Below are positions 1-42,227 of a stretch of 42,227 nt of DNA, one piece after another. Positions within the stretch are counted from its first letter, which is position 1, and every line of letters starts with the position of its first letter. The notes below the pieces were generated by a model, which searched no databases, had not been told where the DNA came from, and was given only the letters and a program-made list of their open reading frames with translations. This DNA comes from a bacterium (lineage in GTDB: Bacteria; Patescibacteriota; Saccharimonadia; Saccharimonadales; UBA4665): assembly GCA_021850365.1 (NCBI GenBank), contig JAJZMH010000033.1:1-42227 (forward strand). The letters are read 5' to 3'. The position numbers and the translations under genes were made by a program.

Positions 1-8531: not shown

Positions 8532-11012
8532 ATGGTGAATCAAGACAAACAACAACATCAATTAGAAAATAGTAACGAATTAGCATCCCTGCCGTTAAGT
8601 ATGCTCCAAAAACGCCTTAATACTTCATCTAAAGGCTTAAGCCATAATGAAGCCAACAAGCGTATATCGGTTTACGGCTACAACGAAATTAATAGCAAGA
8701 AGACTAGCCCCATATTAAAGTTCCTGTCATATTTCTGGGGTCCAATACCATGGATGATTGAGATAGCTATTGTTCTATCTGGAATTTTAAGGCACTGGCC
8801 AGATTTGATCATTATTTCAGTTTTGTTATTAGCTAATGCACTCATAGGCTACTTAGAAGAGCATTCAGCCGGCAAGGCAATTGATGCTCTTAAGGCTCAA
8901 CTAGCAATTAAAGCCAAGGTTTTACGAGATAGCGAATGGATTACCTGCGCCGCTCGTGAATTGGTGCCAGGAGACATTATTAGGATTAGGATTGGCGATA
9001 TTGTTCCGGCTGATGTGAAACTTCTAGAAGGCGATCCCGTTGAGTGTGATGAGTCAGCATTAACCGGGGAATCATTACCAGTAACACGTAAGCCTGGATC
9101 ATCTGTATATTCAGGTTCAATTATTAGGCAAGGTGAGATTAATGCGATTGTGTACGCTACGGGGCATAAAACGTATTTTGGGAAAACAGCTGAGCTAGTA
9201 ATTAACACTAAGTCTGTCAGTCATTTTCAAAAGTCCGTACTTCAAATTGGCAGATACCTTATACTATTAGCCCTCGCACTTGTAGCTGTCATAGTTATCG
9301 CATCGGTTATACGACATGAGTCCTTGCTTTCAACACTTCAATTCGTACTAATTCTTACGATTGCAGCTATACCGGTAGCTATGCCGACGGTCTTGTCCGT
9401 AACGATGGCAGTTGGTGCACGTTTGCTGGCCAAGAAGGGAGCTATAGTTAGCCGACTTGTTGCGATTGAAGAGCTGGCAGGAGTAGATGTTCTTTGCTCA
9501 GATAAAACTGGAACTTTAACTAAGAATGAACTTACCCTAGGAGAACCCTATACTACAGAGGGAATATCATCGGAAGACATAGTGTTATATGCCTCCCTGG
9601 CATCAAGAAAAGAAGATAACGATACGATTGATTTAGCGGTGTTACATGCTCTAAAAAATGAAAATATTCTCAGCGAATATGAGATATCAAAGTTTAAGCC
9701 ATTTGATCCTGTAAGTAAAAGAACTGAAGCAAACATTAAAAACATTCACAGTCATGAGGAGTTCAAGGTCACAAAAGGAGCGCCTCAAGTCATTTTATCT
9801 CTTTGTGTCAATGCAGATAAAATAAAGGATTCCGCCAATAAAGCCGTAAACGATTTCGCCAAACGTGGTTTTAGGGCTCTCGGGGTCGCTAAAACTAATA
9901 GCCATGGGGAATGGCACTTTTTGGGTGTATTGCCAATGTTTGATCCACCACGTGACGACGCAAAAGCCACTATTGAGTCAGCTAAGAATATGGGTGTATT
10001 AATAAAGATGGTGACGGGAGATGCACTAGCCATAGCTAGGGAAATGGCTAAAAAGCTGGGCCTAGGCAGCTCCATAATCGATGCCGCAAGTTTAGACAGA
10101 AACGATCTTAAGGCCAGTTCTGAAGAATTAAAAGAGATAGAGGGGGCTGACGGGTTCGCACAGGTATTCCCCGAACATAAATATCGCATCATAAGCTTAC
10201 TCCAAGGTAGTGGTCATTATGTCGGCATGACCGGAGACGGAGTCAATGACGCTCCTGCTCTAAAAAAAGCTAATTGCGGTATTGCCGTTGCGGGCGCAAC
10301 TGATGCTGCTCGGGAAGCAGCCTCAATCATTCTGACAAATCCCGGTCTGTCGGTAATAATTGACGCGATTAAAGAAAGCCGTAAAATCGTTGAACGCATG
10401 AACAGTTATGCTATTTATCGTATTGCTGAGACGTTGCGCGTATTAGTATTTGTAACTCTTGCTATACTTGTATTTAACTTCTTCCCCGTTACCGCAATAA
10501 TGATAGTTGTGTTAGCCCTATTAAATGATGGGTCAATCCTTTCAATTGCATACGACAATGTGTTAGACAGCCCAGAACCTGAAGCTTGGAATATGAAACG
10601 AGTTATAGGAATTGCCAGTATACTAGGATTTATTGGGCCTATAGCTGCGTTTGGCCTATTCTTTATAGGGGTCCATAATTTTCACCTAAATCACGCTCAT
10701 CTACAAACAATGATGTATCTTATGTTGTCCGTTGCTGGGTCTCTAACAATCTTCCTTACCAGAACTCGTGGTCCTTTCTGGTCGATTAAACCAAAAAGGA
10801 TATTGCTGTTCGCGGTATTAGGAGCTGAAATGGTCGCAACTATCTTATCGGGATTCGGCATATTAATGACTCCTCTAGGATGGGGATTGGTTGCATTTGT
10901 TTGGGGCTATGCATTAATATGGTTCGTAATAACAGACCGTATAAAATTGCTAGGCTATCGTATACTTGACCGGAAGACTAAAAAAATTCGTCCAGTACTG
11001 AACACATCATAG
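8532..11012 (+). CDS. P3A-type proton-pumping P-type ATPase
   Basis: Full-length (826 aa) P-type ATPase that couples ATP hydrolysis to cation export across the membrane. Motifs seen in order: N-terminal cytosolic segment, WGPIPWMIE at the first membrane pair, LTGES in the actuator domain (Glu180), CSDKTGTLT with phosphorylated Asp324, KGAPQ, MVTGD and TGDGVNDAPALKKA. Then LNDGSILSIAYDNV opens the C-terminal membrane half. That last motif, the short N-terminus and the lack of metal-binding CPC or heavy-metal domains point to the plasma-membrane H+-ATPase group rather than Ca or Cu pumps. Codon use and G+C are visibly higher than in neighbouring housekeeping genes, consistent with transfer. It could energise the membrane or maintain pH in a cell with limited respiration. 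Confidence 0.92.
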   Translation: MVNQDKQQHQLENSNELASLPLSMLQKRLNTSSKGLSHNEANKRISVYGYNEINSKKTSPILKFLSYFWGPIPWMIEIAIVLSGILRHWPDLIIISVLLLANALIGYLEEHSAGKAIDALKAQLAIKAKVLRDSEWITCAARELVPGDIIRIRIGDIVPADVKLLEGDPVECDESALTGESLPVTRKPGSSVYSGSIIRQGEINAIVYATGHKTYFGKTAELVINTKSVSHFQKSVLQIGRYLILLALALVAVIVIASVIRHESLLSTLQFVLILTIAAIPVAMPTVLSVTMAVGARLLAKKGAIVSRLVAIEELAGVDVLCSDKTGTLTKNELTLGEPYTTEGISSEDIVLYASLASRKEDNDTIDLAVLHALKNENILSEYEISKFKPFDPVSKRTEANIKNIHSHEEFKVTKGAPQVILSLCVNADKIKDSANKAVNDFAKRGFRALGVAKTNSHGEWHFLGVLPMFDPPRDDAKATIESAKNMGVLIKMVTGDALAIAREMAKKLGLGSSIIDAASLDRNDLKASSEELKEIEGADGFAQVFPEHKYRIISLLQGSGHYVGMTGDGVNDAPALKKANCGIAVAGATDAAREAASIILTNPGLSVIIDAIKESRKIVERMNSYAIYRIAETLRVLVFVTLAILVFNFFPVTAIMIVVLALLNDGSILSIAYDNVLDSPEPEAWNMKRVIGIASILGFIGPIAAFGLFFIGVHNFHLNHAHLQTMMYLMLSVAGSLTIFLTRTRGPFWSIKPKRILLFAVLGAEMVATILSGFGILMTPLGWGLVAFVWGYALIWFVITDRIKLLGYRILDRKTKKIRPVLNTS

Positions 11013-11109
11013 CGCAAGCTACTTCGTGAAATTAAGCTTAACAACATAAACATTAGAATAATTATCCCGGAACTAGTGACTGGGCATTTCTTAACCCTGT
11101 ATATATGTG

Positions 11110-11186
11110 TGGTGCGGGTGACGGGACTCTAACCCGTGGCCTCATCCTTGGCAAGGATGCGCTCTAAACAACTGAGCTACGCCCGC
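11110..11186 (-). tRNA. tRNA-Gly(GCC) with altered elbow
   Basis: Reverse complement folds as a cloverleaf with encoded CCA. The anticodon loop is TTGCCAA on a CATCC/GGATG stem, so GCC. Two features are odd. The D loop reads AGTTGTTTAGA, so position 19 is T instead of G, while the T loop is TTAGAGT, so position 56 is A instead of C. The universal G19-C56 tertiary pair would be U19-A56. The acceptor stem has a C6-A67 mismatch. Otherwise all stems pair, so it is likely functional. Confidence 0.9.
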
Positions 11187-11231
11187 ATAATTACGTAAGT
11201 TATTATATATTAAATTTAATAAATTATTAAT

Positions 11232-11900
11232 CTATTTAACTAACTTACCATCTTTTATTTTGATAATCTGATCAGCTTTTTTAGATATTGTATTATCATG
11301 AGTTACTACTATTATGGTAGTTCGTTCTTTGTGGGATAAATTTTTTAGTAGATCAAATACTTTCGCACCAGTTTTGCTGTCTAGATTTCCTGTTGGCTCA
11401 TCGGCTAAAATTAATTTAGGTTTATTGGCAAGCGCTCTTGCAGTAGCAACCCTTTGTTGTTGTCCTCCACTAAGCTTAGCAGGTCTTCGTTTCATTTGGC
11501 TTTGATCAATACCTACTTCTTCTAATAATTCAGCCGCTCTTTGTTTTCTTCTAATCTTTGGGGTTTTGGTTGCTTCCATAGCAATCATCACATTTTCTAG
11601 AGCAGATAAATTTGGAATTAAATTGTAACTTTGGAAAATAAAACCTATTGTGTTTGCCCTATATTTAATCAGTTGATGATCATTAAGTTTCGCAATGTCT
11701 TTACCATCAATTTCAATTTGGCCAGCTGAAGGCTTATCTAATCCACCAAGTAAATTCATTAAAGTTGTTTTGCCGCTACCACTCTGTCCAACAATACAAA
11801 CTAAGTCTCCAGATTTTATGCTAAAATTTAGATCATTTACTGCGCTTACTTCTCCGTCTCCTGAGGGATAATTCTTTTTCAAATTAGAAACTTTTATCAT
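11232..11900 (-). CDS. ABC transporter ATP-binding protein (MacB/LolD-like)
   Basis: 222-residue nucleotide-binding subunit, the normal length for this class. Walker A GQSGSGKTT (39-47), Q loop Gln90, signature LSGGQQQR (143-150), Walker B LILADEP with catalytic Glu168, and a switch His in VVTHD. The SGGQQQRVATARALA and PTGNLDSKTG segments are typical of the MacB/LolD/FtsE group that drives FtsX-type permeases. It lies 8 bases downstream of the permease gene on the same strand, so the two form a transporter. Likely cargo: lipoprotein, peptide or envelope stress substrate; not determinable here. Confidence 0.93.
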   Translation of the reverse strand: MIKVSNLKKNYPSGDGEVSAVNDLNFSIKSGDLVCIVGQSGSGKTTLMNLLGGLDKPSAGQIEIDGKDIAKLNDHQLIKYRANTIGFIFQSYNLIPNLSALENVMIAMEATKTPKIRRKQRAAELLEEVGIDQSQMKRRPAKLSGGQQQRVATARALANKPKLILADEPTGNLDSKTGAKVFDLLKNLSHKERTTIIVVTHDNTISKKADQIIKIKDGKLVK

Positions 11901-11908
11901 GGTATCTC

Positions 11909-13303
11909 CTATTCCGACCTAATGACATCAGCTGGTCGTATTTTACTTATTAGATATGATCCTAGAATGCTAGTAATTATTGCTATTCCTAAGGCAATGG
12001 CTACTCCTAGAAGTAAACTGCTATAACCTATTTCTGCATGAATGTTTTTAAAACTTCTCTTTGCTAAAGTCAAACTTTCAAATGATCCAAATCTTCTGAA
12101 AGCTCCCCCACCAGGTTGTCCGGAGCTTGAACTAGATGAATTCGAACTAGTTATTAAAGTTGAAGTAATTGGATTTGCAGCCAACACACCAAGGAATAAT
12201 GCAACAATTATACCTATAATTGTTAAAGATAAAGATTCTACTATAAACTGAAGCATTATTCGAGCATTACTAAAACCAATAGCTTTCAATATACCTATTT
12301 CTTTTTTCCTTTCTCTAACTATCATTAGAGTTGTCATAAAGATGACTACTGCAGATGCTATAAGGCCACCGATTAGACTGTATAAGGAGATGTTCTTAAC
12401 TCCATTTAAGGGTTGAATAGTCTGGTTAGCTTGTTGAGAAGAAGAAGTTAGATCGACATTCGAACTTCCTAGGGTGTTATTAATTTCATTAGTCACGGTA
12501 TTTAGATTAGCCAAAGAATCAATAGTCACAACAGCTGAAGTAACGTCATTGGGCTGAGTAGTTAGAGCTTGCAAAGTTGGAAGAGAAACAATAATTGCAT
12601 CATTGGCCCTTGCAGTTGAAGAAGTATAAATACCACTAACCGTCAATGTTGAATTATATGCTTCGAAAGTTGATCCTACCTTAAGGTTATTATTTGATGC
12701 TAGTCCGCTACCAACCAGTGCCTGATTATTATCTTCTGTTCCAGAAATAAGTGCTCCAGAAGATAAGTTAAAACTATTACCGCTTAATGTATTGAGATTG
12801 GAGGGGTCACTTGAGCCAATGATTTGAATTGGTGGACTGAAGTTGGCAAAGTTAAAGCTTCCTCCACCAGATATAAAAAGTCCATTCCCACCAAATTGAC
12901 TATTTGGATTTCTTTTAATTTTTACAGGAGAAACTAGATTTGTTGTATTATTTCCATTACTGCTTAAAAATCTATTTGAATTGGATGAACTTGAGTTCTT
13001 GTTAATTAAATGATCAGTCAAAAGTTCATCTATTCCTAAAATATGATCCTGATTATTAAGTTTAGCAAGTTCTGTTGTAGTTAAAGAATTATTAACTTGG
13101 CTAAACGTGCTAAATCCTGCTGGTTGGATAGTAATTGTATTCCCAATAGAACTAAGTGTTTTGTTAATTTGAGTTTGGACAGTGTTTCTAGCTATTAGCA
13201 TAACTAAACTAAGACCAATACTAAGGCCAAGGATTAAAATAATTGCTATAGATCTTGTCAGATTACGAAGTATATTCCGGATACCGCGAGATAGAAAATT
13301 CAT
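11909..13303 (-). CDS. MacB/FtsX-family ABC permease
   Basis: One N-terminal membrane helix (about 18-37), a large extracellular domain of about 260 residues rich in Asn and Ser, then three membrane helices at the C-terminus. The first of these is followed by RERKKEIGILKAIGFSNARI, the conserved cytosolic coupling element of FtsX-type permeases. The order TM - periplasmic domain - three TMs is the MacB fold. It is the first gene of a two-gene operon with the ATPase at 11232. Its start is 150 bases from the divergent PafA-like gene. It probably acts as a mechanotransmission exporter rather than a channel. Confidence 0.9.
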   Translation of the reverse strand: MNFLSRGIRNILRNLTRSIAIILILGLSIGLSLVMLIARNTVQTQINKTLSSIGNTITIQPAGFSTFSQVNNSLTTTELAKLNNQDHILGIDELLTDHLINKNSSSSNSNRFLSSNGNNTTNLVSPVKIKRNPNSQFGGNGLFISGGGSFNFANFSPPIQIIGSSDPSNLNTLSGNSFNLSSGALISGTEDNNQALVGSGLASNNNLKVGSTFEAYNSTLTVSGIYTSSTARANDAIIVSLPTLQALTTQPNDVTSAVVTIDSLANLNTVTNEINNTLGSSNVDLTSSSQQANQTIQPLNGVKNISLYSLIGGLIASAVVIFMTTLMIVRERKKEIGILKAIGFSNARIMLQFIVESLSLTIIGIIVALFLGVLAANPITSTLITSSNSSSSSSGQPGGGAFRRFGSFESLTLAKRSFKNIHAEIGYSSLLLGVAIALGIAIITSILGSYLISKIRPADVIRSE

Positions 13304-13453
13304 TTTGTGCCTTTTTAGTTATTTGATTGAATCTTAATAGTGTTTTCTTAATTTTTGCTTAAATTAATAATAAGTTATTTAAATAGATTACTTGATTAAA
13401 TATTGCCTAGTTGTTATGTTCCATCTTTAATTGTATTATTTGTTTAAATTATT

Positions 13454-14878
13454 ATGAATAAAGCTAATAATATTGATCGGTTAATGGGAAGTGAATCTGA
13501 ACTTGCAATTAATTTATTTGCTAATGATGAAGAACAAGGAGTGAAGACCATTGTTAATTTGGTCATAAATAATTTAGATCTTAGAATTACAGTTTTTGAA
13601 AATAACAATATTGATGCTGATTACTATTTATCTACTGGGGGAAGAATATATCCAGACAGTGAATTACTTGAAACTTGCTCTCCTGAATCTCTTGGTCCTG
13701 AGGAAGCAACATATACTGAAATGGTATCTAAAAGAATTGTCTTAGATGCATTATCTAGACTATGCCAAGATAAAAGTTATAAATTTGATTTATTCGACCG
13801 AGTAATTGATCAACAATCGAATACCTGGGGTTATCACAATAACTATTTAATAGAAAGAGAACACTACGATCCAGGAAATGAGTCAATCGAAAAAGATTTG
13901 TTCATTAATTTAATGTCAAGCCACTTTTTAAGTAGAGTGATCTTTAATGGTGGAGGACTTGTTAAAAAGAATTCTGGTTCCAAAAAGGATTATCATGTTT
14001 TGGCTGGCCAAAAACTTCAAACAGTCTCCACTTATTTTGAAAATGATACTGTTGTTGATAAACCATTATTTAATATTAGAGATAAATCATTGGCGAATTC
14101 TAATAATTGGGCTAGACTACATGACGTTTCTGGAGATTCAAATATCTCTCCATGGGCAACATGGTGGAATAAAGGCAGTACATCACTTCTTATACGACTT
14201 TATGAAAATCATAAAAATAAAGAATATAAAATTCCTTATATAGAGGATCCAGTTAAGGCTGCTCTTTCTTTTGCTAAGGACCCCAGTCTTCCCTTTTACG
14301 TAAACAAACAACAAAAATATAGCGCATTAGATATTCAAGAATGTCTTTATAATCAATGCGCTGCTTTAGCGGTTCAAACAGAACTACCACCTAGTGAACT
14401 TAAAGTTCTTGATGAATGGCAAAAAGCTATAACGGATTACAAAAAAAATCCTTATTTGTTAAGTAATCGTGTAGATTGGATTCTTAAAAAAGAACTTATT
14501 GAACGTAAAAATCTAAATTTCCGCAAAGCCCAAATCCTTGATCTAGAGTTTGGTAGATTGGGAAGTAAGCTAACGGAACTAATTCAAAAAAGAAATGTCT
14601 TTCCCGGATTTGATCCAAATAAATTAACTTCTTATTATTCTCCCCCTACTCAGACAAGAGCGTTTGAAAGAGTATGTCAATTGATAAATATAAGTTCAGA
14701 AGAAGAAAAGATCACAAGCATAAACTGGGATAAGATTAATATAGAAGTAAAAGATATAAATGGAGATGAAAGTTACTCTATCTCGATTTCAATGGATGAT
14801 CCAAATATTATAGACTCAGTTTTTTATGGAAATCATTCAGATGATTATGAATATTGGTCACAAAAAACGACAGTCTAA
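13454..14878 (+). CDS. PafA/Dop superfamily carboxylate-amine ligase or deamidase
   Basis: 474 residues, the length of Pup ligase PafA or depupylase Dop. Landmarks in family order: GSESE (12-16, where PafA has GIETE), GGRIYPDSELLETCSPE (62-78) aligning without gaps to the ARLYVDHAHPEYSSPE region, so Asp68 matches the catalytic Asp and Glu73 the metal-binding Glu. Then WGYHNNYLIER (GCHENYLV in PafA), RLHDVSGDSNIS (RLHVIVGDSNMS), SALDIQE, VDWILKKEL and PPTQTRA. The His and Tyr of HPEY are replaced (Leu71, Thr74). No pup, proteasome or Mpa gene is in the window. Whether it ligates or removes a modifier, and which one, is open. No Shine-Dalgarno sequence precedes the ATG. Confidence 0.85.
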   Translation: MNKANNIDRLMGSESELAINLFANDEEQGVKTIVNLVINNLDLRITVFENNNIDADYYLSTGGRIYPDSELLETCSPESLGPEEATYTEMVSKRIVLDALSRLCQDKSYKFDLFDRVIDQQSNTWGYHNNYLIEREHYDPGNESIEKDLFINLMSSHFLSRVIFNGGGLVKKNSGSKKDYHVLAGQKLQTVSTYFENDTVVDKPLFNIRDKSLANSNNWARLHDVSGDSNISPWATWWNKGSTSLLIRLYENHKNKEYKIPYIEDPVKAALSFAKDPSLPFYVNKQQKYSALDIQECLYNQCAALAVQTELPPSELKVLDEWQKAITDYKKNPYLLSNRVDWILKKELIERKNLNFRKAQILDLEFGRLGSKLTELIQKRNVFPGFDPNKLTSYYSPPTQTRAFERVCQLINISSEEEKITSINWDKINIEVKDINGDESYSISISMDDPNIIDSVFYGNHSDDYEYWSQKTTV

Positions 14879-14883
14879 AGTAA

Positions 14884-14899
14884 TGGTGGCGCCTCCCAG
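14884..14899. repeat. Displaced copy of tRNA-Phe 3' end (attL-like)
   Basis: TGGTGGCGCCTCCCAG is identical to 15962-15977, which is the CCA end, acceptor strand and T-stem strand of tRNA-Phe. It lies 5 bases after the pafA-like stop and marks the far edge of a 1.1-kb insertion carrying the DUF3800 gene. Confidence 0.75.
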
Positions 14900-14989
14900 G
14901 GATTTCTGGAACAAAGTTTTTGAGGTTTTCCAAAACTTGAACGATAAACTCATGAATACCGGTTTTGATGAAACTATTGATTAAAGTAT

Positions 14990-15019
14990 TTGCAATTATT
15001 GTATATAGTCCAGCATAAT
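14990..15019 (+). promoter_or_regulatory. Candidate promoter for a leaderless DUF3800 mRNA
   Basis: TTGCAA (14990-14995), an 18-base spacer and CATAAT (15014-15019). The ATG at 15026 is the seventh base after the -10 element, where transcription would begin, so the message could lack a leader. This fits the absence of a Shine-Dalgarno sequence. Confidence 0.4.
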
Positions 15020-15025
15020 AATTGT

Positions 15026-15754
15026 ATGAATAGGGAACAACAAACTGGGCCAAAACCACAAAGAAACCTTGTTGGTTACTTAGACGAAACAGGTGTATTA
15101 CATAGAAAAGAAGATAAGATATTTGGTCTAGGCATAATATGTTCCCCGAATATTAATAATTTACACAGAAAACTAATAAATTTTAGAAATAGAGCGAATT
15201 TTCATAGCGAATTTAAATTTTCAAAAGTTTCAACGACTAATGTACTTTACTATAAAGGTCTAATAGATGAAGTTTTCGAGAATCCAGAGACAATGTTTAT
15301 CTGCTATGTATATGATAAATTAGAGCTATCCATAAAGAATCACTACAAGGCCTACAATTCATTTTGTGGTAAGTTGATTTCAGATGTTGTGCTGTCCTTT
15401 AATAATAATTTCAGTAATTATATTACTGTATTAGCAGATGATCTATCTACCTCAAAAGATGATCACTTTGAAAGAGAGATTAAAAGTAAGGCTAAACAAA
15501 TTACTAGACGTAATGCCGTGACTAATATTATCCGCCTTGAATCACACGCGGTAACGGAAATTCAAGTATGCGATGTTCTATTAGGAATTATTGCCTATGC
15601 TTTTAAGGTTGAGATGGGCATTATAGATAATCCTAATAAGGCAAAACTGCAACTTGTTAAACATTTGCAAAAGAAGTTGAGAGTTAACTTTATTTCAACT
15701 GACCTTGATAGAAAAGTTAAAGGAGTAAGAATCAAGATAAAAGAGTTCAAATAA
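15026..15754 (+). CDS. DUF3800 family protein
   Basis: 242 residues with the DUF3800 layout: N-terminal GYLDETG (Asp20, Glu21), an EFKFSKVS segment, a central ADD motif and C-terminal VTEIQVCDVLLGII with Asp183, the position of the conserved IQxADxxxG motif. The family is predicted to have an RNase H-like fold and often sits in mobile or defence loci; the function is unproven. A TTG at 14990 would add 12 residues, but ATG 15026 fits the promoter and the conserved N-terminus better. The gene is the only cargo between two copies of the tRNA-Phe 3' end. Confidence 0.78.
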   Translation: MNREQQTGPKPQRNLVGYLDETGVLHRKEDKIFGLGIICSPNINNLHRKLINFRNRANFHSEFKFSKVSTTNVLYYKGLIDEVFENPETMFICYVYDKLELSIKNHYKAYNSFCGKLISDVVLSFNNNFSNYITVLADDLSTSKDDHFEREIKSKAKQITRRNAVTNIIRLESHAVTEIQVCDVLLGIIAYAFKVEMGIIDNPNKAKLQLVKHLQKKLRVNFISTDLDRKVKGVRIKIKEFK

Positions 15755-15961
15755 AAAAGATGGCGCTTTGCACGAATCGGTTAACAAGAACCAGTGCACG
15801 CATTCCATCCAACCATAATTGTATAAAATATTGACATATAAGTCAATAGGTTTTCTTGTATGAATTGGTGGATCATCCCAGTGAAAATTGGATCTTCACA
15901 AAATAATCTTTTAACAGGAATAATTGAGCGTTTCGCACTTAATATACCTAAAATACCTGTT
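15755..15961. other. Non-coding end of the tRNA-Phe insertion
   Basis: About 200 bases between the DUF3800 stop and tRNA-Phe. They contain an inverted repeat ATTGAC...GTCAAT (15830-15847) and no convincing ORF: a rightward frame at 15860 runs straight into the tRNA, and the leftward frame at 15781-15996 also covers it. The repeat could be a protein-binding or excision site. Confidence 0.4.
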
Positions 15962-16037
15962 TGGTGGCGCCTCCCAGACTCGAACTGGGGACACAAGGCT
16001 CTTCAAGCCTCTGCTCTACCAACTGAGCTAAAGCGCC
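15962..16037 (-). tRNA. tRNA-Phe(GAA)
   Basis: Canonical cloverleaf with encoded CCA. Acceptor GGCGCTT/AGGCGCC, D loop with GG, anticodon loop TTGAAGA giving GAA, T loop TTCGAGT. Its last 16 bases are duplicated at 14884-14899, so its 3' end has served as an integration site. It lies 16 bases downstream of tRNA-Val on the same strand. Confidence 0.96.
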
Positions 16038-16053
16038 AAATAGTTTTAAATTA

Positions 16054-16130
16054 TGGTGGGTGATGAGGGACTCGAACCCCCGACCCTCTCGGTGTAAACG
16101 AGATGCTCTAGCCAACTGAGCTAATCACCC
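16054..16130 (-). tRNA. tRNA-Val(UAC)
   Basis: Canonical cloverleaf with encoded CCA. Acceptor GGGTGAT/ATCACCC, anticodon loop TTTACAC giving TAC, T loop TTCGAGT. It is probably co-transcribed with the following tRNA-Phe from the promoter at 16155-16183. Its first 62 bases and 86 bases of upstream DNA are duplicated at 17562-17709. Confidence 0.96.
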
Positions 16131-16216
16131 TTAAATTTTAAAAACTTCCCTAGAATAATAGCATATCTCTTTTTAAAATGTAACAAAATTATTCGCTTAA
16201 TTGAAGAAAACTAATA
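16069..16216. repeat. 148-bp direct repeat, left copy (functional tRNA-Val side)
   Basis: Covers most of tRNA-Val, its promoter and spacer, and matches 17562-17709 with a constant offset of 1493 bases. There are no differences in the 62 tRNA bases and five in the other 86. It stops 2 bases short of where the right copy continues into TATAAT of the tRNA-Leu promoter. Confidence 0.9.
16155..16183 (-). promoter_or_regulatory. Promoter of tRNA-Val / tRNA-Phe
   Basis: On the minus strand TTACAT (16183-16178), a 17-base spacer and TATTAT (16160-16155). The start would fall about 18 bases before the tRNA-Val 5' end. In the duplicated copy the -10 reads TGTTAT, losing the critical second-position A. 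Confidence 0.55.
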
Positions 16217-16333
16217 CCCGACGGAACCAGAGTTAATGAAACCGAAGAACAAATCTTACGGCAACTGGGGCACTAATTTGGTCAAGTCAGGAGACTAAAA
16301 ATATTAACGAGCAAACTTCTCTAGTAGTAAGAA

Positions 16334-16363
16334 TTATCACATTTTATTTATATTCTCTATAAT
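16334..16363 (+). promoter_or_regulatory. Promoter of the small three-gene cassette
   Basis: TTATCA (16334-16339), an 18-base spacer and TATAAT (16358-16363). A strong GGGAGG ribosome-binding site follows at 16387-16392, before the ATG at 16405. Confidence 0.5.
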
Positions 16364-16404
16364 ATATGCTACTGAGTATAGGATAAGGGAGGAAGAAGAG
16401 TAAT

Positions 16405-16665
16405 ATGAGCAATAACGAAATTTTTCAAGAAGGAATAAAACCAGAAACTAATTTAGATAATAACCAACAATTTCTTTCAGTTGGTGAGACTGCTGTTGAA
16501 ATATTCGCTAAATCAATAATTGCGGATAATAGTGTTAAGGCAAATGCTTCATATCCACCACCATTACTACCTCCCGTAAGGCCACTACCATCTCATCCTC
16601 CTACCAATTTGCCAGGTGGCCAAACAGTTCCAGATACCGATTTTACATTGGCTAGATTTTTTTAA
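16405..16665 (+). CDS. Proline-rich small protein; possible RiPP-type precursor
   Basis: 86 residues. The N-terminal 45 are charged and helical, like a leader peptide; residues 50-70 are Pro-rich (YPPPLLPPVRPLPSHPP), then LPGGQ and a tail ending DTDFTLARFF. It has no signal peptide or membrane segment. Its ribosome-binding site is the best in the region, suggesting high expression. It is the first gene of a cassette whose third ORF may be the N-terminus of an ATP-grasp enzyme. Leader plus short core next to a putative modifying enzyme suggests a modified peptide, but I cannot match it to a known precursor family. Confidence 0.65.
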   Translation: MSNNEIFQEGIKPETNLDNNQQFLSVGETAVEIFAKSIIADNSVKANASYPPPLLPPVRPLPSHPPTNLPGGQTVPDTDFTLARFF

Positions 16666-16698
16666 TTTATATTTTAAGAATAATAAAGGTAGGGAATT

Positions 16699-17256
16699 AT
16701 GACGTGTACTTGGTACTTAGTTACAAAAAAGCTTGTTCCGAATTTTCAGGTAAAGTATCCTATCGTAAGAAATGAATTGCTGGCTTTATTTAAAAAAGAC
16801 CAAAGAGATCGTTTAGTTTTGTTTGGTCAAGATCTAGACAATAATAGGTTCCCAAACGAACTTAAGAAACGTGATAGAACACGTTTAAATAAAACATTTA
16901 AATTACTAAAGCAAATAAAATCTCCCAGTGCGATCAATATTGGTTTAGATGGATCTAGGGCAATGTGGATAATTGCACTACATTCGTCCTCAAAACAATC
17001 AAGGGAATTGATGCTTAAGAAAATGCGATATTTATATTATAAAGATAAAAATGAAGTATTCTATCAAGGGATACCTTATCTCGTTGATATGATAATGATT
17101 GAGACTAATGGAAAGCAACGTTACGGAACATATTCGTACAATAATGGTGATGGTAAAGATAGACTATTTCCAATTGTTAATCCCCTAAAAGTAAATGAAC
17201 GTAGAAAAAAATATGATCTATGTCCTCTAGGTACATGTATACATGGAAAGAAATAG
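16699..17256 (+). CDS. DUF6624-like protein
   Basis: 185 residues. The C-terminal 110 match the DUF6624 pattern: IGLDGSRAMWIIALHSS, then YLVDMIMIETNGKQRYGTY, then FPIVNPLKVNERRKKYDL. In the family these are usually an aWlivQHad segment, a LtDRv segment and QlYGTQ. Here QH is LH, DR is DM and YGTQ is YGTY, so conserved polar positions are changed. The family's function is unknown. A good ribosome-binding site (AGGTAGGG) precedes the ATG, 33 bases after the proline-rich gene. The last 14 bases overlap the next ORF, so the three are an operon. Confidence 0.7.
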   Translation: MTCTWYLVTKKLVPNFQVKYPIVRNELLALFKKDQRDRLVLFGQDLDNNRFPNELKKRDRTRLNKTFKLLKQIKSPSAINIGLDGSRAMWIIALHSSSKQSRELMLKKMRYLYYKDKNEVFYQGIPYLVDMIMIETNGKQRYGTYSYNNGDGKDRLFPIVNPLKVNERRKKYDLCPLGTCIHGKK

Positions 17257-17500
17257 TATAAACTCAATTTTTATTGCAACAAGTAGTTTTGAGCAATCTA
17301 CTTGGGAACCTGTAGCCACACACTTACATGAACGTGGTTATGAAACCGTTATATATGAAGCCGATAAAGTAGCCAATGGTATGAAAGATTTTAACAATCT
17401 TACCGTATGCCGAATAAGCAATTTGAACAGCCGTTGCTCCACTCTTAGTTTTGACCCTTCTAATGAACGCCATGTATTATGTTACATGTTAGTGCGATAG
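17243..17500 (+). CDS. Truncated ORF; possible ATP-grasp N-terminal domain
   Basis: 85 residues. The first 50 (IFIATSSFEQSTWEP, HLHERGYETVIYEADKV) look like the Rossmann-like pre-ATP-grasp domain of peptide-modifying ligases or of a glycosyltransferase N-terminus. The last 35 look unrelated and may be out-of-frame sequence. No ATP-grasp catalytic part follows: the frame stops 45 bases before the pseudo-tRNA. It overlaps the DUF6624-like gene by 14 bases. Most likely a gene cut short when the cassette was inserted or rearranged. Assignment is tentative. Confidence 0.45.
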   Translation: MERNSINSIFIATSSFEQSTWEPVATHLHERGYETVIYEADKVANGMKDFNNLTVCRISNLNSRCSTLSFDPSNERHVLCYMLVR

Positions 17501-17545
17501 ATTCGATGAAGATCAATCTGGTAAGAGTCTAAAATCTAGGAAAAG

Positions 17546-17623
17546 TGGTCAAGTCAAGAGAGACTCGAACCCCCGACCCTCTCGGTGTAAACGAGATGCT
17601 CTAGCCAACTGAGCTAATCACCC
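17546..17623 (-). pseudogene. tRNA-Val(UAC) pseudogene
   Basis: The first 62 bases (5' acceptor strand through T loop) are identical to the real tRNA-Val, but the 3' acceptor strand is replaced by unrelated sequence that cannot pair with GGGTGAT, although a terminal ACCA-like end remains. The T stem keeps pairing through an extra G-T wobble. Its promoter -10 is TGTTAT instead of TATTAT. It should not give a working tRNA. Confidence 0.85.
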
Positions 17624-17709
17624 TTAAATTTTAAAAACGTCTCTAGAATAACAGCATATCTATTTTTAAAATGTAACAAAATTATTCGCTGAATTGAAGA
17701 AAACTAATA
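17562..17709. repeat. 148-bp direct repeat, right copy
   Basis: Second copy of 16069-16216. It runs directly into TATAAT of the tRNA-Leu promoter, so the ancestral arrangement was probably tRNA-Val and tRNA-Leu back to back with one shared spacer. The cassette now lies between the copies. Confidence 0.9.
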
Positions 17710-17715
17710 TATAAT
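17710..17715 (+). promoter_or_regulatory. -10 element of tRNA-Leu(GAG)
   Basis: Perfect TATAAT, 11 bases before the tRNA 5' end. No good -35 is seen at the usual distance; TTGAAG lies closer (17694-17699). Confidence 0.5.
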
Positions 17716-17726
17716 CTATTTGTTAT

Positions 17727-17815
17727 GCGCGAGTGGTGGAATTGGTAGACACGCAGCCTTGAGGTGGCTGTGCCCGTTAAAGGGCGTGGAGGTTCAAGTC
17801 CTCTCCCGCGCACCA
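17727..17815 (+). tRNA. tRNA-Leu(GAG)
   Basis: Type II cloverleaf with a long variable arm (GCCC/GGGC) and encoded CCA. Anticodon loop TTGAGGT on CAGCC/GGCTG gives GAG. D loop with GG and T loop TTCAAGT are canonical. The acceptor stem has an A6-C67 mismatch. Confidence 0.95.
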
Positions 17816-17821
17816 AGTTCT

Positions 17822-19468
17822 TTAAGTTCTGGGTAGATAAGTATAAAGATTAGACAAGTTATAATCTTTAGCAATTAAGTTCTTAATTTCATCTTCTGTA
17901 GTCTCAAATTTTACTCCTGGGTTTAAGATATTGAATGGATCAAAAATTTGTTTAATCTTAATCATTAATTCATAAATCTCATCTCCATAAAGCTTCCTTA
18001 AATATGGAGTCTTAAGCCTACCATCATTATGTTCTCCTGAAATAGATCCACCTAAATTAATTACTAGATCATAGTATTCATTAAGCAGTTTAAATGCTTT
18101 TTGACGATCTCCGACTTGAGATAAATCGAGATGAGGCTGAATATGAATATTCCCATCACCTGCATGACCCCATATGGCAATATTGTCCAAGCTTACTTTT
18201 TTAAAAATTTCAGTTACTTCAGAAATTAGGGTTGCTAGTTGAGTTGGAGGAACCACACTATCGTCAATAATTGGGAGAGCTTTTCTGATTCCATCATTAT
18301 TCCCTAAATAGGTAGATGAACATTCCCGAATTTTAATTAGATTTTGTTTTAATTCAGGCTCACTTTCAACTCTAGTTTCTAGTCCAAGTCGAGATGCTAG
18401 CTTCAACAATGCTTTTACTACCTTCTTTTGTTGATGATCGCTTTGAATATCGTATTCAACGAAAAGCAAGTATTCTGGATATGGTAATTTAAGACTATTT
18501 TTTAATTGATTTGGATTAATTTTTTGAACTGCTTCTAGTAAACCTTTATTAACAACTTCTATAGAACATGGCCAATTTTTGGATTTATTAAGTTCATTTA
18601 TGATATGTTGAAGGCTATCAAGATCATCAACTGATATCATAATTAAAGTTGAATCAGGACTATAGCTTTCACTACTAATACTTATTTCTGATACAATTCC
18701 TAGTGTTGCTTGACTACCAATGATTAGTGGAGTTAGATCAAAAGACCCATCATCTTTTTTAACATCATAAATATTATAACCAGAGTTATTGCGAGTTAAA
18801 TTAAGTTTAGATCGTTTAATCAATTCCTTGTTTTCTTCAATTAGAGTATCTATTGATCTATATATTTCACCTTCAAATGAGGATAAGCCTAACTTTTTAT
18901 TAAGTTCTTTTTTAGATAATTTTTCAGTTTCAATAACTTCACCATTAGACAAAACAACTCGCAAACTTTTTATAAAATTAGCAATTGGTCCGTATTTGTG
19001 GGATTTTTCGCCACTAATATTATTTGATATCGCTCCTCCAACGGTTGAATATTCTATCGATGCGGGATAGGCAGGAATAAAAAGTCCATGAGTTTGAAGT
19101 GTTTGTTGGAGTTTACCAAAATTAATTCCAGCTTCGACAACCACATCTCCACTTTTTGAATCTAGTTCTAAAACATGATGTAAATGGGCAGGAAAAACGA
19201 TCACTATACCGGATCCTAGTGCCCCACCAGTAGTATCGGTTCCAGATCCTCTTGCTGTAATCGGAAAGATTCGATTCCGTTGAGCAAGCTGCCAAGAAAA
19301 CCTAGCTACTTTTCGAATATCGTTTTCATTTCTGGGATAAACTATTACAGCTGGTGGAATATTAAAAATGGAAGAATCTTTGGAAAAATAATCCCGTGCA
19401 TCTGCTGAAACCATAACTTCACCTGTTAAATGCTCTTGAAGATAATGGGCAATTTTACTCATATTCAA
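17822..19468 (-). CDS. FAD-linked oxidoreductase (GlcD / D-lactate dehydrogenase type)
   Basis: 548-residue flavoprotein of the GlcD/D-2-hydroxyacid dehydrogenase family, likely oxidising a 2-hydroxyacid such as D-lactate or glycolate. The FAD-binding domain shows ARGSGTDTTGGALG and TVGGAISNNISGEKSHKYG. The C-terminal domain shows WGHAGDGNIHIQPHLD, SGEHNDGRLKTPYL and FDPFNILNPGVKF with the usual catalytic His and Glu region. No Fe-S domain is fused. The frame starts at TTG 19468 with AAAGGA 6 bases upstream; ATG 19462 is the alternative. It converges on tRNA-Leu, 6 bases away. Confidence 0.92.
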   Translation of the reverse strand: MNMSKIAHYLQEHLTGEVMVSADARDYFSKDSSIFNIPPAVIVYPRNENDIRKVARFSWQLAQRNRIFPITARGSGTDTTGGALGSGIVIVFPAHLHHVLELDSKSGDVVVEAGINFGKLQQTLQTHGLFIPAYPASIEYSTVGGAISNNISGEKSHKYGPIANFIKSLRVVLSNGEVIETEKLSKKELNKKLGLSSFEGEIYRSIDTLIEENKELIKRSKLNLTRNNSGYNIYDVKKDDGSFDLTPLIIGSQATLGIVSEISISSESYSPDSTLIMISVDDLDSLQHIINELNKSKNWPCSIEVVNKGLLEAVQKINPNQLKNSLKLPYPEYLLFVEYDIQSDHQQKKVVKALLKLASRLGLETRVESEPELKQNLIKIRECSSTYLGNNDGIRKALPIIDDSVVPPTQLATLISEVTEIFKKVSLDNIAIWGHAGDGNIHIQPHLDLSQVGDRQKAFKLLNEYYDLVINLGGSISGEHNDGRLKTPYLRKLYGDEIYELMIKIKQIFDPFNILNPGVKFETTEDEIKNLIAKDYNLSNLYTYLPRT

Positions 19469-19542
19469 TACTGTCCTTTGTTTAAAAGATAGTTTAATAA
19501 TAGCATAACCTTATATGAATGCTAAGGCTTGTTTTTTATTAA

Positions 19543-20064
19543 TCAAGCATAAAGTTCGTTATTTGAAGTTGTAAAATTAACTATTTGCCAAGATTGATTT
19601 TTCTCTAAGACAACCTTTAGGTATTCTTTACCGAATTTAGTGTTGAATTGATAAACGATGTCGAAAAGATGTATTTTATTTTGAATGCTATATTTTTGAC
19701 CCATTATTTGATATGGACTTTGGACAAAATAACTAACTCTACTAACAGCTAAACTTAATGTAGAGTAGGATGTAAACTTTCGAAATGATGGCGAAGTAAG
19801 ACTATATACCTTTGGAGAATTATCTTCTTTCAAATATTGGGCTAGTTTATCGCTGATGTAGATGGGACTATCTTTGGGTAGAATTACAAAGTAATATATC
19901 CCAGAACCAATTAGAATTAATAAAATTATAGCTATAACCAATAATTTTAATCTTTTATACAGTTTTAATTTATGATGAGGCAATTGTTGATTAGAGGTCG
20001 GATTTTTAAATTGATTTCTAATCGATAAAAGTTCCTCTATATTTTTATCTCCCTTTTGCTCCAT
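19543..20064 (-). CDS. Single-pass membrane protein of unknown function
   Basis: 173 residues from the ATG at 20064. The longest open frame begins at 20160 but would overlap tRNA-Leu, so the internal ATG is preferred although it has no Shine-Dalgarno sequence. A basic N-terminal 40 residues are followed by one membrane helix (LKLLVIAIILLILIGSG) and an outside domain of about 100 residues with strand-helix patterns, broadly like small NTF2/DUF4878-type extracellular domains. No function can be assigned. Confidence 0.75.
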   Translation of the reverse strand: MEQKGDKNIEELLSIRNQFKNPTSNQQLPHHKLKLYKRLKLLVIAIILLILIGSGIYYFVILPKDSPIYISDKLAQYLKEDNSPKVYSLTSPSFRKFTSYSTLSLAVSRVSYFVQSPYQIMGQKYSIQNKIHLFDIVYQFNTKFGKEYLKVVLEKNQSWQIVNFTTSNNELYA

Positions 20065-20125
20065 AATTTTATAGTTTATATGCTTATTTCTTTTAGTGCA
20101 ATCATCATCTATGAAATATAAATTT

Positions 20126-20212
20126 TGGTGCGGGTAAGAGGATTTGAACCTCCACGACAATAATGTCGCTAGCCCCTGAAGCTAGTGTGTCTACCAATTT
20201 CACCATACCCGC
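20126..20212 (-). tRNA. tRNA-Leu(CAG)
   Basis: Type II cloverleaf with encoded CCA. Acceptor GCGGGTA/TACCCGC, anticodon loop TTCAGGG on CTAGC/GCTAG gives CAG, variable arm GACA...TGTC, T loop TTCAAAT. No unusual positions. Confidence 0.96.
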
Positions 20213-20235
20213 ATACTCTAATTATATTATTTCGA

Positions 20236-22023
20236 TCATTGATCATTAACATATGCTTTTAATATTTCCCAATTAGCAACATCGTTAAAACGTCCACTAC
20301 TGGTATTGATAACCATATTATCTAAACCATTAATTCGACCATGGGTAATATATAATACTCTCGGTTGATAAAGTCCAACAGCAGGGACATCTTGTTGCCA
20401 AGCTTCCAGGAATCCTTCATATTTAATAGTACGCAAAAGAGGATTGAATCTAGTTCGCCCCTCTTCAAGAGATAAATCAGCTGCCTGATTACTGTATTCA
20501 GATAGATTTAAATGAGTAGTTGATTGAATTGAGGCCTGAGAAGAGTCCCAGTAAACAAAGACATCTGGGTCAATGCCAATTGATATACCATATAATATTG
20601 AATCATATTGATGAGAATTAAGGGCATTACTAAAATCTGTTGAGTCTAAAGGAATTAAATTTAAATCAACACCTAACTTAGAAAAATAATCTTTAATTTC
20701 AGATGCTACCTCCATATATTCCGAATTATAATTTGGAACAACTAGATTAAAACTTAGTTCTTGGCCATTTTTGACCCTAATTCCATTTTTATTCAAAATC
20801 CAGCCATCTGAATTTAAAATATTTTGAGCATTTTTAAAATTATAAGGAGCTTGATGATAGGCATAATTATAGGCTAATTGTCCCTCCAGTAATGGTTCAT
20901 TAACCGCGTGGGTTGGATAATTTAAATTACTAATTATTTTATTAATATTAATACTTTGTTCTAGGGCAGATCTAACCTGTGAATCTGCAAGCACACCCGA
21001 TGAAGTTTTAAAAAATAGATAGACTCCAGAAGTTAAAATAAAGTTATATATTTTTAGATCAGATATATTTTTAAGTTCTTGAGGTACACTATTAAGCCCA
21101 ACTATGCCGTTTAGTTTTCCTGAAATAAAATCATTAATTAAATCTTGCTTATTGGCATAGGCGTCTATATTAAAATTATTTAATTTAGGGGTGCCTTGCC
21201 AGAAATGATTGAATGGACTTAATTGAATATCTTCAATTGCATTAGTCGGACTATTTCCAGTAATTGATATTGTTTGCCATTTAAAAGGTCCTGCTCCAAT
21301 TGGGTCTGTGGTGTTAAAGCTAGCAGATCGAAGTTCAGTAGGTGGAATGTTATTTAGTAAATGATAGGGCAAAAGACCCGTCGTTAATTGTTCCGGGAAT
21401 GAAGCCAACGCATCTGGTAAACTAAACTGTACTGCATATTTTCCTAAAGCTTTCACATTTATTCCTTGCCAAGAAGAAAATAGGGGGGATTGGGCATTAG
21501 GATTTTCAATTGTATCAAAAGTAAAAACCACATCTTGAGATGTAATGGGGTAATTATCTTGCCAAACAAGTCCTTTTTTCAAATTAACAGTATAAACATT
21601 TCCTAAACTATTAACACTATATCCCGATGCCAATGCAGGTATTAATTGATTCTTGTCGTTATAGCTAAAAAGACCAGCAAAGATTAATCTCGAAACAGAG
21701 TTATCGAACTCTGAATCAGCATATATTGGATTAACGGTTGAAAAAGTTCCTAAAACCCCTTCACTGTAAGATCCTCCCGGAACAAAACTAAGTGTTTGGT
21801 AATAATCTCTTAGTAAATAAGTCTGTACTAAAAGAATAAATATTAAAAGAACTACCAAGACTAGCCAACTTATAATGATTCTTGGTCCAGAAATTAACTT
21901 ATTTATTTTTTTAAAAAAGTACTTATCTAAATCTTGTTCTATACTCGAATTAATCTTATATAAATTACTTACATTTTTATCTAATTTTCTATCTAACTTT
22001 TTATAAAGTCGATTTATTTTCAT
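20236..22023 (-). CDS. Membrane-anchored family 5 solute-binding protein (DppA/OppA-like)
   Basis: 595 residues. A basic N-terminus and one membrane helix (about 49-71) replace the usual lipoprotein signal. The body is the SBP_bac_5 fold: LIFAGLFSYN, LASGYSVN, YTVNLKKGLVWQDNYPITSQDVVFTF, DPIGAGPFKW and, near the end, AWQQDVPAVGLYQPR. Such proteins capture peptides for an ABC importer, but no permease or ATPase is nearby. It lies 12 bases after secG on the same strand. It may work with a transporter elsewhere or act as a surface peptide-binding protein. Confidence 0.9.
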   Translation of the reverse strand: MKINRLYKKLDRKLDKNVSNLYKINSSIEQDLDKYFFKKINKLISGPRIIISWLVLVVLLIFILLVQTYLLRDYYQTLSFVPGGSYSEGVLGTFSTVNPIYADSEFDNSVSRLIFAGLFSYNDKNQLIPALASGYSVNSLGNVYTVNLKKGLVWQDNYPITSQDVVFTFDTIENPNAQSPLFSSWQGINVKALGKYAVQFSLPDALASFPEQLTTGLLPYHLLNNIPPTELRSASFNTTDPIGAGPFKWQTISITGNSPTNAIEDIQLSPFNHFWQGTPKLNNFNIDAYANKQDLINDFISGKLNGIVGLNSVPQELKNISDLKIYNFILTSGVYLFFKTSSGVLADSQVRSALEQSININKIISNLNYPTHAVNEPLLEGQLAYNYAYHQAPYNFKNAQNILNSDGWILNKNGIRVKNGQELSFNLVVPNYNSEYMEVASEIKDYFSKLGVDLNLIPLDSTDFSNALNSHQYDSILYGISIGIDPDVFVYWDSSQASIQSTTHLNLSEYSNQAADLSLEEGRTRFNPLLRTIKYEGFLEAWQQDVPAVGLYQPRVLYITHGRINGLDNMVINTSSGRFNDVANWEILKAYVNDQ

Positions 22024-22035
22024 TTAATTTTAAAG

Positions 22036-22251
22036 CTATTTTTGAATTACACCCAAAACCAAAGACAAACAAAAGATAATCGCACATATTATCGTAAACT
22101 GGAAAATAGTTTTATCTGTACCCCGTCTCGTCGTATTAACCTCACCTGAACTACCTAGTCCAGCACCTAAGGATGCCCCTCTAGTTTGAACCAAGATAAG
22201 TAAGGTCATTAAGATGACTACTCCGATAGTTATATAGTTAAATATGTTCAT
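22036..22251 (-). CDS. secG: Protein translocase subunit SecG
   Basis: 71 residues with two membrane helices joined by a Gly-rich loop (LVQTRGASLGAGLGSSGEV, TTRRGTDKTIFQ), the standard SecG pattern in the SecYEG channel. It lies 3 bases after the upstream membrane-protein gene and 12 before the solute-binding protein gene, so the three form an operon. Confidence 0.92.
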   Translation of the reverse strand: MNIFNYITIGVVILMTLLILVQTRGASLGAGLGSSGEVNTTRRGTDKTIFQFTIICAIIFCLSLVLGVIQK

Positions 22252-22254
22252 TAA

Positions 22255-22614
22255 TTATTTCTCCAATATAGTTACTACTAAATAGTTTACCAGTCCAATG
22301 ACCATCCCTGCAAATATTGCTACCCAAAAATTAGCTATATGCAGTGGTGTATACAGTTTTGAGGCCAGAAATACAGTTAAACCATTGACGATAATCATAA
22401 ATAAACCAAGACTAAAAACAATTGCTGGTAAAGAAAGAATAATTAAAATCGGTTTTAGGATTGTATTAATTAAAGCGAGCACAAAACCACCAATGATAAT
22501 ATCGGTAACTCTATTTTGATAAGTTATTGAGTTGACTAAAAATCCGGAGGTTATAAATAGACCTAAGGAACAGACAAGCCAACGAACTAGGAAACGGACT
22601 AAGGGATTTTTCAT
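22255..22614 (-). CDS. Phage holin family 4 superfamily / YvlD-like membrane protein
   Basis: 119 residues with four membrane helices and the family motif ALINTILKPILIILSLPA, followed by a FSLGLFMIIVNGLTVF helix. This is the PF04020 type found in many bacterial chromosomes. Despite the family name it is not evidence of a prophage. Envelope-associated role unknown. First gene of the operon with secG. Confidence 0.87.
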   Translation of the reverse strand: MKNPLVRFLVRWLVCSLGLFITSGFLVNSITYQNRVTDIIIGGFVLALINTILKPILIILSLPAIVFSLGLFMIIVNGLTVFLASKLYTPLHIANFWVAIFAGMVIGLVNYLVVTILEK

Positions 22615-22652
22615 CTAGCTTAAATTTTAACATAAAAAGATTAATAGATGAT

Positions 22653-23846
22653 TTATTTTAGAACTTTTGCACCGCTATTTGTTATTAATATGTCATCCTC
22701 AAATCTAACACCTATGCCCTCCTCTTGAAGATAAATTCCTGGTTCAATTGTAATAACCATATTCGGAGTTAAATTTAAGGAATAGTCTGCAAAATCATGA
22801 ACATCCAAACCTAATGAATGAGTTACTGCATGTGGATAAAAGTTACGAACTTTTTTAAAGTCATTTTTAGTTACAACCTTTAAGTTAATTAGTTCTTCAA
22901 AGATTAATTTTTTGGTTAATCCTTCCAGGTCAGCAAAACTTAAGCCTGGTTTTAAAGATTTAATCAATTGCTCTTGAACTCTTTTAACTGCGTTTAAAAC
23001 ATTTAGTTCTCTATTAGACGGATTGCCAACAGCAATAGTTCTAGAAATGTCTGAAGCATAATTATTAAACACACAACCAACATCTAAAAGTAAAAGTCTA
23101 TTCTTTAAAATTTTTGAATTAGTTTGATTAAAATGGATAATCGTACTATTTTTCCCTGATGCAATAATAGGATCAAAACTATGTCCAGATGAACCATTCT
23201 TTAAAAAGTCAATTAGAAGGGCCTTGTCTATTTGAGTGCTCCTCTCAAAGTTTAAAATTTCTTTAGTTATTTTAGAAATTGCGTTAATGGTTATTTTAGA
23301 TGCTTCCTTGATTAATTCAATTTCAGATATTGACTTAATCATCCTAAGACCGGCTACTTCTTTTCCAAGATTATTTATTTCTAATTTTGAATCAATCCTT
23401 TTTAATAGTCTCAATAATCTTATTTGATTTTGATTATTAATTCGGTTTAAGTGCTTTATTTTGGGAATAATAATTGTTCCAATCTTCTTATTTTTGGAAA
23501 TTATAGCTTTTAGCTTTTCTAGACCTAAATCATAATCTAAGATCTCATTGATCCCACTTTGTTTAGATATGCTCGTTTTGGGAATACTACCATCAAAAAT
23601 TTGTTGATATTTATTTTGTTTAGGTAGTATTAAAAATTGGCTATCTTTATTAAAAACTAAGATAAGGTTAGCAATGTCAATCCCGCAAAAATACCAGAAA
23701 TTATTATCTTGTTTAAAGGGATAATTTTGGTCAAGACTTTTTTGAATATAATCATTAGCTATTAAAATTATTGTTTGATCAGTAGCCAAATTAATTAATT
23801 TTTGACGATTTTGTTTAAAAAAATCTGCTTTTAAAGTTGCTAACAT
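22653..23846 (-). CDS. pepP: Xaa-Pro aminopeptidase (M24 family)
   Basis: 397 residues with an N-terminal aminopeptidase-P domain (YPFKQDNNFWYFCGI) and a C-terminal pita-bread domain. All five metal ligands are visible: the two Asp of LLLDVGCVFNNYASDISRT, His in THSLGLDVHD, Glu in TIEPGIYL and Glu in GVRFEDDI. It would remove N-terminal residues preceding proline, in the cytoplasm. The start codon lies only 20 bases from the divergent permease start and has no Shine-Dalgarno sequence. Confidence 0.93.
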   Translation of the reverse strand: MLATLKADFFKQNRQKLINLATDQTIILIANDYIQKSLDQNYPFKQDNNFWYFCGIDIANLILVFNKDSQFLILPKQNKYQQIFDGSIPKTSISKQSGINEILDYDLGLEKLKAIISKNKKIGTIIIPKIKHLNRINNQNQIRLLRLLKRIDSKLEINNLGKEVAGLRMIKSISEIELIKEASKITINAISKITKEILNFERSTQIDKALLIDFLKNGSSGHSFDPIIASGKNSTIIHFNQTNSKILKNRLLLLDVGCVFNNYASDISRTIAVGNPSNRELNVLNAVKRVQEQLIKSLKPGLSFADLEGLTKKLIFEELINLKVVTKNDFKKVRNFYPHAVTHSLGLDVHDFADYSLNLTPNMVITIEPGIYLQEEGIGVRFEDDILITNSGAKVLK

Positions 23847-23866
23847 GTTATTAAAATATACTTAAT

Positions 23867-25198
23867 ATGGCTTTGAATCAATCTAAAAATATACAGAATA
23901 AAAAAATTGGTTTAATAACTAGCATCTCATTTGCGGTTGGTGCAATGATTGGTGGAGGTGTTTTTGTTTTAAGTGGATTAGCTCTAAAACAAACAGGAGC
24001 ATCAGCTATTGTTTCTTTTATTATAGCGGGGATAATGGTTTTATTTTCAGCTATTTCATTTGCTAAAATTTCTTCCCAGAAAAATAAAGGAAATTACTCT
24101 GGATATGCGATTGTTGGTCAAGTTCTAAAAAGTCATATTTGGACTTTTTTAGTTTCGTGGAGTTTTTATTTAGCAGGTATCATTGGAGCTGCATTCGTCC
24201 TAAATGCCTTTGGAATATATCTTACTAGTTTTGTCTTACATAATAATCAGATAGTTTTATGGGCAATTATATTTGGCATCCTTTTAACCTTAATAAATCT
24301 TGGGCCTGCATCTGAAATTGGTCGTATAGAAACCCTTCTAGTAGGACTTAAAATAATTGCTCTAGTTATTCTTATTGGCTTTGGGATTGCTAATTTTCAT
24401 TTAAGTTATCTTCATCCGTTCATGCCCCATGGACAAAGCCAAATTCTAGTCAGTAGCGCTTTTTTATTTATAGCATTTTTAGGTTTTAACGTAATAACTA
24501 ATATTGCTTCTGAAATAAAGAAACCTACTAAAACAATTCCACTGGCCATAATTTTAAGCATGCTTATTGTTATGGTTATTTATGTAGGCATAATTATTGC
24601 TTTAATCTCAGCCCATATTCATAACTACGATGAGGCTAGTGTTGGTGTTGCAGCCAAAAACTTAATTGGTCCGATTGGAGAATTCTTAATTGTTCTTGGG
24701 GCTCTAGTCTCAACTCTATCTTCAGCTAATGCCAATATTCTAGGTTCATCCGAAATTATGGTTAGAATGGCACTAGATAAACAAGTTCCTACTTCTTTAG
24801 CAAAACAATATAAAGGTCATCCACTTTACAGCGTTCTTTTTGGTGGACTTTTATATATTATATTAATTCTTACCAGAAAGACTGATGCGGTCATTGGACT
24901 GGCTAACATTACGGCTATATTTGGGCTTATTATAGTAAACATCACTGCTTTTAAACTCTATCTAAGCTCAAATCAAAAATTAATGGCATCTATACCAATT
25001 ATTGGTTCTGTTTTTGGAGCAATTCAATTTTTATTTATGCCTTTTTTGAATGTTATGATCGGTTTTTCAATAATTTTGTTAGGACTCTTGATATACCGAT
25101 TTAGAAATAGATTACATAGTCAAGTTCTTCATCAAGAATTAATTAAAATATTTAATCAAGTTAGTGGACCGCTCACAAGAAGTTTAAGGAAAAATTAA
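23867..25198 (+). CDS. APC-superfamily amino acid permease
   Basis: 443 residues with about 12 membrane helices. The first helix carries the family motif SFAVGAMIGGGVFVLSG, where the unwound GxG segment binds substrate backbone. Conserved NIASEIKKPTKTIP follows helix 6. Likely an amino acid/proton symporter or exchanger, useful for a cell with reduced biosynthesis; substrate unknown. It is divergent from pepP (20 bases apart) and overlaps the convergent uvrC end by 4 bases. Confidence 0.92.
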   Translation: MALNQSKNIQNKKIGLITSISFAVGAMIGGGVFVLSGLALKQTGASAIVSFIIAGIMVLFSAISFAKISSQKNKGNYSGYAIVGQVLKSHIWTFLVSWSFYLAGIIGAAFVLNAFGIYLTSFVLHNNQIVLWAIIFGILLTLINLGPASEIGRIETLLVGLKIIALVILIGFGIANFHLSYLHPFMPHGQSQILVSSAFLFIAFLGFNVITNIASEIKKPTKTIPLAIILSMLIVMVIYVGIIIALISAHIHNYDEASVGVAAKNLIGPIGEFLIVLGALVSTLSSANANILGSSEIMVRMALDKQVPTSLAKQYKGHPLYSVLFGGLLYIILILTRKTDAVIGLANITAIFGLIIVNITAFKLYLSSNQKLMASIPIIGSVFGAIQFLFMPFLNVMIGFSIILLGLLIYRFRNRLHSQVLHQELIKIFNQVSGPLTRSLRKN

Positions 25199-26511
25199 AT
25201 CCTATTTTTTAACAAACCATGATAAGTAATTGCGAAACGATGAGATTCATTTCTGATCCTTTGAATTAACTTAATTAAATTATTGTTTAAATCTAAATTA
25301 ATTAAAATAAAATTATCACTTTTGATAAGGTAGCCATCCATTGCATTAAGAAACTTTTGGTTTATTTCTAAATTTGAACCATTTTTTGAAAGAACAATTT
25401 GCTCTCTTTTTTTAGCAATACCGATCATTGGAATGTCTAAACCATATTCATCCCTAGCTTTAATGGCAGAATCTAACTGACCTTTACCACCATCAATAAT
25501 AATTAAATCTGGGTATCCAAAATCTATTAAATGAGTCTTAGTTAAACGTCTTTTTAGGGTCCGGTAAATATTAAAGAAATCGTTATTCTGATCAATTTTT
25601 ATTTTAAATCTTCTATATTCTTTTGGAGTTGATATACCATTTATAAATACCACCATGGATGCTACTACATTAGTTCCAGACATATGAGAGATATCATACC
25701 CCTCAATTCTTTTTGGTATCTTATTTAGATTAAATAATTTTTTTAATTCATTTAAGGCATGATCTTTGGAGATATCGATAAATTCTTTATCTCCAAAAAT
25801 TATCTTCTGATCTAATGCCTTTAGTGAAAATATTCTATCTCTGTAAATTATAGCCTCCTCATAGTTATGATTAGCAGTAGCTAGGTCCATTTTTTCTTTA
25901 AATAACTTAATGACATCTTTTTTGTTTCCTTGAATAATCTTTATTAAATATTTTAAATTATTACGATATTCACTTAGGGTAGTTTTACCTTCTTCTAATC
26001 CAGGGTCTAAACCTAAATGATAATTCAAACTTACTCTCTTTTGGGTAGCTAATGAATCATAAAATGGTATAACACGTCTCAGACTTTTAAGTGCTTTCTT
26101 AATTGGAAGAGTGTTGTAATACGGCCCAAAATACTTTGCTCCATCATCAATAACTTGGCGGGTTAAAATAACAGCTGGATGATTTGAATTAAGATTAATT
26201 TTTATATAACTTAAAGATTTATCATCACGTAGCAAGATATTATACTTTGGTTTATATCTTTTAATCATTTCCGATTCTAAAAACAAAGCATCTATTTCAC
26301 TATCAAGGACCATATAATCTAAGTCTGAGATATTTTTAACTAATTGTGCGGTTTTTGAATCTTTTGCTGATGATTGAAAATATTGTTTTACTCTTCTAGC
26401 TAAATTAGCTGCTTTCCCGACATAAATTATTTTCTTATTTTTATCTAAGTAAAAATATATTCCTGGTTGATTAGGAAGTTTTTTTAACTTAGACTGAAGC
26501 TGATTATTCAT
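25195..26511 (-). CDS. uvrC: Shortened UvrC excinuclease subunit
   Basis: 438 residues against about 600 in typical UvrC. Present: GIY-YIG domain (PGIYFYL, IIYVGKA, Arg40, Glu79) for the 3' incision, a UVR UvrB-binding motif (about 207-237), and the RNase H-like domain (GYDISHMSG, IIIDGGKGQ, final His in NESHRFAITYH) for the 5' incision. Absent: the four cysteines of the iron-sulfur cluster (146-175 reads RVIPFYDS...RVSLNYHLGLDPGL) and the C-terminal HhH pair. The ATG directly follows the trhO stop (TAAATG), indicating coupled translation. Active residues are retained, so it should be functional with altered DNA binding. Confidence 0.93.
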   Translation of the reverse strand: MNNQLQSKLKKLPNQPGIYFYLDKNKKIIYVGKAANLARRVKQYFQSSAKDSKTAQLVKNISDLDYMVLDSEIDALFLESEMIKRYKPKYNILLRDDKSLSYIKINLNSNHPAVILTRQVIDDGAKYFGPYYNTLPIKKALKSLRRVIPFYDSLATQKRVSLNYHLGLDPGLEEGKTTLSEYRNNLKYLIKIIQGNKKDVIKLFKEKMDLATANHNYEEAIIYRDRIFSLKALDQKIIFGDKEFIDISKDHALNELKKLFNLNKIPKRIEGYDISHMSGTNVVASMVVFINGISTPKEYRRFKIKIDQNNDFFNIYRTLKRRLTKTHLIDFGYPDLIIIDGGKGQLDSAIKARDEYGLDIPMIGIAKKREQIVLSKNGSNLEINQKFLNAMDGYLIKSDNFILINLDLNNNLIKLIQRIRNESHRFAITYHGLLKNRI

Positions 26512-27411
26512 TTAGGCACTTTGAAGTTTCTTGTCTTCAATTTCACATTGTTTAGTGTGATAAAGATTATCTGGATTCTGAGCACAGTTTTGGCAGATCA
26601 AAACTAAGTCATTACAGCTTTTTAATTTACAGTTGAGGTACTGACTCGTAGATTGTTTACAGAATAGACATTCACCTATATCTTTATTGGAACCTACTTT
26701 AAGAGAAAGTCTTTGATCAAAAACAAATAATGAACCCTCCCATAGACCCTGATCTTTATATTTCTCGATATACTTAGCAATTCCACCATCAATTTGGTAA
26801 ACATCCTTAAAACCTCTGTTTTTCATCATTTTTGTCAATATTTCACATCTAATTCCACCAGTACAATAGGTAATGATCTTCTTCTTTTTAAGATTGTTCC
26901 ATTTCTTGGATTGGAGTTCGTTAGCAAAATCTTTTGATGTCCTAGTTTTTAAATAAACTGCATTTTTAAATCTACCTATTTTGGCTTCGTATTGATTGCG
27001 ACCATCAAAAAAGACAACGTCTTTAGGATATTTTTGAATCAATTGATGAACCATTTCTGGTTTTAGTTTTTTACCTCCATCAACAACACCATAATCGTTA
27101 ACTTCTAATTCATCACCTATTTTAAAACTTACTAGTTCATCTCTGACTTTTATTGATGTTTTTGGAAAATCCTCTCTGCTCCCTTCACTCCATTTATATT
27201 TTATTTGTTTAAACGATTCATATTCTTTATTTGTCTTTATATAAGTTTTAAGATCATCAACTAAGCCTCCTAAAGTTCCATTTATACCATGTTTAGAAAT
27301 AATAATTCTGCCTTTAAGATTTAAGTTTAGACATAAGGCTTTTTGCCATAGTTTGATTGCTTCCGGATCTTTAATTGGTCTAAAAATATAAAATAAGATA
27401 ATTTTTTGCAT
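26512..27411 (-). CDS. trhO: tRNA uridine(34) hydroxylase TrhO (YceA-type rhodanese)
   Basis: 299 residues. N-terminal acylphosphatase-like domain (KHGINGTLGG), central rhodanese domain with active loop YCTGGIRCE (Cys183, Cys189), and a C-terminal Cys cluster (CLFCKQ, CQNC) likely binding zinc. TrhO makes 5-hydroxyuridine at wobble position 34 of tRNAs using oxygen. Its stop is immediately followed by the uvrC start. Confidence 0.9.
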   Translation of the reverse strand: MQKIILFYIFRPIKDPEAIKLWQKALCLNLNLKGRIIISKHGINGTLGGLVDDLKTYIKTNKEYESFKQIKYKWSEGSREDFPKTSIKVRDELVSFKIGDELEVNDYGVVDGGKKLKPEMVHQLIQKYPKDVVFFDGRNQYEAKIGRFKNAVYLKTRTSKDFANELQSKKWNNLKKKKIITYCTGGIRCEILTKMMKNRGFKDVYQIDGGIAKYIEKYKDQGLWEGSLFVFDQRLSLKVGSNKDIGECLFCKQSTSQYLNCKLKSCNDLVLICQNCAQNPDNLYHTKQCEIEDKKLQSA

Positions 27412-27414
27412 TTA

Positions 27415-28812
27415 TTAAATTTTCTTAATTAAAATTATTATAACGATTATAGCTAAAATTAAAATTAACCCAAGTAAAACAATATCCCCCAATTTTAATG
27501 TTTTTTGAGAGCTAGGGTCTTGCTTCAGAGAAACTATATTATGATCCGTTTGAGAAGTATTATCTTCTTTTATTGTTTGTTGTTCGTTCCATTCAATACC
27601 CTTTTCCTTTAAGAGTTGCTCAATATTGATATTGTTTTCGTGATATTCTCCAAGATCAACGCCTTTATCCCTCAACTTAGGATCTCGTTCAAAATCTATT
27701 TCTTTCTGGATTAATTCTTTTTTCAAGACATTCTTAATATTCATTCCTCGAAAGTATGCTTCAACTAGTCTTCTTAAACCTTTTTCTGTAATTAAACGGT
27801 TAAGATAGATTTTTTTTAAGGATGTTTTATCTATTTCGATCTTGGATGCAACGTTCAATAATTCTTTAGTTCCAAGCTTCTTAATTATTTTCCTTTTAGT
27901 ATTAAACTCATTTTTGGCTTCTGGGGATTCATTTATTTTTTTAGTTCTTTCATTTTCTTTTCGGGCTTTTCTTTTATCTCTTACTTCTTGATAAATTATG
28001 GGTAATTCTGCTTTAGTTAAAATATCCATGTTCTTTGAAACTTGACGAATTTTTTGTTCATTATTATCTATCCTTTGGCTTATTTCTAAAACTCGGTCGT
28101 TAAGAACTTCTTTAAGTTTTTGGTCTACTGAATTATTTTTTAGTCGTGGTTCTCGTCTTTGAAATAAACTCTCAACTAGTAAACTACTCAGAGCTAGGGA
28201 TTTGCTTTTCTTTTTTTTATTCTTGGAATTATTCTCTTTGTTTGGAAGTGGATCGTTCAAAGATTCAACGTAGGAACTAGGACTGATAGTCTCAGTCTTT
28301 GGTATATTTTGTGAATATATAGAATCATCCACTATACTATCCTTTTTCTGATCATCAGAACTAAATTCAGTTGGTGAAGCATTCAAATTTGGATCTATAC
28401 TGTCTTTTATTTTTAACTTCTCTACCGTTTTTTGAAAGGATTGTTCAACTTCACCAGATAAAACTACATTTTCTAGATAAGTTTGAGCAGCTAGATTTTC
28501 TGACTTGAGTTCGCCAGTTGAATCTTCTTCAATCGCGTCTAAACGGTCTTGAGCGATTACTTTAGATAAATCATTAATTTCTGCTTCATTTAGCTCTTCA
28601 ATGCTAGCTTGTTCTTCAAGTTCTGGAGCCTTATCTGTATTAAGAATTTGATCTAAAATAGTGATCTTTTTTTCTTTGGGGTCTGGTTCAATTTGATCTT
28701 TATCTTTTTCTTTGCTAAAGATACTAAACTTTTTGGATTCTTTATCTAGATCGTCTTCATCTTCATCTAGATCTTCTTCTTCTAAAAATTTGGGGTTATT
28801 TTCCATAGCCAT
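27415..28812 (-). CDS. Acidic tail-anchored protein, 465 aa
   Basis: Not recognised. An N-terminal run of Glu and Asp, a long charged, mostly disordered region, then helical segments (about 225-400) with KKLGTKELLNVASKIEI and RGMNIKNVLKKE. A single C-terminal membrane helix (IVLLGLILILAIIVIIILI) suggests anchoring with the bulk in the cytoplasm. It lies 3 bases upstream of trhO on the same strand, so it leads a trhO-uvrC operon. Confidence 0.8.
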   Translation of the reverse strand: MAMENNPKFLEEEDLDEDEDDLDKESKKFSIFSKEKDKDQIEPDPKEKKITILDQILNTDKAPELEEQASIEELNEAEINDLSKVIAQDRLDAIEEDSTGELKSENLAAQTYLENVVLSGEVEQSFQKTVEKLKIKDSIDPNLNASPTEFSSDDQKKDSIVDDSIYSQNIPKTETISPSSYVESLNDPLPNKENNSKNKKKKSKSLALSSLLVESLFQRREPRLKNNSVDQKLKEVLNDRVLEISQRIDNNEQKIRQVSKNMDILTKAELPIIYQEVRDKRKARKENERTKKINESPEAKNEFNTKRKIIKKLGTKELLNVASKIEIDKTSLKKIYLNRLITEKGLRRLVEAYFRGMNIKNVLKKELIQKEIDFERDPKLRDKGVDLGEYHENNINIEQLLKEKGIEWNEQQTIKEDNTSQTDHNIVSLKQDPSSQKTLKLGDIVLLGLILILAIIVIIILIKKI

Positions 28813-28856
28813 TTTCGCTTAAATATGAATAGCCTTAATTTTTAAATTTATCTAGG

Positions 28857-29552
28857 CTATTTCTCTTCCTTGGGTTGATCGACTGCTTGCTCACCCTCAG
28901 GAGCAGGGTTAGTTTCTGTTTCCTCAACTTCTGAAACTTCCTCTTGATCACCTCCAGCAGCATCATTGGCAGCGGCTATTGCGCTTGGTTCAAATACTGC
29001 AGCAACCTGGAAATCTTGTTCTTCTACTAACTTAACACCTTCAGGTAAGATTAAATCAGAGGCTTTAACGTGATCCCCTACGTTGACAAGTTTTTCGGCG
29101 TCATAATAGATAACATCTGGTAAATTTTTAGGAATTGCATCAATTTTAACACTTTCAGCTTGATTAAGGACCATTAAGCCGGCTCTTTCAGCTGGCGATG
29201 CTTCATTACCTTCAGCATATTTAGGATGTATTGGAACTTCAGCTTCAACGGTTTGATCAGCTCGAACGGCATTAAAAACTAGATGAGTAATGCTTTGGTG
29301 TTTATTTTCAACATGGACATCTTTAATTAAGGCGGTATACTCTTGATCACCTAACTTGAGGATCACTGGATGGTGTTTCCCTGCCTGATTATAAACCCTA
29401 TTAACTTGCTTAATATCTCCTTGAACAATAATTGAATCAAGTCCATGATTATGAATAACTGCAGGAATTAATCCTTTTCTTCGAAGATGTTTAACCTTTT
29501 TTCCTAAGACATCTCTCTTCTCTAGTTCTAGAATAATTTGATCAGATGACAT
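28857..29552 (-). CDS. rplY: Ribosomal protein bL25 (Ctc/TL5 form)
   Basis: 231 residues: an N-terminal L25 domain binding 5S rRNA (RKGLIPAVIHNHG, VYNQAGKHHPVILKL) plus the TL5 C-terminal beta domain (VEAEVPIHPKYAEG, LPDVIYYDAEKLVNVGDHVKASDL), followed by an acidic low-complexity tail. A strong Shine-Dalgarno (AAGGAGAG) lies 8 bases before the ATG, in contrast to many genes here, which fits a highly expressed ribosomal gene. Confidence 0.94.
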   Translation of the reverse strand: MSSDQIILELEKRDVLGKKVKHLRRKGLIPAVIHNHGLDSIIVQGDIKQVNRVYNQAGKHHPVILKLGDQEYTALIKDVHVENKHQSITHLVFNAVRADQTVEAEVPIHPKYAEGNEASPAERAGLMVLNQAESVKIDAIPKNLPDVIYYDAEKLVNVGDHVKASDLILPEGVKLVEEQDFQVAAVFEPSAIAAANDAAGGDQEEVSEVEETETNPAPEGEQAVDQPKEEK

Positions 29553-29653
29553 TAATATAGCTCTCCTTGATTTAAGTTTAGTTTCTTTAATTTAGATTAT
29601 ATCAGATTAAGATTAATTAGTTAAGAGCTAAAATTTAATATATAATTAAACGA

Positions 29654-30277
29654 ATGTTTAATGTTACTCATTTGATTCAAACTGGTGGTTTATATATTTT
29701 AGGTTTATTTTTATTTGCAGAGGTTGGTCTTTTTCTAGGCTTTTTTCTTCCCGGAGATACGTTATTAATTGCTGCTGGAATTTATGCAATGATGGGAAAA
29801 ATGAATTTAATTGCAGTTATCATCGTTGCTACAATTGCTGCTTGTTTAGGAGACAGTACATCCTTTTGGATCGGTCGAAAATTAGGCAAAAAAATATTTA
29901 AGAATGAAGACAGTATTCTTTTTGATCCAAAACATATTAAAAGAGCAGATCGGTTTTATGAGAAATATGGAACTAAGACTATTTTAATAGCTCATTTTTT
30001 ACCTATCATTAGAACTTTTAATCCTTTAGTTGCCGGAGTATCCAAATTAGAGTATAAAAAATATTTATTATTTGACATCATAGGAGATAGTGCCTGGGCG
30101 ATTGTTGTGGCTCTAGTTGGATATTATATTGGTAGTAAAATTCCAAACGTTGATCATTATATTTTGATTGTTGTTGTCTTGGTTGTAGTCCTATCAGCAG
30201 GACCAACGCTTATTCACCTCATCTTAAGATATTTAAAAAAGTCTAAAAATAAGAAAAAGTTAGATAATTCAGACTAA
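29654..30277 (+). CDS. DedA-family membrane protein
   Basis: 207 residues, the usual DedA length. Family motifs: FLGFFLPGDTLLIAAG, GDSTSFWIGRKLGKK, FYEKYGTKTILIAHFLPIIRTF and GDSAWAIVVALVGYYIG. DedA proteins are polytopic and linked to lipid-carrier flipping and membrane homeostasis. The paired acidic residue and Arg (in IIRTF) are present. Its last 9 bases overlap the convergent uvrA end. Confidence 0.92.
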   Translation: MFNVTHLIQTGGLYILGLFLFAEVGLFLGFFLPGDTLLIAAGIYAMMGKMNLIAVIIVATIAACLGDSTSFWIGRKLGKKIFKNEDSILFDPKHIKRADRFYEKYGTKTILIAHFLPIIRTFNPLVAGVSKLEYKKYLLFDIIGDSAWAIVVALVGYYIGSKIPNVDHYILIVVVLVVVLSAGPTLIHLILRYLKKSKNKKKLDNSD

Positions 30278-33079
30278 GTGACTTTTTAGGAATTGACCAG
30301 TGTAAGTATTCTTTTTAGCTATTTCCTCAGGAGTTCCTTGAGCAACAATCCGGCCACCCGCATTACCACCATCAGGACCAATATCGATGACATGGTCTCC
30401 GTTTTTAATAACATCCAGATTATGCTCAATAACAATTACACTATTTCCAGCATCAACCAATTGATGAAGGATGTTAATTAATCTAGATACGTCTTCAAAA
30501 TGTAATCCAGTCGTTGGCTCATCTAATATATATAAAGTTCTTCCTGTTGGTCTTCTGGATAGTTCAGTGGATAATTTAACCCTTTGAGCCTCTCCACCAC
30601 TTAATGTTGTTGCCGGTTGACCTAATTTAATATATCCAAGTCCAACATCAAATAAGGTTTGAAGTTTTCTACTAATGATTGGAATGTTTTCGAAGAATTC
30701 TAGGGCTTGTTCAATGGTCATGTCTAAGATTTGGCTAATATTTTTACCTTTGTATAAAATATCTAGGGCTTCTTTATTGTATCTTTGACCATGACAGACT
30801 TCACAAGTAACATAAACATCAGGTAGGAAGTGCATTTCGATCTTAATAATTCCATCTCCCTTACAATTCTCACAGCGTCCGCCAACCACATTAAAACTAA
30901 ATCTGCCGGGGTTATATCCTCTAATTTTAGCTTCTGTAGTCGCCGCAAATAATTCTCTAATTGGTGTAAATAATCCAGTATACGTTGCCGGATTTGATCT
31001 TGGAGTGCGACCAATTGCTTCCTGGTCAATAATAATCGCTTTATCTAAGTTCTTGATACCTACAATATCTTTAAATTTACCAGGAATAGTTGATGCTCGA
31101 TGTAATCTGGCTTGAAGTTCCTTGGCAAGAATATCGTTAATCAGGCTAGATTTACCCGATCCGGATACTCCACTAACAACTACTAATTGATTTAGGGGAA
31201 TATCTACGTCAATATTTTTTAAATTGTTTTGAGATGCTCCAATAATTTGGATTATTTTATTACTCTTTGCTCTCCGTTTCTTTGGAACAGGAATAATCTT
31301 TTCTTTAGTTAAGTATTTTGCCGTTAAGCTTTTATTTTCTTTTTCTACTTCTTTAGGAGTACCTTTAGCAACAACCTTTCCGCCATGAATTCCTGCTCCC
31401 GGGCCAATATCGATTAAATAGTCTGCTGTTCTGATTGTATCTTCGTCGTGTTCGACAACAATTACGCTATTACCTAAATCTCTTAAATGTTTTAAAGTTT
31501 TTATTAATTTTTGGTTATCTCTTTGATGAAGTCCTATCGAAGGTTCATCTAGAACATATAAAACGCCAGTTAATCCTGATCCAATTTGGGTTGCGAGTCT
31601 AATTCTTTGTGCTTCTCCCCCACTTAGGGTGTTAGCACTTCTTAATAAGGTGAGGTAATTCAAACCAACATCTATTAAAAAGTTTAGTCTGGCTATGATT
31701 TCTTTTAATACTTGGTTAGCAATATTTATTTCTTTTTCGGTTAACTTGATGTTTTTAAACCAATCAATAGCTTGTTCTATATCCATTTGGCAAATATCCA
31801 TGATCGATTTTTGATTTATTTTAATAGCCAAAATTTCTGGTTTTAATCTAAGTCCCAAACAAGCATGACAAGGTTTTTGATGCATATACTTTTCAATGTC
31901 TTTCCTGATAAAATCGCTCTCTGTTTCGTTGTATCTTTTTTCTAAATCATTAATTACACCACTATATCTTACTTCTACCATTCTCCCTTGCCCGATACTT
32001 ATGGAATATTTCTGATCACCAGTACCATAGAGTATCCGTTCTATATTTTGTTTAGATAATTCTGAGGTTGGATAATGGAGACTAAAGTTATATTTTTTAG
32101 ATAAAGCTTCTAATTTTTTTAAATACCATAAATCAGGACGTATTCGATTATATGGACGTATTGCACCTTCGGCTATGGTTAGATTACCATTAGGAATTAC
32201 TAATTCAGGATCTATTTCTTGACGATACCCCAGCCCCGTACAAACCGGACATGCTCCCTGAGGTGAATTAAAACTAAAAGAACGAGGTTCAAGTTCAGGA
32301 ATTTTAATTTCTGGATGTTTTAAACAACCATAAAGTAATGAAAATTTTTCAATCTTATTAGAATCATAGTCTAAAACTGCAATCTGATTATCTGAAAAGC
32401 TAAGAGCTTGTTCAATACTTTGAGACAACCTCAAATTGCTTTCTTGATCTATCACAATTCGATCAATTACAATTGCAATATTGTGTCTAACATTTTTATC
32501 TAAACTCGGGAATTCATCTAGTTCATAAACAACTCCATCAACCATTGCTCTACCGAATCCTGCTTTGCTAAATTGATCAGGAATATGTTCAAATGCTCCT
32601 TTTTTATCTTCCACAATTGGAGATAGGATTAAAACTCTCTTTTTTGAATAATTAACTACTATTTCGTTTAGAATATCTTCTTTACTTTTTCTATAAACTG
32701 GGCTTTGATCGATTGGACAGTGTGGTATCCCAATACGGGCAAATAAGAGGCGTAAATAGTCATAAATTTCTGTAACTGTTGCTACCGTTGATCTGGGGTT
32801 TCTTGATGTAGACTTCTGATCAATACTAATTGCAGGACTAAGTCCATCTATTTGATCTACGTCAGGCTTCTCCATGATTCCTAAGAATTGTCTGGCATAA
32901 GAACTTAAACTCTCTACATATCTTCTTTGACCTTCGGCATAAATTGTATCAAAAGCAAGAGAAGATTTTCCAGAACCACTAAGACCAGTTATGACTACGA
33001 GTTGATTACGAGGAATTATTAAATCTATATTTTTAAGATTATGTTCCCTAGCTCCGTGAATTATTATTTGATCTGCCAA
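30269..33079 (-). CDS. uvrA: UvrABC excinuclease subunit UvrA
   Basis: Full-length (936 aa) damage sensor of nucleotide excision repair. Two ATPase modules are visible: GLSGSGKSS near residue 31 and GVSGSGKSS in the second half, each with a LSGGEAQR signature and LDEPS/LDEPT Walker B. Zinc-module cysteine pairs (CPVCTGLG, CHACLG, CENCKGDG, CEVCHG) are intact. The start is TTG (33079-33077) with AAAGGT 6 bases upstream. uvrC is in the window; uvrB is not. Confidence 0.97.
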   Translation of the reverse strand: MADQIIIHGAREHNLKNIDLIIPRNQLVVITGLSGSGKSSLAFDTIYAEGQRRYVESLSSYARQFLGIMEKPDVDQIDGLSPAISIDQKSTSRNPRSTVATVTEIYDYLRLLFARIGIPHCPIDQSPVYRKSKEDILNEIVVNYSKKRVLILSPIVEDKKGAFEHIPDQFSKAGFGRAMVDGVVYELDEFPSLDKNVRHNIAIVIDRIVIDQESNLRLSQSIEQALSFSDNQIAVLDYDSNKIEKFSLLYGCLKHPEIKIPELEPRSFSFNSPQGACPVCTGLGYRQEIDPELVIPNGNLTIAEGAIRPYNRIRPDLWYLKKLEALSKKYNFSLHYPTSELSKQNIERILYGTGDQKYSISIGQGRMVEVRYSGVINDLEKRYNETESDFIRKDIEKYMHQKPCHACLGLRLKPEILAIKINQKSIMDICQMDIEQAIDWFKNIKLTEKEINIANQVLKEIIARLNFLIDVGLNYLTLLRSANTLSGGEAQRIRLATQIGSGLTGVLYVLDEPSIGLHQRDNQKLIKTLKHLRDLGNSVIVVEHDEDTIRTADYLIDIGPGAGIHGGKVVAKGTPKEVEKENKSLTAKYLTKEKIIPVPKKRRAKSNKIIQIIGASQNNLKNIDVDIPLNQLVVVSGVSGSGKSSLINDILAKELQARLHRASTIPGKFKDIVGIKNLDKAIIIDQEAIGRTPRSNPATYTGLFTPIRELFAATTEAKIRGYNPGRFSFNVVGGRCENCKGDGIIKIEMHFLPDVYVTCEVCHGQRYNKEALDILYKGKNISQILDMTIEQALEFFENIPIISRKLQTLFDVGLGYIKLGQPATTLSGGEAQRVKLSTELSRRPTGRTLYILDEPTTGLHFEDVSRLINILHQLVDAGNSVIVIEHNLDVIKNGDHVIDIGPDGGNAGGRIVAQGTPEEIAKKNTYTGQFLKSHLV

Positions 33080-33170
33080 AATATACCTTTTTTTAAATTT
33101 AAAGTTAATAAAGTATACTCTAAAATCTATTTTTTGGCTAGTGTCAGTTTAATTAAAAGCTAAAACACCC

Positions 33171-33581
33171 TTAATTAGATTCGATTGAATCCCTAAATAT
33201 TTTCGAAGTTTTAGATGCAAATAAGTGACCAGTCATGAAACTAATAAGTCCAAGAATTCCCATTTCTGGGCTAAAACTAGATAAAGCACCTATTCCAAAA
33301 CCCATCATTGCCGATCCTACGAGTTCATGATAAATTTCTTTTTGTTGAATATCGTTCTTATTTTTAGCTAAATTTATTAAATAAGAACTTGATCTTATTA
33401 TTAAACCTACAGCAAAAACATCCCCACCAATATTATGATTTGTCCATTTAGAACTTATATCAGCCATGCCTACAACATTTCCTAAACCACCTAAAAATCT
33501 AAAATATTTGGCATTCAATTTATCTTTTAAGCTATAGTTTGGTTGTGCTTCGACTTGTTTAAATGTTTCTTCGTTTGACAT
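33171..33581 (-). CDS. Hypothetical membrane protein, 136 aa
   Basis: Not recognised. A polar N-terminus of about 45 residues, then hydrophobic segments at about 52-72, 90-104 and 106-122, the last two rich in Gly and Ala. No signal peptide cleavage site. It stands alone between uvrA and a divergent small gene. Confidence 0.65.
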   Translation of the reverse strand: MSNEETFKQVEAQPNYSLKDKLNAKYFRFLGGLGNVVGMADISSKWTNHNIGGDVFAVGLIIRSSSYLINLAKNKNDIQQKEIYHELVGSAMMGFGIGALSSFSPEMGILGLISFMTGHLFASKTSKIFRDSIESN

Positions 33582-33711
33582 TTTGACATTTTTTCACAAT
33601 ATAAATTTATTGTCAAGTAAAGAGTAAATACTTATGCTTTGTAACTATATTGACTATTATGCTATTTTGTAGTATTCTATCTATCACTAATTTATTGAGG
33701 ATGGTAGAGTT

Positions 33712-33915
33712 ATGCAAACATTTTTCGTCTTAGGATTAATCCCGGGAACAAATATACAAATAAATTTTAACGCTGTATTAGTTATGTTTATATTATTTAT
33801 TCTAATAATTTTAGGTCTAAATTATAGAAATAGAATACGAGAATTGTTTATTGGAAAAACTAAATTGGTTAGGTTTGTTCTTCACGCTAATCAATTACAT
33901 ACCAGATTCAAATAA
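33712..33915 (+). CDS. Small single-pass membrane protein, 67 aa
   Basis: One membrane helix (VLVMFILFILIILGLNY) followed by a basic C-terminus (YRNRIRELFIGKTKLVR). A GAGG ribosome-binding site precedes the ATG by about 11 bases. It ends 2 bases before the convergent obg gene. No family recognised. Confidence 0.55.
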   Translation: MQTFFVLGLIPGTNIQINFNAVLVMFILFILIILGLNYRNRIRELFIGKTKLVRFVLHANQLHTRFK

Positions 33916-33917
33916 GT

Positions 33918-35195
33918 TTAATATTTTATAAAATGATCAGGATTTTGACCGATTTGAATTATATCACCTGATTTAATTTTTTTGATTTTTAATGAGCTTA
34001 AAATTCCTTGACGTAATAGAATGTCTTTTAATCTTGCCAGAGCCTCTTGGTCATCAAAATCTGTTCGATTGCCAAAACTATTTATTTTATCTCCGGTTAC
34101 AATGTATCTGTTTTTAATTTTTGCAATTTTAAAACTATTGTCCATTTTATTGTTTAGAGTAATGATTGGTAATTCTTTATCTGCAACAGGTTTAGTTTTT
34201 GGTTTCCTCTGCTTCATTCTAGCTATTTCATTCTTTAGAAGATCTAAATTTAATCCAGACTTTGCGGATATTGGAATAATTTTAGTTTTATTTTTTAAAT
34301 CTTTTTGAAACTTATTAACTATTTTTTCTAATTCATCTTTAGAAAATCCTTCGGACTTATTTAAAACAATGATCTCTTTTAGTCTGGCTAGCTTTTTACT
34401 ATAAGAACTAAGTTCAGATCTAATTATCTTATAATCTCTTACTAAATTTTTACTATAAATATCTATTAAATGAATAACTGAATTAGTTCGTTCGATATGT
34501 TTTAAAAAATCAATACCTAGTCCCTTACCCTTTGAGGCCCCTTCAATCAATCCGGGAATATCTGCTATCAAGACACTACTTTTGTTATCTAAATCCAAGA
34601 CACCTAAATTGGGTGTAAGAGTAGTAAAAGGGTAATCTGCAATTAATGGTTTAGCATTGCTTAATCTAGAAAGAAGAGTAGATTTTCCAGCATTCGGTAA
34701 TCCAATAAGAGCAATATCTGCAATTAATTTAAGCTCTAGAATTATTTCAAGTTCTTCGCCAGGTTCTCCCTTTTCGGCAAAGTTTGGAGCCTGTCTTACT
34801 GATGAGACAAAATGAGCATTACCAAAACCACCCTTACCTCCTGCTGCAATAATTTCGCGTTGACTAAGATCGGTAAGATCAACAATTTGTTTATTTTGAT
34901 TATTAGAAACTATTGTTCCTTGAGGAACTTTAACTATCAAATCCTGTCCATTTTTCCCATGCTTTTTGGATTTACCACCTTCTTGTCCGTCTGATGCTCG
35001 AAGTTCCTTTTGAAATCTAAAATTCATTAAAGTATCGATGTTTGAGCTTACTTCAAAGATCACGTTCCCACCATTTCCACCATCACCGCCGTCAGGACCA
35101 CCTTTATTAACAAACTTTTCATGACGAAAACTTTTATGTCCATTTCCACCATTGCCAGCGATAACTTTAATTTCTACTTTATCTATAAAATTCAT
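33918..35195 (-). CDS. obg: Obg GTPase
   Basis: 425 residues with the three Obg parts: the Gly-rich N-terminal fold (GNGGNGHKSFRHEK, GGPDGGDGGNGG), the G domain (GLPNAGKST, DYPFTTLTP, ADIPGLIEGAS, NKSE) and a C-terminal OCT domain (GDKINSFGNRTDFDDQEA). It acts in late 50S assembly and stress signalling. OCT is not universal in the family; here it is complete. Confidence 0.96.
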   Translation of the reverse strand: MNFIDKVEIKVIAGNGGNGHKSFRHEKFVNKGGPDGGDGGNGGNVIFEVSSNIDTLMNFRFQKELRASDGQEGGKSKKHGKNGQDLIVKVPQGTIVSNNQNKQIVDLTDLSQREIIAAGGKGGFGNAHFVSSVRQAPNFAEKGEPGEELEIILELKLIADIALIGLPNAGKSTLLSRLSNAKPLIADYPFTTLTPNLGVLDLDNKSSVLIADIPGLIEGASKGKGLGIDFLKHIERTNSVIHLIDIYSKNLVRDYKIIRSELSSYSKKLARLKEIIVLNKSEGFSKDELEKIVNKFQKDLKNKTKIIPISAKSGLNLDLLKNEIARMKQRKPKTKPVADKELPIITLNNKMDNSFKIAKIKNRYIVTGDKINSFGNRTDFDDQEALARLKDILLRQGILSSLKIKKIKSGDIIQIGQNPDHFIKY

Positions 35196-35234
35196 TTATT
35201 ATAGAGTATTAAAGTTTTAACTAAATTACTAGCA

Positions 35235-36371
35235 TTACTTGGTAATATAATTCTGGAAGGTACTTGCAGGCACCCAGCCACTATAGCCAACTCTACCCCA
35301 TCCCTCTAAACCATTCATATCTTTATACTGAATCATATTTCCTTTTACGGCCGTAACTATGGCGACATGACCCTGGTTGCCATAATAACCAGGAACCCAA
35401 TCATCTTGAGCTATAGCACCTACAGTAGGTACTTGGCTTACGTTCCATCCAGAAAGTGCAGCATAATAGGCCCAGCTGCCAGCATTTCCCCAATTGTCTG
35501 GAACTGCTATCTGTGATGCCACATACCAAGTACAATAACCGTAATCGTATCCGTTATAACCATAACTTGGACCATTCCAGCTATAGGTAACTTGAGATAC
35601 ACTAGGAAGTGAACCGTTTGGAATCAATAATTTTTCACCGTTGTAGATCCCTTTGATTTCAGTATCGTTATAGGCAATCAAATTACTTTGAGATATATTG
35701 AATTTAGAGGCAATCGATGCGATTGTATCTCCATTTTTAACAATGTATACTAGCCCGTTCATTGGGGGTATTAATAATGATTGCCCAGGTGTAAGAGAAC
35801 TAAAAATAGTTAATCCATTGGATCCTGCAATACTATTAGAATTTACTCCAAACTTAAGTGCTAAAGATGCTAGGCTATCCCCGGGTTGAACGGTATAAGA
35901 AATGATATCTTTATTAGATTTAAGAGAAGTTTGAATAACCTGAGTTTTGTTAACCACACTATTTGAAGTACTATCCATTGAGACTTGAGCATTTTGAGAT
36001 TCTGCTTGATTAGATACAGCTGTTGTTTCGGGTAAATTAGTAACTTGAGCCACGGTTAGAGCAATATTAGCGGAAGATACTTGATCTAAAGGATTTCCTA
36101 CCAAGGATCCCGGAGAACCAAAGGAGCTACTAACATTAGCATTGAATTGATTAGCTACAATAAAAATAGCTAAAAAAACTATGATCAGAATATTTACTAA
36201 AATTATGCTAAGGTGATTTATCCTTCTTCTTGTTTTAGCTTTTGTTAGCTTTTGTTTAGCCTCTTGAATAATCGCTCTATCCCCTAGAACGAATCTAAGT
36301 CCTTTTGAATTTAATATCTTAGGAGTCTTTAGTCCCACCTGATCAGCACTAGATGCTACTATTTTATTCAT
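35235..36371 (-). CDS. LysM-LysM-CHAP cell-wall hydrolase
   Basis: 378 residues. A cytoplasmic N-terminus and one membrane helix (about 52-74), then two LysM repeats (YTVQPGDSLASLALKFGV and YIVKNGDTIASIASKFNI) that bind peptidoglycan glycan, then a CHAP amidase/endopeptidase domain with nucleophile Cys280 (YGYCTWYVA) and His335 (GNQGHVAIV). It would cut peptidoglycan at the cell surface, in remodelling, daughter separation or attack on a host wall. Confidence 0.93.
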   Translation of the reverse strand: MNKIVASSADQVGLKTPKILNSKGLRFVLGDRAIIQEAKQKLTKAKTRRRINHLSIILVNILIIVFLAIFIVANQFNANVSSSFGSPGSLVGNPLDQVSSANIALTVAQVTNLPETTAVSNQAESQNAQVSMDSTSNSVVNKTQVIQTSLKSNKDIISYTVQPGDSLASLALKFGVNSNSIAGSNGLTIFSSLTPGQSLLIPPMNGLVYIVKNGDTIASIASKFNISQSNLIAYNDTEIKGIYNGEKLLIPNGSLPSVSQVTYSWNGPSYGYNGYDYGYCTWYVASQIAVPDNWGNAGSWAYYAALSGWNVSQVPTVGAIAQDDWVPGYYGNQGHVAIVTAVKGNMIQYKDMNGLEGWGRVGYSGWVPASTFQNYITK

Positions 36372-36475
36372 AGATTTCGAGTTATAAGGAATATTTTATC
36401 TAAATCTTGTCGGAATAATTCCTTGAATCTATTTTAACAAAAATATCCTTAAGCTTCAATTAGATATCCAAGAAT

Positions 36476-37213
36476 TTAATAATATTTATTTGTTATAGAT
36501 TCTATAAGGGTATTTATGGCGACTAGTTCATCACCTCCTATTCCTCTTATTTTAGCAATGTTACCATTATAAAATTCTTCGAGAAGTTTTTTGAAAGATA
36601 GTACTTTAGGGTGATCTTGAAATAATAGATTAGGTTCTGGAGTGCTTTTCTTCTTTTTTTCCATCCTACCTCCGAGACTAAGATGAGCAAATAATCTTGA
36701 TGGAATCTTAATACCTTGTGATTTTAATATTCTAGTGATATCTATTTCGGTTAGTGGTACATCTTCGTAGTTCTCAGAAATAAAATTATTATCTTCTGAT
36801 AATTTAAATCTAAAAATCTGATTATTGCCATCCCAGGTTCTAATTACTAAATTATTTGGGTCATCAAAAAAACTACACATTCCAATTTCTTCACCATGAT
36901 CATCTAAGGTATATGGCAATGGTAAGACAGATATATGATGAACTTTTGCAAATATTTCAAGTTTTTGTTTATCTGTATTTTCCCCACAATAAGATAATGG
37001 AACATCTCGATCAACGCCCTGGAGAACTCTAAGTAATCCGCTAACTGCCATCAAATTATCTTCTGCAAACATTTCATAGCTCTTACCTTTAATATGATCA
37101 TCAGATGATCTATTGCTACAAACTATTACGGATGATACGTCAAAATCTTCTCGGTTTAGGTCTTGAATTAAAGTTGAAGGTATTTCTCCTATTCCTGGAT
37201 ATATTTTTTTCAT
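36476..37213 (-). CDS. Hypothetical protein, 245 aa
   Basis: Not recognised. A longer frame from 37273 would overlap mltG by 23 bases, so the ATG at 37213 (MKKIYPGIGE) is chosen; neither start has a Shine-Dalgarno sequence. The protein is soluble with alternating strands and helices, several His/Asp residues (HHISVLPLPYTLDDHGEEIG) and a lysine run before a C-terminal helical part. It is last in the leftward alaS-mltG cluster. Confidence 0.7.
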   Translation of the reverse strand: MKKIYPGIGEIPSTLIQDLNREDFDVSSVIVCSNRSSDDHIKGKSYEMFAEDNLMAVSGLLRVLQGVDRDVPLSYCGENTDKQKLEIFAKVHHISVLPLPYTLDDHGEEIGMCSFFDDPNNLVIRTWDGNNQIFRFKLSEDNNFISENYEDVPLTEIDITRILKSQGIKIPSRLFAHLSLGGRMEKKKKSTPEPNLLFQDHPKVLSFKKLLEEFYNGNIAKIRGIGGDELVAINTLIESITNKYY

Positions 37214-37250
37214 TATAGTATAATAATATAATATTGGTTTTCTTGCAATA

Positions 37251-38306
37251 TTATGGGTTTGAACATAATACATGACAATACAAAGCTGTATTTTGTTGTT
37301 GTTGTGCCAAATTATTTGAAAAATAAGTTACTCCATTATCTCCCGTAACAAAATACAACCAACTAGTGCTAGCAGGATGAGTCGCTGCATAGAGTGAACT
37401 TGAGTTGATTGTACTTATTGGAGTAGGAGGTAAGCCACTATGTAAAAGTGTGTTATAGGGAGTATCTAGGCTAAGGTTTGGTGCCTGATTTTGAGTTAGA
37501 TCTCCATAATAGGCTGTAACGTCTGATCCAAGATTCATTCCTTGATGTAATCTACTCAAGAATACCTGAGCTACTTGGGTTTGATCACTTGGCTTTGAAA
37601 CTTCTTGAACAATAATACTAGCTAAAATTATACCTTGATATGTTGTTAACCCTTCTGATGCGAATGATGCCTGAACCGATGGAGTTAGGTGTTGATTCAT
37701 TTCGTTTAGTGATTCTGTAATTATCTGTGATAGTGGGGTATTTGAATTTCTTTCAAAAGAATCCGGCCAGAGCATTCCTTCAAGAGTATCTACATTTCCT
37801 GGAATGAATGACATGATTTTTAAGTTACGGTAATTATTAATATTCAAAGCACTATTTATTTGGGCAGTTGAATATCCATAATTTTGAAAATCTTTTTTTA
37901 ATTTAAAGATATTTGTTCCAGGTAAAATCGTTACTAAATTAGTTGCTACATCACCATTAACTAAATAATTAACGATCTGGACAGTACTCATATTTGGAGA
38001 TAAGAGATAATTTCCAGCCTGTAACTTATTGTGATCATTATTGCTATTAATGTATAACTGCGCTGCCCAAGAACTTCGAATTAAATGATCTTCTTCAAGC
38101 AAGTCTGCAATTTGCTTAACATCGCTACCAAGTTTAATATTGACTGCTACCTTATTTTGTTGATTACTAACTGGTTCAAGGAGATAATAATAGACTTTTC
38201 TAACTACTACGACAGCTACTAAGAAAAGTATTATTAGAGCTATTAAGAGAAATAATACCCTCCTAGGTAATTTTCTATATTTCTGATCACTTTTAAACTT
38301 TGTCAT
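37251..38306 (-). CDS. mltG: Endolytic murein transglycosylase MltG
   Basis: 351 residues. One membrane helix (about 17-38), a LysM-like segment, then the YceG domain: FIPGNVDTLEGMLWPDSFE, ILASIIVQEVS with catalytic Glu235, and LHQGMNLGSDVTAYYG. It cuts nascent glycan strands and so sets their length. The ATG overlaps the ruvX stop (ATGA), indicating coupled translation. Confidence 0.94.
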   Translation of the reverse strand: MTKFKSDQKYRKLPRRVLFLLIALIILFLVAVVVVRKVYYYLLEPVSNQQNKVAVNIKLGSDVKQIADLLEEDHLIRSSWAAQLYINSNNDHNKLQAGNYLLSPNMSTVQIVNYLVNGDVATNLVTILPGTNIFKLKKDFQNYGYSTAQINSALNINNYRNLKIMSFIPGNVDTLEGMLWPDSFERNSNTPLSQIITESLNEMNQHLTPSVQASFASEGLTTYQGIILASIIVQEVSKPSDQTQVAQVFLSRLHQGMNLGSDVTAYYGDLTQNQAPNLSLDTPYNTLLHSGLPPTPISTINSSSLYAATHPASTSWLYFVTGDNGVTYFSNNLAQQQQNTALYCHVLCSNP

Positions 38307-38722
38307 TGGTTTATTTTATTTTCAATTATTTTTAAATAATCGTCCAGGATTAAACTTGCGGCTAACATATCCTCATCATCAGCTGAATATTGCTTGGATT
38401 GATTTATAATTTCTTGAGCTCTTTTTGAAGACAAAAATTCATCTTGAAATAAATAATTATTAAATTTAAGTTTTGTCATTAAGTCTTTTGCCATATTTTT
38501 AATATTAGAAGTTTGTATAGTATCTGATCCGTCTATGTTTCTAGGACAACCTATTACTATCTGATTAATCTGGTTTTCTGAGATAATTTTAGTTAAGTTA
38601 GTTATGAGATCTGAATCGTTTGCTAAAACAATTAAGGGAGTAGAGCTTAAGCTCATATTTGAACTAATTGCTACGCCAATCTTTTTCTGTCCTAGATCAA
38701 GGGCTAATATTTTATTAATCAT
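38303..38722 (-). CDS. ruvX: RuvX/YqgF putative Holliday junction resolvase / pre-16S nuclease
   Basis: 139 residues, typical. RNase H-like fold with Asp9 (LALDLGQKKIGVA), Glu95 (QDEFLSSKRA) and Asp118 (DDEDMLAASLIL), the expected catalytic set, plus IGCPRNIDGS. It acts in 16S rRNA 5' maturation in E. coli. It lies 4 bases after the upstream gene and overlaps mltG by 4. Confidence 0.93.
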   Translation of the reverse strand: MINKILALDLGQKKIGVAISSNMSLSSTPLIVLANDSDLITNLTKIISENQINQIVIGCPRNIDGSDTIQTSNIKNMAKDLMTKLKFNNYLFQDEFLSSKRAQEIINQSKQYSADDEDMLAASLILDDYLKIIENKINQ

Positions 38723-38726
38723 TAAA

Positions 38727-40487
38727 TCAATTTACACTCTTAGCTGGCTTTGCAATATCGATAGTTATTTTTGAGGCATTTTTAGGAACTGTTGAAATAT
38801 AGAATGGACTAAGATTAACGGATATTGATGTAACGTTTGAATTTTGAGTAATAATATTCCTAACTTGAGCAATTTTCATTCCTTCAATTTGTTGCTTTAA
38901 ATTAGCTACATTGATATTTGGACCAACGACTGCAGTAGTTTGAATTGTTATAGCAGTTGGATCTGAGTTACCATTTGTAAAGCTAAACGTTGCTCCAGAG
39001 AAACCGAGACTTAGAATTGATTGGGAATTACCTACCTGAGAAGTAACATTATTATCTAATAAAGTTGTTAAACCACTCTTCATAACTCCGTACATAGAAT
39101 AAGATATAGAGGCGCTAACCGTAACAGAGTTAGCAGCAATACCTACTTGGTTGTTAGGAGTATAAGTAGGAGCAGTAGCAACAAAAGTTAACGGTAATGG
39201 GTAAAAGCCTGCTTGGTTAAGTTTTGATTCTAGATCAGATTTAACTGAGGAACTATTTGGATTTATTTTGTTTTCAGCATTAGTAATATCATTTTGAGAT
39301 ACAACTGTTACGATTTGATCAGTCCCGCCAGTAGCTCCACCAGTAGCTGAAACTGTGATACCAGTAGCGTCATAACCAGGAACACTAAAGTTAACGTTAT
39401 TTCCGTTAGTATTATATCCAGAACCACCTTGTTGAGCTGTTATGTTTATAGGATGATTTGAATCGGTAAATACGTAGCACTTATTTTGTTGACTCTGAGC
39501 AGGATTATAGCTAAAGTCAGATGCATTGGCCGTGTTTTGAGTTATATAAGTTAAATTGTTTTGAACTATTCCGGTTCCTGCAGGGATTGTAGTAGCCGGA
39601 GTATATGGTGCTCCACCACAGAATTCTTGGGAGATCTGCACTGTTCCCGTTGCTTTTTGGCCATTGTTCTGTTGGCCAGTGGTATTGACGGTTGCCGAAT
39701 AAGTCTTTGATTCCTGAGCTTGTTTAGCTGGAACTGTACTCGTTCCTATATCTAATGAAGTTGCGTTGGTATCTAAATTAAAGCTAACATTAGTATTGAC
39801 GTTTGATGAGTCGGTTGCAATTTTAATGGTGGCGTGGGGCAAAACATTAAAGGCTAAAATATATCCTCCAATAATTAATAGGAGTAAAACTACAAGAACC
39901 ATAATTAGCTTAAATCTTTTGAAATTAGGTATTTTAATTTTTTTGGTTTTTGGCTGCTTTGTTTTTTTATTTTCTGGTTCTTTCTCTTCTGGAGGTTCTT
40001 CTTTAGTATTATCTAGATCGATCGTATCCAAATCCTGATCTAGTTTAGTTTTAAGTGTAGGCGTCTCATCTAAGCCAGCTAATTGACCTATTGGCACATT
40101 TGAAGCTTGTTTTAAATTAAGCTCAGATCGAGCAGCCTTCCTAAGACCTAATTGATCATCGTCATCTTCTTCCGTAGTCTCAATAATTCCAAGGTTCGGG
40201 TGAAAAGGTGCAGGGATTTCGGGATTAGAATTAAGCGTTCTTGCAACCAAGATTCCAATACTTCCTGCAAGAGGTAATAAGTTAGGGTCAGCTGTTATTA
40301 AAACTACTTTTTTCTCAGCCTGTTCACTTTTTCTTTTAAGTAATTTCATGTTAACGGTACTTTGGAATATTGAAGCTCGTTTGGGTAAAACCAGAGAAAT
40401 TATTTTAGCATCTGATTTAACTACTTTATCAATTACAGAAGTTATTTCATCGTCGACATCTAGATAAATTGTTTCTTTATTATTCAT
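38727..40487 (-). CDS. Membrane-anchored protein with baseplate-J-like outer domain
   Basis: 586 residues. The cytoplasmic N-terminus (about 190 aa) has a strand-helix domain (IYLDVDDEITSVIDKVV, KKVVLITADPNLLPLAGSIG), then acidic and basic linkers and a membrane helix (LIMVLVVLLLLIIGGYI). The outside part is Thr/Asn-rich with repeated beta motifs and a C-terminal GMKIAQVRNIITQ...SVNLSPFYIST segment resembling baseplate J-like proteins of this phylum. Being coupled to an FtsA/PilM-like ATPase (2 bases upstream), it may be part of a surface apparatus. Function is inferred weakly. Confidence 0.72.
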   Translation of the reverse strand: MNNKETIYLDVDDEITSVIDKVVKSDAKIISLVLPKRASIFQSTVNMKLLKRKSEQAEKKVVLITADPNLLPLAGSIGILVARTLNSNPEIPAPFHPNLGIIETTEEDDDDQLGLRKAARSELNLKQASNVPIGQLAGLDETPTLKTKLDQDLDTIDLDNTKEEPPEEKEPENKKTKQPKTKKIKIPNFKRFKLIMVLVVLLLLIIGGYILAFNVLPHATIKIATDSSNVNTNVSFNLDTNATSLDIGTSTVPAKQAQESKTYSATVNTTGQQNNGQKATGTVQISQEFCGGAPYTPATTIPAGTGIVQNNLTYITQNTANASDFSYNPAQSQQNKCYVFTDSNHPINITAQQGGSGYNTNGNNVNFSVPGYDATGITVSATGGATGGTDQIVTVVSQNDITNAENKINPNSSSVKSDLESKLNQAGFYPLPLTFVATAPTYTPNNQVGIAANSVTVSASISYSMYGVMKSGLTTLLDNNVTSQVGNSQSILSLGFSGATFSFTNGNSDPTAITIQTTAVVGPNINVANLKQQIEGMKIAQVRNIITQNSNVTSISVNLSPFYISTVPKNASKITIDIAKPAKSVN

Positions 40488-40489
40488 AG

Positions 40490-41821
40490 TTATATGCTCA
40501 ATATCTTATCTAATTTAGCCTTTATTGAATCAGATGCATTAGGATCGAAATCAATCGTATCCATTCCTACTCGAAGTAACCCCATAGCCGTTATAAAAGT
40601 ATGGTCGTTAATAGATCCGGTACGATCAACAATTCCAATAACTTGCTCTGGTCTAATATGATGAACAACTGGTTTTTTAGTAAAAGGTAAATTTTTATAC
40701 CAATCGGTTTGTTCTAAGGTATCTAATAGTAAATCTAAGCTTGATCCACCACCACATAAGAACATTCTATATGGTAGATTATCTAGTTTATCGAATTCAG
40801 ATAATCCTAATTCAACTCCACTTACCCAGGTATCTGCAGTCTTCTCTAGGGCAAGTTCAATAATCGGTCTTTTTTGAGTTGGTATCTGATTTGAACTTAA
40901 ATTAAGTTTAATTTTTTCAGCTTGATCAAATGTAATTCCAAGTTCTCTTTCGATACTTCTAGTATAGGCCCTTCCTCCAATTCCAAACATTTTTGTTCCT
41001 TGTACACCACCTTCGTTAATGACTGCAATATCTGTAGTTCCTCCACCAACATCCATTAAGATAGCACTTAGGTTTTGATTGGGGTCATTCCCAATAACGG
41101 CTCTTGATACAGCAAATGGTTCAGCGGCTACGGCAATTAGATCAAGATCAAGTTCTTGAGCTGTTTTTTCTAAAGCACCAATATGGATCATTGGAGCAAA
41201 TGCAGTATATAATCCAATAACAACATCTCTACCTTGGAATCCAATAGGATTAGAGATTGGATATCCATCGATTTCTATACTAACTAGAGCACTATTTACC
41301 AATCGTACATCTACATTTTTGCCCCCTAATTCATAGGCCAATTGTTGTTTTGCTCTATTCTCAGATTTTTGTTGAACCAAAGTAATAATTTTATCCATCT
41401 CCTCAGCATCAATTGGAATAGTTGGATCTTTTCTAGATATTTTTACAGTATTAGTCATTCCTTTTACTAATTCTCCTGCTATCCCAATAACTACAGATCT
41501 AGCACTAACTTTAGCTTGCTCCTCAGCTTCGGATAATGCTTTGTCGCAATTTTCAACCACTCCAGCAATATCTGATATGGCTCCAGATTGCATATCGGTT
41601 AGTTTTTGATGACTTTTACCTACACCAATTATTTCTAGGTTTTCAGAGTCAGCTGTTGAACGAGCAATTAATGCTTTAACATACTCAGTCCCTATGTCTA
41701 AAGCTACAATATATTTCTCTTTAGATTTAGTGCTATTTAAAAGTGAGTTGGTTTTAGATAGTGCTTTTTGCTTGGTACTAACCAAAAGTTTTTTGGAACT
41801 ATCTTTAATGTTTTGAAGCAT
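40490..41821 (-). CDS. FtsA/PilM-like actin-fold ATPase
   Basis: 443 residues of the actin/Hsp70 fold: phosphate 1 loop ALDIGTEYVKALIA, an inserted SHS2-like domain (about 110-220), phosphate 2 loop ILMDVGGGTTDIAV and adenosine loop FLCGGGSSLDLL. The insertion is the FtsA/PilM signature. A 35-residue N-terminal extension and a long C-terminal helix are seen. It could tether FtsZ at division or act as the PilM platform of a type IV pilus; the downstream membrane protein favours a PilM-like or surface role, but division cannot be excluded. Confidence 0.85.
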   Translation of the reverse strand: MLQNIKDSSKKLLVSTKQKALSKTNSLLNSTKSKEKYIVALDIGTEYVKALIARSTADSENLEIIGVGKSHQKLTDMQSGAISDIAGVVENCDKALSEAEEQAKVSARSVVIGIAGELVKGMTNTVKISRKDPTIPIDAEEMDKIITLVQQKSENRAKQQLAYELGGKNVDVRLVNSALVSIEIDGYPISNPIGFQGRDVVIGLYTAFAPMIHIGALEKTAQELDLDLIAVAAEPFAVSRAVIGNDPNQNLSAILMDVGGGTTDIAVINEGGVQGTKMFGIGGRAYTRSIERELGITFDQAEKIKLNLSSNQIPTQKRPIIELALEKTADTWVSGVELGLSEFDKLDNLPYRMFLCGGGSSLDLLLDTLEQTDWYKNLPFTKKPVVHHIRPEQVIGIVDRTGSINDHTFITAMGLLRVGMDTIDFDPNASDSIKAKLDKILSI

Positions 41822-41868
41822 ATGCTTAATTTTAACATAAATTTTTAAATTTTTGACTTGGAATAAGC

Positions 41869-42227
41869 TTAAATTAACTGGGCTTTAATTCTTCTAATTC
41901 CAGCAGAGGATGATTCTTCTTTAATTATTTTAAATTTCTTTCCACCTTCTGCTAAAGTAGCAGTATGTTGGACGTGAGGACCACCACATATTTCAAGACT
42001 AAATGGTTCTTGACTATCTTTTGGTGTCATCCTGTACACTTTAACCTTATCACCGTACCTATCCCCAAAGGCTCCCATTGCATGTAATTCATTTAAAGCT
42101 GTTTTGGTTGGGTATTCATCGAAGCTAACAACTAAATCTTCTTTTATCTTCTGATTAACAATATCTTCAACCTTTTGAATTTCTTCCGGAGTCATTTTTT
42201 GAGGATGTGAAAAATCAAAACGAAGAC
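41869..42227 (-). CDS. alaS: Alanyl-tRNA synthetase, C-terminal part (cut by window edge)
   Basis: Only the last 119 residues are present; the gene continues beyond 42227. They begin in the editing domain (RFDFSHPQK) and contain the tRNA SAD zinc site (LEICGGPHVQHT) and the AGIRRIKA end of that domain. The stop comes right after, so the coiled coil and C-Ala/DHHA1 domain of most AlaRS are missing. This is the first gene of the leftward cluster. Confidence 0.92.
   Translation of the reverse strand, partial: LRFDFSHPQKMTPEEIQKVEDIVNQKIKEDLVVSFDEYPTKTALNELHAMGAFGDRYGDKVKVYRMTPKDSQEPFSLEICGGPHVQHTATLAEGGKKFKIIKEESSSAGIRRIKAQLI

Follow-up and report, generated by a model that had tools for sequence, protein, structure and literature searches.

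Results

The window, by which is meant the whole 42,227-nucleotide stretch analysed here, is one contig (C8) of a genome of 653 kb in 35 contigs, estimated to be 91% complete. On its minus strand, at positions 11110 to 11186, lies a gene for tRNA-Gly(GCC) with an encoded CCA end, called by ARAGORN and matching Rfam RF00005 at 67.2 bits; the tRNA fold, the GCC anticodon, and the CCA end are all present. According to the sequence and its alignment to the Rfam model, the D loop carries G18 and U19 (position 11168) and the T loop carries U54 U55 A56 G57 A58, with A56 at position 11130, so the 19-56 pair is U-A rather than G-C. The initial annotation had described just such a gene with a U19-A56 elbow, and in this it was right. 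Elsewhere in the molecule, G18 is retained, the T-stem pair 51-63 is G-C, and 49-65 is A-U (G-U in the tRNA-Gly(GCC) of some relatives). The discriminator, position 73, is A (position 11113).

In nearly all tRNAs, position 19 is G and position 56 is C, and the G19-C56 pair is usually treated as invariant. It is a tertiary pair that lies exposed, and the L1 stalk, RNase P, and T-box RNAs stack against it. A review of the tRNA elbow (PMC4810234) describes residues 19 and 56 as forming a Watson-Crick pair with a flat outer face, through which the ribosome, RNase P, and T-box RNAs recognise the tRNA.

Close relatives (L040 to L042) have tRNAs that differ from the window copy by one base, with both elbow letters the same. 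Since these come from separate genomes, sequencing error at the elbow bases can be ruled out. The acceptor stem of the window copy contains a C6-A67 mismatch that is private to its genome, while all seven acceptor pairs are intact in the other 64 of the 65 distinct sequences compared. The mismatch could be a sequencing error, or perhaps the tRNA is weakening.

The genome that contains the window has 41 tRNA-like loci by RF00005. Among its 38 distinct tRNAs, as called by ARAGORN in retrieved stretches, only the window tRNA-Gly(GCC) lacks C56. Four genes encode tRNA-Gly: the GCC gene of the window, one each for UCC and CCC, and a second GCC gene (C23:33-108, also retrieved as L038:33-108). The initial annotation had asked whether another isoacceptor has a normal elbow, and this second GCC tRNA does: it carries G19-C56, along with U73. 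It is exceptional within the class (see below), and it stands on a contig of 4,186 bases that otherwise holds an Eco57I-like methylase/restriction gene and a piece of a tyrosine integrase running to the contig end. The G+C fraction of this contig is similar to that of the window (0.339 vs 0.333). No close source for it was found among phages and plasmids; the phage matches to its tRNA-Gly among the ten listed are 77-88% identical. The contig is possibly a mobile element or foreign, and given the copy it carries, GCC decoding in this genome may no longer depend on the swapped tRNA alone. GGU and GGC make up 322 of the 694 glycine codons in the 24 open reading frames of the window that are at least 200 amino acids long.

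Some other features of the same genome may be mentioned. A tRNA-Val(UAC) gene is duplicated in the window together with its upstream flank (16054-16130 and 17550-17624); the copy at 17550 lacks the 3' part of the acceptor and looks like a pseudogene. Near a tRNA-Met gene on another contig (G000:C15:20012-20187) there are two weak tRNA-like matches (34 bits) that ARAGORN does not call and that are perhaps remnants of tRNAs. An open reading frame of this reduced genome, at 13454-14878 of the window, matches Pup_ligase (PF03136, E 3e-54), a pupylation-type enzyme.

The distribution of the swapped tRNA was assessed in a sample of 392 genomes of the class (probably Saccharimonadia) by means of a pattern that joins the anticodon loop of a GCC tRNA to a downstream T loop in which position 56 is A or U. 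The pattern was found in 358 of them, a few of which contain in addition a chance match or a 3' fragment (among the matches listed). The 34 genomes with no match, 22 of them among the 341 with a completeness of 90% or more, may have lost the decoder, may lack it owing to draft assembly, or may carry it in altered form. The same pattern with C56 matched in eight genomes, and of the eight matches ARAGORN recognises one as tRNA-Gly, the C23 copy of the window's own genome. After this check, then, a canonical GCC tRNA-Gly is present in 1 of 392 genomes. In the genomes of the class that have a GCC tRNA-Gly, the swapped form is therefore the rule, and it almost always stands alone. Three genomes of Candidatus Saccharibacteria (L188, L215, and L258, the last from HKST-UBA75) carry it as U19-A56, and from such members the class is taken to be Saccharimonadia.

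A set of 59 near relatives, the window's genome included, was considered individually. All 59 match the 77 bases of the gene somewhere, many of them at other tRNAs, and true orthologues are present in 46. No GCC tRNA was found in the other 13, either by the strict pattern or by a looser one whose matches were judged by eye, nor did ARAGORN find an intron-split version in the stretches retrieved from them (allowing introns of up to 3000 bases); other tRNAs were present in those stretches, among them tRNAs for His, Trp, Met, Val, and Ala. One further C56 GCC tRNA-Gly turned up among near relatives, on contig C143 of genome G038 (L129), where there are two tRNA-Gly genes without encoded CCA. This assembly is 7% contaminated and lies outside the 392-genome sample, and it is excluded from the class counts and from the count of A73 given below.

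Among 98 copies of the gene read within the class, taken from the near relatives and from others picked to cover its families, position 19 is always U or A, and it always pairs with position 56: 65 copies are U19-A56, 33 are A19-U56, and none is mispaired. (Left out as not fully readable were two loci with the 3' half only and one cut by a contig end; also left out were one locus outside the class without encoded CCA, one that is not tRNA-Gly, and three without a tRNA-Gly.) The suggestion that the double change preserves pairing is thus borne out, and the covariation sought in relatives is there. Because what replaces the canonical pair is always a matched pair, it is the pairing and not any particular letters that must be kept: the letters at 19 and 56 are free, but their pairing is not. 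Both U-A and A-U are found within each of four families (f8, f26, f28, and f31), and for this reason the double switch between the two states has very likely happened several times, judging from the sequences now present in those families.

Outside the class the strict 30-base pattern performs poorly, matching only 34 of 116 genomes of the phylum even when any letter is allowed at position 56, and so the near-absence of A56 or U56 elsewhere in the phylum gives a lower bound rather than a frequency. In the phylum sample, the pattern with A or U at 56 occurred in 57 of 379 genomes, many of these being members of the class or chance matches. Four genomes outside the class (G487, G574, G645, and G727) do have, by ARAGORN, an A19-U56 tRNA-Gly, with U73. 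A fifth (G718) has U19-A56 together with A73, as in the class, perhaps on a contaminating contig. All five are excluded from the class counts.

Swapped elbows are not confined to glycine tRNAs. Genomes from about 85,000 species were scanned for tRNAs of any isotype, those with C35 excluded, that have A or U at each of positions 19 and 56, with A-A and U-U allowed. The cellular scan hit at least 113 stretches. The 117 matches listed, which include two tRNA-Gly seen alongside, comprise 113 A19-U56 and 4 U19-A56, with no A-A or U-U. The 115 listed that are not tRNA-Gly are for alanine (86), threonine (17), and valine (12), no other scanned isotype appearing among them. The same scan of viral contigs, together with one tRNA-Gly stretch, listed 124 matches, of which 115 are A-U, 9 are U-A, and none is mispaired; here the swapped tRNAs also include those for Ile, Met, Lys, Asn, and His.

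As a control, 14 cellular genomes chosen for having a swap were searched with the same arms and any letters at 19 and 56. This gave 78 tRNAs: 58 G-C, 18 A-U, 2 U-A, and none mispaired. All 20 of the swapped tRNAs are for Ala, Thr, Val, or Gly, whereas among the 58 with a canonical elbow 24 are (Fisher 9e-7), and restricting the comparison to the anticodons that were scanned leaves 18 of 18 vs 22 of 46 (Fisher 3.5e-5), both p values being overstated since the genomes are related and were selected for swaps. In viral contigs the corresponding proportions are 95 of 121 vs 67 of 127 (3e-5, among the matches listed).

Two cases in alanine tRNAs may be singled out. In one of the Saccharibacteria (G749, the genome of L188), A19-U56 is found in three tRNA-Ala isoacceptors. 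In addition, tRNA-Ala(GGC) has A19-U56 in three of the relatives that yielded no tRNA-Gly(GCC) (G031, G042, and G049).

The discriminator of the class is unusual as well. A73 is present in 66 of 67 distinct tRNA-Gly sequences of the class (61 GCC, 3 CCC, and 2 UCC), the sole U73 belonging to the copy on C23. A survey of tRNADB-CE, as tabulated in PMC6097841, records U73 in nearly all bacterial tRNA-Gly and A73 in 239 of 232,109. The same paper describes E. coli D-aminoacyl-tRNA deacylase (DTD) as deacylating Gly-tRNA-Gly nearly 100 times better when position 73 is a purine. Since the tRNA-Gly of the class carries such a purine, the class should prove to lack DTD or to have an altered form of it. 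A crude motif search found no DTD in about 262 kb of Saccharibacteria and 505 kb of other loci (overlapping), a result that means little.

The 3' half of tRNA-Gly(GCC) is repeated, with 47-48 identical bases, in two genomes (L167/L168 on contig C17 of G181, and L169/L170 in G359). In G181, the repeated half lies about 31 kb away, a duplication resembling those made by attachment sites, and because of this duplication tRNA-Gly(GCC) is probably an integration target. The viral contig IMGVR_UViG_3300037069_002169 (L300:10074-10150) encodes a tRNA-Gly(GCC) with U19-A56, A73, and an anticodon stem of its own. It also has an integrase-like open reading frame (named by eye), and its features suggest a phage of the class studied here.

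Discussion

The tRNA-Gly(GCC) of the window is very probably the ordinary GGU/GGC decoder of its class, with an elbow pair that an ancestor exchanged and that, with selection acting on pairing, has switched back and forth between U-A and A-U ever since. As an ordinary elongator it would read GGU and GGC, and we infer that it is charged and decoding from its standing as the sole GCC tRNA-Gly of the class and from the share of glycine codons it would serve, 322 of the 694 counted. That swapped-elbow tRNAs work in ordinary translation is very likely, since the same swap is found in three alanine isoacceptors of one genome as well. The ancestor of the class would have lost G19-C56 probably by way of A19-U56, a state that two transitions suffice to reach, with G-U or A-C in between. 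A19-U56 is a plausible intermediate in that it is carried by four of the genomes sampled from the rest of the phylum. Since then, selection would have kept only a Watson-Crick pair closing the elbow and presenting a stacking face to partners such as the L1 stalk and RNase P. Either U-A or A-U should preserve both the pair and its flat face, and selection on pairing alone would have let the letters flip repeatedly. The change would thus be nearly neutral and compensated, with no sign of a second job. Lineage-specific drift, which the initial annotation offered as one of two possibilities, describes this in part: the change is specific to the lineage (358 of 392 genomes of the class), but the drift has not been free, being compensated and constrained by pairing in all 98 copies.

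The other possibility raised was a specialised use, in which, as happens in staphylococci, a non-ribosomal tRNA-Gly supplies glycine for the cross-bridges of the cell wall. The attraction is that the non-proteinogenic tRNA-Gly of staphylococci does have an altered elbow, GG at 18-19 being changed to UU or CU, along with weak pairs for EF-Tu at A49-U65 and A51-U63 (as set out in a review, PMC4052509), and that the genome of the window has a second, canonical GCC tRNA. However, such a second copy is found in this genome alone of 392, and the swapped tRNA is otherwise the sole GCC decoder in the class (358 of 392 genomes, against 1 with a canonical form). The initial annotation had named a clade sharing the change in its only decoder as what would refute specialisation, and for GCC this is the situation found. 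Moreover, the swapped tRNA keeps G18, pairs 19 with 56, and has a strong G-C at 51-63. FemX-type ligases give no help either. FemAB-family genes (PF02388) are present in 13 of the 59 relatives but are not associated with the tRNA (found in 9 of 46 genomes that have the swapped tRNA and in 4 of 13 that lack it; Fisher p 0.45), and the window's own genome, 91% complete, has no match. The cell-wall role is accordingly rejected, as extremely improbable. Nor is there much to be said for an error at the elbow or for a decaying copy replaced by the canonical tRNA on C23. The private C6-A67 mismatch and the existence of that second tRNA might be so explained, but the elbow letters recur in relatives from separate genomes and the remainder of the tRNA is intact, as its 67.2 bits attest; this reading is very unlikely.

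A selected tuning of the elbow deserves more thought. By this account, the A-U or U-A pair softens or slows accommodation, translocation, or E-site release in tRNAs for Gly, Ala, Thr, and Val, which belong to four-codon boxes and pair strongly with their codons. The bias of swapped tRNAs towards these isotypes speaks for it, in the control genomes (20 of 20 vs 24 of 58), among the scanned anticodons, and in viral contigs. But the comparisons are not independent, the genomes being related; swapped viral tRNAs serve five other isotypes as well; those genomes also hold many tRNAs for Ala, Thr, Val, and Gly that fit the same arm pattern with a canonical elbow (24 of 58); and since isoacceptors of four-codon boxes are redundant, an equal bias would arise with no tuning at all. 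On balance, we consider tuning unlikely. A broader proposal, about which we are only a little less doubtful, is that 19-56 is an evolvable element dependent on isotype: tRNAs of four-codon boxes for small amino acids (Gly, Ala, Thr, and Val) would swap repeatedly, most other isotypes could not, and a softer pair would be tolerated or preferred by reason of decoding strength or elbow partners. If that were true, Saccharibacteria would have gone furthest, with a class-wide swap in tRNA-Gly(GCC) and three swapped alanine tRNAs in at least one genome.

With the elbow replacement understood as a compensated change in an ordinary decoder, the class offers a natural mutational scan of the 19-56 pair: an essential decoder that has dropped G-C in a whole class, with a pair that has flipped in at least four families and has never been seen broken. 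Such a scan tells apart two requirements, that the bases pair and that they be G and C, and it supplies natural tRNAs with which elbow function in RNase P processing and in translocation may be studied. With A73 as well, Saccharibacteria lend themselves to testing the idea that it is DTD that holds bacterial tRNA-Gly to U73. Among open-licence PMC papers, no report was found of A19-U56 or U19-A56 in bacterial tRNAs; earlier notice elsewhere is possible.

The tRNA may be compared with three known systems. With the elongator tRNA-Gly(GCC) of other bacteria it shares the cloverleaf, the GCC anticodon, and the encoded CCA, and its standing as sole GCC tRNA-Gly of the class would give it the decoding role too; it differs in having U-A or A-U in place of the typical G19-C56 and A73 in place of U73. 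With the cell-wall tRNA-Gly of staphylococci, the window copy has in common a changed position 19 and A49-U65, but unlike that tRNA, it keeps G18, compensates the change at 19 by one at 56, and has G-C rather than A-U at 51-63; its genome, moreover, lacks FemAB, and of the 392 genomes of the class this one alone has a canonical GCC tRNA beside the swapped one. The swapped tRNAs of other bacteria and of phages resemble it in the compensated replacement of the elbow pair. Those tRNAs, however, are nearly all A-U, with U-A rare (4 of 117 cellular and 9 of 124 viral matches listed), they belong to other isotypes, and in none of them is the swap shown here to extend across a class.

Follow-up and report, generated by a model that had tools for sequence, protein, structure and literature searches.

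A DUF3800 gene and its convergent structured RNA in a 1.08-kb unit bounded by tRNA-Phe 3' ends in a Saccharimonadales genome

The window, a 42,227-nt stretch of contig JAJZMH010000033.1 (assembly GCA_021850365.1), contains a DUF3800 gene between a tRNA-Phe gene and a second copy of the 3' end of that tRNA, which raises the question of how so small a segment came to lie there and what it carries. The initial annotation read it as an insertion at the tRNA-Phe 3' end, without an integrase, that carried only a DUF3800 gene. Positions 14884 to 15961 are probably an integrase-less, CIME-like tRNA-end unit with a DUF3800 nuclease-ncRNA module, the recombinase acting in trans or having since been lost. 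The features of the locus are listed below.

14884-14899, minus strand: distal copy of the tRNA-Phe 3' end, CTGGGAGGCGCCACCA, the far boundary of the unit
14900-14989: left flank inside the unit, not conserved in homologs (upstream regions compared)
14990-15025, plus strand: leaderless promoter with the paired palindromes CAATTATTG and TAATAATTG (candidate operator)
15026-15754, plus strand: DUF3800 protein, 242 aa, RNase HII-like predicted fold (PF12686; PADLOC PDC-M04A)
15753-15811, minus strand: convergent structured ncRNA, a 17-pair hairpin with its T run at the DUF3800 stop codon
15818-15846, minus strand: sigma-70-like ncRNA promoter, TTGACT-17-TACAAT, 10/12
15847-15961: right flank inside the unit, not conserved, containing a 13/16 match to the tRNA end (15866-15881)
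15962-16037, minus strand: tRNA-Phe(GAA), the integration site, whose 3'-terminal 16 bp (15962-15977) form the near boundary

The boundary repeats were observed directly. CTGGGAGGCGCCACCA comprises the last 16 bases of tRNA-Phe, and its exact recurrence at 14884-14899, claimed in the initial annotation, was confirmed as the unique second copy in the genome, in the same orientation and on the 3' side of the tRNA, 1078 bp downstream. With up to 3 mismatches allowed, three matches to the 16-mer were found in the window against 0.03 expected, the third being the weak one at 15866-15881 (3 mismatches), within the unit at a distance of 96 bp from the tRNA end; when up to 2 mismatches were allowed, the 653-kb genome yielded no copy beyond the two exact ones. 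Repeat identity ends sharply at 16 bp, with GAGT preceding the tRNA copy and ATCC preceding the distal copy, and the largest direct repeat obtained from shuffled 500-bp flanks of the tRNA-Phe locus was 12 bp. The GC content was 0.323 in the unit versus 0.333 in its surroundings. CIMEs are defined as flanked by attL and attR and devoid of integration or transfer genes (PMC5704250). Here, the exact 16-bp repeat provides the direct repeats of the target gene end, and the unit contains a DUF3800 gene and an ncRNA with no integration or transfer genes, including no integrase, as had been noted. The description of the DUF3800 gene as the sole content holds for proteins, but it overlooked the convergent structured RNA on the minus strand at 15753-15811.

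The tRNA genes are packed in the order Leu(gag)-Val-Phe-Gly in both same-genus genomes and several relatives. The gap between tRNA-Phe and tRNA-Gly is 5 and 8 bp in the two same-genus genomes versus 4.8 kb in the window; both carry one copy of the 16-mer and lack the DUF3800 gene, which supports the proposed insertion at the tRNA-Phe 3' end without an integrase. Members of the family differ in how far apart the same array tRNAs stand, from a few bases to about 15 kb. The array as a whole is a hotspot of insertion, with the DUF3800 unit among several inserts. A strict empty site, with 14883 joined to tRNA-Phe and a single 16-mer directly followed by TTACTTTAGACTG, was found in none of the close relatives, because these relatives also lack the adjoining Pup-ligase and ABC genes.

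The Pup-ligase/Dop-like protein at 13454-14878 of the window (PF03136, E 3e-54) stops 5 bp before the tRNA-Phe copy. Its homologs are divergent and patchy in the class (37/393 genomes), with one close to the tRNA array in genome G051, and no close empty site with a Pup-ligase gene abutting tRNA-Phe was found. On the other side, tRNA-Val is duplicated (16054-17624), with a complete copy at 16054-16130 and a copy with a broken acceptor end at 17550-17624. The duplication spans 157 bp, is 95% identical, includes the promoter and comes with 1.3 kb of extra sequence, in which three ORFs were recognized, one DUF6624-like, one short with a GGQTVPD motif and one truncated, the last resembling by eye the ATP-grasp protein of the cassette array in genome G101 described below. 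Statements on the window's own genome rest on genome searches and individual stretches; within 1.5 kb of 30 other tRNA loci of this genome, no further tRNA-end units were detected.

Copies of tRNA ends were also surveyed elsewhere. Among about 86 loci searched with the last 10 tRNA bases, copies were found downstream on the same strand 10 times, upstream never and on the opposite strand 3 times. Most of the ten downstream copies belong to short palindromic repeats 138-180 bp away that hold no cargo and may have arisen differently, and therefore the count of 10 alone is no proof of cargo insertion. Such units of 138-180 bp, composed of a terminator, a palindromic block and a tRNA 3'-end copy, stand behind tRNA-Phe, Gly, Val and Leu (L106, L107, L109, L110, L160, L189, L199, L201 and L207) and resemble the E. 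coli RtT repeat in size. The distal 16-mer in the window might accordingly be an older tRNA-end repeat of this RtT-like or hairpin type, with the cassette entering between the copies later by unrelated means. In its favor, the tRNA-Phe 3' end of four other genomes from three genera is repeated 169-180 bp downstream without cargo, with a terminator and a palindromic block in between, similar units stand behind tRNA-Gly, tRNA-Val and tRNA-Leu, and the window has the 13/16 match at 96 bp. However, the same-genus genomes have neither copy nor hairpin, the window copy lacks the palindromic block, and the DUF3800 cassette is again flanked by tRNA-end repeats at tRNA-Glu in another genus, which makes this origin unlikely.

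Homologous or microhomology-driven recombination following DNA uptake, with the tRNAs of the conserved array supplying the homology and no site-specific recombinase involved, is likewise judged improbable. The variable spacing of the array tRNAs in the family and the neighboring tRNA-Val insert, whose 157-bp duplication with promoter is unlike an att repeat, are consistent with it, but the 16-bp repeat of the DUF3800 unit is sharp and stops exactly at CCA, tRNA-end copies occur on one side only, and a serine-recombinase element of the same genome has a repeat of equal length and position.

The ORF at 15026-15754 scored 33.7 bits with PF12686 against a cut-off of 21 and belongs to DUF3800. No relatives of solved structure were found by sequence, only by a fold search with the AlphaFold2 model (mean pLDDT 89), in which RNase HII structures were the top PDB matches (1eke, E 1e-6, TM about 0.5); the relation is therefore one at the level of the fold. 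Invariant acidic residues in the clade include D20-E21 (in YLDETG), D138-D139, E172 and D183, and D20-E21 are reminiscent of the DE motif of RNase HII. The PADLOC profile PDC-M04A (E 5e-24), which that database classes only among candidate defense proteins, covers most of the sequence, and the window unit has no partner gene. By its modeled fold, the protein is a predicted RNase HII-like nuclease. The leaderless promoter suggested initially is plausible, with TTGCAA-18-CATAAT placed 6 nt 5' of the ATG and overlapping a palindrome pair conserved in homologs. In 9 of 10 homologs, two exact CAATWATTG palindromes 22-23 bp apart cover the -35 and -10 of the leaderless promoter, and in the window one palindrome is exact and the other carries a single change.

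An opposite-strand hairpin of ~55 nt was present behind the DUF3800 gene in all of the first eight homologs compared, each time with -35 and -10 boxes of the TTGAC(A/T) and TATAAT types, and with a T run beside the DUF3800 stop codon. A covariance model applied to 393 genomes of the class retrieved 8 ncRNA copies, 8/8 convergent behind a DUF3800 homolog, and a profile search of the same genomes retrieved 8 strong DUF3800 homologs (E below 1e-90) in the same 8 genomes. Five further genomes of the 393 have only weak, different DUF3800 proteins, and the ncRNA is absent at those loci. Altogether, the ncRNA lies behind 11/11 examined members of this DUF3800 clade; the eleventh copy, from a Collierbacteria record (L125 6001-6440), is still intact while the DUF3800 gene ahead of it is broken. 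In the alignment of the 11 sequences, fitted to the covariance model, the 17 pairs have 100% standard cells and 7 pairs are changed on both sides, against 23-51% pairing in slid controls; a MAFFT alignment of 8 ncRNAs gave 97.8% paired cells and likewise 7 two-sided pairs. These comparisons show the RNA structure and its linkage to the gene. A scan of the window and of locus L120 against Rfam 15 up to E 10 returned no DUF3800 motif and only chance-level hits far below the cut-off. The ncRNA was predicted to pair with the start of the DUF3800 mRNA no better than with mid-gene controls.

With operator palindromes, gene and convergent RNA recurring in the homologs, the module therefore consists of a candidate operator, a predicted nuclease gene and a convergent RNA with its own promoter. 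It is probably defense or toxin-antitoxin-like. The nuclease gene would be kept tightly repressed and the RNA strongly expressed; the RNA may bind the protein as an inhibitor, licence or guide, and the pair could be a selfish or defensive module of toxin-antitoxin or anti-phage type.

The presence of the cassette is observed to be patchy. A DUF3800 match was found in 6/93 family genomes, 5 of them strong and spread over five genera, and the closest homolog, about 75% identical, is located in another genus (G093). Rarity (5/93 strong) and absence from the same genus, together with ~75% identity in another genus, therefore point to horizontal transfer. The relatives in the clade come from Candidatus Saccharibacteria or plain 'bacterium' records and one Collierbacteria record, with no match on phages, plasmids or viral contigs; from these records the host was taken as a Saccharibacterium. 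As to neighbors, a RadC/UPF0758-type gene is directly upstream of the cassette in two genomes (L122 5327-5971, L123 5251-5913), and proteasome/Ntn hydrolase-like proteins adjoin DUF3800 in two genomes (L121 5211-5816, L124 5142-5940), with weak Pfam support in L124 only; a similar protein is found in the G101 cassette array (L270 6330-7001).

The same cargo was found at another tRNA, and other cargo with the same ends. In G093, the DUF3800-RNA cassette lies between two copies of the 15-bp repeat TACTTATGGTGACCC, the TGGTGACCC part of which is the 3' end of the neighboring tRNA-Glu, and a second unit with the same ends, a Phd/ParE pair, lies between the inner repeat copy and tRNA-Glu. Units with the same ends and different cargo, proposed initially as a search, are therefore at hand in this Phd/ParE unit and in tRNA-Glu-end cassettes of sister genomes. 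On contig 7 of G101, at least eleven tRNA-Glu-end sites separate cassettes of 0.6-2.4 kb behind a serine recombinase abutting tRNA-Glu; in the arrays of G083, G094 and G097, no recombinase was found in the stretches read. A 1089-bp single-gene unit with tRNA-Gly ends was found in G067. Among eight DUF3800 cassettes compared, flanking repeats above chance were present in two (15 and 16 bp) and in none of the other six, and therefore the cassette is not always in a tRNA-end unit.

The sites in the cassette arrays (L270, which is G101 contig 7, 1559-19077; L271, L272, L273, L274 and L102) end in ...AGGGTCACCA, the tRNA-Glu end. The single-gene cassettes carry toxin-antitoxin pairs, NUDIX and SRPBCC proteins, and an ATP-grasp protein with a possible peptide precursor. 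The site arms code for a conserved short peptide, VTL..IYK.IA.EIIRWN, to which the left arm of the window unit (VAPPRDFWNKVFEVFQNLNDKLM...) was not similar above shuffles.

That the DUF3800-ncRNA cassette is itself a transposon, with an RNase H-fold nuclease, a guide-like RNA and the 15-16-bp repeats as target-site duplications, is very improbable: the predicted RNase H-type fold with a DE motif and the location at different places in 10 genomes, with 15 and 16-bp flanking repeats in two, would suit it, but the stretch from cassette to repeat is of different length and content in each of these two, terminal inverted repeats were not observed, flanking repeats above chance were absent at the six other loci tested, and unrelated cargo of the same size with tRNA-end repeats at the same tRNA was already seen at tRNA-Glu.

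Three large serine recombinases are encoded in the window's own genome, each abutting or overlapping the 3' end of a tRNA gene, namely, tRNA-Gln(ttg), tRNA-Met and tRNA-Gln(ctg), in the following elements.

L288 2688-13441: serine-recombinase element at tRNA-Gln
L289 7475-12149: serine-recombinase element at tRNA-Met
L290 7079-11916: serine-recombinase element at tRNA-Gln

The tRNA-Gln(ttg) recombinase heads a 10.7-kb element with a TraG-like ATPase, and the far end of this element is a 15/16 copy of the tRNA-Gln end, of the same length and position as the repeat in the window. The tRNA-Met recombinase has neighbors in common with the head of the G101 array: over 127 aa, one of these proteins is 75% identical, and the recombinases are 29% identical. 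No recombinase was found at tRNA-Phe in this genome, and so we infer the enzyme for the window unit. Both PF00589 hits in the genome are on other contigs, and no integron IntI-type integrase lies beside the array; a tyrosine integrase, of which one truncated copy lies on contig 23, may also have been the enzyme. At L113 (G000 contig 23) 33-4177, tRNA-Gly is accompanied by an ORF as large as about 1060 aa, and the truncated tyrosine integrase is found where the contig ends. A LOOT RNA (Rfam RF03000) is located at L109 13575-13691, near a serine recombinase abutting tRNA-Gly. For a conserved protein beside the recombinases, identity as a small terminase found no support in Pfam and one weak PHROGs hit.

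For the CIME-like unit, the course of events would be as follows. A recombinase, by analogy a serine recombinase, would recombine the tRNA-Phe end with an att site containing CTGGGAGGCGCCACCA, so that tRNA-Phe stays complete and the displaced end comes to lie at 14884; two boundaries that are both tRNA 3'-end copies would be expected from such site-specific recombination. The likeliest enzymes are large serine recombinases of the kind found at tRNA 3' ends in the lineage, and the unit would be a remnant or passenger, its enzyme acting in trans or lost since. The unit may still be mobile today. Against the CIME-like reading stand the left arm, which is unlike the arms of the tRNA-Glu arrays, the lack of a strict empty site among the close relatives and of a recombinase at tRNA-Phe, the many tRNA-end copies that are short hairpin repeats, and the six cassettes with no flanking repeats above chance.

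Mobility of this kind is already known. In the ssrA islands of Dehalococcoides, the tmRNA end is repeated over 20 bp and a CcrB-like recombinase is present, and fifteen islands without an integration module were termed possible CIMEs (PMC3146451). Shared with these islands and with CIMEs are tandem units bounded by tRNA or tmRNA 3' ends, many without an integration module, and a serine recombinase on sister elements; unlike the Dehalococcoides islands, the units described here, known from sequence, measure about 1 kb, hold a single module and occur in Saccharibacteria at several different tRNAs. In Methylophilaceae, copies of the terminal 20 bp of tRNA-Lys mark an additive flexible island, and tycheposons are described as elements of 4-200 kb that encode a tyrosine recombinase and are bordered by a tRNA (PMC10872708). 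Like the window unit, both have their cargo at the 3' ends of tRNAs, where copies of the tRNA end mark it, but in contrast to tycheposons the unit is 1.08 kb long and recombinase-free, thus lacking the tyrosine recombinase that characterizes them, and in this genome serine recombinases sit at other tRNAs.

The RNA partner is new. DUF3800-associated RNA motifs in Rfam include DUF3800-I, DUF3800-IX and others (PMC11701678), which similarly are structured RNAs adjoining a DUF3800 gene; compared by the Rfam scan, the present RNA differs in having no Rfam 15 match to E 10, a convergent orientation and its own promoter. For DUF3800, a published survey reported an RNase H fold and an association with ncRNAs, and it covers Cas12 + TPR-DUF3800 systems (PMC10910872). 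The window module shares with the latter the predicted RNase H-type nuclease fold and ncRNA linkage, whereas it has no Cas or TPR gene and its 242-aa protein stands alone. Novel features are the RNA family, its strict association with a single DUF3800 clade and a unit of minimal size.

CPR genomes are tiny, and their routes of gene gain are poorly known. In this lineage, single-module units would dock at tRNA 3' ends, and one and the same genome has serine recombinases at several of its tRNAs. A bolder reading, offered tentatively, is an integron-like system of Saccharibacteria in which tRNA 3' ends are cassette sites for tRNA-directed large serine recombinases acting partly in trans, combined with a DUF3800-RNA ribonucleoprotein defense module. 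The link of DUF3800 to RNAs was noted before without being explained, and the pair found here is compact, one 242-aa protein and one strongly covarying ~55-nt RNA. If this reading is true, one recurrent cassette would be a previously undescribed ribonucleoprotein, in which the ~55-nt RNA would bind, license or guide the nuclease.
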